Assembly: GCA_012521995.1 (NCBI GenBank)
Contig: JAAYLH010000009.1
Span: forward strand, 54,947-118,946
Reading direction: 5' to 3'
DNA: 64,000 bases
Source: Bacteroidales bacterium
Lineage (GTDB): Bacteria; Bacteroidota; Bacteroidia; Bacteroidales; UBA7960
In this document: in pieces, positions 1-64,000 of the stretch
How the letters are laid out: each line of letters opens with the position of its first letter
Numbering within the stretch: position 1 is the stretch's first letter
Notes under the pieces: model-generated
What the model was told of the DNA's origin: nothing
The model's database searches: none
The model's input: only the letters and a program-made list of their open reading frames with translations
Position numbers and translations under genes: made by a program

Positions 1-2
1 AA

Positions 3-1022
3 GGGGTTGTCGACGAGATGATCAACAACGAGGAATCGGCCGAATGGGCCAGGGTGTGGTATGCCCGTGGCTTGCTTAGCCAAACAGCTTATCGCGAAGG
101 GATCAAAAAGAACGACAAGAAGTTGTATGAACTTTATCCCGAACAGTTGTATGTGGCCTTCGACTCGTATGAGCGCGCCGTGGAGCTGGACAAAAGGGGG
201 CGGCTTGAGAAACAGCTGAAACCCAATTATGTGTTGCTTGTCAACGACCTGCAGAGCCTTGGTGAGCGTGAGTTTAAGGCGGGGAAGTACCCGGAAGCCC
301 TCAAGGCTTTTGAACATGCGCTTTGCATCACCGACCTTGTGGATCAGTCAAAGGATCAGGACACGGCCCTGGTCTACAATGCTGCCTTGGCTGCCTATGA
401 GGGCGATAACTGGGCAAAGGCTAAGGAGCACCTGGGGCGCCTTCACAGCATCAGGTATTCGGTCAATGTGACCCACCTCTTTTTCAATGCCCAGTTGAAT
501 GCCGGGGATACCCTTGCGGCTCAGAGGGCTCTTGAGGAAGGCATTGATTTCTTTGAAGAAGATGAGATCCTGGTTTTGCTTCTGGCCGATTTACAGGTCA
601 GGCTGGGTGAGCCCGACCAGGCCATCGGGGTGTTGGATGCCGCCATTGCCCGCTCGCCAGAAAATGCCGTTTATCACAATACCAAGGGCCTGATCTATCA
701 GAAAAATGAGGCTTACCAAGATGCTATCACCGCCTATGAACAGGCCATAGCCCTTGACCCCGATGACCTGATGGCCTTCCTGAATATCGCCACCAGCTAT
801 TACAACATCGGGGTGGAGATTGAAGAAGGCACCTTGACGATGACCAATATATACCTTGTGCAGCGCGAGAAGGAAAAGTCGGCCCTTGCCCTGGAGTCGG
901 CTGTTGAATGGCTCGATAAGGTGTATGAAAAGGAGCCCACAGACCCTGAAGTCCGCAATCGCATGTATGAGCTTTACCGTGTGTTGCGCATCAACGAAAA
1001 GGTCATTTCCCTGGAAGACTAG
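3..1022 (+). CDS. TPR-repeat protein, 5' end truncated by the window edge
   Basis: Frame is open from base 3 upstream of the first ATG at 18 (GVVDE-MINNEES); repeated TPR-like helices (A..Y..AI.LDP). Confidence 0.8.
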   Translation, partial: GVVDEMINNEESAEWARVWYARGLLSQTAYREGIKKNDKKLYELYPEQLYVAFDSYERAVELDKRGRLEKQLKPNYVLLVNDLQSLGEREFKAGKYPEALKAFEHALCITDLVDQSKDQDTALVYNAALAAYEGDNWAKAKEHLGRLHSIRYSVNVTHLFFNAQLNAGDTLAAQRALEEGIDFFEEDEILVLLLADLQVRLGEPDQAIGVLDAAIARSPENAVYHNTKGLIYQKNEAYQDAITAYEQAIALDPDDLMAFLNIATSYYNIGVEIEEGTLTMTNIYLVQREKEKSALALESAVEWLDKVYEKEPTDPEVRNRMYELYRVLRINEKVISLED

Positions 1023-1035
1023 ATGAAGTAATCCG

Positions 1036-2940
1036 TCAGAGCCTGAAGGAAAAGGTCAAGCCCAGAAACTGGTTGAACTGGGCCTTGGCCACCTTGTAGG
1101 GGGTCTGGTCGGGCAAGAGAACAGGCTCGCCAGCGGAGTTGAAGACAGGGAAGCGGACATCATCGTCGTAAATCAGGTGTAAGTTCAGGCGAATTGAGAA
1201 GAGGTAACTGATCTGCTTCTCGAGGCTCATCTCCCAATCCATATCTATATTTTGAGGCTTATCGAGATAGTTGGAAAACAACCTGATGTTGTTGTTGACC
1301 TTCAGGTCATCAAACAGGGTCATACTGTTTTTGATAACTATTTGTCCACCCATTTCCTGTCGGGTACGTTTGTCCTGCTCAATCCCGTGGTTTGTTTGGT
1401 TGATGTTTACGGTGTCGAGCACAAAAGTATTTCTGTAAGACAGGGGCGAAAAGTTGATCAGGGTCTTCTTGATGGGCTCGTATTCGAAACCCACCCCGAC
1501 GGTGAAGGTTCCGGGGTTAAGGAATTTGGAGACCACCACAGTATCGGTTGGCGATTGGAATCCTTGGGCCACTTGGGTCTTTCCATAGAACACTGAGCTG
1601 AAGTCGAACTTCTCGAGGATCTTACGGTTGTATTGCGAGTTGATTTCAATCATGTCGGTGCTGGTCCTGAAGCCCCTTTCTTTAGTGCGTATGGTTCCAT
1701 AGCGGAGGCGTCCGCTGCTGGTCCATTGGTCCTTGGATTCCTTGTTGGAGTATTTTGCTGTACCTGTGATGTCGATCATTCCCGAAAGGGAACTCTCACC
1801 CCCGCGTGACCAGTTGGATAGGTAGTTCTGATTCATTGAGAAGGCATTGATCAGGTCGTAGCTCCAGTACACTGGAATTTCCTTCAGCGCTGTCAGGCTT
1901 GCCAGTGTCCTCACAGGTCTGGCGGTGGGTATGACCATATCGTCGGCGGTTCGTTTCTCAAGCCGTTCCACATAGATGTCATCTTCCAGGACGACGTTCA
2001 GTTCATATTTCGAGGGGTTGGACATCCATACCGTGACCGAGTCGTTTCGTAAATTCTTTACCCAATAGCGGTAAGGGTCTCTTTCATTAGAGCTAAGCCA
2101 GAATGGGGTTTTTCGGTTTTCCAGGTTGTTGACGTACAGGAGGATGCTGTCGCGCGTGAAGGTGTAATCCAAGAGAATTTCAACGGCCAGATTTAGGGAG
2201 TCAGGCAGGGTTTTATCGGGGACGATGTGAAATGGCGATTCCTCGTTGGCCAGGTTTACCCTTAAGGACTCGGTAAAGACAATGCCCGTGGAGTCGGCTA
2301 AGAACTTTACGGTCTTACGGCTCCTGCGGGGCAGCAGGGGCGGGGTGATGTCATCGTCGTCCACTTCGTAGATCTGGACTTTTTTTTGCGCCAGGTAGCG
2401 GGTGTCAATGACTGTTTGGGTCAGGGTGTCCTTTACCTGAAGCAGGGAATCTATCCTGGGAAGGAAGTCGGGCAACAGCCTTAGGCTGTTGATTGAAATG
2501 GTGTCGACGGCCCTCATGACAATTGTGGTGTAGGTCACGAAAGGGTCTTTGTCGAGGGGGATAGTGTCGACGATGAACGAAAATGGAGCCAGCCAGCGGA
2601 TGGGGACTGTGTCGTGGTTGATGATCCAGCCGGGGTTGATATTGATTGAGTCATATCGGAACCTCCTGATTCTATTCCCGATTGTGTCGAAAGGTTCTTT
2701 GTAGTGGTCTACCAGTCTTTTCAGCGAAAAGCGGAGGGTGTCGTTTTCATCCTTCCACAATTTTTCGCTTTCCACCAGCCTGAGAATGTATTGTGAGGCC
2801 ATTCCGGGGGTAAAGGGCAGGGGGGGGGCAAGGATGCTGTCGGCTGGCGTTGCTGTGGTTTGGTTTTTGTTCTGGGCAAGACCTTGCTGGAGGTTTACCC
2901 ATCCAAGAATAATAAAAAGAAAAAAAGCTGTTCTGCGCAT
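1036..2940 (-). CDS. DUF3078-type secreted/outer membrane protein
   Basis: Signal peptide (MRRTAFFLFIILGWVNLQQGLAQ); NYLSNWSRGGESSLSG motif and beta-barrel-like C-terminus. Confidence 0.75.
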   Translation of the reverse strand: MRRTAFFLFIILGWVNLQQGLAQNKNQTTATPADSILAPPLPFTPGMASQYILRLVESEKLWKDENDTLRFSLKRLVDHYKEPFDTIGNRIRRFRYDSININPGWIINHDTVPIRWLAPFSFIVDTIPLDKDPFVTYTTIVMRAVDTISINSLRLLPDFLPRIDSLLQVKDTLTQTVIDTRYLAQKKVQIYEVDDDDITPPLLPRRSRKTVKFLADSTGIVFTESLRVNLANEESPFHIVPDKTLPDSLNLAVEILLDYTFTRDSILLYVNNLENRKTPFWLSSNERDPYRYWVKNLRNDSVTVWMSNPSKYELNVVLEDDIYVERLEKRTADDMVIPTARPVRTLASLTALKEIPVYWSYDLINAFSMNQNYLSNWSRGGESSLSGMIDITGTAKYSNKESKDQWTSSGRLRYGTIRTKERGFRTSTDMIEINSQYNRKILEKFDFSSVFYGKTQVAQGFQSPTDTVVVSKFLNPGTFTVGVGFEYEPIKKTLINFSPLSYRNTFVLDTVNINQTNHGIEQDKRTRQEMGGQIVIKNSMTLFDDLKVNNNIRLFSNYLDKPQNIDMDWEMSLEKQISYLFSIRLNLHLIYDDDVRFPVFNSAGEPVLLPDQTPYKVAKAQFNQFLGLTFSFRL

Positions 2941-3065
2941 ATATCCTTATTGTTGTTGAATACAAAAGCAGTTGCGAAAAAGGGGCATTTTTTAATAAAC
3001 GTTGCCTTAAGGGGTATATTTTCCTTTTTCGCTTTCTCCTGAATACCTTTAGAGGTTAAAAGTTT

Positions 3066-3098
3066 AAAAAAACCGCCCCGCCATTTATGACGGGGCGG
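3066..3098 (-). terminator. Rho-independent terminator downstream of gyrB
   Basis: On minus strand CCGCCCCG-loop-CGGGGCGG followed by TTTTTTT, just after the gyrB stop. Confidence 0.8.
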
Positions 3099-3122
3099 AG
3101 GGTTGTTTATGTTATGGCGGGG

Positions 3123-5108
<1,986 letters not shown>

Positions 5109-5181
5109 TTAACTGGCAAAGGTACGATTTTTCGGGGAGTTTTTGGGCAGAAAACAAGCTTTTGGGCAGGAAATTATTAAC

Positions 5182-5227
5182 AAAAAAAACATCCTGAAAC
5201 CCTTGATTTTGTTTTGATTTCAGGATG
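5182..5227 (-). terminator. Rho-independent terminator
   Basis: Perfect inverted repeat CATCCTGAAA...TTTCAGGATG followed on minus strand by TTTTTTTT, downstream of the CDS ending at 5283. Confidence 0.7.
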
Positions 5228-5282
5228 CCTTTCGAACTTGTTGATAAGTTAGACCAGGCTGTCAAAATAGGGCCTGAAAAGC

Positions 5283-6995
5283 CTAAAATGACCAGGTGGC
5301 TCCGCCCATGATGTGAAACTTCTGGGAAGGGTAGTTTAGCCAGCGTTCGAGGGATTGGTTGGCCAGGTTCTGGAAGTTGAGGAAGAATGACAAAATCCGG
5401 GAATAACGGTATTCAAGGCCCAGGTTGGCATCAATATGCCAGTCGTAGAGCTGATAGGCCTCAGGCTTGCCCAGTTCGTTGAAGATGCGGCCATAGGCTG
5501 CGTCGCGTGAGGAAAGATCAGCGCTGAGGATGATCTTGTCTTGCATGTTGTACTTCATGTTTAGCCCTAAAATGAGGTTTGGCAGGTGCCAGGCTTCGAG
5601 TTCGACCTCAGGGTTATTTTGGAAATAGCTGGCCGATAGCCTCACTTGAAAGCGGCTGCCAAACTGTCCGAAGAGCTCGCCCCTGACCTGCAATTGATGC
5701 AGGTTGTCATATGCAAGGGTGAATTCATTGTGGAGGAGGCTGGTGGTGTCGGTGACAAAGAAGGGGTAATTGTCTATTCTTGAGCTGAACAGTCCCAGGT
5801 TATAGGAAAACTGATCGGTGAAGGCTCCTTTGATGCCTGCCGAGATTTTCATTTTGTTGTTTTGAAAGGCCAGAGGGACATTTGAGGTCATGAAGGGGTT
5901 CTCTCGAAGGAGTTCGCGAAGAGATTGCCGTTTCATCCCCCCTGAGAACTCGCTGTGCAGGATCAGGTGGCGGTCGATAAGAGCGGCTTCAAGACCAATA
6001 TTGGGATATACCCTGAAATAGGAAGCCGTGTCGGCCTGGACGTTTATATTCACGCCTGCAAAAAGCTTCAGGATGTCGTATTTCACCATGATCTTTGGAA
6101 AGATGCTGATCAGCGCATTGCTTATGGTATCGACGGGCATGCGGTTCCGGTAAAAATCGGTGCCGAAGTCCAGCCCGAGATATAACTGGTCGAGCAATGC
6201 AAAGGGGTCTTCCATCTCACGGCCGATTCCTCCCCTGAAGCGAATGTTGTGTTCCATGGCATCATAGCGGTCGGTAAGCCAGTTGTATTCCAGTCCCGAA
6301 TGATAGCTGATGCGGGCCGAGTCGGGAAAATTAGAGCCAAAGCCCACACTGGCATTAAGTTGGTTAATGCGCTGGCGGAAATCCTTACTTGTCATATCCT
6401 CCAGGGTTTGTTCGATGGGGGTGTCCAGGTAGTCATCAGGTTTGTATCCATAATAATGGATCATGTTGCGGTCGAAGCGGATGCCCCCATTGAGGACATT
6501 GGTTCCGAAAAAGCGCTTTCCGTAAATGTGGGCCAGGTTGTCGCTGTATCCGTTGTAGCCGTAGTCTTTAATTCCACCCTTAGAAGACCGGTGTTTCAGG
6601 TGAAGACCCAAGGCATAGGTGTTGGAGCGGAGGGTGTTGTAAAAGGCTTCTACATAGGGGGTTGTGTAGTTGCCGAAGCCCCCCTTGATGTGTCCCTGGT
6701 ACAGCTTTGTCAGGGGTTCTCCGCGCATGCGGGCAGCGGTGAGCGGTTCAAGTTCAAACTGGGTGTTGAGCCCGCGCGGCCTAATGGCATAGGTAAACGA
6801 TGGCTTGACCTGTAGGGTGTCGTCAATGCGGGGGTTGTCGTTGATTTTGAAGGCATCCGATACGGTGGGCTGGTAAGGTGCTACCACGCGAATCTCTTCA
6901 ATGTCCATTGGCCGCTGTCCGAATAGCGGGGCAGAGGCTATCAGCATCACGAAGCTGCTGAGCATCAGGATTCTGAAAATGGGCTTTATATTCAT
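5283..6995 (-). CDS. TonB-receptor-like outer membrane beta-barrel protein (no obvious plug)
   Basis: Signal peptide; alternating aromatic strands; C-terminal ...GGATWSF. Confidence 0.7.
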   Translation of the reverse strand: MNIKPIFRILMLSSFVMLIASAPLFGQRPMDIEEIRVVAPYQPTVSDAFKINDNPRIDDTLQVKPSFTYAIRPRGLNTQFELEPLTAARMRGEPLTKLYQGHIKGGFGNYTTPYVEAFYNTLRSNTYALGLHLKHRSSKGGIKDYGYNGYSDNLAHIYGKRFFGTNVLNGGIRFDRNMIHYYGYKPDDYLDTPIEQTLEDMTSKDFRQRINQLNASVGFGSNFPDSARISYHSGLEYNWLTDRYDAMEHNIRFRGGIGREMEDPFALLDQLYLGLDFGTDFYRNRMPVDTISNALISIFPKIMVKYDILKLFAGVNINVQADTASYFRVYPNIGLEAALIDRHLILHSEFSGGMKRQSLRELLRENPFMTSNVPLAFQNNKMKISAGIKGAFTDQFSYNLGLFSSRIDNYPFFVTDTTSLLHNEFTLAYDNLHQLQVRGELFGQFGSRFQVRLSASYFQNNPEVELEAWHLPNLILGLNMKYNMQDKIILSADLSSRDAAYGRIFNELGKPEAYQLYDWHIDANLGLEYRYSRILSFFLNFQNLANQSLERWLNYPSQKFHIMGGATWSF

Positions 6996-7033
6996 GGGCT
7001 GTTTGTTTTTCCTTTTTGAAAGCAGTGCCTTGA

Positions 7034-10000
7034 TTAAAACGCGTTTCTTCCGAGGTCAATCTCCACGGGTTCGTTTTTCGGGGTCTGGTTTTGGATCCGT
7101 TCCTGTTCAAGGATTGCATCCAGTTTTTGGATGGCCTCCGAGCGCAGGTCCTCGCCTTCGTAGTTGTCGATAATGCTCTGCAGGGTATGTTTGGCCTGGA
7201 AAACATTATCAACGGCCAGGTAGTTGTCGGCAAGGAGGATGAAGGTCTTGGCAAGCCAGTAGTCGTAGGCTGACATATTGTTGAGGAAATCGAAGATCAT
7301 TTTCTCTGATTGCCCGTAGTTCCCAGCACGGTATTCAATTAAAGCCAGGTAATACATTGCCTCGGCAGCGGTTTCGTTTTCGGCAATGTTCATGGCACTG
7401 CTGAAACTTGTTCTGGCCTGGGCCATGCGATTGAGTTCCAGTGCTGAATTCCCTGAGATCAGATGGGCTTCCTGCTGCACCTCGCGTGGAGTTTTTTCGT
7501 TGGCAAGCACTGTTGAGGCTAGCGCAAGGGTCTCTTGGTAGCGTTGCAGGCGGAATTGTGACCTCATCTGGCCGATTTGGGCCTCCAGTTTATTGCTTGG
7601 CAATTCAGCCACTTCTTCCAGTTTTCGATAAGTGGTCAGGGCTGCCGCATAGTTCTGCTGGCGGAACTCGATGGTGGAAGCCCGCAGCAAGGAATTTTCA
7701 GTAAACCTCGATCTGGGCCTGCTGATGACATAATTATAGCCTGTAAGGGCCTGAGGAAGGTTACCTGCCCGATAATCACATTCAGCAAGGTAGAAATGGG
7801 CATTGATTGTAAAGATGCCGCTTGGGAACCTGTCGAGGTAGTTGCTGAAGCTACGGGAGGAGTTCTCACAGTCGCCTTGCATATAACGGTTCTCCGCGGC
7901 AATATAAGTAAGCGAGTCTTGTTGGGCCGTGGTAATATTGGCAAATCCAAGCCCTTCAGAGAATCGGATGAATTCTTCGACACGGTCGAGGCTCACATAA
8001 ATGTTGCGGATGGCAAGCAGGGCTTCCTGTGATTCGGGTGTGCCCGGGTAGCGGTTGACGACTTCTTTAAATATCTGCAGGGCTTGGTCATCGCGACTGG
8101 TGTTAAAATAAATGAGCCCTGATTTCAGCATTGCACTCTTAACATAACTGCTGTTGGGATGCTGTGAGATGACCTGCCCGAAGAAGTTCATGGCCTGATC
8201 ATTGTTGTCGAGCGTGAGCCATGAATTTGCAATTTCGTACAAGGCATCGTCGTGATAGTTGGAGGAAGGGAAGCGCTGGATGAGCCCCTGCATGGTGCTG
8301 ATCTTGTTCTCAAATCGCCCCATTACCCCCTGCACCAAGCCTTTCTGGAAGATGGCATAGTCGGTGTCGAGAACAGCCAGGCGGATGGCCTGGTCATAGT
8401 AGTCAAGAGCAAGGGGGTATTCCTTAGAGATGAAATAGCTATCGGCAATCCTCAGGGTTGCATCATTGATTAGGCGGGGTTCTTCCTTAGTGCCTGTCAG
8501 GAACTTGCGAAAGGCGGTAATGGCGCGGGCGTAGTTCTTGTTTTTAAAGTGGCCGTACCCTATGGTGTAGTTAGCCCTGTTGTATACCTCCAAGGGGAAG
8601 GCTTCCTGTGAAATGAGGAAGCGCTCCATGGTCGAGATTGATTCGGTGAATTTTTCCTGGCGGTAAAGAGCTTCTCCCTTCCAGTAGAGGGTTTGTGCTG
8701 CCATGCTCAGGTTGTCGGGATATCTTGCCGATTTGTCAAAGTGAGTCACGGCACCTGCAAAGTCGCCGTTGTTGAAGAGCTCTACCCCGCGGTAGTAGGC
8801 GATACGCTGAAATGCTGAACGCAAACGGGGAGCGTTGATTTGGATCTTTTCTATGGAAGCCATGGCATCGCGATAATTGTGGGTGGTCAGGTAGATATCT
8901 ACCAGGTAGCGGTAAGCTTCCTCTATGCGTTCAGAACGCGGATATTCCTCAATGTAACGCTGGAAGGAGAGGATGGCTTCGTTATAGGGGTCAATGGCCA
9001 GCTCATACGATAGTTTGGCATAGTTAAAAAGGGCGTCTTCGGCAATGGCATCATCGTGTTTGTTCTGGAAGGCTGCCATGAAGGCATTGCGGGCGAAACG
9101 CTTTTGGTCGGTTTTCAGGTATGCATCGGCCAGATGGTAATGGGCATTCTGGGCCATGGCGTCACTGCCCGAGATCACCTTGTCGAAATGGTTGATGGAC
9201 TTGCTGTAGCGACCTGCACTGTAATAGGCAAATCCCATCTGGTACTGGTCGTCGCGGGTAATGCGCTGGGGGCTTTGCTCGAAATAAGTCTCCAGATAGG
9301 GTAAAGCCCTTTGGTAGTCCCCTTTTCTGAACCAGGCTTCGCCCATGAGTTTTGCTATCTCGGGCCCTCGCCTTGCCGTGGCTTCTTCAAGGAGGGGTTC
9401 GGCATAGTTCAGCAAGAGATCGTATTCTTCCTGCATATAGTAAATATGGGTGATATAATAAGGAACCACCGATCCAAAGGTTTCATCGTTTTCAAGTTCG
9501 CTGAAAGTTTCCAGTGCTGAGGGGAGATCTCCATCCAGGTAGTCCATATGCCCGTGGTAATAAGATGCAGGGGGGTAATAGCGCGAGTTGGGGTTCCTAA
9601 TCTGGCTGAACATCTGACGAGCCCCATTATTGTCATTGGTCATGAACAAACTGTATCCCCTTTTGAAATAATACTCCTCACGTGAGGAGGGATTCAGCTC
9701 CCGAACATTGACGCTGGCAAACCAGCGTGAGGCATCGCGATACTTCCGGTCGCGGTACTTGACATTCCCCAGCTGGAAACGCGCCTGGTTTTGTTGTGGA
9801 TGGGATGGGTGCTGATCGACAAAGGACAGCAGCAGCGCTTCCGCATCGGGGTTAAACAACTCGGCAGCACACACTCCTGAATAGTAGAGGGCGCTGACCC
9901 GTACTTCGTTGTGTGGGTCACTGATCTGGTTTGTGATCTGGTCGAACAACTCACGGGCAGCCCCAAACTTCTCTTTTTCAAAAAGATCAATGGCCAATCG

Positions 10001-10138
10001 GTAGGTGGCATCGGGATCGTCGTGAACAGGAGTCTTCTGGGCAAAGCCGGCAATGGGGAATAGCAGGGCCAGCATCAGCAGGAGTGTAAAGATCTTTCGG
10101 ATCATCATGTTTAACGGGTTGTTGGTTAAAGCTTTCAA
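7034..10138 (-). CDS. Large secreted tetratricopeptide-repeat protein
   Basis: 1034 aa with many TPR units (ALYYSGVCAAELFN, YQMGFAYYSAGRYSKSINHFDKVI); signal peptide near MMIRKIFTLLLML. Confidence 0.85.
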   Translation of the reverse strand: MKALTNNPLNMMIRKIFTLLLMLALLFPIAGFAQKTPVHDDPDATYRLAIDLFEKEKFGAARELFDQITNQISDPHNEVRVSALYYSGVCAAELFNPDAEALLLSFVDQHPSHPQQNQARFQLGNVKYRDRKYRDASRWFASVNVRELNPSSREEYYFKRGYSLFMTNDNNGARQMFSQIRNPNSRYYPPASYYHGHMDYLDGDLPSALETFSELENDETFGSVVPYYITHIYYMQEEYDLLLNYAEPLLEEATARRGPEIAKLMGEAWFRKGDYQRALPYLETYFEQSPQRITRDDQYQMGFAYYSAGRYSKSINHFDKVISGSDAMAQNAHYHLADAYLKTDQKRFARNAFMAAFQNKHDDAIAEDALFNYAKLSYELAIDPYNEAILSFQRYIEEYPRSERIEEAYRYLVDIYLTTHNYRDAMASIEKIQINAPRLRSAFQRIAYYRGVELFNNGDFAGAVTHFDKSARYPDNLSMAAQTLYWKGEALYRQEKFTESISTMERFLISQEAFPLEVYNRANYTIGYGHFKNKNYARAITAFRKFLTGTKEEPRLINDATLRIADSYFISKEYPLALDYYDQAIRLAVLDTDYAIFQKGLVQGVMGRFENKISTMQGLIQRFPSSNYHDDALYEIANSWLTLDNNDQAMNFFGQVISQHPNSSYVKSAMLKSGLIYFNTSRDDQALQIFKEVVNRYPGTPESQEALLAIRNIYVSLDRVEEFIRFSEGLGFANITTAQQDSLTYIAAENRYMQGDCENSSRSFSNYLDRFPSGIFTINAHFYLAECDYRAGNLPQALTGYNYVISRPRSRFTENSLLRASTIEFRQQNYAAALTTYRKLEEVAELPSNKLEAQIGQMRSQFRLQRYQETLALASTVLANEKTPREVQQEAHLISGNSALELNRMAQARTSFSSAMNIAENETAAEAMYYLALIEYRAGNYGQSEKMIFDFLNNMSAYDYWLAKTFILLADNYLAVDNVFQAKHTLQSIIDNYEGEDLRSEAIQKLDAILEQERIQNQTPKNEPVEIDLGRNAF

Positions 10139-10165
10139 ATGGTCTCCCTAAAAATACAAAAGAAA

Positions 10166-10538
10166 AGGCAGGTCTGTAAGCCGGGTTCTGTATTCCGCCG
10201 AAGCGGACTCCCTGTCATTTGTCTGGGCTGTGGCTTGCGCAACAGCTCTAACGGCCTACCCTCCGGGATTGGGCGAGCTACCCTCAAGCCCCGGTATATT
10301 TGGCCTTTCAACGCATAAGGTTTACCCCCCGCTACAGTCACCTGTAGCGGTCGTGAGCTCTTACCTCACGTTTTCACCCTTACCTGACCCGCAATGCGGA
10401 ATGCAGGCGGTTGTTTTCTGTGGCCCTTTCTCGCAGCCCGCCTGGGGCGGACTGGCTTCCCGTTAGGAAGTATGCTGCTCTGTGTTGCCCGGACTTTCCT
10501 CCTGCTGCCTGGGCAGCAAGCGACAAGACAACCTGCCT
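10166..10538 (-). ncRNA. rnpB: RNase P RNA, bacterial type A-like
   Basis: Minus strand contains GAGGAAAGTCCGGGC near the 5' end and ACAGAACCCGGCTTACAGAC at the 3' end; ends pair as AGGCAGGT...ACCTGCCT. Confidence 0.93.
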
Positions 10539-10632
10539 TTTCAATGATCGTAATTAAATTTTTTAATTCATTTTCCCTTTGGGCGCCTTGTCTTGTGTGC
10601 ATTGGCCAAACCAAGGAAACACTAAAAGCGCC

Positions 10633-11700
10633 TTATTTGTTCCTGTAAAAAAATACCTCCGTTGCCCCCATGCCATAACGGGCATAAGCTGCGTCATAAA
10701 ACTCAACGCCGGGGGTATTCCTCAAATATCTCAGGATCTCATTCTTCAGAGTGCCGTTGCCTACCCCGTGGATAAAGATCATCTTTGACATTTTTTCCAC
10801 TTCTGCTTGTTCCATACAGCGGCGGAAATAATCCATCTGAATTTTGAGCATCTCCACATTGGAGAGTCCTGATATGCTGTCTGAAAGCTCGGTTATGTGC
10901 AGGTCAACTTCAGCTATACGGTCATCCACCTTGTGCTTGTCGAGTAAGCTTTCCACTTTTGGTGTATTATCCTGCTTTCGTGTTCCTGCCGTGATCTTTT
11001 CGTTCAAGAACTTGATGTTTTCCGTCGTGACTTCTGTCCCTTCAGCCTTGATTGCCAGGTCCTCCAGGAGTGCCAGAGGAACCATCATAGCCTTTTTTCG
11101 CAGCAATGCGTCAAAGGGGAAGCTGTCCTCCTTATAAATCTTGACAGGCTTGAATGAAATGCTTGCGGAAGCCGGTTTTACAGGAACGGTTTTTCCCGGC
11201 CCGAAAAACATAATCTGCACCAGCCCATTCGGCCAGTCTTCAATCTGGTTTCGCTCGTCTTGCCGGATGAATAGTTTTGAGTCGGCTTCAACAAAGCCGT
11301 ATTCTATCCCATGGAAGTTGCCCGAACGGTTCAGGTAAATCCCAAAAAGCATCTCCGAATCGGTGTGGTTCACCAGGTAAAAGTCGAGGGGGCTCTGCAG
11401 CAGCTGCTCCTGATCAGCGGGCACAATGGCCAGGTAGGCCCCTGCGGCTATTTGTCCCAGCTTATTGGGCACCGAAAATAAGGGCGACTGATCGGGATTC
11501 GCGACCTCATCTTCCTCTTCGATATGACGGGTCATATCGGCCATGGAATCACCCACTTTAAGCAGGTCGGTCAAGGCATAGGGTATTTCAAATCCGTCTT
11601 CGATGGAAACGTAGGCTATCTTTTCATCCACAATGCGTGCGATGACCCCGCCTCCTTTTTCATTCAAAAATGCGACCCTGTCGCCTGGTTTAAACTTCAT
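10633..11700 (-). CDS. DUF2027 / Smr-domain protein
   Basis: N-terminal KPGDRVAFLNEKGGGVI; C-terminal Smr-like DLHI..., FIHGVGNGTLKNEI. Confidence 0.8.
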   Translation of the reverse strand: MKFKPGDRVAFLNEKGGGVIARIVDEKIAYVSIEDGFEIPYALTDLLKVGDSMADMTRHIEEEDEVANPDQSPLFSVPNKLGQIAAGAYLAIVPADQEQLLQSPLDFYLVNHTDSEMLFGIYLNRSGNFHGIEYGFVEADSKLFIRQDERNQIEDWPNGLVQIMFFGPGKTVPVKPASASISFKPVKIYKEDSFPFDALLRKKAMMVPLALLEDLAIKAEGTEVTTENIKFLNEKITAGTRKQDNTPKVESLLDKHKVDDRIAEVDLHITELSDSISGLSNVEMLKIQMDYFRRCMEQAEVEKMSKMIFIHGVGNGTLKNEILRYLRNTPGVEFYDAAYARYGMGATEVFFYRNK

Positions 11701-11971
11701 AGTGTGTTCCCGTACTTATCCTAAACCCCACCTTAATAACGTCACAAGAGTTCAGTCAATATATGCGCTACAAAAATTATACAAAATTAACATAAATAGC
11801 GCTTGAAGGGCCTGCTTTTCACCAAAATCCCTTCCATTATTTATATGCCCCCTGTCTGATAAATTTCTTTCAAAAACGATTTGCCAAAACAAAAGTTTTT
11901 AATTTTGAGGAATTTCAGGTCCCCTGCGTTTTGTTTCAGGTAAGGCCGTTTACGGAAAGCGCCCCTATTGC

Positions 11972-13471
11972 ATGCAGCGAAAGTTTTTGAAAAACCTGGT
12001 TTTACTACTGGTCCTCAACCTTCTGATAAAACCATTCTGGATTTTAGGCATTGACCGAGCGGTGCAAAACACTGTAGGGGCATCTGAGTATGGCTTTTAT
12101 TTTGCCATCCTCAACTTCTCCTTTTTGTTCAATATCTTGCTCGACTTTGGAATCACCAATTTCAACAATCGAAACATTGCTCAGAACAACCATTTGTTGG
12201 GAAAGCACCTGCCCAATATTTTCGTTTTAAAGACGGCTTTGTTTGTCGGTTACCTGATCTTTTCCTTCGTGAGCGCGCTCTTTATCAACTACAGCAGCGA
12301 ACAGTTGCTCATGCTGGCCCTGCTGGCTTTCAACCAGTTCCTGTTGAGCTTTATCCTTTACCTGCGTTCGAACCTTAGCGGATTGCACTTGTTTCGTACC
12401 GACAGCCTCATATCAGTATTAGACAGAACTCTCATGATTATCATTGTTGGGGTGCTGCTCTGGGGAAATGTGGTGCAAGAGTTCAAAATCAAGTATTTCG
12501 TATTTGCACAAACCTTTAGCTATCTGCTGACGTTTGGCATTACCTTCATCATTGTCCTGCGAAAGGCAGGCACAACAATTTTCAAGCTTCACTGGGATCT
12601 GCCCTTTATGCTGATCATCATCCGCAGGAGCTTGCCTTATGCGCTGCTGGTGCTGCTGATGACCTTTTACAACCGGGTGGACAGCGTTATGCTCGAGCGC
12701 CTTTTACCCGAAGGGGCCAAATACAGCGGCATTTATGCATCAGCCTATCGTTTGCTGGATGCGGTAAACCAATTTGCATACCTGTTTTCTGTCCTACTGT
12801 TGCCAATCTTTGCGCGTATGATAAGCCACAAACAAGAGGTCCAGGGCATGGTGAGGCTGGCTTTTACCCTGGTAATAACCCCCGCGGTTATTGTTGCAAT
12901 AGGTTCTTTTTTATACGCAAGTGAAATCATGCATATGCTTTATCCAATTCACCCTGGGGAAAGCGCGTTCGATTTTGCCTTCCGCATGGATGCCTCCAGC
13001 CGTGTTTTTGCCCTTCTGATGCTTTGCTTCATTGGCACGTCTACCAATTACATATTCGGGACCTTGCTGACCGCCAACGGAAGTCTGAGGCAACTGAACC
13101 TGATTTCCCTTTCGGGAATGATCATCAATATTGGTCTGAACCTTTGGCTTATCCCAAAGCACCAGGCCATTGGATCGGCCTTTGCGAGCTTGGTGACCCA
13201 GAGCCTGGTAGCCCTCGCTCAAGTCATTGTTGTTTTCAGGATCTTCAGGATGAAACCCAAGAAGGCATTTATTTGGCGCCTGTTCATGCTGATTTGCGGA
13301 GCCTTGATCATTGGCCTCCTCAGCCAGTTGCTTCCTTTCCACTGGTTTGTTAACCTGACCATTATGGGTTTGGTTAGCCTCATGCTTGCCATGATGATCC
13401 GTTTCTTTCGCATCGGCCAATTTGTTCGCATCATGCGATTCGGTGAACAACCTGATGTCCAGTCATCATAA
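11972..13471 (+). CDS. Polysaccharide flippase (Wzx/MATE-like)
   Basis: ~14 hydrophobic segments; N-terminal VGASEYGFYFAILNFSFLFNILLDFGITNFNNR typical of oligosaccharide flippases. Confidence 0.85.
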   Translation: MQRKFLKNLVLLLVLNLLIKPFWILGIDRAVQNTVGASEYGFYFAILNFSFLFNILLDFGITNFNNRNIAQNNHLLGKHLPNIFVLKTALFVGYLIFSFVSALFINYSSEQLLMLALLAFNQFLLSFILYLRSNLSGLHLFRTDSLISVLDRTLMIIIVGVLLWGNVVQEFKIKYFVFAQTFSYLLTFGITFIIVLRKAGTTIFKLHWDLPFMLIIIRRSLPYALLVLLMTFYNRVDSVMLERLLPEGAKYSGIYASAYRLLDAVNQFAYLFSVLLLPIFARMISHKQEVQGMVRLAFTLVITPAVIVAIGSFLYASEIMHMLYPIHPGESAFDFAFRMDASSRVFALLMLCFIGTSTNYIFGTLLTANGSLRQLNLISLSGMIINIGLNLWLIPKHQAIGSAFASLVTQSLVALAQVIVVFRIFRMKPKKAFIWRLFMLICGALIIGLLSQLLPFHWFVNLTIMGLVSLMLAMMIRFFRIGQFVRIMRFGEQPDVQSS

Positions 13472-13581
13472 GGCTAGGTTTCAAAAAGCCTGAAACTGCA
13501 TTTTTGCTTATCTTTGGCGTGGCATAAATAAAACGCACTGCCTTTCGTTTTTTTTGTTAAACAGACCCAAACATCAATCAA

Positions 13582-14628
13582 ATGGACCAAAGCAAAAAGG
13601 ATTTTGATTCAACCAATGTCTTCCTCTTTGTCATCCGCTGGTGGAAGCATTTGGCAATCATTGGTTTTTTGGCTGCGCTTGCAGGGGTGATCTTCTCGGG
13701 ACCCCGTTTCATTACCCCAATGTATGAATCGACAGTTACTATGTTTCCCACCTCCACTTCCAGTATCTCCCGCGCAGTGTTGGGCGGCCCCGGGACTTAT
13801 GGACAGGACTTCCTGCAATACGGTGGTGTGGATGATGCCGAACGTCTGCTGCAGGTGCTTGGCTCGGTGGCTATCCGCGACCGGGTGGCAGAACGCTATA
13901 ACCTGATGGACCATTACGGCATTGGGTCTGAAGAACAATACAGGCGTACGCGCCTGATAAAAACCTATGCTGAGAACATCTCTTCACGCCGCACCCAATT
14001 CGGGGCTGTGGAAGTCTCTGTTCGCGATAAGGACCCTGTGATGGCGGCCGATATAGCCAATGCTATTGCTGCCCTTGCCGACTCAGTGCAGAACGAGATG
14101 CGTTATCAACGAGCCCTTCAGGCCTATGAAGTGGCTAGAAGCAATTATGAGGAATTGCGGGGACAACTGCGCGTGACAGAAGACTCCCTTAGAAAGGTCA
14201 TGCAGGCTGGTGTATACGATTTCGAAGGGCAGACCTCTATGCTTACCCAGCAACTGGCCATAGACCTTTCCGCCGGAAACCAGCGTGGGGTAAGGGCCAT
14301 CGAAGAGCGGCTTGATGCTCTAAGCGAAGGCGGCGGGGCTTATCTGTTTCTCTCCAACAACCTGCAGGCCATCAGCAGCAACCTGGTGGCGTCGCAGCGA
14401 CGAATGCAGGAAGCTAAAACCGACCTTGACAACTTCCTGAACTTTAAGTTTATTCTCGATCCCGCTTTTGAAGCAGAGCGAAAAGTATACCCCACCCGCT
14501 GGCTTATTGTATTCCTGTCGGCCTTCGGGGCCACCTTTATGGGGATCATTGCCCTGATGGTTTTCGAAAACCTAGTGTCGAAAGGCATCATTGCCGAAAA
14601 GAAATCCGCAGGGAAAAAACCTGAATAG
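13582..14628 (+). CDS. Wzz-type chain-length determinant
   Basis: Two terminal TM segments flanking a coiled-coil; MYESTVTMFP and VYPTRWLIVFLSAFGATFMG motifs. Confidence 0.8.
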   Translation: MDQSKKDFDSTNVFLFVIRWWKHLAIIGFLAALAGVIFSGPRFITPMYESTVTMFPTSTSSISRAVLGGPGTYGQDFLQYGGVDDAERLLQVLGSVAIRDRVAERYNLMDHYGIGSEEQYRRTRLIKTYAENISSRRTQFGAVEVSVRDKDPVMAADIANAIAALADSVQNEMRYQRALQAYEVARSNYEELRGQLRVTEDSLRKVMQAGVYDFEGQTSMLTQQLAIDLSAGNQRGVRAIEERLDALSEGGGAYLFLSNNLQAISSNLVASQRRMQEAKTDLDNFLNFKFILDPAFEAERKVYPTRWLIVFLSAFGATFMGIIALMVFENLVSKGIIAEKKSAGKKPE

Positions 14629-14629
14629 C

Positions 14630-16054
14630 GTGGAGGAGCAGCAAAAGCAAAAAATGCTTTACCGCTTCGGCCTGTGGTTCACAGTGCTGAACATCGTCCT
14701 GATGGTCAACGGGCATTACTGGCTTTCGGCCATTCCCATAGCACTGGGCATCATGCTGCTGTTTTTCTTTTCAATCGATAAGCTTCTGCTGATGATTGTG
14801 TTTCTAACTCCTTTCACCTTTAAGTTCGAGATTGAGCAATTAGGGGTCACCATCAATATGCCTACCGAGCCGCTTATTGTAGCCGCAATGCTTTTGTTCT
14901 TCCTGCGGATGATCCACGAACCCGTTTACGACCGCAGGGTGCTGCGCCATCCTATTACCATCGTTCTGCTTCTGAACCTGATCTGGATGTTCATCACGTC
15001 TGTTACCAGCGAACTTCCCCTGGTCTCATTCAAATATTTTGCATCCCGCCTTTGGTTCGTGGTTACCTTTTTCTTCCTTACCGTATTGTTGTTTAAGGAA
15101 TATAAAAACTACAAGCGCTTTCTTTGGTATTTCGGGGCAGCATTGGCCCTTGTGGTGATTGTGATCACTGTGAAGCACTCGGCCTTTAGCTTTGAACGGA
15201 TGGTGGGTACCTGGATTGTGTCCCCGTTCTTTAACGATCATACCAACTACTCTTCGACCCTTGCCCTAGTGGCTCCCTTTTTCCTGGTCATGGCCTTTAA
15301 CAAGGAATACAGCCCCCTGCGAAGAACCGGTGCAGCATTGCTTTTCCTGATCTTTTGCATGGGCATTCTTTTCAGCTATAGCCGTGCTTCCTGGTTAAGT
15401 CTCATGGTTGCGTTTTCAGGCCTGGTCATCCTGGTGATGAAAATTCCCTTCAGATGGCTGCTTGGCGGGTTTGTGCTCCTGTTGGCCACCGTCTTTACCT
15501 TTCAAACCCAGATCATCATGCAGCTGGAGCGCAATACCCAGGAGTCTTCAGGGGACTTCCAGGAACATGTCAAGTCCATTACCAACATTTCTTCAGACGC
15601 CTCCAACCTCGAACGCATCAACCGTTGGCGCAGCGCCTTCCGGATGTTTGATGAGCGCCCTGTCGTGGGATGGGGGCCGGGGACCTATCAGTTTGTTTAT
15701 GCACCCTTTCAGCGCTCAGAAGACTTCACCATCATCACCACCAACTTTGGCGATCTGGGGAATGCCCACAGCGAGTATATCGGCCCACTGGCGGAAAGCG
15801 GATTGCCCGGAATGCTTCTTTTTATTGCCCTGGCCTTGCTTGTGTTGAAAACGGGGGTAGACCTTTGGAAAAAAGCTCCGTCCCGCGAGATGCGGTTGAT
15901 GGCCCTGGGCATTACCCTTGGGTTTATTACCTATTTTGCACACGGGGTGCTCAATAATTTTCTGGATACAGACAAGGCCTCGGTGCCCTTCTGGGGTATG
16001 ATGGCCATGCTTGTCTCTCTGGATGCTTTTTACAAACCTAAAGACAGTGGCTAG
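14630..16054 (+). CDS. O-antigen ligase/polymerase family protein (Wzy/WaaL-like)
   Basis: Multi-TM; GWGPGTYQFVY...NAHSEYIGPLAESGLPG motif. Open frame begins 14591; GTG at 14630 or ATG at 14654 is the likely start. Confidence 0.85.
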   Translation: MEEQQKQKMLYRFGLWFTVLNIVLMVNGHYWLSAIPIALGIMLLFFFSIDKLLLMIVFLTPFTFKFEIEQLGVTINMPTEPLIVAAMLLFFLRMIHEPVYDRRVLRHPITIVLLLNLIWMFITSVTSELPLVSFKYFASRLWFVVTFFFLTVLLFKEYKNYKRFLWYFGAALALVVIVITVKHSAFSFERMVGTWIVSPFFNDHTNYSSTLALVAPFFLVMAFNKEYSPLRRTGAALLFLIFCMGILFSYSRASWLSLMVAFSGLVILVMKIPFRWLLGGFVLLLATVFTFQTQIIMQLERNTQESSGDFQEHVKSITNISSDASNLERINRWRSAFRMFDERPVVGWGPGTYQFVYAPFQRSEDFTIITTNFGDLGNAHSEYIGPLAESGLPGMLLFIALALLVLKTGVDLWKKAPSREMRLMALGITLGFITYFAHGVLNNFLDTDKASVPFWGMMAMLVSLDAFYKPKDSG

Positions 16055-16150
16055 CCAGGTGAAGAATCCTGAATTATCTCAAAAAGTCATGGACAGTTCT
16101 TTGGCAGCTAGGCATAAAACCTTAATTTTACTGCCCAAAATCTGCTTGTC

Positions 16151-16912
16151 ATGAACCATACCCTGAAGACCCTTCTGAGCCATAAAACCATCCGCAACTA
16201 CAAAAGCGACCCCATTCCTGATGATATGCTCAGCCATATCCTGGAAGCTGGCTTTCGCGCCTCCACCACGGGAAATATGCAGGTTTACAGCGTGATCGTC
16301 ACGCGTGATGAGGAAAGGCGCAAGGAATTGTGCCAACTTCATTTCGGACAAAAAATGGTGGAACAAGCACCTGTGTTGTTGACCTTTTGCGCCGACTTTA
16401 ATCGCTTCAACAAATGGTGCCGTCAGCGCGAGGCTGAACCCGGTTACGATAACTTCCTGTCATTTTTTACTGCCGCCATCGATGCGCTACTGGTAGCCCA
16501 AAATGCCTGTGTGGCTGCAGAATCTTTCGGTCTGGGCATCTGTTACCTGGGGACAACTACCTATCAGGCCGACAAGCTGATCGATTTCTTCAACTTGCCC
16601 GAAGGTGTGATGCCCATCACCACGGTAGTGCTAGGTTACCCCAATGAAGATCCCGAAAAGGTCGACAGGCTCCCGGCTGAAGGGGTGGTCCATTACGAAA
16701 CCTATAAGGATTATCTGGCCGAAGACATCGACCGCATTTATCACGAGAAGGAGCGCTTGCCTGAAACCGCCCGCCTCATCAAGGAAAATGAATTGGATAA
16801 CCTTGCCCAGATCTTCGCCTATAAGCGATACAGCAAAAAGGACAACCTTCAATTCAGCAAGGTGTTCCTTGACGCCATTACCGATCAGGGCTTTATGAAC
16901 CACAAAGAATAA
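16151..16912 (+). CDS. Nitroreductase family NAD(P)H-dependent oxidoreductase
   Basis: LLSHKTIRNYKSDPIPDDML, RASTTGNMQVYS, AAESFGLGICYLG motifs. Confidence 0.88.
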   Translation: MNHTLKTLLSHKTIRNYKSDPIPDDMLSHILEAGFRASTTGNMQVYSVIVTRDEERRKELCQLHFGQKMVEQAPVLLTFCADFNRFNKWCRQREAEPGYDNFLSFFTAAIDALLVAQNACVAAESFGLGICYLGTTTYQADKLIDFFNLPEGVMPITTVVLGYPNEDPEKVDRLPAEGVVHYETYKDYLAEDIDRIYHEKERLPETARLIKENELDNLAQIFAYKRYSKKDNLQFSKVFLDAITDQGFMNHKE

Positions 16913-16926
16913 TAAAGTGAAGGCCT

Positions 16927-17484
16927 CTAGTCTTCCGCTCCCTTTTCACCGATAAAATACTGCTCCTTGTGCTTGAAGAGCACGTTGAAGGTAGTTAGTG
17001 AGCCGTATATCCGTGTGATGTATTGTTGTAGGTTGACCTTCTCGTTATCTTCGAGTTTCTCGTTGCTGTTGATGCGCTGTTCAAGGACTCTCAAGCGGTC
17101 GCGCACCAGCACAATCTTATGGAAAAAGCTGTCGATGGGAATCTCCTTGGGCTTGAGTTCAGACGATGCAGGCTTCAGGATCAGGGTGCCTTTTTTCCAG
17201 CGGTCAGCCATTTCTACAGTCTCTGGAAAATCAACATAGCGCCGCAGCACCCCTGTAAATACCTTCTCCAGGTCTGCAAGGCTGATGGAGGGGGCTCTGC
17301 CTCCCTGATCCGTAACTTTCGATTCCTCCACAAGTTTCAGGCCCTGGAAATTGCGGGCAATTTCCTTGTCGCCGCGGTTCATGAAGAATATTGTTAGGGT
17401 CGTGAGATTGGCATTGGTGATTACTCCAAGGCCAAATTGCGAATGCTCAACTTTGGTACCGATGACAAAAAGGTCTTGTTCCAT
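16927..17484 (-). CDS. Conserved hypothetical with N-terminal GTKVEHSQFGLGVI (Tudor-like) motif
   Basis: Open frame with protein-like composition; motif similar to C-terminal segments of UvrD-like helicases. Confidence 0.6.
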   Translation of the reverse strand: MEQDLFVIGTKVEHSQFGLGVITNANLTTLTIFFMNRGDKEIARNFQGLKLVEESKVTDQGGRAPSISLADLEKVFTGVLRRYVDFPETVEMADRWKKGTLILKPASSELKPKEIPIDSFFHKIVLVRDRLRVLEQRINSNEKLEDNEKVNLQQYITRIYGSLTTFNVLFKHKEQYFIGEKGAED

Positions 17485-17507
17485 AGGATAATGATTGCTC
17501 GTTAAGG

Positions 17508-19031
17508 TTAGTACTTGAAACTGCTGCCCCCGATGAACTCTCTCAGGATGGAAGTAGGGGGGATGTCGGCGGGGTCAATGGGCTTGAATAGCGAAAGCAG
17601 TCGGTTGAGGCGCATAACCTCTTGGCGGATTTGTTCATTTGCGGCGCGTTCAGGCTTAAGGATGGCTGGCGCATAATGGGCAAAGACCGCAATTTCGTAA
17701 ATCAGCGCAGAATTGAAAATGGCGTGTGCGCTTTCCTGGAAAGGGAAAATACTCTTATATTCATTTTGCATCACATCGGGCCAGCGCGTGATGGTTTCGT
17801 TGAAGTCGTAACCCCTGAACAGGTGATCGCGCACCAATCGACGGATCAACCGGTGATCAGAAGTAGAGAAGGGCAGATGGTCATGGATGTTCAGGGTGCT
17901 CAGCGCAGAAACATATAGGCGGTAGGATTCAATGTCCATCACGTCTTTCCACATCTGGGGGTTCAGCCCGTGGATCCCCTCTACGATTACATAGGTTTCG
18001 GGGCCAATCACGGTGGCTTCAGGAGAAGGTACAGAACCCTTGCCGTCAAACATGTATTTGGGAAGGTGCACAGAATTGCCCGCAATAAGGTCGTTGATGT
18101 TCTGCCGGAAAAGCTCCAGGTCGAGGGCAGTGATCAACTCAAAGTTCTTAATCCCGCTTACAGGATCGTCAGGAATGGCATCGTGGGGCAAATAATAATT
18201 GTCGAGCGAGAGAATCAAAACACTTTTGCCCAACACCTTAAGCTCTATGGCCAGGCGGTTGGCTGAGGTGGTTTTTCCCGATGAGGTTGGGCCTGCAAGG
18301 AAAATGACCCTGGGCTTCAGGGGGTGGGATATGATGTTGTCGGCAATTCGTGAGAATCTGCGCGCCTGGTACACCTCAGCAATTTTGATGAATTCAGGAA
18401 GTTCACCCCGCGCAATGACATCATTCAGCTCGGCTACACTCGAAATGCCCAGTTGCATCATGGCTTCTTCGGTTTGGTCAAAGCGCCTGAAGTATTTGCT
18501 GTGCTCCAGCTTGGCAGGCATCACCCTGTCGAAGAAATCAGGGTCGGCTACAAGGAAAAACCCATCTTTGAAACGGAACAACCTGAAGTCTTCAAGCTTG
18601 TCGTAATGCTCCCGCAAGCTGTTGATGAACAGTTCACTCATTCCGTTGATGTGGGCCAGATGAAGGCCTTGCATGGCTTGGGGACAAACTCCCCTTGATC
18701 CCAGCAGGTGGGTGATGTCGCTGCGTTTGTTTGCCTCAAAATATGTAATGATCTGCTCTGGAGACAGGGACTCCTGGGTAATGCTTACCTTTTCACGGAT
18801 CAGCCTGTTCATTCGGGTCCTGATGCGCTGCAGGTCCTCATCCGTAGGCACATAGTGTTTGAAATATCCGTAAACTCCCCCCGGAATGCTGTAAGCAATG
18901 TAATAAGGCTCGTCTTTCAGTATTTGGGCGCTGGCCATGTTGAACAGCACCAACAGGGGTTCCATCAGGTTACGGAATGAAAGCTTGAAATATCCCGAAA
19001 GGGTATGTGCCTGGGGCTCGATCTGTGTCAT
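17508..19031 (-). CDS. Nucleoside (uridine) kinase family protein
   Basis: Walker A VIFLAGPTSSGKTTSANRL; ILSLDNYYLPHDAIPDD; likely start MTQIEPQ at 19031 (ORF opens at 19136). Confidence 0.85.
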   Translation of the reverse strand: MTQIEPQAHTLSGYFKLSFRNLMEPLLVLFNMASAQILKDEPYYIAYSIPGGVYGYFKHYVPTDEDLQRIRTRMNRLIREKVSITQESLSPEQIITYFEANKRSDITHLLGSRGVCPQAMQGLHLAHINGMSELFINSLREHYDKLEDFRLFRFKDGFFLVADPDFFDRVMPAKLEHSKYFRRFDQTEEAMMQLGISSVAELNDVIARGELPEFIKIAEVYQARRFSRIADNIISHPLKPRVIFLAGPTSSGKTTSANRLAIELKVLGKSVLILSLDNYYLPHDAIPDDPVSGIKNFELITALDLELFRQNINDLIAGNSVHLPKYMFDGKGSVPSPEATVIGPETYVIVEGIHGLNPQMWKDVMDIESYRLYVSALSTLNIHDHLPFSTSDHRLIRRLVRDHLFRGYDFNETITRWPDVMQNEYKSIFPFQESAHAIFNSALIYEIAVFAHYAPAILKPERAANEQIRQEVMRLNRLLSLFKPIDPADIPPTSILREFIGGSSFKY

Positions 19032-19240
19032 ACTATTGAATACAAAGTGTTTTGGATTTACCTTGTCAAATATCTTGCCAGGAAAAACCACCTGCAAAGA
19101 TAATGCTTTCGGGGCGGTTTTCCGATTACAAACCAACCCTAACCCTCCCCTTGATTTAAAAATTCAAATAATTCGCCGCCTTTGTTTAGGTTTTTGAAAA
19201 TGGTTCTTTAAATTTGTCGGTTGTAAACAGGAAAAGAGTC

Positions 19241-20248
19241 ATGTACCCAAATCCACCCAAAATGATCGATTTATCCACCACTTATATGGGCCTTTCGCTT
19301 CGAAGCCCCGTTATCGTAGGTAGTTCTGGCCTTACACGAAGCATCGACAACCTGAAGGAAATTGAGGCCCACGGGGCTGGTGCCGTGGTGCTCAAATCGC
19401 TTTTCGAAGAGCAGATCAAGTTTGAGATCCGTAAAGTGTTTTCCTACGACGATATGGTTAGTGCCTATACCGAGGCCGACGATTACATCCGCAACTATGC
19501 ACGCACCCATGCCCTCGACGAATACCTGAACCTGATCCGTGAAGCTAAAAAGGCCATCACCATCCCTGTCATTGCCAGCATTAACTGCGTAAGCGCTGAA
19601 GAATGGACCAGCTTCGCCAAAAACATCGAAGAAGCAGGAGCCGACGGCCTTGAGCTAAACATCTTTGTGGTGCCGTCCGACGTGGATATGGAAGGCAGTC
19701 AGTATGAAAAACTGTACTTTGATATCGTTGAAAAGGTCAAAAAGGAAATCAATATTCCCCTTGCGCTGAAGATTTCCTCTCATTTCTCAGGTTTGGGCAA
19801 TATGGTAAAGAAACTTTCGTGGACAGGGGTAAAAGGGATCGTGCTGTTCAATCGTTTTTTCAATCCCGACATTGACATCGAGAAGATGCGCATGAGCGCT
19901 GGAAATATCTACAGCACCCCCGATGAGATCACCACTTCCCTGCGCTGGATTGGCATCCTGGCAGGCCGCGTTCAGACCGACCTCTGTGCCTCAACAGGGG
20001 TTCACGATGGCAAAGGCGCCATCAAGCAGTTACTGGCAGGCGCCAAAGCAGTGCAGGTATGCTCTACCCTTTACAAGAACGGATTCGGGCAAATTGAACG
20101 TATCCACGAGGAAATGAAGGAGTGGATGTCAGGCAATGGATTCACCAAGCTTAGTGAATTCGATGGCAAGATGAGCTTCAAAAAGGGTGAACACCCCGGA
20201 GCCCTCCAGCGCGTGCAGTTCATGAAGCACTTCGCAGGGATCGATTAA
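19241..20248 (+). CDS. Dihydroorotate dehydrogenase-like protein
   Basis: IDLSTTYMGLSLRSPVIVGSSGLT; TIM-barrel residues LKISSHFSG, VLFNRFF; candidate starts 19241/19262. Confidence 0.85.
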   Translation: MYPNPPKMIDLSTTYMGLSLRSPVIVGSSGLTRSIDNLKEIEAHGAGAVVLKSLFEEQIKFEIRKVFSYDDMVSAYTEADDYIRNYARTHALDEYLNLIREAKKAITIPVIASINCVSAEEWTSFAKNIEEAGADGLELNIFVVPSDVDMEGSQYEKLYFDIVEKVKKEINIPLALKISSHFSGLGNMVKKLSWTGVKGIVLFNRFFNPDIDIEKMRMSAGNIYSTPDEITTSLRWIGILAGRVQTDLCASTGVHDGKGAIKQLLAGAKAVQVCSTLYKNGFGQIERIHEEMKEWMSGNGFTKLSEFDGKMSFKKGEHPGALQRVQFMKHFAGID

Positions 20249-20270
20249 GCAAATGAAGAATTTAAAATAA

Positions 20271-20303
20271 AAAATGGCCGGGGCATTTTCCGGCCATTTT
20301 TTT
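20271..20303. terminator. Bidirectional terminator between convergent genes
   Basis: Perfect arms AAAATGGCCGG / CCGGCCATTTT followed by TTT. Confidence 0.85.
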
Positions 20304-20308
20304 GATGC

Positions 20309-21028
20309 CTATTGTTGTGCAAAGACTTTTTTTAGCAGTTCAGTAACCCGTGCTGCGGGGTCCCGCCTGATTTTGGCCTCTTCTTCCGCTACCATGAGGA
20401 ACAGCCCGTCGAGGGCCTTGTTGGTAGCGTAGTCGGCCAGGTCGGTATTTACTTTGTTGAGGTTGGGTGATAGGGTGGCAATTGTATTGTAGGCGTTGGT
20501 CAGTTCTGCCCAGGCATTTTGGGCTCCTACGCTGTTGAGCGAACGGATCACATCGGGCTTAAACGCGCTGTAAAGCTGGCTGTAGGTCCTGTCGTGCAAG
20601 TAATTGGTGGCGGCGTTCTGTCCCCCGCGCAAAATGCCCCAAGCATCCTGAATGGTGATGTCGCGGATGGCATTGGTGAAAATGGGCCGTGCATTCACGG
20701 CAGCTTGCTCTGCAGCACGGTTCAGCCGCAGCACAAATTCGTTCAAAAGAGGTCTGAGCAGCGCCGAATTCTGCATGTAGTTCATGGCTCCCGCTGCCTC
20801 GGCGGGAAAGGGGATCTTAATGGCATCGTTGCCAAAATAGCCATTTTCCTTGTTGGTTGCCAACACCGCATTGACGGCGCCAATGGTCAGCGCTTCACGT
20901 AAACCGCTGGCTACTTCAGCCTCGCTCATGGGTAGGCTGATAAGTTCTTCACAACTATTTACACTCATACTGAAAAAACCGATGACCGCAAATAGCAGGA
21001 TCACAGGCCGGCTGTACAATCTTTTCAT
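20309..21028 (-). CDS. DUF4197 domain-containing protein
   Basis: Signal peptide; VASGLREALTIGAVNAV..., DAWGILRGGQNAATNYLHDRTYSQL. Confidence 0.85.
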   Translation of the reverse strand: MKRLYSRPVILLFAVIGFFSMSVNSCEELISLPMSEAEVASGLREALTIGAVNAVLATNKENGYFGNDAIKIPFPAEAAGAMNYMQNSALLRPLLNEFVLRLNRAAEQAAVNARPIFTNAIRDITIQDAWGILRGGQNAATNYLHDRTYSQLYSAFKPDVIRSLNSVGAQNAWAELTNAYNTIATLSPNLNKVNTDLADYATNKALDGLFLMVAEEEAKIRRDPAARVTELLKKVFAQQ

Positions 21029-21489
21029 AAGGCTCTTTATTAAAGGTTTATATTGTTCGTCGTTTCTCGATTTTCTTCAAATTTACCCATAATTCCCAAA
21101 ACTGTAATTTAATTTTTTCCCCCTGGCATCTTGGGTGCGCTTTTCATAAGGGTTTTGATTTGGCACAACAGTGCTTTATCAAATGGATACTCAAGCCCCG
21201 TCATTCATTATGGACCATCAAAGGATTATACCTGCATCGTTTTTTTCAATCCCCGATAAACCAAATCAATCATTTTGTCCCCATGCCTCTTCAGTTCTTT
21301 TTTGATGCGCTACTTCTGGTACTGGTTTGGTTTTTTTGAAGATGGTTCTAGTGTTAATTTCAAGCATCTAGATGCCTTTATGCTTCCATAAACAAAATGT
21401 AAACTTTTTTGTTATTCCTACTTGGCCAACAACTTACTCGTTGTCCTTTTGAATTAAATTAACTGAAAAACAGAAAATTAAAGAACGAC

Positions 21490-21954
21490 ATGTCGAAAAA
21501 ACAAGAAAGCAAAAAACAAAGCATGCGTCCCATGCTCGTTGCTTTTGGAATCATTGCACTGGCCCTTGGCGCCTATGCCATCTTCAGCAATACCCAAAAA
21601 GATGTGAATGAGGAAGTAGTTGTGGTAAACACCGAAGAAAGCCTGGTGACTGTATTGAACGAAGGAAACTTCAAGCAGATAACTGATCAGGGTGTGGTTT
21701 TGATCGATTTCTGGGCCACCTGGTGTCCTCCCTGCCGTATTCAAAATCCCATTGTGGAAGATGTTGCTGCTGAGATCGGCGACAAGGCCCGCATCGCCAA
21801 ACTTGATGTGGACCAAAATGGCCGTTTGGCTGCTTTGTATGAAGTGCGCAACATTCCAACTCTGATCATCTTTAAGGATGGCGAGCCTGCGCGCCGCTTT
21901 GTCGGGGTTACCCAGAAAGAAACCCTCCTTGAGGCCATCAACGAACTTCTTTAA
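21490..21954 (+). CDS. Membrane-anchored thioredoxin-fold protein (WCPPC)
   Basis: N-terminal TM; FWATWCPPCR; IPTLIIFKDG. Confidence 0.9.
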   Translation: MSKKQESKKQSMRPMLVAFGIIALALGAYAIFSNTQKDVNEEVVVVNTEESLVTVLNEGNFKQITDQGVVLIDFWATWCPPCRIQNPIVEDVAAEIGDKARIAKLDVDQNGRLAALYEVRNIPTLIIFKDGEPARRFVGVTQKETLLEAINELL

Positions 21955-21988
21955 TTACGCATCCCGAAACATTAATCAATTTTTTCAT

Positions 21989-22345
21989 ATGGAACATTTA
22001 ACTTTAGAATCATTCAAAACCAAAGTGTTTAACTTTGAAGAAAACAAAGAATGGAAATTTGAAGGCGAAAAGCCTTGTATCATTGATTTTTACGCCGACT
22101 GGTGCGCGCCCTGCCGTATGGTAGCACCCGTACTGGAAGAACTTTCGAAAGAATACGACGGTAAAGTGGATATCTACAAAATTGATACTGAAGCTGAGCA
22201 GGACCTGGCTGCCTTGTTTGGAATCCGGAGCATCCCTTCTATCTTGTTTGTGCCTATGAACGCACAGCCCCAGATGGCCCAAGGCGCCCTGCCCAAGAAT
22301 GCCCTCGAGCAAGCCATAAAGGAAGTACTCGCCGTTGAAAAATAG
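21989..22345 (+). CDS. Thioredoxin (WCAPC)
   Basis: FYADWCAPCRMVAPVLEEL; start at MEHLTLES inside the longer ORF opening at 21878. Confidence 0.9.
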   Translation: MEHLTLESFKTKVFNFEENKEWKFEGEKPCIIDFYADWCAPCRMVAPVLEELSKEYDGKVDIYKIDTEAEQDLAALFGIRSIPSILFVPMNAQPQMAQGALPKNALEQAIKEVLAVEK

Positions 22346-22412
22346 TTTTGGTTTGGTGGTAAGCCTGGTGCAGCTTCTGGCTGCCCCGGGCTTTTTTTAA
22401 TGAGAATCTACG

Positions 22413-22673
22413 ATGGAACGACAATCCACAGAAAATAAAACGGACCTGCACAATAGGAAATTTCCCTTCCGGGTGTCCTCACGTCCCTATTTATGGATCA
22501 TCGCGGCCTTTACTGTAATTGGAGTGGCTGGCGGCTTGATTTATTACTTAAAGGTTGGCTGCAACACGGGTGGCTGTATGATCACCTCTAGCCCTTATAT
22601 GAGTATGATATGGGGCGGACTGGTTGGATATCTGATACCAGATTTTTTTGTAAAACAAGAAACCGGGTCTTAA
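22413..22673 (+). CDS. DUF6132-like small membrane protein
   Basis: Two TM segments with VGCNTGGCMITSSPYMSMIWGGLVGYLIPD. Confidence 0.75.
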   Translation: MERQSTENKTDLHNRKFPFRVSSRPYLWIIAAFTVIGVAGGLIYYLKVGCNTGGCMITSSPYMSMIWGGLVGYLIPDFFVKQETGS

Positions 22674-22687
22674 TCCCGGTTTTTTTA
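22661..22687 (+). terminator. Rho-independent terminator overlapping the stop of the DUF6132-like gene
   Basis: AACCGGG-tcttaat-CCCGGTT followed by T-run. Confidence 0.75.
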
Positions 22688-23761
22688 TTTAGGCGCTATC
22701 TTATAGAGGTATATCCCGATCAGTCCGAAAACGAGGTTGGGAATCCATACCGAGGGCAGGGGGTGCAGGTTGCCCTTGGTGGCAAATGTAGTGGAAATCT
22801 GCATAAATAAAATAAAGGCAAAGCTGAAGGCCAACCCTGCTCCCAGGTGCAACCCGATACCACCCCTGGCCTTGCGGCTCGAAAGCGACACCCCGATCAA
22901 CGTCAGCACCAGCGTGGCAAAGGGGAAGGCCGTCCGTCTGTACATCTCCACTTCGTAAAACTTTACGTTCTCTGAGCCTTTCAGCCGTTCGTTGCGGATA
23001 TAATCCCTCAGTTCGGTGTAGTTCATAGTCTCCATCTCCTTCAGGTTCTGGATGAAGTCGCGCGGAGTGAAGGGTAACACGGTGTCGAGGCGATTGCCAA
23101 ACGAAAGCTCTTCCTGCATCCCGGTGATGGTGCGCACGTAATAATTCTCAATGCCCCAGCTCCCGTTGATGCTGTCCCAGCGAATGTTGTCGGCGCTCAT
23201 CTTGTACACCAGCTTCCCTTCTTCGATCTTCTCCAGCGAAAAACGCCAGCCAATGCCGCTGCGGTCATTGTACGACTCCATGAAAATAAAGGTCCCGGGC
23301 CTTACCTGCATGTGGATGTTACGCTCCCTGAAGGCTGGCGGGTTTTTTATGTACACAGCCTCAAAATCAAGGCGCTTCTTATTGGCAGGCGGAATGATGA
23401 TGTTGGCCAGGTAAAAGGTGAGTAGCCCCAGGAAAAGGGCCGAGATCAGGTAGGGAACCATCAGCCGCTTGAAACTCAGGCCTGAACTCAGCATGGCGAC
23501 AATTTCTGTGTTTGTGGCCAGGCGCGATGTGAAAAAAATTACCGCAATGAAGGTGAACAGGGGACTGAACAGGTTGATGAAATAAGGGATGAAGTTCAGG
23601 TAGTACGAAAAGATAATCTCCTTCAGCGGGGCTTGCTTCTCAATGAAATCGTCGATTTTTTCCGAAAAGTCAAAAACGATGACGATCACGATGATCAGGG
23701 CCATAGCAAAGAAGAAGGTCCCCAAAAATTTCTTGATGATATACCAGTCGAGTTTTTTCAC
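22685..23761 (-). CDS. LptF/LptG (YjgP/YjgQ) family permease
   Basis: LDWYIIKKFLGTFFFAMALIIVIVIVFDFSEKIDDF; C-terminal three-TM arrangement. Confidence 0.88.
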   Translation of the reverse strand: MKKLDWYIIKKFLGTFFFAMALIIVIVIVFDFSEKIDDFIEKQAPLKEIIFSYYLNFIPYFINLFSPLFTFIAVIFFTSRLATNTEIVAMLSSGLSFKRLMVPYLISALFLGLLTFYLANIIIPPANKKRLDFEAVYIKNPPAFRERNIHMQVRPGTFIFMESYNDRSGIGWRFSLEKIEEGKLVYKMSADNIRWDSINGSWGIENYYVRTITGMQEELSFGNRLDTVLPFTPRDFIQNLKEMETMNYTELRDYIRNERLKGSENVKFYEVEMYRRTAFPFATLVLTLIGVSLSSRKARGGIGLHLGAGLAFSFAFILFMQISTTFATKGNLHPLPSVWIPNLVFGLIGIYLYKIAPK

Positions 23762-23830
23762 CGGGCTGATGCCTGTATGGTAATGTGATTATTTGCTTCT
23801 TATTCTCAACGGCTCAAAGTTACGCTTATT

Positions 23831-24961
23831 TTACAATCGTTGGCTGAGGCGTTTAACCGCGCTCGTCTTCCAGGAGCTGAAATCGCCTTCTGAGATATGC
23901 TGCCCTGCCTGTTTTACAAGCTCGAGGTAAAAGCTCAGGTTGTGCATAGTGGCAATCATGGGCCCCAGCATTTCATTGCCTACGAAAAGGTGCCTCAGGT
24001 AGGCCTTGCTGTAATGATGGTCAACATAAGCTGTGCCATTGGGGTCGATGGGGCTGTAGTCGTCCTTCCATTTTTGGTTGCGGATGTTGATGATGCCTTC
24101 GCTGGTGAACAGCGTGCCGTTGCGGCCGTTACGGGTGGGCATCACACAGTCGAACATATCCACCCCCAGGGCAATACTCTCGAGGATATTCACGGGGGTG
24201 CCCACCCCCATCAGGTATCGGGGCTTGTTCTGGGGCAAAATAGCACAGACCAGTTCGGTCATCTCATACATTACTTCTGCGGGCTCACCCACCGACAACC
24301 CGCCGATGGCATTGCCTTCGCGCCCGCAGTCGGCTACAAAACGCGCCGACTCTGTCCGCAGGTCCTTAAAGGTGCTGCCCTGCACAATGGGGAAGAGTGC
24401 CTGACGGGGGCCGTAATGTCCCTGGCCCGCATCGAAGTGATCGATGCAGCGCTTCAGCCAGGCTTGGGTGATGTTCAAAGATTTTTTGGCATAGTCGTAA
24501 TCGCATGGGTAGGGCGTACATTCGTCAAAAGCCATAATAATGTCAGCCCCGATTACGCGCTGAATGTCCATCACCCGCTCGGGTGTGAACAAATGGCGCG
24601 AGCCATCGATGTGCGATTGAAACGTCACCCCTTCTTCGGTGAGCTTGCGGCGATGGGTCAGCGAATATACCTGATAACCTCCGCTGTCGGTCAGGATGGG
24701 CTTGTCCCAGTGCATGAAGCGGTGCAGCCCTCCTGCATTTGACAATACTTCCAGCCCCGGCCTAAGGTATAAATGGTAGGTATTGCCCAGGATGATCTGT
24801 GCCTTCACTTCCTCCTCCAGATCGCGGTGATGCATGGCCTTCACCGTGCCCGCCGTGCCCACAGGCATAAAAATGGGGGTTTCTATGCGGCCGTGATCCG
24901 TGAGGATAGATCCCCTGCGGGCACTGCTCTCTTTGTCACGCGCACTAATGATAAACTCCAT
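23831..24961 (-). CDS. tgt: tRNA-guanine transglycosylase
   Basis: PIFMPVGTAGTVKA, ILTDSGGYQVYSL, GADIIMAFDECTPYP, GGLSVGEP, YLMGVGTP, FDCVMPTRNGRNG motifs. Confidence 0.97.
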   Translation of the reverse strand: MEFIISARDKESSARRGSILTDHGRIETPIFMPVGTAGTVKAMHHRDLEEEVKAQIILGNTYHLYLRPGLEVLSNAGGLHRFMHWDKPILTDSGGYQVYSLTHRRKLTEEGVTFQSHIDGSRHLFTPERVMDIQRVIGADIIMAFDECTPYPCDYDYAKKSLNITQAWLKRCIDHFDAGQGHYGPRQALFPIVQGSTFKDLRTESARFVADCGREGNAIGGLSVGEPAEVMYEMTELVCAILPQNKPRYLMGVGTPVNILESIALGVDMFDCVMPTRNGRNGTLFTSEGIINIRNQKWKDDYSPIDPNGTAYVDHHYSKAYLRHLFVGNEMLGPMIATMHNLSFYLELVKQAGQHISEGDFSSWKTSAVKRLSQRL

Positions 24962-25048
24962 ACGCCTTTTCTGAAATTTTCCGCAAAGATAGAAACTATT
25001 CCACAGGATTGGGTAATTTTGCAGCTTTCCAAAACCCCGCTTATATCT

Positions 25049-26191
25049 ATGGAGTGGCTCAGGGAGGTCCCGCTTACGTATGATTGGATTCTGCTTTATG
25101 CCTTTGGCCTCACAGCCCTCGTCCAGCTGTTCTACTACTGGTTTTTCTTTAGCCGCTTGGCTTTCAAAAAACCACGCAAGCCCTATGACTCCACTCCGCC
25201 CGTCACCGTCATTATCTGCGCCAAAAACGAATACCTCAATCTGGAGGAAAACCTGCCCGCCTTCCTCGAGCAGGATTATCCTGACTACGAGGTGCTGGTG
25301 ATCAACGATGGCTCAGACGACGATACCGAGCTGTTGCTGCACGAATACAAGGGCCGCTTCCCGCGCCTGAGGGTGGTGCAGTTGCAGAAAAACGTCAATT
25401 TCTTTTCGGGCAAGAAGTTCCCCCTGGCCATTGGCATCAAGGAAGCCAGGCATAATATGCTGTTGCTTACCGATGCCGACTGCCGCCCTGACAGCCCCCA
25501 TTGGATTGCCTCCATGGTGTCGGGCTTCGACCCCGCCACGGAAATCGTGCTGGGCTACGGGCCTTACCGCAAAAGCAAGGGACTGCTCAATCAGCTGATT
25601 CGCTACGACAGTTTTTTCATTGCCCTTCAATACCTTTCCTATGCCCTGGCAGGACAGGCCTATATGGGCGTGGGACGCAACCTGGCTTACCGGCGCGAAG
25701 TGTTTTACAGGGTGAAGGGCTTCACCTCCCACTATAAGGTCGCATCGGGCGATGATGACCTGTTTGTCAACCAAGCCGCCACCCCTCGTAATGTCCGCAT
25801 CGAAGTCCGCCCCGAAGCACATACCCTCTCCCTTCCAAAGGAGACCCTAGGAAAATGGTTTCACCAGAAACGCCGCCATATGACCACGGGGAAATACTAC
25901 AGGCCAAAATTCAAATTCCTGCTGGGGCTCTTCAGCCTTTCACAGGCTTTGTTTTATCTCCTTTTTATCATTATCCTTGCCTGCTGCTTTTTTTCAACAA
26001 TTGCCCTGATTGCCGCGGCAATCTTCGCCCTTCGTATGATAAGTATGTTAATAATTTTTTTCAGGGCAGGAAAAAAGTTAAATCAAAGCCGATTATCTTT
26101 ATATTCGCCGCTGTTTGATATTATGATGCTGGCGCTGAACCTGATTTTTTCTTTTTCAGCCTTGTTTTACTACAATAACCGATGGAAGTGA
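25049..26191 (+). CDS. Glycosyltransferase family 2, membrane-associated
   Basis: VTVIICAKNEYLNLEENLPAFLEQDYPDYEVLVINDGSDD; TDADCRPDS; QKRRHMTTGKYY; C-terminal TMs. Confidence 0.87.
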   Translation: MEWLREVPLTYDWILLYAFGLTALVQLFYYWFFFSRLAFKKPRKPYDSTPPVTVIICAKNEYLNLEENLPAFLEQDYPDYEVLVINDGSDDDTELLLHEYKGRFPRLRVVQLQKNVNFFSGKKFPLAIGIKEARHNMLLLTDADCRPDSPHWIASMVSGFDPATEIVLGYGPYRKSKGLLNQLIRYDSFFIALQYLSYALAGQAYMGVGRNLAYRREVFYRVKGFTSHYKVASGDDDLFVNQAATPRNVRIEVRPEAHTLSLPKETLGKWFHQKRRHMTTGKYYRPKFKFLLGLFSLSQALFYLLFIIILACCFFSTIALIAAAIFALRMISMLIIFFRAGKKLNQSRLSLYSPLFDIMMLALNLIFSFSALFYYNNRWK

Positions 26192-26787
26192 AGACCAAGC
26201 TTACCGAAAAAGGACAGAAAGACTACCTGCTGGTGAGGGAGGCTGTGGACAAAGGCGACCAACGGGCCTATTCCGAGTTGATGGATCGTTACAAGGACAC
26301 CATTTATTTCATGCTGCTCAAAATGGCCGGTAATACCGAGGACGCTGAAGACCTCACCGTCGAAGCTTTCGGAAAGGCTTTCAAAAACCTCGAACAATAC
26401 ACCCCCGATTACGCCTTCAGCACCTGGCTTTTTAAGATCGCTTCAAACAACTGTATCGACTTCCTGCGCAAGAAGAAAAAAAACGTGCTCAATTACGAGG
26501 CCAACGAAGAACTCAACGAGTCGTATAAGGCCAGCAACCTGCCGTCTGACACCGGCGATCCTGAAGAGAAACTGTTGCGCAGCCAGAAGGTGAAGATGAT
26601 GCGGGAGGTGGTCGACGGTCTCAAGCCCCGCTACCGGCAGCTTATCGAACTGCGCTACTTCCAGGAACTGAGCTACGAGGAAATCTGCGAAGAGCTGAAC
26701 CTCCCCCTGGGCACCGTCAAGGCTCAGCTCTTTCGCGCACGCGAGTTCCTCTACAATATCCTCAAGAACTCGAGGGATAACTTCTGA
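26182..26787 (+). CDS. ECF RNA polymerase sigma factor
   Basis: DAEDLTVEAFGKAFKNL...FSTWLFKIASNNCIDFLRKKKK; ELSYEEICEELNLPLGTVKAQLFRARE. Confidence 0.93.
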   Translation: MEVKTKLTEKGQKDYLLVREAVDKGDQRAYSELMDRYKDTIYFMLLKMAGNTEDAEDLTVEAFGKAFKNLEQYTPDYAFSTWLFKIASNNCIDFLRKKKKNVLNYEANEELNESYKASNLPSDTGDPEEKLLRSQKVKMMREVVDGLKPRYRQLIELRYFQELSYEEICEELNLPLGTVKAQLFRAREFLYNILKNSRDNF

Positions 26788-26934
26788 AACCCCGTTTTTT
26801 TTCTGAAGCATCCCTGTCGTGGATGTTTACCCGATTATTACAGGGGTGTTTTGGCCCCCCTCCTTAATGGTATCCCCATCGTTCTTGGGCTGTTCTTACA
26901 CCTTTTAAAGGGGGAGTTAAAACAGCCTAGGAAA

Positions 26935-26982
26935 GGACTTGGTACGGACTTGGTACGGACTTGGTAGGGAGAAAACCTCCCT
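26935..26982. repeat. Three tandem 11-bp units (GGACTTGGTAC) plus adjacent hairpin
   Basis: GGACTTGGTAC x2 + GGACTTGGTAG, then AGGGAG-aaaac-CTCCCT. Confidence 0.9.
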
Positions 26983-27380
26983 TTAGGGTATTGTTAAAGT
27001 CATTCCCCAACCCTATGTCGTAATTGCCTGTCAGACGTAAAAAGACCCAGAAAAGGAGTTTGGCAGGCTATTGATTCAACGAAAATAAATAATTAAGAAG
27101 AACAGGGAACATATTTAATGAATGTAAATACAATAAATGGTTTTTGTTGTTGATAATGAATGATTAGGTTTTGGGGGTTGAAGGGCTGGGTCAGCTATGG
27201 GCAGGGGACTTGAAGGGTATTGAAGGAAATTTGTTAGTTGGGTAGATAACTACGAAGGCCGCTGAAGTCTCAAAATACCATTGATGATGCAGTGATCAGG
27301 AGCCGACATTTTTTGCCTTATGGTTTTTGAATTCAGAAAAAGTTTAGTTTTGAGGGTTTGTTTGTTAGCCATGAAAGCCC

Positions 27381-28172
27381 TTGAAAATGAATAATTTCAC
27401 CACAAAAATATTTCCAAAATCAAGGATTGCCACCCAGGATATTTGTGCCATGGGGCTGAGGAAACACCACGTGGTGGTTATGATTGAACTGGATGTTACA
27501 GCCGCCCGGGCCAAATTAAAGGAACATAAAAAGTGCAGGGAAAGGATCTCATTTTTTGGCTGGCTGATCAAGGCCATCAGTGTCAGTATTAAGGATCACA
27601 GGCCGGTTGCAGCCTTCTTGAAAGGAAAACGCAAATTGTTCATATTCAATGATATAAACCTATCTGTTGCCATTGAAAAAGAAATCGCCGGGAACAGAGT
27701 GCCCATTCCGCTGGTCATTGAAAATGCCGGTGAAAAAACAATTGAGGCCATCACTGCAGAAATAAGCCAGGCCAAGGAGCAGGTACTGACCGACCAGGAT
27801 ATTGTGCTGCAAAACAAATCAAACAGGTGGGAGCAAATTTATTATGTGTTGCCGGGCTTTGCCAGGCGCTGGTTTTGGCATTATTTAACCAGTCACCCAA
27901 GGATAGCATATAAAAAAATGGGGAATGTGGCCATCACTTCGGTAGGGGGGCTGGGTGGCGCAAATGCATGGTTTACACCCATATCGGTTCACCCGGTTTG
28001 TTTTGGGATAGGCGATGTTGTGAAAAAACCAGTGGTCATCAACGACAGCATTGAAATCAGGGAAATATTGAACATGACCATTCTGCTCGATCATGATGTG
28101 GCGGACGGCATGGAAATGGCCAGATTCATCAAGCGGTTGAAAAATAATATTGAGCAAGGAGTTGATTTGTGA
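27381..28172 (+). CDS. Stand-alone 2-oxo acid dehydrogenase acyltransferase (E2/CAT-fold) catalytic domain
   Basis: GNVAITSVGGLG and LDHDVADGMEMARF (HxxxDG); no lipoyl domain; alternative start 27387. Confidence 0.8.
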   Translation: MKMNNFTTKIFPKSRIATQDICAMGLRKHHVVVMIELDVTAARAKLKEHKKCRERISFFGWLIKAISVSIKDHRPVAAFLKGKRKLFIFNDINLSVAIEKEIAGNRVPIPLVIENAGEKTIEAITAEISQAKEQVLTDQDIVLQNKSNRWEQIYYVLPGFARRWFWHYLTSHPRIAYKKMGNVAITSVGGLGGANAWFTPISVHPVCFGIGDVVKKPVVINDSIEIREILNMTILLDHDVADGMEMARFIKRLKNNIEQGVDL

Positions 28173-28380
28173 CCTTACCTGGTCAGAGGCTGATCTTTCC
28201 CTGATCAAGATACCAAAAGTTTGGCCCCACTATTCTTCGGTTCGTTTTTAGATTTTTTATTCCCTGAGGGGGTTATTTATGAAATCTGTTTGGAAATATT
28301 TATTTTTACGGACACATGTGGTTTATTTACAATGATCGATTGTTTTTTGATCTATCAATGGCCAGGCAGGGCGGAAAAAT

Positions 28381-29088
28381 ATGCTTAAAAAAGAATTTTC
28401 TTTTAAAATACCCCCAAAGAAATTTCAGCCCAAAGGGCTGACCATTCTTTATGAGGACCAGCATATCCTTATCGTGGATAAGATACAGGGGTTGCTGACG
28501 ATGGGGACAGATAGGGAAAAGGAAAAAACTGCTTATTTCCTTTTGAATTCGTATGTAAAAAAAGGGAATGAGCGATCGAGAAACCGGGTGTTCATAGTCC
28601 ATCGCCTGGACAGGGACACTTCGGGGCTTTTGGTTTTTGCCAAAAATGAATACGCAAAACGGTTTCTGCAGGATCACTGGCAGGGGTTTAGCAAAAAATA
28701 TTATGCAGTGGTACACGGGAAGTTTCGGGAGAAAGAAGGTGAGATTTCCTCTTTCCTGTTTGAAAGCAAGGCTTATAAAGTGCATTCTGTAAATGATCCC
28801 GAATCAGGGAAATTTGCCAAAACAGGCTTTAAGGTCCTGAAAGAATCGGAAAAATATAGCCTGCTGGAGATCAGTTTGTTTACGGGAAGAAAAAACCAGA
28901 TCCGCGTGCATTTATCTGATGAGGGACATCCGGTTGCCGGCGATAAAGTTTACGGCAATCCTGATAAAGAAATGAAAAGGTTAGCCCTTCACGCTTACTC
29001 GCTAACCATTTCCCATCCGTTTTCAAAAAAGGAAATGCGCTTTGAAACAAAGATTCCCGAGTATTTTAAGGAACTGGTAAAGAGTTAG
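28381..29088 (+). CDS. RluA-family RNA pseudouridine synthase
   Basis: VHRLDRDTSGLLVFAKNEYAKRFLQ; TGRKNQIRVHLSDEGHPVAGDKVYG. Confidence 0.92.
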   Translation: MLKKEFSFKIPPKKFQPKGLTILYEDQHILIVDKIQGLLTMGTDREKEKTAYFLLNSYVKKGNERSRNRVFIVHRLDRDTSGLLVFAKNEYAKRFLQDHWQGFSKKYYAVVHGKFREKEGEISSFLFESKAYKVHSVNDPESGKFAKTGFKVLKESEKYSLLEISLFTGRKNQIRVHLSDEGHPVAGDKVYGNPDKEMKRLALHAYSLTISHPFSKKEMRFETKIPEYFKELVKS

Positions 29089-29222
29089 TTGGCTTCCATG
29101 GTCGCTCTCAAATGCAAGTTCGGAAAATTGAAATTTCACTTGCCATTCGCCAAATGATAAACGACAGGCAAAGCCCTGAGGGAACCTGGAAATGAATATT
29201 TTATCAATTTTAGCATTTCAAT

Positions 29223-29795
29223 ATGAAACAAGACGAATTTAAGGAACTTAGGACGGAAATCCAGCTTGAGGCAAAAAAGGGCATTGATTTTATCCTGGGG
29301 GCAGGCATCATTTGGCTTGGGATTTATTTCATCTGGAGGCTGGATCAGCCTTCATACGAAAAAAGCATCCTGACTTTTATGTTCGGGGCTTTGCTGCTTC
29401 CCACCGCCCTTGGTTTGTCGAAGGTTTTTAAAACCAACTGGAAGATCAAGGATAATCCCTTGCAGCCGCTTGGCCTGTGGCTGAATTTCGCCCAGCTGAT
29501 CTATTTCCCCTTCCTGATATTTGTGCTGATCAGGTATCCCGACTATTTCATTATGGCTTATGCCATCATTACCGGGGCTCACCTTTTTCCCTATGCCTGG
29601 TTTTACGACGAAACAGGGTATGCTGTGGCAGCCATTTTGATTTCTGTGGGCTCCCTGCTCATTGCACTGAGCTCCGCCGTGGGAAACATCGCATGGATCC
29701 CGTTATTTACTTCAGTGGCTTTATTGTTTTTGGCTGCCTGGATTTTTATGGCAAACAGAAGGTTAAGAAAAGAAAACGCCATCCGGGGAAACTGA
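29223..29795 (+). CDS. Multi-TM membrane protein (DUF7010-like)
   Basis: Six hydrophobic segments; KKGIDFILGAGIIWLGIY. Confidence 0.6.
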   Translation: MKQDEFKELRTEIQLEAKKGIDFILGAGIIWLGIYFIWRLDQPSYEKSILTFMFGALLLPTALGLSKVFKTNWKIKDNPLQPLGLWLNFAQLIYFPFLIFVLIRYPDYFIMAYAIITGAHLFPYAWFYDETGYAVAAILISVGSLLIALSSAVGNIAWIPLFTSVALLFLAAWIFMANRRLRKENAIRGN

Positions 29796-29832
29796 AAAAT
29801 CAGGGGGTGGGTTCCATTGTAAGGGAGGTCTT

Positions 29833-30642
29833 TTGATGAACGAAAAGAAGCTTGACAAAAGGAAGACCCTGGAAGAGTCCATTGCAGCGGCAATGGATTG
29901 CGAGGAAAAAGGGATCATGCCTTTCTTGCCTTATATCCTTCAGGATTTCTGGGAGATGGGTTCTGATCCTGAAACGATTATTGGCCTGGTCAGGAAATTT
30001 ACTGGCGGCCTTGACAGCCCCAAAGTTCTTGATTTAGGCTGCGGTAAAGGGGCTGTTTCAGTAAAAATTGCAGCAGAGCTGGGTCTGGAATGCCTTGGCA
30101 TCGATGGCATTCCTGAATTCATTGATTATGCCAGATCCAAGGCCCATGAATTTAAAGTGAGTGAATTATGCCGTTTTGAGGTGGGGGATATCAGGGAAAA
30201 GATCAAGGGCCTGAAGCAATATGATGTCATTATCCTGGGGGCCATTGGGCCAGTGTTTGGTGATTATTTTGAAACCCTGAGCATCCTCAAGCCTTATCTG
30301 AAAAAGCACGGAATCCTTATCGTGGATGATGGATTTACAGAGGATGGAAGTGAATTCTCCCATCCGCAGGTTTTAAAAAGAGGTGAATTGCTTCAACAGG
30401 TCTCCAGGGCTGGTATGTTGATGGCAGATGAAGTTCAGGTTATTGTTGATCAGGGCATTACGGATAATCACCAACGGGAATATGACCGTATTGTCAAGCG
30501 CTCGCAGGAATTGATGGAGCGCTTTCCTGAAAAAGCCGGTATGTTTTTTGATTATGTGAACAAACAGCGGGAAGAATACGAGTCCTTTCAATTTGACATC
30601 ATTTGCTCGACGATGGTGTTCAAAAAGAAAGGGTCACAATAG
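29833..30642 (+). CDS. Class I SAM-dependent methyltransferase
   Basis: KVLDLGCGKGAVSVKIA, YDVIILGAIG. Confidence 0.85.
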   Translation: MMNEKKLDKRKTLEESIAAAMDCEEKGIMPFLPYILQDFWEMGSDPETIIGLVRKFTGGLDSPKVLDLGCGKGAVSVKIAAELGLECLGIDGIPEFIDYARSKAHEFKVSELCRFEVGDIREKIKGLKQYDVIILGAIGPVFGDYFETLSILKPYLKKHGILIVDDGFTEDGSEFSHPQVLKRGELLQQVSRAGMLMADEVQVIVDQGITDNHQREYDRIVKRSQELMERFPEKAGMFFDYVNKQREEYESFQFDIICSTMVFKKKGSQ

Positions 30643-30769
30643 TTTCAGAACATTTTTCTGACCCATGCGCAGAGAAATTTTACATGCTGTTTCAATAGAA
30701 AAATGATAGGCTATCGAAAATCCAGGATTTATTCAGAATTGATGTCATACCTTGCGGAAATTTTTAGGC

Positions 30770-31447
30770 ATGAAAATACTGGTGATAGAGGATAATAGGG
30801 AATTGCTGGATTTAATCGCGGAAACGCTTAGGAAAGAAAAGTATGTCTGTGAATTGGCGGACCGCTTTAGCCTGGCCGAGGAGAAAGTCCACCTGTATTC
30901 TTATGACATTCTGGTGGTGGATATCAATTTGCCCGATGGTTCAGGGCTGGATATCATCAGGGCTATCAAGAAGATCAACCCTCATGCCGGGGTTATTGTG
31001 ATCTCTGCCCGTGACTCTCTTGATAATAAGATTGAAGGGCTGGAGCTTGGGGCTGACGACTATATCACCAAGCCCTTTGACATGGCGGAACTGGTGGTCA
31101 GGGTGAAGTCATTGCTCAGGCGAAGGTATTATTCAGGAAGCGACATTATTACCCAGGGAGATATCACCCTTAATACTTCCACCAGGGAGGTAAAGGTGGG
31201 CGCTACACTTGTTGAATTGACCCGCAGCGAGTACGACATCCTGCTGTTTTTCTTCTCGAATCCGGGGAGAGTGATCTCAAAGGAAAGCCTGGCAGAGCAC
31301 ATTTGGGGAGACCATATGGATCTGGCTGATTCCTTTGATTTTATATACTCGCACATCAAGAACCTTCGGAAAAAGTTTACTGTTGCCGGGGCTTCCGACC
31401 CAATCAAAGCGGTATATGGGATGGGGTATAAACTGGAAATAAACTGA
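30770..31447 (+). CDS. OmpR-type response regulator
   Basis: MKILVIEDNRELL; VVDINLPDGSGLDII; GADDYITKPF; C-terminal winged helix VYGMGYKLE. Confidence 0.93.
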   Translation: MKILVIEDNRELLDLIAETLRKEKYVCELADRFSLAEEKVHLYSYDILVVDINLPDGSGLDIIRAIKKINPHAGVIVISARDSLDNKIEGLELGADDYITKPFDMAELVVRVKSLLRRRYYSGSDIITQGDITLNTSTREVKVGATLVELTRSEYDILLFFFSNPGRVISKESLAEHIWGDHMDLADSFDFIYSHIKNLRKKFTVAGASDPIKAVYGMGYKLEIN

Positions 31448-31452
31448 CCTGC

Positions 31453-32694
31453 ATGAAATTAATCCGCCGTACCTACAGGCTTTCCCTTTTGTGGCTTTTG
31501 CCCGTGCTGCTTTTGGGCAGTATTTTTGTTTTTTTCATGATCAACTACGTTGTTTATGAGGAAACTGACGAGTTTTTGATCTATGAAATGAACCGCCTGG
31601 TGAGTTTTCATAGAGAGTACAATGACCTGCCCGATTTTCATATGGTTTCTGATATTCTTGAAGATGTGGATTATCCCGAGCCTGTTTTTAAGGACACCCT
31701 GTTGCTGGAATCCGGGGATAATGAAATGGTGCCTTACCGGGAGTTGTATTTTACAATTGACCACAGAGGGAAAAAGGTGACCCTGGTGTTAAGGCACCTT
31801 TTGGTCGGCGAGGATGATATTCTGAGGGGCACCCTCCTGATCGTTGCAGGACTGGCTTTGTTGGTGGCCATTACCTTCCTGCTGATGATCAAACAGGTGT
31901 CGGGAAAGATTTGGAAGCCTTTTTACCAGACCTTAAAGACCATCAGGGGCTTTAAGATCAATGAACCCGTGCCCGCCCTTCCTGTAACAGGGATTGATGA
32001 GTTCAATACCCTCAATACCACCGTGGAAGGATTCCTGAAAAAGATCAGCACCGACTATAAGCGTACCAAGGAGTTTAACGAGAATGCCTCCCATGAATTG
32101 CAGACCCACCTGGCGGTAATTCGTGCCAACGCCGAGTTTTTACTAAATGAACCGGAGGCCGAAAAACCGGATGAAAAGCATCTTCAAGCCATTTACAATG
32201 CAACAGTAAAACTTTCGCAAACACAGAAGTCCCTCTTGCTTTTAAGCAAAATTGGCAATCAGGAATTCAATAATCCGGTGGCCCTTGACTTGGGTGAAGT
32301 GCTTAAGCAGTCGCTGCAATTGTTCAGGGATGCTGCGGAATTGCGGGATATTTCCGTGAGGCAAGACATTGGAAAATGTACGCTTCAAATGGACCCCGGC
32401 CTTGCAGATGTCATGGTCAACAACCTGGTAAAGAATTCGGTGAAGCACAATGTAAAGGGTGGGTATATTTCTATCCTGCTTGAGTCTTCCTCTCTAACGA
32501 TTGAAAACAGTGGGCATTCCCATGAGGGTGAGCCCGAGACCCTGCTGGAACGCTTCAAAACAGGCACTAAGGGGAACCTGGGAATTGGTCTGGCCATTGT
32601 TAAACAGATCTGCGATTTATACAAGTTTGACATTTTGTATCGCATTGAGAAAGAAAATGTGCATTTTATAAAAGTTTCCTTCCCCAAAGCCTAA
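31453..32694 (+). CDS. Sensor histidine kinase
   Basis: Two TMs; NENASHELQTHLAVIRA H-box; NNLVKNSVKH N-box; GNLGIGLAIVKQI. Confidence 0.92.
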   Translation: MKLIRRTYRLSLLWLLPVLLLGSIFVFFMINYVVYEETDEFLIYEMNRLVSFHREYNDLPDFHMVSDILEDVDYPEPVFKDTLLLESGDNEMVPYRELYFTIDHRGKKVTLVLRHLLVGEDDILRGTLLIVAGLALLVAITFLLMIKQVSGKIWKPFYQTLKTIRGFKINEPVPALPVTGIDEFNTLNTTVEGFLKKISTDYKRTKEFNENASHELQTHLAVIRANAEFLLNEPEAEKPDEKHLQAIYNATVKLSQTQKSLLLLSKIGNQEFNNPVALDLGEVLKQSLQLFRDAAELRDISVRQDIGKCTLQMDPGLADVMVNNLVKNSVKHNVKGGYISILLESSSLTIENSGHSHEGEPETLLERFKTGTKGNLGIGLAIVKQICDLYKFDILYRIEKENVHFIKVSFPKA

Positions 32695-32818
32695 AACTCC
32701 AGTTTTTCTCCAGAATCGTGTTTTAGTTTTGTCCTGGAATTACAACAATCCAAGTATTCCGGGAGGAGTCCTGAAAATCCCCAAAAGAGAGTAAGGAATA
32801 AAAAAAAAGAGAAAATAA

Positions 32819-33244
32819 ATGAAGAAAATATTTTTGCTTGTCGTGGCAGGCGTATTATTTGCCAGCTGTGAAAAAGAAACGGTTCTTCCAATGGGTGAAG
32901 TGCCTTCTGAAATTACTTCCTATACTGATACTCATTTTCCTGAGCATCCGATTGTCCAGGTGGTAAAGGACAACGACGGGTTTGAACTCACCTATGATGT
33001 TTTGCTGGAGGGGACTATTTCCCTGGAGTTTAACCGTAAGCGGGAAGTGATTGACATTGACTCGCCATTCAGACTGCCTGATAGTGTCATTCCTCAAAAG
33101 ATTCTGGATTATGCTTCAGCCAACTATGCGGATTATTTTATTGTTGGCTGGGGAATCGACGACCGCAATCAGCAAGTCAAACTGAACCATGGACTGGAAC
33201 TTGAGTTTAATATGAGTGGTGATTTTATTCGTATTGACGATTAA
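32819..33244 (+). CDS. PepSY-like domain lipoprotein
   Basis: Lipobox FASC; repeated ...FELTYDVLLEGTISLEFNRKREVIDID... units. Confidence 0.75.
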   Translation: MKKIFLLVVAGVLFASCEKETVLPMGEVPSEITSYTDTHFPEHPIVQVVKDNDGFELTYDVLLEGTISLEFNRKREVIDIDSPFRLPDSVIPQKILDYASANYADYFIVGWGIDDRNQQVKLNHGLELEFNMSGDFIRIDD

Positions 33245-33269
33245 TAATCAAAAGGAAGGAAATGAAATC

Positions 33270-33647
33270 ATGAAAAAGTTTGTAATATATATAAATCTTG
33301 CCTTTGTCCTTTTTCTTTCTTCAGAAAAAGCCTTTGGACAATACCAGGGCCCAGGGGTTTCGGGGACCTTGACAACCGTGAAAGAGGTAAAGAAGCATGC
33401 AGCACCGTTGGATCGCTCGGATGCCTTGGTGAGGGTTGAGGGGTTTATTATCAGGCAGATCAATCAGGACACCTTCGAATTCAAGGATTCGACCGGAACC
33501 GTTAAGGTGGAAATCGACCGGGATAAACTTCCCGAAAAGCCCTTTGATGAAAACACCCTCCTGATCCTGGTAGGAGAAGTGGACTATGACCTGCTGGAGG
33601 GAACGGAGATAGAGGTTGAACAGATTCTCTTCCCGGATCAACCCTGA
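33270..33647 (+). CDS. YgiW/YdeI-like OB-fold (BOF) periplasmic protein
   Basis: Signal peptide; YQGPGVSGTLTTVKEVKKHAAPLDRSDALVRVEGFI...DTFEFKDSTGTVKVEID. Confidence 0.82.
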   Translation: MKKFVIYINLAFVLFLSSEKAFGQYQGPGVSGTLTTVKEVKKHAAPLDRSDALVRVEGFIIRQINQDTFEFKDSTGTVKVEIDRDKLPEKPFDENTLLILVGEVDYDLLEGTEIEVEQILFPDQP

Positions 33648-33681
33648 CCTGCTTTCTGAGGCAATCGACCTAAAGAAATTG

Positions 33682-33713
33682 AACCGGATCTTTTTTTGAG
33701 GTCCGGTTTTTTT
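33682..33713 (+). terminator. Rho-independent terminator ending the two-component/YgiW-like cluster
   Basis: AACCGGA...TCCGGTT followed by TTTTT. Confidence 0.75.
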
Positions 33714-33758
33714 GTTCTTCACGGAAGTTTTTTAAAAATGTTAGCAATATTTTAAAAT

Positions 33759-33773
33759 ATTAACAATGTTAAT
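33759..33773. promoter_or_regulatory. TetR-type operator-like palindrome ATTAACA-A-TGTTAAT
   Basis: Perfect 7-bp arms upstream of the TetR-family CDS and next to a TAAATTTG motif (33774-33781). Confidence 0.55.
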
Positions 33774-33806
33774 TAAATTTGCAATGTTAATTTGTTGAAA
33801 TTCTTT

Positions 33807-34403
33807 ATGAAAAACAAGGATCTGCAGGAACAAAGGATGCGGGGGTATTTTATTCAGGCCACACGGGAGATATTGAAAAGAGAAGGGATAAAAGCCGTCA
33901 GTGTGCGCAATATTGCCGAACAGGCCGGGTACTCGTTTGCGACGCTATATAATTATTTCAGGGATATCAATGAGCTGGTTTTTCACAGCGTGAGTGATTT
34001 CCACGAAGAGTGCAAAGCGTTTGTGGCTGAACATACGATTAAAGAGCCACGGGGCTTAAAAAAGCTGAAGGCCTCCATTCTGGCCTATATCCGTTATTTC
34101 ACGGAATATCCGGGGATTTTTGAGTTGTTTTATCTGACCAATGGGGGTGACTTTGGGAACCGGCAGCAAACCCTTGATGTGATTTCCCATTCCCTCGACA
34201 AGGTTTGTGAAGCGGAATGGGATTTTTGTGTCGGGTATGGGAGGTTTTCAGAAACGGAAGCATCGCAGAAGAGGGCTCAATTGCGGTACGCTGTCATTGG
34301 CATGCTGACCCTTTACCTGAACAGGCTGACGCCAAAGACCTATACTGAGTTTATAAGGGAGGCCAATCAGTTGATTGATTCGGTGCTTGGGCAGGAGGAG
34401 TAG
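33807..34403 (+). CDS. TetR-family transcriptional regulator
   Basis: FIQATREILKREGIKAVSVRNIAEQAGYSFATLYNYFRDINEL. Confidence 0.9.
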   Translation: MKNKDLQEQRMRGYFIQATREILKREGIKAVSVRNIAEQAGYSFATLYNYFRDINELVFHSVSDFHEECKAFVAEHTIKEPRGLKKLKASILAYIRYFTEYPGIFELFYLTNGGDFGNRQQTLDVISHSLDKVCEAEWDFCVGYGRFSETEASQKRAQLRYAVIGMLTLYLNRLTPKTYTEFIREANQLIDSVLGQEE

Positions 34404-34435
34404 AAAGTAGGAAGTAGAAAGTAGAAAGTAAATAA
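34401..34435. repeat. 7-bp tandem repeat (TAGAAAG)n
   Basis: tagaaag-taggaag-tagaaag-tagaaag-taaataa, beginning at the tetR stop codon. Confidence 0.85.
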
Positions 34436-34474
34436 TTTTTACTTGGCCGAAAGCAAAAGCAGAATGCTGGCAGG

Positions 34475-34918
34475 TTATTTTGAAAGAAAGTTGATGATGA
34501 TGGTGAGTTGGTCTTTGAGGCGGATCAGGTCTTCCGCTTTGAGATTTCCTTTTAATAATTGACTGACCAATTGTTCGGGGATTGGGGCAGCCTGTTCCTG
34601 CAGCTGTTTTCCTTTTTCGGTGAGGTAAACCAGGACCTTTCGCTCGTCTTCCTCTGAGCGACGGCGCTCTACCAGGCCCTGCTGCTCCATTCGCTTCAGC
34701 AAAGGCGTGATGGTGTTGGTGTTCAGCACCAGTTTTTTGGCAATGTCATTCACGGGGAGTTGGTCTTTTTCCCAGAGGATCATCAAAACCAGGTATTGGG
34801 GATAGGTTATTCCCAGTTCATCAAGCAGGGGCTGATACTCGCGGGTGATGAGGCGGGAAGCCGCATACACGGGGAAACACAATTGGTTTTCAAGTTTGAG
34901 TTGATCGTACGCCATCAA
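34475..34918 (-). CDS. MarR-family regulator, OhrR-like
   Basis: LENQLCFPVYAASRLITREYQPLLDELGITYPQYLVLMILWE with Cys in the OhrR sensing position. Confidence 0.88.
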   Translation of the reverse strand: MMAYDQLKLENQLCFPVYAASRLITREYQPLLDELGITYPQYLVLMILWEKDQLPVNDIAKKLVLNTNTITPLLKRMEQQGLVERRRSEEDERKVLVYLTEKGKQLQEQAAPIPEQLVSQLLKGNLKAEDLIRLKDQLTIIINFLSK

Positions 34919-34932
34919 TAAAATTTAGGCAG

Positions 34933-34968
34933 GGATTCAATCAAATTTAAGGAAATTTGATTGAATCC
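34933..34968. promoter_or_regulatory. Perfect 16-bp-arm palindrome upstream of the OhrR-like gene (candidate operator)
   Basis: GGATTCAATCAAATTT-AAGG-AAATTTGATTGAATCC; contains minus-strand TAAATTTG (34949-34942). Confidence 0.7.
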
Positions 34969-34983
34969 TTGCGATGAAACAGT

Positions 34984-35469
34984 TTAGTTGTTGAGTATTT
35001 TCTTCACATATTTCTCAATCGCCTCAGGTTTTGTGGTGGGAGAGAACCTTTTGGAAGGCTTGCCCCTGGTGTCGATCAGGAATTTGGTGAAGTTCCATTT
35101 CACGCGCCTGCCAAAAGTTCCCCTCAATTCGCTGGTCAGGTACTTGAAGATGGGGTGAGCGTTTTCACCATTGACATCCACTTTGGAAAACATCGGGAAG
35201 GTGACGCCGTAATTGATCAGGCAGCCTTCGGAGATGGATTTTTCATCGCCCGGCTCCTGGTTGGCAAACTGGTTGCTGGGAAATCCCAAAATGACCAGTC
35301 CCCGGTCCTTGTATTTCTTGTAAAGGGCTTCCAGTCCTTCGTACTGGGGGGTGAGGCCGCATTTGCTGGCGGTATTTACTACCAGCACGGCCTTGTCCTT
35401 GTAGGCTTCCATTTTAATGTCCTTGCCCTGTATGCTTTTTGCTTCAAACTGATAAAAGTTACTTTTCAT
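34984..35469 (-). CDS. Glutathione peroxidase (Cys type)
   Basis: VLVVNTASKCGLTPQYEGLEALY; LGFPSNQFANQEPG; WNFTKFLID. Confidence 0.95.
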   Translation of the reverse strand: MKSNFYQFEAKSIQGKDIKMEAYKDKAVLVVNTASKCGLTPQYEGLEALYKKYKDRGLVILGFPSNQFANQEPGDEKSISEGCLINYGVTFPMFSKVDVNGENAHPIFKYLTSELRGTFGRRVKWNFTKFLIDTRGKPSKRFSPTTKPEAIEKYVKKILNN

Positions 35470-35483
35470 AATGCTTTACGGTA

Positions 35484-35936
35484 TTATTTGTTTTTGTTTC
35501 TGTTTCTGAATGCTTTAAAGGCCCCTGTTGACCATAAAGCCCAGGCCACCAATACGGGTTGGAAGAAAAGCCTGATGAGCCTTGCCTGATCGGTGTCCAG
35601 GCCAAAGGCATCCACCTGGTTGACATATTGTGCAATGTTTCCGGGAAAGATCAGGACGAAGAACAGGGCCACAATCCAGCCAACCAGGGCTTTCCACTTT
35701 GGCAAGAAAACTAGGGAGAGGCCCAGCGTGATTTCGGCAATGCCTGAAAGCACCACCACCAGGTCATCGGGCAGAGGAACCCAGTTTGGTACCTGGGCAA
35801 CAAATTCCAGTCGGGAGAAGCTGAGGTGGCTGATTCCGGCAAAGAGGAGGGTAAGCCCCAGCAGGATCCTCAGGGCATTCAGGATCCAATGAGTTTTGAC
35901 TCCGTAGGTCCATTTACAATTTTCTGTTATTTTCAT
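35484..35936 (-). CDS. DoxX-like family membrane protein
   Basis: Four TMs; GLTLLFAGISHLSF; GIAEITLGLSLVF. Confidence 0.8.
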   Translation of the reverse strand: MKITENCKWTYGVKTHWILNALRILLGLTLLFAGISHLSFSRLEFVAQVPNWVPLPDDLVVVLSGIAEITLGLSLVFLPKWKALVGWIVALFFVLIFPGNIAQYVNQVDAFGLDTDQARLIRLFFQPVLVAWALWSTGAFKAFRNRNKNK

Positions 35937-35966
35937 TAAGTTGTTGTTAGTTAAGATCTTTTTTGA

Positions 35967-36023
35967 TTGTGTCGTTTGCGATACAAAAGTACAAAAAAAT
36001 TTTATATCGGAAGCGATATAAAA
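35967..36023. promoter_or_regulatory. Two operator-like inverted repeats sharing TCGnnnnCGATA
   Basis: TTGTGTCG-TTTG-CGATACAA (35967-35986) and TTTTATATCG-GAAG-CGATATAAAA (36000-36023) flanking minus-strand TACTTTTG (35991-35984). Confidence 0.7.
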
Positions 36024-36142
36024 TGATTTTTTTAAGGATTAACAAAAAATTACAGGCTGATTCCTCCAAGCCCTTGGTTTGGAATTGATTCAATTGTATT
36101 TTTGTGTGATAGTTCAAAAAATCTTCAACCAAAATGATTACC

Positions 36143-36562
36143 ATGAAAAACGTTCTCAGCTTTATTATTTTACTTTTCGGGATACTGGCTTTTAGCAGTT
36201 CAGTTTTTGCTCAGCGGGGTTTTGAAGACTATGGTACAGAAGAAGGCATCCGAATTCAGTACAGCTGGGGGCGGGAAAAGATAACCAAGGCTGAGGGTAA
36301 TGCGGCCCTATCGTTGCGTTTGACCAACACCCACGATTATCCGGTGAGGGTAGTGCTTGATGTTTCCTTTTACCGCGACCACCTTGAATTGTTTGAGAGC
36401 CGTGGGAATGTTTATTGTTTGGAGGCAGGTCAGAGCCTGAGGGGTGCCCTGGCAGGGATGCGTTTCGTTGCCGAGGGTGTAAGCCTGAGTGATGTCCGGG
36501 AAGAATGGTTCTCTTGGGAGGTGGCAGAAATTACCGTAGAGGAGATTTCGGGCTGTAAATAA
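36143..36562 (+). CDS. Secreted hypothetical protein
   Basis: Signal peptide (MKNVLSFIILLFGILAFSSSVFAQ) and protein-like open frame. Confidence 0.6.
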   Translation: MKNVLSFIILLFGILAFSSSVFAQRGFEDYGTEEGIRIQYSWGREKITKAEGNAALSLRLTNTHDYPVRVVLDVSFYRDHLELFESRGNVYCLEAGQSLRGALAGMRFVAEGVSLSDVREEWFSWEVAEITVEEISGCK

Positions 36563-36632
36563 TCGGTTTTATGGGTTTTTGGGCTGTCTTTCCCCCTTCA
36601 AAATGCTTAATTTTGCAAGAAAAAAAGCTGTC

Positions 36633-38648
36633 ATGAGCCTACCTGATTTTCATCGTGTCATTTTGCAGGGCATCCCCGAAGAATTGCCTGCTTCCAAACC
36701 CTTTGATCCGGGGGTTAACCACGCGCCCCGGCGCAAGGATTTATTGAGCCTTACTGAGAAAAAGCTTGCTGTGAAGAATGCCTTGCGTTATTTTCCCGTA
36801 AGGCATCATGCAATGCTGGCGCCTGAGTTTGCCAAAGAACTGGAAGATTATGGGCGGATCTATATGTATCGGCTTCGTCCTGATTATCCCATTACGGCCA
36901 GGGATATTGATGCTTTTCCGCACCAGAGTAAGCAAGCTGCTGCCATTATGCTGATGCTGAGTAATAACCTGGATTACGCTGTGGCCCAGCACCCTCACGA
37001 GCTGATCACCTATGGAGGCAATGGGGCTGTTTTCCAGAACTGGGCCCAGTACCTGCTGACGATGCAATACCTAGCCACGATGACCGATGAACAGACCCTT
37101 GTGCTTTACAGCGGGCATCCGATGGGCTTGTTTCCCTCGCACAGGGAAGCCCCGCGGGTGGTGGTCACCAATGGGATGATGATTCCCAACTATTCGAAGC
37201 CGGACGACTGGGAGCGCTTCAATGCATTGGGGGTGACCCAATATGGTCAGATGACAGCAGGATCGTTTATGTATATCGGGCCCCAGGGCATCGTACATGC
37301 CACCACCATCACCGTGCTCAATGGAGGGCGGAGACTGCCAGGCAGCGATGGCAGCCTGGCGGGAAAAGTATTTGTGACAAGTGGGTTGGGGGGTATGTCC
37401 GGGGCCCAAGCCAAAGCTGCCGTGATCGCAGGGGCCATAGGCGTTCTGGCAGAGATCAACCCCAAGGTGACGAAAATCAGGCATGAACAGGGCTGGGTTG
37501 ATGAAGTTTATCACGATCTGAATACCCTGGTAAACCGTATTAAAGAAGCGAAGCGTCATAAAGAGGCGGTAAGTCTGGCATACCAGGGTAATATCGTTGA
37601 CCTTTGGGAAAAGCTGGCGAAAGAAAATGTTCACATCGAACTTGGATCAGACCAGACCTCCCTACATAATCCCTGGGCAGGGGGGTATTACCCTGCAGGG
37701 CTCAGCTTCGAGGAATCAAATGAGATGATGTCCAAAGACCCTGTGGATTTTAAGGAGCACGTCAGGGTTTCACTGATCCGCCAGGTGAATGCCATCAGGC
37801 AGATGACCGCAAGGGGGATGTATTTCTGGGACTATGGCAATGCCTTCCTGCTGGAAGCGGGCAGGGCAGGGGCCAATGTGTTCAGAGAGGACGGCACTTA
37901 TATTTACCCCTCCTATGTCCAGGACATAATGGGACCAATGTGTTTCGACTACGGCTTTGGGCCTTTCCGCTGGGTATGCACTTCCTCTGACCCCAAAGAC
38001 CTTCAACTTACTGATCAGATTGCTGCAGAAGTCCTTGAGAAGATGATGCAGGAAGCCCCGGAGGAAATTCGTCAGCAACTGGCAGATAATCTTTTGTGGA
38101 TCAGGCAGGCTGAGGAAAATAAACTGGTGGTGGGTTCCCAGGCCCGAATCCTGTATGCCGACAGCGAGGGGCGCATCCGCATTGCCAAAGCCTTTAACCA
38201 GGCTATTCGTGACGGACGCCTTAAAGGACCTGTGGTCCTTGGGCGTGATCATCACGACGTGAGCGGCACGGACAGCCCTTACCGGGAGACCTCCAATATT
38301 TATGACGGTTCACAATTTACCGCTGATATGGCTGTGCAGAATGTCATCGGCGACAGTTTCAGGGGGGCCACCTGGGTCAGCATCCACAACGGCGGTGGGG
38401 TTGGCTGGGGCGAGGTCATCAATGGGGGATTTGGCATGCTGCTCGATGGCACACCGGAGGCTGACCGCAGGCTGGAGTCGATGCTTTTCTGGGATGTAAA
38501 TAACGGCATTGCCCGCAGGAGCTGGGCCCGAAACGAAGGCGCCATCTTTGCCATACAACGTGCTATGGAAGTGGAGCCCCGATTGAGGGTGACCCTTCCC
38601 AATATGGCCGATGAAAAAATGATTGAAAGTCTCTTCAAAAAAGAATAG
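36633..38648 (+). CDS. hutU: Urocanate hydratase
   Basis: TSGLGGMSGAQAKAAVIAGAIGVLAEINP; GRDHHDVSGTDSPYRETSNI; VSIHNGGGVGWGEV. Confidence 0.92.
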   Translation: MSLPDFHRVILQGIPEELPASKPFDPGVNHAPRRKDLLSLTEKKLAVKNALRYFPVRHHAMLAPEFAKELEDYGRIYMYRLRPDYPITARDIDAFPHQSKQAAAIMLMLSNNLDYAVAQHPHELITYGGNGAVFQNWAQYLLTMQYLATMTDEQTLVLYSGHPMGLFPSHREAPRVVVTNGMMIPNYSKPDDWERFNALGVTQYGQMTAGSFMYIGPQGIVHATTITVLNGGRRLPGSDGSLAGKVFVTSGLGGMSGAQAKAAVIAGAIGVLAEINPKVTKIRHEQGWVDEVYHDLNTLVNRIKEAKRHKEAVSLAYQGNIVDLWEKLAKENVHIELGSDQTSLHNPWAGGYYPAGLSFEESNEMMSKDPVDFKEHVRVSLIRQVNAIRQMTARGMYFWDYGNAFLLEAGRAGANVFREDGTYIYPSYVQDIMGPMCFDYGFGPFRWVCTSSDPKDLQLTDQIAAEVLEKMMQEAPEEIRQQLADNLLWIRQAEENKLVVGSQARILYADSEGRIRIAKAFNQAIRDGRLKGPVVLGRDHHDVSGTDSPYRETSNIYDGSQFTADMAVQNVIGDSFRGATWVSIHNGGGVGWGEVINGGFGMLLDGTPEADRRLESMLFWDVNNGIARRSWARNEGAIFAIQRAMEVEPRLRVTLPNMADEKMIESLFKKE

Positions 38649-38701
38649 TTTGGCAGGAAATTTGACATTGTGAAGGTATGCAACCACAAAAACACTTTGT
38701 C

Positions 38702-39124
38702 ATGAAATCACATAAGGCCCTGTTATTCCTCCTTTTCATCCTTGCTGCCGGGTTTTTAACCAGCTGTATCGACGATATTGACGATCCTTTTGCTGATCCC
38801 GTTGATAAGTTTCTGGGCAGTTGGAAAGCCACCGAGACCAGCACCCTTTACGGTCCGGGATATGTGTATGACGTGACCGTTACGAGAAACACGGCTAACA
38901 GTGTCGAGATCCTGATCTCTAATTTTTACATGCAGGGGGTTCAGGAAAGGGCAAAAGCCCTGGTCAATGGCAATACGCTCACCATCGTTGAGCAGACCAT
39001 TTGCGACGGCACCATCACCATTGAAGGGAGCGGCAAGTATGTTTCTGAAAAAATTGAGCTGACTTACACTGCCCTCGATGGGGCTGATCTGGACCATGTA
39101 ACGGCCACCTATACCCGCAGGTAA
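38702..39124 (+). CDS. Hypothetical lipoprotein
   Basis: Lipobox FLTSC; ~140 aa beta-rich protein. Confidence 0.6.
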   Translation: MKSHKALLFLLFILAAGFLTSCIDDIDDPFADPVDKFLGSWKATETSTLYGPGYVYDVTVTRNTANSVEILISNFYMQGVQERAKALVNGNTLTIVEQTICDGTITIEGSGKYVSEKIELTYTALDGADLDHVTATYTRR

Positions 39125-39132
39125 GTTGCGGA

Positions 39133-39606
39133 TTATTCCAGAAATAACTGGGGCCCATCTGCATTGAGTGAGTCTTGGCTCAGGCTGTCTGTCTTTGTTT
39201 GGGCTTGTTGGCGTTCCAGAAGAAAACCTTCATGTGCAGCTTCTGCTTCCGACATTTTTATGCTCAGACGATTCAGTATCTCTTCGTGTATCTTCTCCAT
39301 ATCCTCGGGGTGAAGCAGATAACAATCCATGGCTCCCTTAAACTCTTGGTAAGTGACTCCGTGTTTAGAAAACACCCCTGCAAAAAAATACTCAACAGAG
39401 TCCCGGGTCTGCAATAAGGTATTCTGGCGGTTGGAAAGATACCCTTCCATTAGGTAGATGTCGGTCAGGATATCGGTAACCTTTTCAGCGGGCAGGATCT
39501 TGTGGCAGGACTCACGGTCGGGGGATCGAAAGAATCCACAGGAGCCCAGGATCATGGCCATAATGATCATGATAGAGAAAGGTTGCAACACATACTTCTT
39601 CGGCAT
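39133..39606 (-). CDS. DUF4296 domain-containing lipoprotein
   Basis: LGSCGF lipobox; KVTDILTDIYLMEGYLSNR...VEYFFAGVFSKHGVTYQEF. Confidence 0.8.
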   Translation of the reverse strand: MPKKYVLQPFSIMIIMAMILGSCGFFRSPDRESCHKILPAEKVTDILTDIYLMEGYLSNRQNTLLQTRDSVEYFFAGVFSKHGVTYQEFKGAMDCYLLHPEDMEKIHEEILNRLSIKMSEAEAAHEGFLLERQQAQTKTDSLSQDSLNADGPQLFLE

Positions 39607-39658
39607 AAGGAATTATCGTTTTGGGGATTTGCTCTGTCCTTAGACTTATTGCATTATT

Positions 39659-41011
39659 TTACCTGGAGAACTCTAGTGCTTGCCCCCTAATGCTTTCGTT
39701 AAAGGTGCCTTTCTCAAAAACGGGTGTCCCATTGACAAAAGTATATATTACTGAAGAATTTAGGATCGTCCCTTCCAGTGGAGACCATCCGCAATGGTAA
39801 AGCACGTTTTCTTCTGTCACCGTTTGTTGGCTATTGGGGTCAACGACAACCAGGTCAGCAGCATAGCCATGGCGGATAAAACCACGGTTTTTTACCTGGA
39901 AGCATATGGCAGGATTGTGGCACATCAATTGAACCATTTGTTCCAGGCTCAATACCTTTTGTCTAACCAATTGGAGCATGACTGGCAGCGAATGCTGAAC
40001 CATAGGAGCTCCTGAGGGGCATTTGAGGTAGGGCTCTTGTTTCTCCGGGAAGGTATGCGGGGCATGGTCAGTAGCCACCACGTCAATAAGTCCGTTCAGT
40101 AAAGCTTCCCTGAGGGCCTTGCGGTCAGCCCGGGTTTTGATGGCTGGGTTCCATTTGATGAGGCTGCCCCGTTCGGAATAATCGGCATCAGTAAACCAGA
40201 GATGGTGCACGCAAACTTCAGCAGTGACCAGTTTATCCTTGAGGGGAATCTTATTGTCGAGCAATTTCATCTCGTCGGCAGTACTCAGGTGGAGCAGGTG
40301 GAGCCGGGTGCCGTACCAATTTGCCAGGTCAACAGCCAGTTCGGAGGACCGCATGCAGGCTTTGCGGCTTCTGATGACGGGGTGCTGGTCCATCGGGATT
40401 TTTTCCCCGAAAGATTCTTTTGCCAAGGCAAGGTTCTCGCTGATGGTGGCTTCGTCTTCGCAATGCACGGCCACTGGCAGGCTGGCGTACCTGAATATCC
40501 CTGAAAGAGTCTTGGGGTTATCCACCAGCATATTGCCTGTTGAGGCACCCATAAAAATCTTGATGCCGCAGACGTGTTGCGGGTCGGTGGCCTTCACCTC
40601 CTCAAGGTTGTCGTTAGTGGTGCCCATGTAAAAGGAGAAGTTGGCCAGGCTGTTTTGCTGACCCAGCAGGAATTTCTCTTCCAGGGCTTTTTGGGTTACC
40701 GTTTGGGGTTGGGTGTTGGGCATTTCCATAAAGCTGGTCACTCCCCCAGCCACGGCTGCTTTTGATTCGCTGTAGATATTCCCTTTGTGGGTAAGCCCGG
40801 GTTCGCGGAAATGTACCTGGTCGTCAATTACCCCGGGCAAAAGCAGGAGCCCCTCCAGATTTATGTGACGATAGTTCTCGCTGATACTCCCCTGTAAACT
40901 ACCTTCAAAGACCTTTTCAATTTTGCCGTCCCTGATCAACAGGCTTCCTTTAAAGGATTTGCCTTCGTTTACAAGGGTGGCATTTTTCAGAAAAAATGCA
41001 TTGCCCGCCAT
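39659..41011 (-). CDS. pyrC: Dihydroorotase
   Basis: LPGVIDDQVHFREPGLTHKGNI; VTSFMEMPNT; IKIFMGASTGNML; VATDHAPHT. Confidence 0.92.
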   Translation of the reverse strand: MAGNAFFLKNATLVNEGKSFKGSLLIRDGKIEKVFEGSLQGSISENYRHINLEGLLLLPGVIDDQVHFREPGLTHKGNIYSESKAAVAGGVTSFMEMPNTQPQTVTQKALEEKFLLGQQNSLANFSFYMGTTNDNLEEVKATDPQHVCGIKIFMGASTGNMLVDNPKTLSGIFRYASLPVAVHCEDEATISENLALAKESFGEKIPMDQHPVIRSRKACMRSSELAVDLANWYGTRLHLLHLSTADEMKLLDNKIPLKDKLVTAEVCVHHLWFTDADYSERGSLIKWNPAIKTRADRKALREALLNGLIDVVATDHAPHTFPEKQEPYLKCPSGAPMVQHSLPVMLQLVRQKVLSLEQMVQLMCHNPAICFQVKNRGFIRHGYAADLVVVDPNSQQTVTEENVLYHCGWSPLEGTILNSSVIYTFVNGTPVFEKGTFNESIRGQALEFSR

Positions 41012-41055
41012 GGTTTTAATGTTTTGGGTCAGAAAAAGTTGAAAAGAAAAACAAA

Positions 41056-41793
41056 TCAGGCTTTACGTTCGTAAGTCCTGAAGAAACTCTGCCAGCGCAG
41101 TTTGATAACGCCCAGAACAGCTTCTTTGAAGATTCCCTTACTCATTTTGGAAACGCCTTCTGAGCGGTCCATGAAAATGATGGAAATCTCTTTGATTTTG
41201 AAACCCATTTTCCAGGCGAGGAATTTCATCTCGATCTGAAAGGCATAGCCAGTGAACTGAATTTTGTTCAGGTTGATTGCCTGGAGCACTTCTCTGCGGT
41301 AACATTTGAAGCCCGCCGTAGTGTCTCGGATTCCCATACCCGTGATAAGGCGAACATAAGCCGATGCATAGTAGGACATCAGCACCCTTCCCATGGGCCA
41401 GTTAACCACATTGACCCCATTGATGTATCTTGAGCCAATGGCCAAGTCATAACCATCCACGGCACAAGCCTCATGAAGACGGAGCAGGTCTTCGGGATTA
41501 TGGGAGAAGTCGGCATCCATTTCGAAGACATATTGGTAATCTCTTTCCAAAGCCCATTTGAACCCGTGGATATAGGCCGTTCCCAGTCCTTGCTTGCCTT
41601 TTCTGACTTCAAGAAACAACCTGTCTTTGAAAGATGGCATCAATTCACTGACGATATCCGCAGTGCCGTCGGGAGAGTTATCGTCAATCACAAGGATATG
41701 GAAATCTTTGGGCAGGCTGAATACCTTCCTGATCATCTTTTCGATGTTCTCTTTCTCCTTGTAAGTCGGTATAATAATCAAGCTTTCGGCCAC
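41056..41793 (-). CDS. Polyprenol monophosphomannose synthase-like glycosyltransferase (GT2)
   Basis: LIIIPTYKEKENIEKMI; LVIDDNSPDGTADIV; EMDADFSHNPEDL. Confidence 0.9.
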   Translation of the reverse strand: MAESLIIIPTYKEKENIEKMIRKVFSLPKDFHILVIDDNSPDGTADIVSELMPSFKDRLFLEVRKGKQGLGTAYIHGFKWALERDYQYVFEMDADFSHNPEDLLRLHEACAVDGYDLAIGSRYINGVNVVNWPMGRVLMSYYASAYVRLITGMGIRDTTAGFKCYRREVLQAINLNKIQFTGYAFQIEMKFLAWKMGFKIKEISIIFMDRSEGVSKMSKGIFKEAVLGVIKLRWQSFFRTYERKA

Positions 41794-41976
41794 GGTCTCA
41801 TTCAGGTTTTGGGCTCCGGAGTATTGGATCCTGGAAAAGATAACTTTTTATGGATGCTGTAATTTCCCTTTTCTTTAGAAAAGTCAAAATTAGTGTTTTG
41901 AACCGAATAATTAAAAAAAAATGCATTTTAAAGGTTTTGAAGGGTTTTCCTGCAACAGAATAGCTAATTTTGAATC

Positions 41977-43113
41977 ATGAAGCGTACGCTGATATATTTT
42001 GATAATGCGGCTACTACGCCGGTCTTTCCTGAAGTGGCCGAGTTAATGTTTCAACTGGTATCGGGCAATTATGGCAATCCCTCCAGTATACATGAAATTG
42101 GGCGCAGGGCAAAGGTTGAATTGGAGGCTGCCCGCAGACAAATTGCACGGTTGCTGCATGTGCAGCCAGGAGAAATTTATTTTACATCAGGTGGTACAGA
42201 GGCAAACAACGCCCTTCTCTGGGGCTGCTGCAAAAGCCTGAAGCGAAAGCGGTTTATCACCACCAAGCTTGAGCATCCCTCGGTGATACAAACCCTTGAA
42301 TCATTAAGGGAGTTTATGGGATGTTCGATAGAATTTGTACTTGTGAACGAACAGGGAGCTCCCGACCTTGATCATCTTGAAAGCTTGCTTTTTGATGGAG
42401 CTCCTGCAGTGGTTTCGCTTATGCATGCCAACAATGAAATTGGCAACCTTTTGCCTGTAGAAAAGGTTGGTGAATTGTGTAAAAAGTATGGAGCTTTATT
42501 TCATAGCGATACGGTACAGACTATTGGCAAAATGGCCATAGATATTGATCGTTCACCCTTCGATTTTGCCGTGGTCAGCGCACATAAATTTCACGGGCCC
42601 AAAGGTGCAGGGGCCATGTTTGTCAGGTCTGGTAAGGGTATAGGCCCATTTGTCAGTGGTGGGTCACAAGAGCGTAACATGAGGGCTGGCACCGAAAACC
42701 TTGCAGGAATCGTGGGTATGGCTAAAGCTCTTGAATTAAGTTATGTGGATATGGATATTACCGAGGGAAGAATTAAAAAGATCAGGGACTTCCTTTTAGA
42801 GGCTTTGCCAGCAGAGATCCCTGGCCTTCGCTTCAACGGGAACCCTATGGGGCAAGCCATTTATACCATCCTGAACGTTTCTTTGCCAGCGGGAATGGAC
42901 GCTGATATGTTGCTCCCCCGCCTTGACCTCGCGGGAGTCTGTGTCTCTACAGGCAGCGCTTGTTCTTCAGGAAGCAATAAACCCTCGCATGTATTATCTG
43001 CCCTTGGGATTGATCAGAAGACACCCAACCTGCGGCTGTCTTTCAGCAGGAATAATACACTGGAAGAAGCCGAGCGACTTGTTGAGGTGCTCAAGGAAAT
43101 GTATAAAAAATAA
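41977..43113 (+). CDS. Cysteine desulfurase (NifS/IscS-like)
   Basis: YFDNAATTPV; SAHKFHGPKGAGAMFVR; CVSTGSACSSGSNKPSHVL. Confidence 0.93.
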   Translation: MKRTLIYFDNAATTPVFPEVAELMFQLVSGNYGNPSSIHEIGRRAKVELEAARRQIARLLHVQPGEIYFTSGGTEANNALLWGCCKSLKRKRFITTKLEHPSVIQTLESLREFMGCSIEFVLVNEQGAPDLDHLESLLFDGAPAVVSLMHANNEIGNLLPVEKVGELCKKYGALFHSDTVQTIGKMAIDIDRSPFDFAVVSAHKFHGPKGAGAMFVRSGKGIGPFVSGGSQERNMRAGTENLAGIVGMAKALELSYVDMDITEGRIKKIRDFLLEALPAEIPGLRFNGNPMGQAIYTILNVSLPAGMDADMLLPRLDLAGVCVSTGSACSSGSNKPSHVLSALGIDQKTPNLRLSFSRNNTLEEAERLVEVLKEMYKK

Positions 43114-43137
43114 GGAGGCACTGCCCCCTTATTTTTT
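43105..43137. terminator. Bidirectional terminator between convergent genes
   Basis: AAAAAATAAGGAGGC-act-GCCCCCTTATTTTTT (one mismatch). Confidence 0.8.
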
Positions 43138-44773
43138 AGTTTCCTTCAGCAAGGCTAACCTTGCTGACTTCCCAAGTTGCACCTGCAGAAGCGGAACTGA
43201 TGTATTTAAGTGCGATGCGGACGGTTTGCCCATCGTAGGCAGACAGGTCAATGTTCCCGCTGTCCTGGAATGTCCAGGTGTTTCCCGGAGGCCTGCTGAA
43301 GCCGCTCAGTTCGGTCCATGTGCCACTTTGAGTGGGGTCGCCGCCTGTATAATCGCTGGAAACAAACACCTTCAAATCATCATAACTGGTGATGTAGTTG
43401 ATGGCTTCTCTAATTTGAAGCTGAACGTTGTTTTTTCCTGAGAGGTCAATAGCGGGCGATACCAGCCAGTCCTCATTGACATGGTTGGTGTTGTTGGCAA
43501 AGCCGCTCATCACGGCACAACCCCCGTCGTAAGTTTCATGGCCCCATTCCTGGGCGCCGGAGATGTTGAATGGGGTAAAAGTACCTAATCCTGAAGAAAA
43601 GCTTTCTTCAAAGAAACTAACCACGGGTACTATACCTTCCCCATCCAGCCAGTATCCCGATAGGGTTTTAATACCAGCCTGGCTAAAATAGCTTTCCAGG
43701 TTCCCCAGTACCTTCACCAGTTTTCCTTTATTATCGGGGTTGGCGTTGAGGTTGAGGGCTTCCCGGATGGGGCCTATGGGCAACTGGACGATCAGGCAGT
43801 TGTTGAGGTTGGTTTCATCGGGGCTGTCGGAAAGGATCAGGTTGGAGTTGGTCCGCCAGGGGCCATCAAAGTTTGGTGCAAAAGGGTCCTCGTCGGTTTC
43901 CATAACTCCAATGATATAGCCTTCCACCCATTTGTTCACCCCTGAATTAAAGGTGATGCCGTAGGCCACGTTATAGGGGTCGTCAAAAGTCCCGGAACCC
44001 TGCGGATTTCCGCCTGTTTGGCAACGCTCCCCTTCCATGACCACCTCTTCGACCTCACGGATCAGCAATTGCCAGGTAGTGCCAAATACTGACACGATGG
44101 CTGTCAGGCTGCCATTGCCCTGGGCTACCTGGGTCCCTGCAAAAGTGGCAAAACCACTGGTGCGAACAATAATCTTGTTTCCATCGCAATCTTCAAGGTC
44201 CCGATTTTCGGTTATTTGATCAAGGGCATTGGCATAGGTTTTGTTTAACTCACCAGGAGCAAACTGCACGTTTTCAAGTTTTATCAATTGCCCCTGCAAG
44301 CCCCCAGTAATGATCTCGGGGATTGTAACCAACTTCGGCTCAACCACAAGGCCACGGTCCTGGGTGATTAGGTTTTTGCCATAATCCACCGAATCCACCT
44401 GAAGCATATTGTTGTATGAACTAAGGATTGTTCCTTTAAGCGAAAGCCTAACCGAATCACCTACTGCAAGGTTTACCCCTGTGTCCAGCCTGATGTTGAT
44501 GGCACCAGTGTGATCCTGGATATAATGGCTTCGGTAAAAATTCCCCGAGTGCTCATCGGTAGTGATGACGCCAAAGACATTGTAATCCTCTTGAAAACTA
44601 ACAGGCACCCCAGTAAAAAGGGATCGTAGTTCCTGAATGGTGAGGATCTTATTCTGGTCGATTTCATTCAATGGGGGTTGATCAAAATCATCTTTCTGGC
44701 ATCCAGCAAAGGCAAGGATTACAAGTATCAAAAGTGCTGAGAAACGGAAAATATTCAAATGGAATTTCATCAT
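43136..44773 (-). CDS. DUF5689 lipoprotein with DUF6359-like and choice-of-anchor-J-like domains
   Basis: Lipobox FAGC; ILTIQELRSLFTGVPVSFQEDYNVFGVITTDEHSGNFYRSHYIQDHTGAINIRLD; EEWGHETYDGGCAVMSGFANN-like C-terminus (QEWGHETYDGGCAVMSGFANN). Confidence 0.82.
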   Translation of the reverse strand: MMKFHLNIFRFSALLILVILAFAGCQKDDFDQPPLNEIDQNKILTIQELRSLFTGVPVSFQEDYNVFGVITTDEHSGNFYRSHYIQDHTGAINIRLDTGVNLAVGDSVRLSLKGTILSSYNNMLQVDSVDYGKNLITQDRGLVVEPKLVTIPEIITGGLQGQLIKLENVQFAPGELNKTYANALDQITENRDLEDCDGNKIIVRTSGFATFAGTQVAQGNGSLTAIVSVFGTTWQLLIREVEEVVMEGERCQTGGNPQGSGTFDDPYNVAYGITFNSGVNKWVEGYIIGVMETDEDPFAPNFDGPWRTNSNLILSDSPDETNLNNCLIVQLPIGPIREALNLNANPDNKGKLVKVLGNLESYFSQAGIKTLSGYWLDGEGIVPVVSFFEESFSSGLGTFTPFNISGAQEWGHETYDGGCAVMSGFANNTNHVNEDWLVSPAIDLSGKNNVQLQIREAINYITSYDDLKVFVSSDYTGGDPTQSGTWTELSGFSRPPGNTWTFQDSGNIDLSAYDGQTVRIALKYISSASAGATWEVSKVSLAEGN

Positions 44774-44781
44774 TTTGTTTT

Positions 44782-46152
44782 TTACTTGCTTGAAATATCA
44801 TTCAGGTTCCTGATAAGAAACTGGGGCGAATTGTATTCAGAAACGATACCTGTAAGGGTTACAGTTCCTGAAGGCACGGGTGTGCCAGCAAAGCTTGCCC
44901 AGCTGTAGGTGTAAAGGAGCATCTGGCCTGTGCCATCCGAAATGTTCAGGTTACCCGTAAAGGTGGTGCCTCCTGTTATGGTAACATTGGGAATGGTTAC
45001 CAGGGTTGATTCATACATTTCCAGCATGGAGTTGATGTTTCCAATGGTGGTCTGAACAGGCTGCGGCATAGTCCCGGGGCCCAGGTCATAGGCATTGCCC
45101 AGTGGGATGTTTTCGATTTGAAGCAGTCCGTTGAATTCATTCATGGCCATATTGGAAACAATAACCCTGATTTTGGCGCCCATTGGGAATTCATGGAAAT
45201 CAGAGAACCTCAGGGCAATCCCGGCACCTGACTCATCCTGCAGGAAAAGATTTTGACCCGGGTGGTTGTCGTTTTCAAAGTCAGAAATCACCACTCCTTC
45301 AATTCGGGTATTGGGCGGGATGTTGCTAACCCCTTCACTGTAATTCTGACGAAGGTTTGCAAGGCTGATCAGGTTGAGGTCTTCGCCCGGGATGGGGCAT
45401 CGATCGCCGTTGAGCTCCACTTCATTGAGCCTGCGGATGTAAAGCTGAATATCGGAACCAAAGGTGGCTGCTATGGCAACCAGAGGGCCGCTCCCTTCGG
45501 GAATGGGCTTGTCGGCAAAACCTGCGTATCCGCTTGTGCGCACAATGATTCTGTTGCCTGAGCAGTCCTCCAGTATGCGGTTCTCCGTTACAAGGTTTTC
45601 CTTGTCGGCAAAAGTCTTGCCCAGTTCGGCCAGGGCAAACTGGACCTCCTCAAGTCTTACCAGCCTTGACTGGTAGTTGCCTGAAAGGACATCCGTAATG
45701 CTGAGTGTGGTTGGGGGAAAGTCCTTTTGGGTGGCCAGTTTGATGATGTTGTGGTCAACGTTCACATTGTCAAGCTGAAGCATGCGCTGATAAGAACTGA
45801 GGATGGTCCCCTTCAGGAAAATTCTGACGGAGTCTCCTTCGTAGATTCCGCCTGGTGCCTGTAAACGAAGGTTTAGAGCTCCTGTCTCATCTTCCACATA
45901 TGCACTGCGGTAAATGTTGCCCGACTTATCGTCCATAGTGACGGTTGCATATACTGAAAAATCCTGGTCGAATTCGATGGCCTCGCCCTGGAACATGCTC
46001 CGTAGCTCAGCTATCGTAAGGACTGTGCCCACGGGGACATTGACCTGGTCAGGGTCATCGAAATCATTCTTGACGCAGGAACTGAAAGCCAGTGTCCCTG
46101 CAATCAGGATGAGTACTGAGAATATTTTTCTGGATGTTATCATGAGTCTCAT
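44782..46152 (-). CDS. DUF5689 lipoprotein
   Basis: Lipobox FSSC; VLTIAELRSMFQGEAIEFDQDFSVYATVTMDDKSGNIYRSAYVEDETGALNLRLQ; C-terminal second OB-like unit. Confidence 0.82.
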   Translation of the reverse strand: MRLMITSRKIFSVLILIAGTLAFSSCVKNDFDDPDQVNVPVGTVLTIAELRSMFQGEAIEFDQDFSVYATVTMDDKSGNIYRSAYVEDETGALNLRLQAPGGIYEGDSVRIFLKGTILSSYQRMLQLDNVNVDHNIIKLATQKDFPPTTLSITDVLSGNYQSRLVRLEEVQFALAELGKTFADKENLVTENRILEDCSGNRIIVRTSGYAGFADKPIPEGSGPLVAIAATFGSDIQLYIRRLNEVELNGDRCPIPGEDLNLISLANLRQNYSEGVSNIPPNTRIEGVVISDFENDNHPGQNLFLQDESGAGIALRFSDFHEFPMGAKIRVIVSNMAMNEFNGLLQIENIPLGNAYDLGPGTMPQPVQTTIGNINSMLEMYESTLVTIPNVTITGGTTFTGNLNISDGTGQMLLYTYSWASFAGTPVPSGTVTLTGIVSEYNSPQFLIRNLNDISSK

Positions 46153-46167
46153 TATTTTTTCTGAAAA

Positions 46168-48741
46168 TCAGATGCGGTAAGCAATGTTAAGGAAATAGGT
46201 GCGGCCATAAAGGTAGAAATACTTGGAGGCGAACTTGCCGGGATCCTGTGAGTCATACCTTAGCTGTTCAAAGCCCCCGATCCTGAAGTCGGTAACATCG
46301 AGCAAATTGCTTACACTCAGGTTGATGGTAATATAATGTCTTTTCTTGGTTCGGTATGAGTAACCTGCAAAAACGTCAAGGGTGTAATTGTTGTCCATTT
46401 TTTCCTGATCAAGGATCTGATTCCATTGGGGATCAGTATTTACCAGGTTGGCAACAGCATCTGAAGTGCGGCGGTCGGGGTTGATGTCAATATATATGTC
46501 ATCAAAATAATTCATGTTCACCCCAATAAACCAAAACCTTGGGTCATTGTAACGAAATCCGACGGAGCCTGCAGTATGAGTCATTCCACCGATTTTATAG
46601 TTTTGCAGGTACACCTGTCGCTGATCAGCAAGCACTTCCTTGTCGTTGTCGCGGGCAATGGTAACATTTGGACGTGAGTTGTAGATGTAGTCGCCTGTTC
46701 CCGCCACTACATATCCTGAAAGGGTGCTGGTGATGTTGACGTCCATCCCAAATTCAAGGCCCATATGGCGCGTATCAACCCCTGTCATAATGTAGTTGAC
46801 AAACGAACGGAATTCCTCGTGGTAAAAGCTTCTTGACCAGGTCTGGTCACGGAATTCAGTATAGAATGCAGTCAGCCTTGTTTTTACTTTTGGGGTACGA
46901 ATGAGGTAGTTGATGTCGCCCGAGAAAATGGTCTCATTGGTTAACCCATCAATAATGTCGTCTCTAACCCTGGAAGAAATATAGGCGTCGCGGAAAAAGG
47001 GAGCGCGGGTGAAGAACATTCCGTTAGCTGTCACGTAGTGACGGCCTGTGATTTTATAGGTTGTACCCCCTTTAAGGCCAAAATTGGTGAAGTTATGTTT
47101 TTCACCATCCCCGTATGAGTTTTCGGGGAAGCGGCCGTTTTGCATATGCCCTGTACGCCAGAAAGTGGTTTGGGATACTGAGGCTGCCACATAAAAGTCC
47201 CAACGGGGTAATACCCAGTCGCTTTGTGCAAAAGCCTGGTATTCGTTGATGTTTCCCGTGAAATCATAACCAAACACATCACCCTCCTGAACCACTCTGT
47301 TGGGGTTCATCAGGTCGTTTTGCGACATATTGGGGTCGTCAAAATCTCTTTCTGCAAACTGGTCAATGTCGTACCAGAACTCACCTCCCAGCAGGTCGTC
47401 AATAACTTTGAACTGGTGGGTCTTGGCAAGCGAAACGTTCACTCCCCCGCTTAGGTGATGCGTTGGGTTGATCTGATGCGTTATGTTTGAGTTAAAGATG
47501 AATTGATTGCGGTCATTACGTCTCTCCTCAATAATATACTTCGACCGTAAACCTGTCTGGTCCTGCCCGCTGCCATTGATGTTTTCAACGCTGTAGAGGT
47601 TACCGTAGTTGGCATTGTAAAGCCAGTCCCAGTTTATTTGTCTGAAATTGGGGTCATTTTGCCAGAGGTCGTTCAGCAGGTTTTGGGTAACTGGGTCGTT
47701 GTTATAATAGCTGGGCATCCAGCGATAGTAGTCGGGGCGTGGGTCGCCAGCAAGGTTGTACCCGGGGTAATCGTACGAGGCGTGGCTGTCATACCAGTTC
47801 AGGGCAGTAGATCCGCCCCTGCCAAAGGTATATGCTGCGCTGGTTGTGACCTTGGTGTTTTCTGTCGGATCCCAGTAATGGGAGAGGATAGCCCAGGGGG
47901 TATGGTAATGGTTGACCCTGGCGTTGCGCACTTTCCCGTCCTGATAGCCCCAGTTTGGGTTGTAAAAGTTGTCGCCGCTCAGGTCATAGGCTTCCTGGGT
48001 GGACACTCCGGGGCGTCCTGTTTTGGACGGCGATCCGAAAAAGATGACTCCAAGACTGTGCTGGTTGTTGATTTTGCGCTCACCGGATAAGAAATAGGCC
48101 CAGGCATCATAAAACGTACCTGTAACATAACCTTCGGTGGCTGACCTCCGCGATCCGCTCAGGGTCCAGGCCCAGCCGTTTTCTTTCAGACCTGTGCTGT
48201 AAGTAAACATGCCACGGTGGGCATAGCTGCGGTTTGAATTGGAGTAAGTCGTACGAATGTTGGGGCTGTATTGTGAGGCACGGGTGACAATGTTTGTCGC
48301 TCCCCCCAAGCCCCCAAAGGTATTGCGCGAATACCCCAGGTTGTTATGCCCTTCGGTATTGCGGGTGGCATCGTTCAAACCTCCCCAGTTGGAATAAAAT
48401 GCACGTCCGGTCTCCGGATCGTTTACAGAGATGCCGTTGATCATTACGGTAGTGTTCTCCGAATCGTAGCCCCTGACTCTGAATCTCGCAGAGCCAAAAT
48501 TATACCCTGCCGTATTCATAAAAACATCACGTGAACCCTGCAAAAGGCTGCTGATATCGTGCGAATCTGCATCCCCTTCAATATCGGCAGTGGACAAAGT
48601 GATGACCGGAACGTCAGGTGGCGGCACCTGTTGCGTAACCGTGGTGTCGGCCTGGGCATTCTCAGTGACAGGCTCTTGCGCTGCCGCCCTTCCCGGGCCA
48701 AAAAACAGCGGAATGGTCAACAATAGAAAAAACTTCCTCAT
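46168..48741 (-). CDS. TonB-dependent receptor
   Basis: Signal peptide; plug RFRVRGYDSENTTVMINGISVNDPETG; LGGATNIVTR; long C-terminal barrel. Confidence 0.9.
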   Translation of the reverse strand: MRKFFLLLTIPLFFGPGRAAAQEPVTENAQADTTVTQQVPPPDVPVITLSTADIEGDADSHDISSLLQGSRDVFMNTAGYNFGSARFRVRGYDSENTTVMINGISVNDPETGRAFYSNWGGLNDATRNTEGHNNLGYSRNTFGGLGGATNIVTRASQYSPNIRTTYSNSNRSYAHRGMFTYSTGLKENGWAWTLSGSRRSATEGYVTGTFYDAWAYFLSGERKINNQHSLGVIFFGSPSKTGRPGVSTQEAYDLSGDNFYNPNWGYQDGKVRNARVNHYHTPWAILSHYWDPTENTKVTTSAAYTFGRGGSTALNWYDSHASYDYPGYNLAGDPRPDYYRWMPSYYNNDPVTQNLLNDLWQNDPNFRQINWDWLYNANYGNLYSVENINGSGQDQTGLRSKYIIEERRNDRNQFIFNSNITHQINPTHHLSGGVNVSLAKTHQFKVIDDLLGGEFWYDIDQFAERDFDDPNMSQNDLMNPNRVVQEGDVFGYDFTGNINEYQAFAQSDWVLPRWDFYVAASVSQTTFWRTGHMQNGRFPENSYGDGEKHNFTNFGLKGGTTYKITGRHYVTANGMFFTRAPFFRDAYISSRVRDDIIDGLTNETIFSGDINYLIRTPKVKTRLTAFYTEFRDQTWSRSFYHEEFRSFVNYIMTGVDTRHMGLEFGMDVNITSTLSGYVVAGTGDYIYNSRPNVTIARDNDKEVLADQRQVYLQNYKIGGMTHTAGSVGFRYNDPRFWFIGVNMNYFDDIYIDINPDRRTSDAVANLVNTDPQWNQILDQEKMDNNYTLDVFAGYSYRTKKRHYITINLSVSNLLDVTDFRIGGFEQLRYDSQDPGKFASKYFYLYGRTYFLNIAYRI

Positions 48742-48996
48742 ACGTTGTGTGGATTGATAAACCAGAATTCTTGCGGCTAATGGTTGGATTATCCCTTTTT
48801 TGGCTATATTCCGAAGCTCCTCTGGCTCAATTGTTGGATTTTAAATCTGATATTCTTAAAATGATTATTTTTGGAAGTCCAAAATTAACCTTTTCCATTG
48901 GATTTACCTTGGTGATGAAGGTAAAATTGATGAAATAAATAATTATGGTTTTTGGAAAACATCTTTTTATGTTTTTTTTTAGCTCTTAAATAAATA

Positions 48997-50082
48997 ATGT
49001 TCATGAACCATTTAAGGATCAAACCAAGTAGTCCAATTTTAATTTTTGCCTTTTGTGTCGCCCTGCTGGGGTTTTTTCAGAAGTCATTTGCCCAGCAAGC
49101 CGGTGAAAAGAAGGAGTTTATCAATGCAGTGATTTCGTTCTATAACCTTGAGAACCTTTTTGATACCATCAATACTCCCGGGGTAAACGATTTTGAGTTT
49201 ACCCCTGAGGGGCCCAACCGATGGAATGCTGCCAAGTATTTTCATAAGCTGGAAAATATGGCCTCCGCAATTGAAAAGATTGGGCAGGAGTTAAACCCGG
49301 ATGGTCCTGCTGTGCTGGGGGTCTCGGAAATTGAAAACCGGCAGGTGCTTGTTGACCTGGCAGACCGCGAAAGCATCAGGGACCGCAATTACCAGGTAGT
49401 ACATTATGATGGCCCTGATCTCCGTGGGGTGGATGTGGCATTCCTTTACCAGCCTAAGTATTTTAAATATATCAGCAGCAAACCTTATCGTACTTTGGTC
49501 CCCGGCAGGGATGACTTTCTTACCCGTTATCAGTTGTTGATGACTGGTGAACTCCTGGGCGAGCGTATCCATTTCATCGTTGCCCACTGGCCCAGCCGCA
49601 GTGGAGGAGAAAAGGCCAGCAGGCCCCTGCGTATTGCCGCCGCAAATACTGCCAGGGGGATTATTGACTCAATTCAGGCCGCAGAACCCGGAGCAAGGAT
49701 AATGATGATGGGCGACCTCAATGATGATCCCACTGATCGAAGCGTCAGAAGGCATCTCAATGCAAATGGCAATATCAATAAATTGAAGGACGATCAACTC
49801 TTTAACCCTTTCTTCGACCTGTTCCGCAGGGGTATTGGCTCCCTGGCCTACCGCGACTCCTGGAACCTGTTCGATCAGATCCTTCTGACGCCTTCCCTTG
49901 TGGGAAACGATTACTCAAGATTCCAGTACTTTCGCGCGGAGGTATTTAACCCTCCCTTCCTGCGTCAGCCTTCCGGCAGATTCCAGGGCTACCCCTTCCG
50001 AACTTTTGGCAGCGGGGTTTTCCTTGGGGGATACAGCGACCACTTTCCGACTATCATTTATTTGATCAGAGAAAAGAAATAA
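48997..50082 (+). CDS. Secreted endonuclease/exonuclease/phosphatase family protein
   Basis: Signal peptide; FYNLENLFDT, GVSEIEN, VAHWPSRSGG, MMMGDLNDDPTDRS, GGYSDHFPTI. Confidence 0.9.
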   Translation: MFMNHLRIKPSSPILIFAFCVALLGFFQKSFAQQAGEKKEFINAVISFYNLENLFDTINTPGVNDFEFTPEGPNRWNAAKYFHKLENMASAIEKIGQELNPDGPAVLGVSEIENRQVLVDLADRESIRDRNYQVVHYDGPDLRGVDVAFLYQPKYFKYISSKPYRTLVPGRDDFLTRYQLLMTGELLGERIHFIVAHWPSRSGGEKASRPLRIAAANTARGIIDSIQAAEPGARIMMMGDLNDDPTDRSVRRHLNANGNINKLKDDQLFNPFFDLFRRGIGSLAYRDSWNLFDQILLTPSLVGNDYSRFQYFRAEVFNPPFLRQPSGRFQGYPFRTFGSGVFLGGYSDHFPTIIYLIREKK

Positions 50083-50086
50083 CGCC

Positions 50087-50347
50087 ATGCCAAAAGTTAA
50101 CTTGTTGAAGTCTTTCGAAAACCCTGTTAAACCTGCAAAAAAAACAAAAAGGAAAAAGATCAAATACAGGAAAATGTCTTTTAAGCTTACCGATATGCAG
50201 TACAGGGCCCTGTTGACCTACTGCCGCAGGTACAATACCACCCCTGTCAGGTATTTGAAAACCATTGTCAACAACCAGGTGGAACGTTATAAGCAGGAAC
50301 TTCCTCCAACCCCTATTGTCTCCGAGAATCAGCTTGAGTTGTTTTAA
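50087..50347 (+). CDS. Small basic hypothetical protein
   Basis: Lys/Arg-rich N-terminus (KPAKKTKRKKIKYRK) and helical YRALLTYCRRYNTTPVRYLKTIVNNQVERY; begins 4 nt after the upstream stop. Confidence 0.65.
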   Translation: MPKVNLLKSFENPVKPAKKTKRKKIKYRKMSFKLTDMQYRALLTYCRRYNTTPVRYLKTIVNNQVERYKQELPPTPIVSENQLELF

Positions 50348-50357
50348 CTGAAGTCGT

Positions 50358-52784
50358 CTATCTGAAATCAACGATTGTGGCTCCTGCACCTCCCCGGTCG
50401 GGGTGCTCGTCGCGATAGCGGTTTACCTCAGGCACGCCTTGCAGCAAGCCGCGGACCGCTTCCCGCAAAATACCGTCTCCTTTACCATGAAGTATCTTCA
50501 CCTGTTTTACCCCAAGAAGAACCGCATCATCAAGGTAATACCTTAGTTTCCTTAAAGCCTCTTCTACGCGCAGGCCCTTGATGTCGATCTGGGGATTGAA
50601 TTCCGCTGCCTTTTCATTGATATCAAACGACATCTTCACCTTTACCCTGCGCTCTTCCGGCTTTTCCAAACTGCTTTTCCTGATCTTCTCCAGGATATTC
50701 AGTTTTGCCCTGAGCTTTATACTTCCATAACTCACCGTGGCTTCCTTGCCGGTGATTTCAATCACCTCCCCGATGCTTTGCTGGCCTTCAATGCGTACTG
50801 CATCACCAATGCCTATCGGAGTATTATCCCTTTCGGGAACCATACGTGGCTTTTTCTCCCTGCGCTCCCCGGTTTTTTGCTCCCTGAGTTTTTCCTCCTC
50901 CTGCCGGATGAAGGCTCCCAGCTCCTGCCGTGCCAACCGTGTTGTTTCCTTGCTGGCCTGGGCTTCCTTGATCTTACGGATTGTATTCTCAATCATCCGG
51001 TTGGCATCGGCCAAAACTTTCTTGGCTTCCTGCCTGGCCTGGATTAAGATCTCTGACTTGCGCATCTCCAGTTCTCCGCTGAGTTTTTCATATTTGTCAA
51101 TCATCTCCGAAAGGAAATGATCGGCCGACCGCAGCTGCTTTTCCTTATCCTCCACCTCAGCTTTCTTCAGATCCAGATCCTGGAGCTGCCTGTCAAAGTC
51201 AAGCTCTTCAACCCCTGCATATTCTCCGGCTTTGGCGAGGATGTCTTTTGGGAGCCCTATGTTTTTGGCAATCTCGAAAGCAAAACTGCTGCCCGGATTG
51301 CCTGTCTTGAGCCGGAACAGGGGTCGCATGTTTTGGGTGTCGAATAACATGGACCCGTTACCAATGCCCGAATGTTTGCCCGCCATGAGCTTCAGGTTGG
51401 CGTAATGCGTGGTCACCACCCCGAAGGCTTTTTTTTGATTCAGCTTCTCCAAAATGGCCTCCGCAAGGGCACCCCCTATGCGGGGCTCTGTACCTGCTCC
51501 AAATTCGTCGATCAGGAACAGGGTATTTTCCCGGCTATGATCCATGAAGAATTTCATGTTGAGCAGATGTGAACTGTAGGTGCTCAAATCATTTTCCAGC
51601 GATTGCTGGTCACCGATATCGATGAATAATGCCTCAAAAATCCCTGCCTCCGAGTAATCAACCATGGGCACCAGCAACCCGCATTGTATCATATACTGCA
51701 GCAGCCCGCAGGTTTTCAGGCAAACCGATTTCCCGCCTGCATTAGGGCCAGAAATAACCAGGATGCGGGTTTCATCGTCAAGCGAAATGTCAAGGGGCTC
51801 CACCTGCTTGCCCTGGGCCTTGTGCGACAGGTATAGCAATGGGTGCATGGCCCTGATCCATCGCATACCGGGTTTCCCTTTCAGCCTTGGTTTCTGGGCT
51901 TGTAAATCAAGGGCCACCTTCGCCTTGGCCCGAATGGCATCCATGATGCCCAGCATCCGGTAGCAAGCCTGCATTCCGGGAATCATCGGGCGAACCCCGT
52001 CGGTGAAGGCTTTCAGAATCCGGATGATCTCCTGCCCCTCCTCCAACTCCAGGTCCACGATCTCGTTGTTGATCTCAAACACTTCTTCAGGCTCCATGTA
52101 AACGGTTTGCCCGGTGGCCGACTGATCGTGCACGATGCCGCGGATCTTTCGCTTGTGGGCTGCACCAATGGGGATTACCTGCCGGCCGTTCCTGAGGGCC
52201 AGCTCCACATCCTGGGCCACCAGCCCCTGCTGTTTGGCCTGCTGAAGCAAGTGGGCGATCTTTCGGTTGGCTTCCCCTTCAAGCCTGATCTTTTTCCTGC
52301 GAATATCAGCCAGTTTCTCTGAGGCATTGTTGCGCACCTCTGCCCGCTCATCCACTATCCGGTCGATGGCTTTCACTACCCCGGGCTCGGTCTCAAGATC
52401 TTGTATCAGCACCGCTAAGGCCGGGAATGGAGCTTCCTCTTCTTCGGTACGGGGCGACAGAAAGGCGATGATACGCAGGATGGTCTCGTAGGAGAGCTTC
52501 AGGTCAAGCAATTCCTCAGGCTCCAGGAAGGTGTCCAGGGGCCTGATCCTTCTGAACGCTTCTTCGGGGTCGTAATAATTCGACTGGGGGAATGGCAGGC
52601 CTCGCATCAGGATCTGCCTGAATTCCTCCGTCTGGTTCAGCAGTAATTCAATCCGGTCCTTGTCGGTCAGCATCCGGATGTTTTCAACCTGCCTGCGCCC
52701 GAGCGAGCTCATGCAGCGCTCGGTCAGCAAGGCACGAATGCGGTCAAAGCCAATTTTTACTTCCAGGTCAGCGGGGTAGATCAA
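50358..52784 (-). CDS. mutS2: Endonuclease MutS2
   Basis: ILVISGPNAGGKSVCLKTCGLL; LFLIDEFGAGTEP; C-terminal Smr VKILHGKGDGILREAVRGLL. Probable TTG start at 52784 (LIYPADLEVKIGFD); ORF opens at 52817. Confidence 0.93.
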   Translation of the reverse strand: MIYPADLEVKIGFDRIRALLTERCMSSLGRRQVENIRMLTDKDRIELLLNQTEEFRQILMRGLPFPQSNYYDPEEAFRRIRPLDTFLEPEELLDLKLSYETILRIIAFLSPRTEEEEAPFPALAVLIQDLETEPGVVKAIDRIVDERAEVRNNASEKLADIRRKKIRLEGEANRKIAHLLQQAKQQGLVAQDVELALRNGRQVIPIGAAHKRKIRGIVHDQSATGQTVYMEPEEVFEINNEIVDLELEEGQEIIRILKAFTDGVRPMIPGMQACYRMLGIMDAIRAKAKVALDLQAQKPRLKGKPGMRWIRAMHPLLYLSHKAQGKQVEPLDISLDDETRILVISGPNAGGKSVCLKTCGLLQYMIQCGLLVPMVDYSEAGIFEALFIDIGDQQSLENDLSTYSSHLLNMKFFMDHSRENTLFLIDEFGAGTEPRIGGALAEAILEKLNQKKAFGVVTTHYANLKLMAGKHSGIGNGSMLFDTQNMRPLFRLKTGNPGSSFAFEIAKNIGLPKDILAKAGEYAGVEELDFDRQLQDLDLKKAEVEDKEKQLRSADHFLSEMIDKYEKLSGELEMRKSEILIQARQEAKKVLADANRMIENTIRKIKEAQASKETTRLARQELGAFIRQEEEKLREQKTGERREKKPRMVPERDNTPIGIGDAVRIEGQQSIGEVIEITGKEATVSYGSIKLRAKLNILEKIRKSSLEKPEERRVKVKMSFDINEKAAEFNPQIDIKGLRVEEALRKLRYYLDDAVLLGVKQVKILHGKGDGILREAVRGLLQGVPEVNRYRDEHPDRGGAGATIVDFR

Positions 52785-52848
52785 AACAATGTTTTTTGCA
52801 AATGTAATACTGCACACATCATTTTCTTATTAAATACTGCAAAATAAA

Positions 52849-52882
52849 AAGCGCAAGAACCCTCAAAGTGGTTTTTGCGCTT
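52849..52882 (-). terminator. Rho-independent terminator downstream of the FISUMP gene
   Basis: AAGCGCAAGAACC...GGTTTTTGCGCTT, minus-strand T-run after GCGC. Confidence 0.6.
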
Positions 52883-52900
52883 ATTTTTCAGGATGCTTGG

Positions 52901-53608
52901 TTAATCTGCCTTTATACAACGAATGGACATGCCCAAGGGCTCTGTTTCAATGATGTTCAGGAAAATTTCATTGTAAGGACTGATAACCTTCCCCCAATGA
53001 GGACCATGATAATTTTCTTCTCCCACCCACCAGGAGCCCACTTCTTTTTGAAGAATGAATGACCCGTCGATGTCCCGGATCCCAGATCCACGGGCTGAAA
53101 ACCCTGTCCTGTCATACCCTGGATGCGACCCTTGTCCGACATTCCAGAACTGGTCTCCTGGTTCACGCAGGTTTCCTGTGCTTGTACCTTCAAGTTTTGA
53201 TGCATAATCCTGCAATCGAAACCAGTCCAGGTGGTCGGGAACCCGCCAACCTGCCGGACAAACCTTTCCCGATTTTGCAGCCCCGGCATTATAAAGGGCA
53301 CCGTGAGCATTTTTATTCTCAGGCTTATTATTGTACCAACTGTAGGCACCTGTTTGTGCAACCAGCCATGGTTCGTTTTCTTCAAGATGTGCAATGGGAG
53401 TGCCATCATTAAAATGGGTGGTTTTAAGATTTTCTTTCAACCATACCTGATCCCCTATTTTGACCATAGTGTATTCGTTGCCATCGAAATCCTTTATTGT
53501 AGTGGGTGCTGCCATATTTTCATCATCCTTGTTGCACGAAGCAAGACCTATGAGAAAAAAAACGCCAATAATTGTTTGCGGAATGAATGATTTTCTGATC
53601 GATTTCAT
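52901..53608 (-). CDS. FISUMP-domain lipoprotein (Fibrobacter succinogenes major paralogous domain)
   Basis: TIKDFDGNEYTMVKIGDQVWLKENLKTTHFNDGTPI; YSWYNNKPENKNAHGALYNAGAA; CPAGWRVPDHLDW. Confidence 0.88.
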   Translation of the reverse strand: MKSIRKSFIPQTIIGVFFLIGLASCNKDDENMAAPTTIKDFDGNEYTMVKIGDQVWLKENLKTTHFNDGTPIAHLEENEPWLVAQTGAYSWYNNKPENKNAHGALYNAGAAKSGKVCPAGWRVPDHLDWFRLQDYASKLEGTSTGNLREPGDQFWNVGQGSHPGYDRTGFSARGSGIRDIDGSFILQKEVGSWWVGEENYHGPHWGKVISPYNEIFLNIIETEPLGMSIRCIKAD

Positions 53609-53649
53609 CTGTTTCCAGTTTTTTGTTTAAAAATATTTGGCCAGATCCT

Positions 53650-54381
53650 TTAATCAGACTTGACGCAGCGTACAGAAAAGCCGAAATCTTCCACGCTGCC
53701 CAGTAAAGGGAAAAGGTAGGTGTTGTAGTCAAGCCGCCTGGCCCAGGTTGTGTAATCCAGGTGGCCTTCTGAATGCCACCAGTAGCCGTGTTTTCTCAAA
53801 TCGGTAAATTCACCTTCCTGGGTCCGCATACCCCCGCCACGAGCCGAGAAACCGGTCTTATTGTCGGCAAATACCAATACCGGATAGGGTGATTCCCAAT
53901 GATCGTATCCTTCTTCCCGCAGGCTGTTCCCGATATAACCTCCCATGCTGATGGCATAATCGACCAGGTAATTGAAATCTTCCTTGGATGGAACACGCCA
54001 GCCCGTGGGGCACAGATTCCCTGAATGCGCTGCTGCCCGGTTGTAGAGCGCTCCGAATACATCTTTGTGCACGTGATTGTTGTCATACCAGCTATAGGCA
54101 GCTCCTGCGCTACGGGCCCATTGCTCATTTTCTGTAATATTTGATAAGGGGGTCCCATCGTTAAAATGGGTAACTTTCAGGTTCTCCTGTATCCAGTATT
54201 GATCACAGATTTTAATTACATTATAGACATTGCCGTCAAAATCAATAACTTCTGTAAGTTCAGGCGCTCCCGGATCTTCCTCGGGCCCGGGCAATTTACT
54301 GTCCTTACAGCCCTCCAAGACCAGTAAAAAGCCTGCGGCCAGAATGAAATAAAGAATTTGATTAAACTTTGCAATTTTCAT
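53650..54381 (-). CDS. FISUMP-domain lipoprotein (paralogue)
   Basis: VIDFDGNVYNVIKICDQYWIQENLKVTHFNDGTPL; YSWYDNNHVHKDVFGALYNRAAA; CPTGWRVPSKEDF. Confidence 0.88.
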   Translation of the reverse strand: MKIAKFNQILYFILAAGFLLVLEGCKDSKLPGPEEDPGAPELTEVIDFDGNVYNVIKICDQYWIQENLKVTHFNDGTPLSNITENEQWARSAGAAYSWYDNNHVHKDVFGALYNRAAAHSGNLCPTGWRVPSKEDFNYLVDYAISMGGYIGNSLREEGYDHWESPYPVLVFADNKTGFSARGGGMRTQEGEFTDLRKHGYWWHSEGHLDYTTWARRLDYNTYLFPLLGSVEDFGFSVRCVKSD

Positions 54382-54685
54382 GATTTAATCTTATTGGTTA
54401 ATAAATGGCCTCTCTGAATCCATTTCCATGCCAAAATCCCTAAGCTTTTTCTTTCCAGCAGGTTAATTTCTGCTCGGTTTTTGTGTTCTTGAATTTCTGT
54501 ACACCAATGAACACAAGGTGTTCCAATTCGGACACGTATGTTACATATGATTTTGTTTGATTCATTTGCAGCGCTCACCATCCGTAGAATTAGTAAAGGG
54601 CTTATCCAGCGCATCCCATAAACCAGGGCCCTTACAAACATTTCTGAATACTCCCAAACCCTTATGGGTTATGGTTAAACTCGGA

Positions 54686-54799
54686 GTTCAGACGTAGTTC
54701 AGACGTAGTTAACACGTAGTTTAGACGTAGTTCAGACGTGCACACACGTTTAACCTACGTGTTAATTACGTATTATTTACGTGTTTTCTACGTGTTAAA
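54686..54799. repeat. Symmetric array: five 11-bp units, CACA, five inverted 11-bp units
   Basis: GTTCAGACGTA x2, GTTAACACGTA, GTTTAGACGTA, GTTCAGACGTG / CACA / CACGTTTAACC, TACGTGTTAAT, TACGTATTATT, TACGTGTTTTC, TACGTGTTAAA. Confidence 0.92.
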
Positions 54800-54918
54800 T
54801 CCAAATCAAAACCAAATATAAAAGACTTCTTAACCCGCTTTGCTGGTGAATTGAAAATGCTTGTTAAGGAAAATGGGTGAGGGAGGGGGGGAGTTTTACA
54901 CGGATGCTGCCGGCAGGT

Positions 54919-54940
54919 CAAAAAAAAGAGGCTGCCTCTT
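54919..54940 (-). terminator. Probable terminator downstream of the tRNA
   Basis: Minus strand AAGAGGCAGCCTCTT followed by TTTTTT. Confidence 0.65.
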
Positions 54941-54964
54941 GTGTTTGAGAAAGCCCCTTTTTAG

Positions 54965-55038
54965 TAGCGGGGACGAGAGTTGAACTCGTGACCTTCGGGT
55001 TATGAATCCGACGCTCTAACCACCTGAGCTACCCCGCC
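54965..55038 (-). tRNA. tRNA-Met (CAT anticodon; elongator Met versus Ile2 not resolved)
   Basis: GGCGGGG acceptor, GCTC..GAGC D-arm, anticodon loop TTCATAA, ACGAG-TTCAACT-CTCGT T-arm, CCCCGCT-A; CCA not encoded. Confidence 0.93.
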
Positions 55039-55118
55039 GTTTTGAGTGGTGCAAAATTAGCAAACTATTTTAAAATACAAGACAAAAAACCGCATTTTTT
55101 AAGCAGTTCTTTTCTGCG

Positions 55119-56033
55119 CTAGGCTTGGGGCAGGGGAGGACGGGTTTTGCGTTTCTCATGCAGGCGGGTTAATTGGGTCATGAGCAGCCCCGAAATGACT
55201 ATGGCCATGCCAATGAGCTTGGAGGCGTCAATGTTTTCACGCAGGATCAGCCAGGAGGTGACCGCGGTGACCACCGGGATCAGGTTGGTGAAAATGGAGG
55301 TACGGGCTACCCCCAGCACCCTGACTCCCGAGGTGTAGAACATAAAGGCAAGGGTGGAGCCAAAGACCGCCAGGGCCATCACCGATCCTATTGCGCCCGC
55401 CGATGGCCTGATGGCAAAAAAGGATCTGAAATCAAAGATCAGGAACAAAGGCAGAAACAATAAAGCCCCAAGCAGGTTTTGAACGGAAATGATTGTAAAG
55501 GAAGAATATTTTACCGTCAGTTTTTTTAGAAAAATGACATTGATCAGGGCAGACAGCACCGCAAAGAACAATAAGCCTACCCCCAGGGGCGATGCACTGA
55601 ATTTGAATTCCGCATCCAGCACCATGACCATCACCCCGATAAACGAAAGGACAAAACCAATGATATTGATCCACGACAGCTTTTCGCTGAAGGCGATAAA
55701 GCCAAGAATGGGGGTGAATACGGGTATTGTGGCAATGATGACCGAGGCAATGGTCGGGGAGACGTGCAGCAGGCCGAAACTCTCACCAATGAAATAACAA
55801 AAAGGCGAGAAAAACGAGAGGATAAAAAAAGCGAGGTAATCTTTGGTTTCTATGCGCTGGCATTGCCTGCCAAAAATCCCAAACAAGAGGGCTGATGAAA
55901 TCGAAAGCCTCAGAAACATAGTGGTGATGGGCGAATAGAACTCGAAGACCAGCTTGGTCCATACGTAGGAAATGCCCCAAAAGGTGACCGCCAGGATCAC
56001 AAGGAGATATACGGAATGTTGGGTCTGTTTCAA
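55119..56033 (-). CDS. EamA/DMT-family transporter
   Basis: Ten TM segments; YLLVILAVTFWGISYVWTKLVFE. TTG start at 56033 preferred; frame is open to an ATG at 56243. Confidence 0.83.
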   Translation of the reverse strand: MKQTQHSVYLLVILAVTFWGISYVWTKLVFEFYSPITTMFLRLSISSALLFGIFGRQCQRIETKDYLAFFILSFFSPFCYFIGESFGLLHVSPTIASVIIATIPVFTPILGFIAFSEKLSWINIIGFVLSFIGVMVMVLDAEFKFSASPLGVGLLFFAVLSALINVIFLKKLTVKYSSFTIISVQNLLGALLFLPLFLIFDFRSFFAIRPSAGAIGSVMALAVFGSTLAFMFYTSGVRVLGVARTSIFTNLIPVVTAVTSWLILRENIDASKLIGMAIVISGLLMTQLTRLHEKRKTRPPLPQA

Positions 56034-56207
56034 GGTTTTTTTTGGTTGGGCAAAATTAACCAAAATCCCTTTGAAAAAGCCTGTATTCTTTGCTTCACTG
56101 AAAACACGCAAGGGCTGGTTTTTTCTTTTTTCAACCAGGCTCAAAAAAATGTGTCCTTTAATTTTATTTTTTGTATATTGCGGGGATAGGTTTAAAAATA
56201 TCCGGCC

Positions 56208-56591
56208 ATGAGTGCATTGGAAAAGTTCAGCCTGGACTTTCATATTGAGACTACGCCCAGGTTGTTGTACACCCTGATTTCAACGCCTGAAGGCTTGACC
56301 CGGTGGTTTGCGCATACTATGCTTTTGGAAGAGGGCGAATTTCTTTTCAACTGGGAGGGCAATGAACAGCACGCCAAACTGGTGGAAGCCAAGGAAAATG
56401 AATATGTGATGTTTCAGTGGCTCGAGGATTATCACAAGGATCTTTTTCTTGAAATGCGCATCGACACCAACCCTGAAATGGAAGGGGTGACCCTGGTGAT
56501 CACTGATTATGCTGAAGCATCGGATGTTGATTTTTCCAAACGCCTGTGGGAATCGCAGGTGGGGCAGCTTCAACGCATTTTCAACGCCTGA
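56208..56591 (+). CDS. START-like/SRPBCC domain protein
   Basis: TTPRLLYTLISTPEGLTRWFAHTMLLEEGEFLFNWEGNEQHAKLVEAKENEYVMFQW. Confidence 0.82.
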   Translation: MSALEKFSLDFHIETTPRLLYTLISTPEGLTRWFAHTMLLEEGEFLFNWEGNEQHAKLVEAKENEYVMFQWLEDYHKDLFLEMRIDTNPEMEGVTLVITDYAEASDVDFSKRLWESQVGQLQRIFNA

Positions 56592-56615
56592 TCAGGGATC
56601 CTATAAGCCTTTACC

Positions 56616-58109
56616 TTAGCTTAGTTTGAACCAGTGGGCTACCTTTTGCGAAAGCTCGGAAGGGGTGTCCTTGTGTATATATTCGTTTTGACGCCTGTTG
56701 TAAAAATAATCCTGCTCCCACTTCTTATGGTGCTTTCCAATCTCTTGCAGGGCATTCAGGATGTCGTCAACCTCTGCGTCAGTCATGGTGGGATGCAGCG
56801 ATAGTCTTACCCAGCCTGGTTTTTCCGAGAGGTCACCAGTATTGATCATTTCGGTGATTTGGCGTGAATGCTCGTAATCGACATTGAGCAGGAAATGGCC
56901 GTAGGTGCCTGCACAGGCACAGCCTCCCCTGACCTGTATGCCAAAGCGGTCGCTGAGCAGCCTCACCACCAGGTTGTAATGGATGTGCTCGAAATAGAAA
57001 GATACCACTGCCAGGCGTTTTCTGTTGTTTTCAGCCAGGATGCGGAGCCCGGGGATTTTGTCCAGTCCTTCGAAGAGCCTTTCCAGGAGTTCTTCCTCCC
57101 GGCGACGGATGTTTTCCACGCCCATCCGGTCTTTCAGTTCGAGACAAAGTGCCGTGCGGATTGCCTGGAGGAAGCCCGGGGTGCCCCCGTCTTCACGGGC
57201 TTCAATGTCATCCACATATTTGTATTCGCCCCAGGGGTTGGTCCAGTCAACAGTGCCCCCGCCGGGGTTGTCGGGCACTTTGTTGCTGTAAAAAGCTGAA
57301 TCGAAGATCAGTACACCCGAGGTGCCGGGTCCTCCCAGGAATTTATGGGGGGAGAATACTACCGCATCCAGTTTCTCCATCGGGTCTTCAGGATGCATGT
57401 TGATGTTTACATAGGGGGCTGAGGCAGCATAATCGACCAGGCAAACCCCATTGTATTCGTGCATAATTTTCGCCAGGGCGTGGATGGGCGTTTCAATGCC
57501 TGTGACATTCGAACAGGCTGTAAACGATCCGATCTTCAGGGGACGGTTTTTGTATTTCTCCAGTTCTAGGCGCAAATGCTCGGGCTTGATCATCAGGTTT
57601 TCCCCGGGCGGGATCACCACCACATCAGCAATGGTCTCAAACCAGGAGGTGTGGTTGCTGTGGTGCTCCATATGGCTGATAAACACCACCGGTTTTTCGG
57701 CTGCCTTCAGGCATCCTTTATGGCTCAACTGGCCGCAAATGCGCAAACCCAGCATGCGCTGGAATTTGTTGATTACGGTGGTCATCCCGCTGCCCGCAGT
57801 AATGATCACATCACTGGGCCCTGCATTCACGTGTTTCTTGATCAGCTTATGGGCTAAATGATAGGCATGGGTCATCAGGGTGCCTGTCTCATTGGCTTCG
57901 GTGTGCGTATTGGCCACAAAGGGGCCTATGGTCTCTGAGATAGCCTCCTCTATGGGCCGGTACAGCCGCCCGCTGGCAATCCAGTCACCGTAAACAATGC
58001 GCCGCTTTCCATAAGGACTCTCATAATCCTGGTCAATTCCAATGACCTGTTGACGGAAAGGGGCAAAGTATTTTTCCAGTTTTTTCATCAGCCGCTGATT
58101 TTTGTGCAA
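56616..58109 (-). CDS. Class V aminotransferase (cysteine desulfurase-like)
   Basis: TAGSGMTTVINKFQRMLGLR; VVFSPHKFLGGPGTSGVLIF; GIQVRGGCACAGTYGH. Confidence 0.88.
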   Translation of the reverse strand: MHKNQRLMKKLEKYFAPFRQQVIGIDQDYESPYGKRRIVYGDWIASGRLYRPIEEAISETIGPFVANTHTEANETGTLMTHAYHLAHKLIKKHVNAGPSDVIITAGSGMTTVINKFQRMLGLRICGQLSHKGCLKAAEKPVVFISHMEHHSNHTSWFETIADVVVIPPGENLMIKPEHLRLELEKYKNRPLKIGSFTACSNVTGIETPIHALAKIMHEYNGVCLVDYAASAPYVNINMHPEDPMEKLDAVVFSPHKFLGGPGTSGVLIFDSAFYSNKVPDNPGGGTVDWTNPWGEYKYVDDIEAREDGGTPGFLQAIRTALCLELKDRMGVENIRRREEELLERLFEGLDKIPGLRILAENNRKRLAVVSFYFEHIHYNLVVRLLSDRFGIQVRGGCACAGTYGHFLLNVDYEHSRQITEMINTGDLSEKPGWVRLSLHPTMTDAEVDDILNALQEIGKHHKKWEQDYFYNRRQNEYIHKDTPSELSQKVAHWFKLS

Positions 58110-58359
58110 ATTTGAACAAAATTATCCAAAGCAGAAAATCATTATCTTTGAATAATTATGCAGCATTCAACATATTTGCTGTCGGTCTGACATTCAAACC
58201 ACGCCCCCCCTCCCGAAAAAACATTTATGCCTGGATAAGTGTTAATTTTTTGGCTTAGATTAATCATTGGGAATGGTTTTTGTAGCATTGTATTTTTGTC
58301 ATTGTGATCTTAATCCAGAAATTTTTTTGCCTTTCCTCCCAAAGAAAAAACAGGGAACT

Positions 58360-61300
58360 ATGAAAAAGAAACGTTTTGCCTTCCCGATTCTGCAACTGGT
58401 CATTTGGCTGATGGTGTCGGTATTATTCGTTCCCGCCGGCCAGGCCCAGTATTTTGGGCGCAACAAGCCCAATTACCGTAAGTTTGATTTCAAGGTTTAT
58501 CAATCGCCAAATTTCGAGATATATCATTATTTGGAAAATGATTCCATTGTCCATGCCCTGGCATCTTCTTTCGAAAAGTGGTATGTACGCCATCAGATCC
58601 TGTTTCGCGATACGTTTCCCGAACGAAACCCCATTATTATTTACGCCAACCACCCTGACTTTCAGCAGACTGCAGCCGTCAGCGGTGAGATCAGCATAGG
58701 CACCCAAGGGGTTACTGAAGCGCTGAAAACCAGGGTCGTAATCCCCGTACTGGAGACCAATGCACAAACTGACCACGTCATCGGGCACGAGCTGACCCAC
58801 GTCTTTCATTATCGTGCGGTCTTTGAAAATGACAGCCTTTCGATGAGCAATATGCGCAACCTGCCCCTGTGGCTCGTGGAGGGTATGGCCGAATATTTCT
58901 CCATCGGAAGTGTCGACCCCAACACCTCGATGATTATGCGCGATGCTATTCAGCAGGACGAGTTTCCAACCTTAAAGGAAATGTCGCGCAACTACCAGTT
59001 CAACCCCTATCGCTATGGCCACAGCTTTGTTTCCTTTTTTGGGCGCACCTGGGGCGACTCCCTGATATCCACCCTCTACAGTGAGACGGCCAAGTTTGGC
59101 TACGAACGCGCCCTGGAAAGAGTGGTTGGCCTGAGCGAAACCACCGTATCCAACCTGTGGAAAAACTCGCTGATCAACCATTATACCCCCCTTATGGAGG
59201 ACAGCGCAAGGCATATCCCCATTGGCAGGGCGATAGCCTCTCCTGAAAATGCAGGTGAAATGAACCTCAGCCCTTCCCTTAGCCCCGACGGGAAGTACAT
59301 TACCTATTTTTCGGAACGCGACCTGGTTTCCCTCGACCTGTTTCTTGCAGAAGCCGAAAGCGGAAAAATTATTCGTAAGTTGTCGAGCTCTTTGCGCAAC
59401 AGGGATATCGACGGCTTCAACTTTTTTGAATCGGTGGGCACCTGGTCGCCCGATGGGAAAAAGTTTGTTTATGTGGCCGTTAAAAAAGGCCGCAACATCC
59501 TGGCGATGGTCGATGTTGACCGTCCACGCCGAACCCGCGAAATTGTGGTGGATGGCGTCCCTGCCATCAACAATCCCAGCTGGTCGCCCGATGGCAGCCA
59601 GCTTGTTTTTAACGGAACCGTTGGGGGCAATACCGACTTGTTTCTCTACGAGATAGAAACCGGTAAGGTCACCAACCTGACCAACGACCGCTATTCATAC
59701 ATCCACGCCAACTGGTCGGCCGATGGGCGTTACCTGGCCCTTTCAACCGACCTCCCGCAGGAAAGCCAGAAGAGCAAAATTGTTAATTTCAATTTCAACC
59801 TGGGCATCATGGATATGCAGGACCCGGGCAAAAGCGTCAGGGTGCTCAATGTCTTTCCTGAAGCCGAGAACCTGAATCCCATCTTCAGCCCCGAACAGGA
59901 CGGACTCTATTTCTTGTCGAACCGCGATGGCTACCGTAACCTGTATTTTATCCGCTTTGAAGATGAAAAGGTGTATCAACTCACTGATTTTTATACGGCT
60001 ATTGCAGGCATTACTCATCTTTCGCCTGCCCTGAGCGTGGCCAGGGAAACAGGTGAAATCGTTTACAGCCATTACCAAAAGACCAATTTCACCTTGTATA
60101 AGGCTTCTCCCGATGAATTTCTGCAAAGGGAAGTTGACCCCATGGAAGTGGATTTCACGGCTTCAACCTTGCCTCCCTTCGAAAGAGTCAGCCAGCCTGT
60201 GGTGGATAGCAAGCTGAAAGCGGAACCCGAACTTCCCTTATTCCCTGTCGATTCCTTTGCCGAGAAGCCTTTCCAGCCCCGCTTCAGCCTGTCATACATT
60301 GGCAGCTCAGGGGTGGGGATGGCCACCAACCGCTTTGGTACCGGCGTGGCAGGCGGGGTATCCATGCTGTTCAGTGACATTACGGGCGACAACCAGATGT
60401 TTGCTGCCCTGGCCGTAAACGGCGAGATCTATGACTTCGGCGGACAGGTGGGCTACCAGAACCAGAAAAGTCCAATCCGATGGGGCGGTATGGTCTCACA
60501 TATCCCCTATCCCTATGCCTTCCTGAATTACAGGCTAGACACCCTTGCAACCAATGACGGACCCGTTCAGGTCGAGAACCTACAAATCATCCAGTACCGG
60601 ACCTTTGAAGACCAGGTCATGGCCTTTGCTTTCTATCCCATTTCCACCACCCGTCGGATAGAGGCCAGTGCAAGCCTCTCGTGGTATTATTTCCGGATCG
60701 ACGCCTATAACAACTACTATCAATTCGGGTATTATGTTGGCGAAAGCCGTGAACGTCTCGATGCTCCACCCGGCTTTAACCTCCAGCGCGTCAGCCTGAG
60801 CTATGTGGGCGATGACTCCTACTTCGGTATTGCATCGCCCATCAGGGGACGGCGCTACCGTTTAGGGGCAGAGCAGATCTTTGGATCGGTCAATATGACA
60901 AGCGTCACCGCCGATTACCGCCGTTATTTCTTTTTGAAGCCATTCACCTTTGCCTTCAGAGGCACACATTATGGCCGCTATGGCAAGGAAGCCGATGATC
61001 AGGACCTCTTTTACCCCCTCTACCTGGGTTACCCGGGTTACGTCAGGGGGCTCGACTACAATTCCCTTTATAAGCTCCAGGGCTCTGCCCTTATGGATGA
61101 ACAATGGTCATTCGAAAACCTGCTGGGCAGCAAAGCCCTTCTGGCAGGCGCCGAGATCCGGTTTCCGCTGACAGGCCCCGAACGCCTTGCCCTTATCCCC
61201 AGCGGTCTGTTCTTTACCGAACTGACCTTCTTCTTCGATGCAGGAGTGGCCTGGAGAAATGATGACCAGATCACATTCAATCCCGATGAACTGAGGGAAC

Positions 61301-61452
61301 CCAATAAACGCTATCCCTACTTCTCCATCGGCCCCTCGCTCCGGATCAACGTATTTGGTGCCCTCATCCTTGAACCTTTCTATGCCTTCCCCTTCCAGAC
61401 CGGCGGCATTGGCAAGGGTGTCTGGGGCTTTAATTTCCTGCCGGGATGGTAG
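58360..61452 (+). CDS. Secreted gluzincin-like peptidase + TolB-type beta-propeller + C-terminal outer membrane barrel
   Basis: HVIGHELTHVFHY...LPLWLVEGMAEYFS; repeated SPDG(K/S)...(SPSLSPDGKYITYFSE, WSPDGSQLVFNG, WSADGRYLALS); C-terminal barrel-like segment ending ...FNFLPGW. Confidence 0.85.
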   Translation: MKKKRFAFPILQLVIWLMVSVLFVPAGQAQYFGRNKPNYRKFDFKVYQSPNFEIYHYLENDSIVHALASSFEKWYVRHQILFRDTFPERNPIIIYANHPDFQQTAAVSGEISIGTQGVTEALKTRVVIPVLETNAQTDHVIGHELTHVFHYRAVFENDSLSMSNMRNLPLWLVEGMAEYFSIGSVDPNTSMIMRDAIQQDEFPTLKEMSRNYQFNPYRYGHSFVSFFGRTWGDSLISTLYSETAKFGYERALERVVGLSETTVSNLWKNSLINHYTPLMEDSARHIPIGRAIASPENAGEMNLSPSLSPDGKYITYFSERDLVSLDLFLAEAESGKIIRKLSSSLRNRDIDGFNFFESVGTWSPDGKKFVYVAVKKGRNILAMVDVDRPRRTREIVVDGVPAINNPSWSPDGSQLVFNGTVGGNTDLFLYEIETGKVTNLTNDRYSYIHANWSADGRYLALSTDLPQESQKSKIVNFNFNLGIMDMQDPGKSVRVLNVFPEAENLNPIFSPEQDGLYFLSNRDGYRNLYFIRFEDEKVYQLTDFYTAIAGITHLSPALSVARETGEIVYSHYQKTNFTLYKASPDEFLQREVDPMEVDFTASTLPPFERVSQPVVDSKLKAEPELPLFPVDSFAEKPFQPRFSLSYIGSSGVGMATNRFGTGVAGGVSMLFSDITGDNQMFAALAVNGEIYDFGGQVGYQNQKSPIRWGGMVSHIPYPYAFLNYRLDTLATNDGPVQVENLQIIQYRTFEDQVMAFAFYPISTTRRIEASASLSWYYFRIDAYNNYYQFGYYVGESRERLDAPPGFNLQRVSLSYVGDDSYFGIASPIRGRRYRLGAEQIFGSVNMTSVTADYRRYFFLKPFTFAFRGTHYGRYGKEADDQDLFYPLYLGYPGYVRGLDYNSLYKLQGSALMDEQWSFENLLGSKALLAGAEIRFPLTGPERLALIPSGLFFTELTFFFDAGVAWRNDDQITFNPDELREPNKRYPYFSIGPSLRINVFGALILEPFYAFPFQTGGIGKGVWGFNFLPGW

Positions 61453-61606
61453 AAGAGAAGGGAGAAGTTGAGAGGTTGAGAAGTTGAGAAGTGAGAAAAT
61501 GTGATAAAGAGCAGATTCGCAAATTAGCAGATTTGCAGATGAAATGGCATGGGGCTAAGCCGCATAGCGGCGAGCGTATGGTAGAAAATGCAGGAACCTA
61601 TCTTCC

Positions 61607-61763
61607 CCCCCGCTGAGCGGAATTTGTAATTCCGCTCTGAACATTGCAGAATTTGTAATTCTGGAAAAAAATATAGCTTTGCTAAACCATGCCCGGTAAT
61701 GGTGAAATGATGTCCTTTGTTTTATCAGAGGATTGGATCATTACAAATGCCGCTCAGCCGGGG
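61607..61763. repeat. 157-bp MITE/REPIN-like palindromic element with 24-bp terminal inverted repeats
   Basis: CCCCCGCTGAGCGGAATTTGTAAT (61607-61630) versus reverse complement of 61740-61763 (CCCCGGCTGAGCGGCATTTGTAAT), 22/24 match; internal hairpins GAGCGGAAT-ttgta-ATTCCGCTC and CAGAATT-tgt-AATTCTG. Confidence 0.75.
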
Positions 61764-61779
61764 TGATTGGTACTTAGCT

Positions 61780-61820
61780 AAAAGCCAACAGCCAATAGCC
61801 AAAAGCCAACAGCCAATAGT
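61780..61820. repeat. 21-bp tandem duplication AAAAGCCAACAGCCAATAGCC
   Basis: Two adjacent copies, 61780-61800 and 61801-61820. Confidence 0.85.
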
Positions 61821-61854
61821 GGATAAAAAATCAAACCCCTTGAATCGTTGAGTA

Positions 61855-61890
61855 ATGAAAAAAGAGGCGATCCAAACCGGACCGCCTCTT
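61855..61890 (-). terminator. Rho-independent terminator downstream of the MFS gene
   Basis: AAGAGGCGATCC...GGACCGCCTCTT (11/12), minus-strand T-run. Confidence 0.7.
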
Positions 61891-61966
61891 CTGTTTTTCT
61901 CCGAAAGGGGTGTCAAAGATATTTTCCGTTCTGATGAACGCCTGGCCGTTATTGCCGGGCCGTGGC

Positions 61967-63352
61967 TTAACGCTGGATGTTAGGAGACTCCAGTCCGTAG
62001 CCTTTTCGTTTGTCCTCAGCTTTCAGCAGGATGGCAAAGATGAGCGCCAGCACCCCGAAGCTGGTGAAGATCAGCATCGGGAGGGTGTAATCGTAAGTGT
62101 TCACCAATAGGCCGTCGCGCATGGTCTGGCCCGTCACGCAGAATGTCTCGAGCACCTATCCGATCAGCAATGGCACGCCCATCAATCCCCAGTTCCGGAC
62201 CCAGAACATCAGCGAGTAGGCCGTGCCCAGGCGCTTCTCAGGAATGATCTTGGGAACCGAGGGCCACATCGCCGAGGGCACCAGTGAGAAGGCGATGCCC
62301 AGCACCACCACCAGGAACATGGCGAAGACCCAGCTGTTGAGCCCGGGCACCGAGAACAGCGCGTGGACCACGATCAAAAGGCTGGCGCCGATGATCATGA
62401 TGGTGGCCCCTTTGCCTTTTTTGTCGTAGATGCCTCCGAAGAGGGGCGTCAGCAGGATGTTTCCGAAGGGCAGCAGCATCGGGATCAGTCCCGCCAGGTC
62501 TTCTGCCACGCCAAACTTGTTGACCATCAGGTCGGTGGCATATTTCAGGAAGGGAAATACCGCCGAATAGAACAGTACACACAAAATGGCAATGTACCAC
62601 CATCCCTTGTTGCCCAGGATCTTCCCGATGTCGGAGAGTTTGAAATCATCTTCCGGGTTCTTTTCGACGGGGTTTTCGACCGCTTCAGAGGCATCGAGCT
62701 TTTTGTCCATCATCACGTAAATGATGAAGGCGATGAGGCCGATACACAGCCCGATCAATGCCACCAGCACCGGGCGCGATACGTCGATGATGCCCGTGGC
62801 CTTGGCTATCGGGATCGAGAATCCCAGCGCCAGGGCGGTCCCGATGCGGGCCATGGCCATCTCCATACCCATAGCGGTGGCCAGCTCTTTTCCTTTAAAC
62901 CATTTCACGATGATCTTCGAAACGGTGATGCCGGCCACTTCGACCCCCACGGCGAAAATGGCAAACCCCATGCTGGCCCAGAACACCTGTGCGTCGAGCC
63001 CGAAGAGGGTCGTCCCAGCCAGTGAGGCCGATGAGATGGCCCAGTACTTGATGGCCGTGCCCGCCACCATCACCGCGGCAGCGCCCAGACCGGTCAGGCG
63101 CACGCCCAGCTTGTCGAGGATGATCCCGCCGAAGATCAGCATCAGCAGGAATACGTTAAACCAGCCGTACGAGCTGGTGAAGGTGCCGTATTCGGCACGC
63201 GACCAGCCCAGTTGACCTTCCAGTAAGCCCGCCAGGGGCGCCATGATGTCGGTTAAAAAATACCCGCACAGCATGGTGAACGAGACGATGAACAATGCGG
63301 CCCAGCGGGCTGCCTTCGAGTCTCTCAGCGATTTCCTTATTGCTTCTGACAT
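61967..63352 (-). pseudogene. MFS transporter interrupted by one in-frame TAG at 62156-62158
   Basis: MFS protein 63391/63352-62156 ends ...WGLMGVPLLIG*; the same frame continues VLETFCVTGQ...YTLPMLIFTSFGVLALIFAILLKAEDKRKGYGLESPNIQR to 61967. Confidence 0.8.
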
Positions 63353-63541
63353 TTGAAAATATTTAAGATGATTGTTTTTCAGGACGTGCAAATATAAATA
63401 TTCCGCGCAATTATTTCGGAAAAATCAAAAATTGACCCGGTACAAAGCCCGTGTCCGGAACGACCGGGCCTTTTTGCGGCGATGGTGGCGGCTTTTCGCC
63501 CTGCCGGCGGGCGGCTGCCAGGGGCATTCTTTGCCCGGCCA

Positions 63542-64000
63542 TCAGAAGATGAGCCCCAGGTTCAGCCCGGCCGAGTTGTTGCTGGTCCAGCGCTCGTTCT
63601 GTACCTCTATGCCCAGGCCGAGGTAAACGGAGGTGCGGTGCGACAGGTTCAGCTTGGCGCCCAGGGTCGAGCTCAGGAACAGGCCGCCTCCCTCGAGGGC
63701 ATCGCTGCGTTTGAAGAAGTTGCCGATGCCCAGCGAGAAAAAAGGGGTCACTTTTTGCTCCATCGAGCTCACCCGCAGGAAGCCGAAGAAGGGGTAGGTG
63801 AGCTCGTGCCCGCTGTCAAGGCTCCTCCTCAGGCCTGCGCCAATCCCCGCCAGGAAGAAGGGGTTCAGCTGGTAACCCAGCGAGAGGCCCAGCTTCAGCT
63901 CGTCGTAGTTGCCCCCGCCGATGCCGAAATAACCCAGCTCCATCAGCCCGCGCAGGCCCTGCCTGAACCGTGCTGTCGCCGCCGTGGCATCGCCCGCGGC
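63542..64000 (-). CDS. Outer membrane beta-barrel protein, N-terminus beyond the window
   Basis: Glycine/aromatic barrel pattern ending in F; frame stays open upstream of the ATG at 63943 to the window end (...TARFRQGLRGLMELGYF). Confidence 0.6.
   Translation of the reverse strand, partial: AAGDATAATARFRQGLRGLMELGYFGIGGGNYDELKLGLSLGYQLNPFFLAGIGAGLRRSLDSGHELTYPFFGFLRVSSMEQKVTPFFSLGIGNFFKRSDALEGGGLFLSSTLGAKLNLSHRTSVYLGLGIEVQNERWTSNNSAGLNLGLIF

Follow-up and report, generated by a model that had tools for sequence, protein, structure and literature searches.

A helically phased 11-bp array dispersed through a Bacteroidales genome: a candidate binding site of DUF6266 proteins

Ten contiguous 11-bp units, five in one orientation and five in the other, stand in a non-coding gap of a Bacteroidales chromosome. 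What recognizes such an array, and is it read as DNA or as RNA? The window, meaning the whole stretch of 64,000 nucleotides that was analysed, belongs to a draft genome of 3.26 Mb in 140 contigs (G000), and the genomes compared here are drafts or MAGs.

The array and its surroundings

Read directly, the array (54685-54800, 116 bp) places five 11-bp units and five inverted ones on either side of a 6-bp centre. The register was fixed by comparing 42 copies, and the best one gives five AGTTYAGACGT units, the centre GCACAC and five ACGTNTNANNT units. The first-pass annotation had parsed the locus as 114 bp with a 4-nt centre, which is the same array offset by one base. Direct reading and Tandem Repeats Finder both confirm that it is real, the latter reporting period 11 at 54685-54739 (5.0 copies, score 89) and again at 54756-54798 (score 51). 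The features around it are the following.

54685..54739, plus strand: strong (conserved) arm, five head-to-tail 11-bp units (AGTTCAG-ACGT, AGTTCAG-ACGT, AGTTAAC-ACGT, AGTTTAG-ACGT, AGTTCAG-ACGT)
54740..54745, no strand: array centre GCACAC, 6 bp
54746..54800, minus strand: weak (looser) arm, five inverted 11-bp units ACGTNTNANNT, with the core retained and the variable positions not
54920..54961, minus strand: intrinsic terminator of the leftward tRNA-Met gene, a hairpin of -15.3 kcal/mol followed by a T-run
54964..55038, minus strand: tRNA-Met (CAT), neighbour of the array
53650..54381, minus strand: FISUMP gene (Fib_succ_major, PF09603), neighbour of the array, its start 303 bp away

The array thus sits in a non-coding gap, as had been stated earlier, and because a terminator separates it from tRNA-Met it lies outside the tRNA transcript. 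The earlier exclusion of a CRISPR and of a terminator also stands, the array being made of contiguous 11-bp units without a T-run of its own; a CRISPR array is rejected because no unique spacers separate the repeats.

The array is far beyond chance. A scan of lags 7-20 over 400 kb of G000, composed of 20-kb pieces mostly picked around arrays, returns 27 matches at 11 bp, whereas each other lag yields a single match, a run of N. When up to two mismatches are allowed, the pattern ACGT-N7-ACGT-N6-ACGT-N7-ACGT is matched 27 times in the forward sense versus 3 times by the reversed control.

Dispersed copies, their placement and their conserved core

The first-pass annotation had looked to recurrence in the genome and its relatives, and the array does recur. 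A DNA search finds dispersed copies by the dozen in G000; 42 arrays were read individually in this genome and 40 in others, and at the window's locus the array persists in two further species (L079 in G001 and L087 in G003). The family is also present in three congeneric genomes, G001, G003 and G004. A sequence-only profile built from 22 copies and run on both strands gives 77 matches in G000, 76 in G001, 27 in G003, 30 in G004 and 10 in G033, and none in G002 or the remaining family members. G033 represents another genus of the same family, and its arrays are possibly binning contamination. No lag-11 match occurs in 540 kb from other genera or in 120 kb of G002, and scanning the GTDB collection for the exact core yields only the MAGs KA13 and UBA4814, both Bacteroidales.

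Two subtypes can be distinguished, one with AGTTCAG units and a 6-bp centre and one with ACCTTAG/ACTTAAG units and a 7-bp centre. The 6-bp centre alternates purine and pyrimidine (RYRYRY) in 29 of the 44 copies that have it in G000 and G001. Unit number changes by whole units: L024 has one extra, and L087 is without two that L079 has.

The copies are placed between genes. With genes called by a simple codon-based script, all 82 arrays lie clear of predicted genes. Convergent gaps hold 17 of 41 arrays in G000, versus 4 of the 64 other gaps of at least 200 bp (p=2.3e-5), while divergent gaps hold 3/41 versus 19/64 (p=0.0065). An intrinsic terminator precedes the array on 56 of the 93 sides where a gene 3' end faces it and on 9 of the 61 where a 5' end does (p=1.8e-8), its T-run typically 100-160 bp away. 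These terminators between 3'-facing genes and arrays indicate that most copies probably lie outside mature transcripts. The neighbouring genes show no functional bias beyond DUF6266. Replication polarity was considered and set aside, since in these draft genomes the orientation of the strong arm does not agree robustly with GC skew (14/20 with the skew of the whole region, about half with that of third codon positions).

Within the unit, both arms keep one core (A1 94%, T4 94%, A6 98%, A8 95%, C9 99%, G10 96%, T11 87%), and positions 2, 3, 5 and 7 are free. At orthologous loci in other species, identified by flank matches, the core ANNTNANACGT is 0.86-0.96 identical in most pairs; the other array positions are at 0.25-0.75 and the flanks at 0.35-0.8, often 0.35-0.6. 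For the window's array in G001, the core is at 0.89, the other positions at 0.53 and the two flanks at 0.35 and 0.49. The core bases of dispersed copies are, to judge from these comparisons, under purifying selection.

Selection could in principle act on pairing of the arms, in a transcribed RNA hairpin, a terminator or a cruciform, and the strand does fold well (-48.8 kcal/mol, z=-6.4). However, arm pairing at the free positions is no greater within copies than between them in three array sets (0.554/0.555, 0.458/0.465 and 0.550/0.567), the core is conserved separately in each arm, the arrays sit beyond terminators, and no Rfam match is obtained; this explanation is very improbable. The cruciform reading of the first-pass annotation is likewise not supported, as changes at the variable positions of one arm are not compensated in the opposing arm. 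Another of its proposals, a cooperative protein-binding array, is well supported by the strict 11-bp phase, by the same 11-mer core in both arms and by the conservation of that core at orthologous sites. Its suggestion of a nucleoid or segregation site is a possible role, on which strand orientation in these draft genomes bears neither way. A core that is kept while the rest drifts, arms that do not covary and an intergenic placement beyond terminators together mark the element, as far as sequence can tell, as a DNA-level site for a protein and not an RNA hairpin, a CRISPR or a cruciform.

The link to DUF6266 and the spread of the array

Three of the arrays in G000 lie 63 bp from genes of the DUF6266 family. 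In a family search over 12 genomes, the presence of DUF6266 agrees without exception with that of arrays, five genomes having both and seven neither (p=0.0013). Each intact DUF6266 gene of the genus has a private 11-bp-phased array just upstream of its promoter, which is Bacteroidota-like (TTTG...TATATTTG). The units of these arrays vary: they are AACCGTAGTTT, TTAATACGGAG, AACCGGTCTTT, GGTTCAGGCGG-like, CCGTGTTTTAA-like, TACGGTCGARA or, as in the window array, of the ACGT type. The weakest array, with two TACCAAGTCCG-like units, belongs to a broken gene (G004:C22). At a lag-11 threshold of 17/22, 13 of the 17 upstream regions in the genus pass, at most one passes at any other lag, and the dyad exceeds that of shuffled sequences in 16/17. 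Because relatives of the array stand upstream of every intact DUF6266 gene, the window array is probably a binding site of DUF6266 proteins, of a type that has spread between genes genome-wide.

The unit also follows the protein clade. Unit distance tracks DUF6266 protein identity (Mantel r=-0.57, 0/5000 permutations), in a test for which unit strings were read by eye and which leaves in the relatedness of genes that are not independent. Moreover, three array types coexist in one genome, each matching one DUF6266 group. Two of them form further dispersed families, as follows.

26935..26970, plus strand (window): second 11-bp array family, 3 x GGACTTGGTAC (= TACCAAGTCCG on the other strand), found by Tandem Repeats Finder
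C93:7440, C133, C91:5452, C111:44681, C2:60623 and C51 (G000): third-family loci L166-L171 and L227

The TACCAAGTCCG unit is found at seven places in G000, the one in the window included, and the first-pass guess of related GACKTRGTWC-like units holds. The third family, with unit TACGGTCGARA/TACGGTCATGA and inverted arms, occupies six places in G000, and at one of these a DUF6266 gene lies downstream.

In a sample of 299 genomes across the phylum, DUF6266 (PF19781) occurs in 22. Repeats phased at 10 or 11 bp are frequent upstream of these genes and are exemplified by six CTAACTATATG units in L261, by ATCAAAGACGT in L263 and by AAACTGACGG in L258. Among the first 26 loci, 11 pass the phase threshold versus 4 of 341 control upstream regions, whose genes were taken from other loci and genomes; among 12 loci fetched later, 3 pass (p=3e-4). 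When pooled at lags 10/11 with a threshold of 16/22, the counts are 17/38 versus 6/341 (p=1.5e-14), and no excess is seen in the same pooled comparison at lags 8/9, 12/13 or 14/15. About half of the DUF6266 genes across the phylum have no clear phased repeat at the threshold used. Outside the genus the repeats are mostly direct, without an inverted arm. The TACCAAGTCCG array is also found upstream of DUF6266 genes in distant Bacteroidota, and in the three genomes tested (G271, G156 and G363) it is single-copy, at DUF6266; dispersal is therefore not a general property of the family. The array class is thus general, and its genome-wide spread special to this genus. In a different family of the phylum (G368), the DUF6266 genes at L293 and L294 have ACGTA-containing 11-bp repeats upstream, which resemble the ACGT type.

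The protein itself has no recognised DNA-binding fold and no detectable solved relative. It matches only its own Pfam model and no transposase family; its C-terminal half bears a weak likeness to a fibronectin type III domain (E=0.05), and none of the papers searched names DUF6266. A phage-like record of 8038 bp (OP209177.1, L284) encodes a rolling-circle Rep of the G2P/ORF2 type together with two to three DUF6266-like ORFs, and no phased repeat is seen upstream of its ORF2. These DUF6266-like ORFs hint at a mobile origin.

The array could instead be an operator or an architectural site for another protein, a ribbon-helix-helix or small winged-helix protein of the ParR, BldC or Xis kind, with DUF6266 genes merely among its targets. 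ParR of plasmid R1 indeed binds 11-bp direct repeats (PMC9426499), and BldC-like filaments take about one DNA turn per protomer (PMC11963761). However, the unit differs with each DUF6266 clade, which fits self-recognition better than a single outside regulator; units this diverse would be hard for one regulator to match, and the arrays have no linked gene for such a regulator. A different binder is thus improbable.

The preferred explanation, which we regard as fairly likely, is operator-like: the window holds a chromosomal copy of an array that serves a DUF6266-family protein, DUF6266 being the presumed binder of its own array. Since there is one unit per helical turn, identical protein faces would be aligned on one side of the DNA. 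Assembly along an arm would be cooperative and head to tail, and the two arms would face each other across the short centre. The array abuts the promoter, so DUF6266 probably represses its own gene, by occupancy of the promoter-proximal region. The ACGT-type array of one DUF6266 clade has been copied to about 40 intergenic sites, where it probably carries that protein too and may serve as a roadblock, an insulator or a nucleoid anchor.

How the copies arose is partly recorded in their surroundings. Groups of copies have common flanks 100-190 bp long and about 75% identical, and recent copies in G003, G004 and G033 combine two kinds of left flank with two of right flank in mosaic fashion; these common diverged and mosaic flanks mean that copies spread or convert. 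In a subset of copies the common flanks end in terminator hairpins, the ends not being consistent; draft genomes and divergence hide duplications. At L014, L017, L022, L028 and L072 similar GAGGCCGTCTC...GAGACGGCCTC terminators close the common flanks at either end, which gives the impression that about 450 bp, both terminators included, were copied as one unit.

Some arrays of G003 and G004 (L084, L088, L091) adjoin a XerC/D-like tyrosine recombinase. At two loci in G003 the 5' end of the recombinase gene and the adjoining 294 bp are near-identical and the gene bodies differ. A dif-like recombinase site (11-6-11) is suggested by the geometry and by this neighbour; it was rejected, the gene being absent from G000 and G001 and the full-length copy beside the array being found in G003 only.

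The main rival reading takes the copies as a selfish repeat, with DUF6266 and its array as the autonomous element and the scattered arrays as non-autonomous passengers, comparable to REPINs and RAYT, which would spread by transposition or gene conversion with no need of a host function. The number of copies (about 42), the three array types in G000 that each match a DUF6266 group, the common and mosaic flanks and the unbiased function of neighbouring genes are all consistent with it. Yet selfish copies would not need a core kept at orthologous sites amid near-random flanks. Nor are consistent terminal repeats or target duplications seen among the copies of these draft, diverged genomes, and the protein resembles no transposase. 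A selfish origin is consequently unlikely, though less so than an outside binder.

More broadly, the operator-like reading can be extended tentatively: DUF6266 proteins could possibly be Bacteroidota-wide, sequence-specific coaters of phased arrays, each paralogue with its own 11-bp code, and one array would have been seeded about 40 times as a selected insulator or anchor system in at least one genus. An unstudied family is tied in this way to a precise, testable DNA code, and the paralogues paired with different units in one genome form a series of specificities supplied by nature. Should DUF6266 bind these arrays, it would count as a new DNA-binding family, one that might be programmed through its units. 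Should the dispersed copies be insulators or anchors, a chromosome-organising system would be added in Bacteroidota; if they are selfish, they would show a second way, independent of RAYT, for a domesticated gene to co-evolve with a repeat family.

Comparison with known systems

A REP is a short hairpin associated with a Y1 HUH transposase, and each REPIN class has its own single gene, with which it apparently co-evolves (PMC3116915). The arrays share with REPIN/RAYT their dispersed intergenic inverted elements, several classes per genome and a class-specific partner gene, here DUF6266. They differ in their ten helically phased 11-bp units, in a conservation of the DNA site without arm covariation, so that the hairpin upkeep by pairing that marks REPINs is not seen, and in the linked gene itself. 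RAYT/REP is rejected as the identity of the system, as Y1_Tnp counts do not track the arrays (1 in G000, 1 in G001, 3 in the array-free G002 and 0 in G033, which has arrays).

In parC of plasmid R1, ten phased 11-bp direct repeats flank the parA promoter, and the repeat sequence differs between families (PMC9426499 and references there). Phased repeats next to the promoter of a linked gene, of about 10-20 bp in ParMRC sites and of 11 bp here, are common to both systems. Unlike in parC, two groups of five are inverted 6-7 bp apart, and the copies are chromosomal and dispersed. No gene for an actin-like ATPase or a ribbon-helix-helix adaptor stands beside the window array, whose neighbours are FISUMP, tRNA-Met and a DMT-type transporter, and DUF6266, unlike ParR, does not count among the recognised ribbon-helix-helix families.

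BldC, Xis and RdfS are small winged-helix proteins that form head-to-tail filaments on direct repeats, with approximately one protomer per helical turn (PMC5859096, PMC11963761). They provide a model for cooperative assembly of this kind, but DUF6266 has no sequence link to them and those systems lack genome-wide inverted arrays.

Two further repeat families were compared. BrickBuilt of Porphyromonas gingivalis is a MITE with a minisatellite, having 23-nt internal repeats, terminal inverted repeats and no linked gene family reported (PMC4596501). Like the present array, it is an intergenic repeat of Bacteroidales that contains tandem units and often lies close to terminators, whereas here the units are of 11 bp and DUF6266 is linked. 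The TAACTGA heptamers are abundant intergenic direct repeats, some in Bacteroidetes, and in Beggiatoaceae most of them immediately precede start codons (PMC4679880); their 7-bp units differ from the window array in sequence and in period. Since the tests that define REPIN-RAYT and parC fail and BldC and RdfS have no sequence link to DUF6266, the array and its gene are provisionally called a new kind of system, in which binding of the array by DUF6266 is the candidate step.
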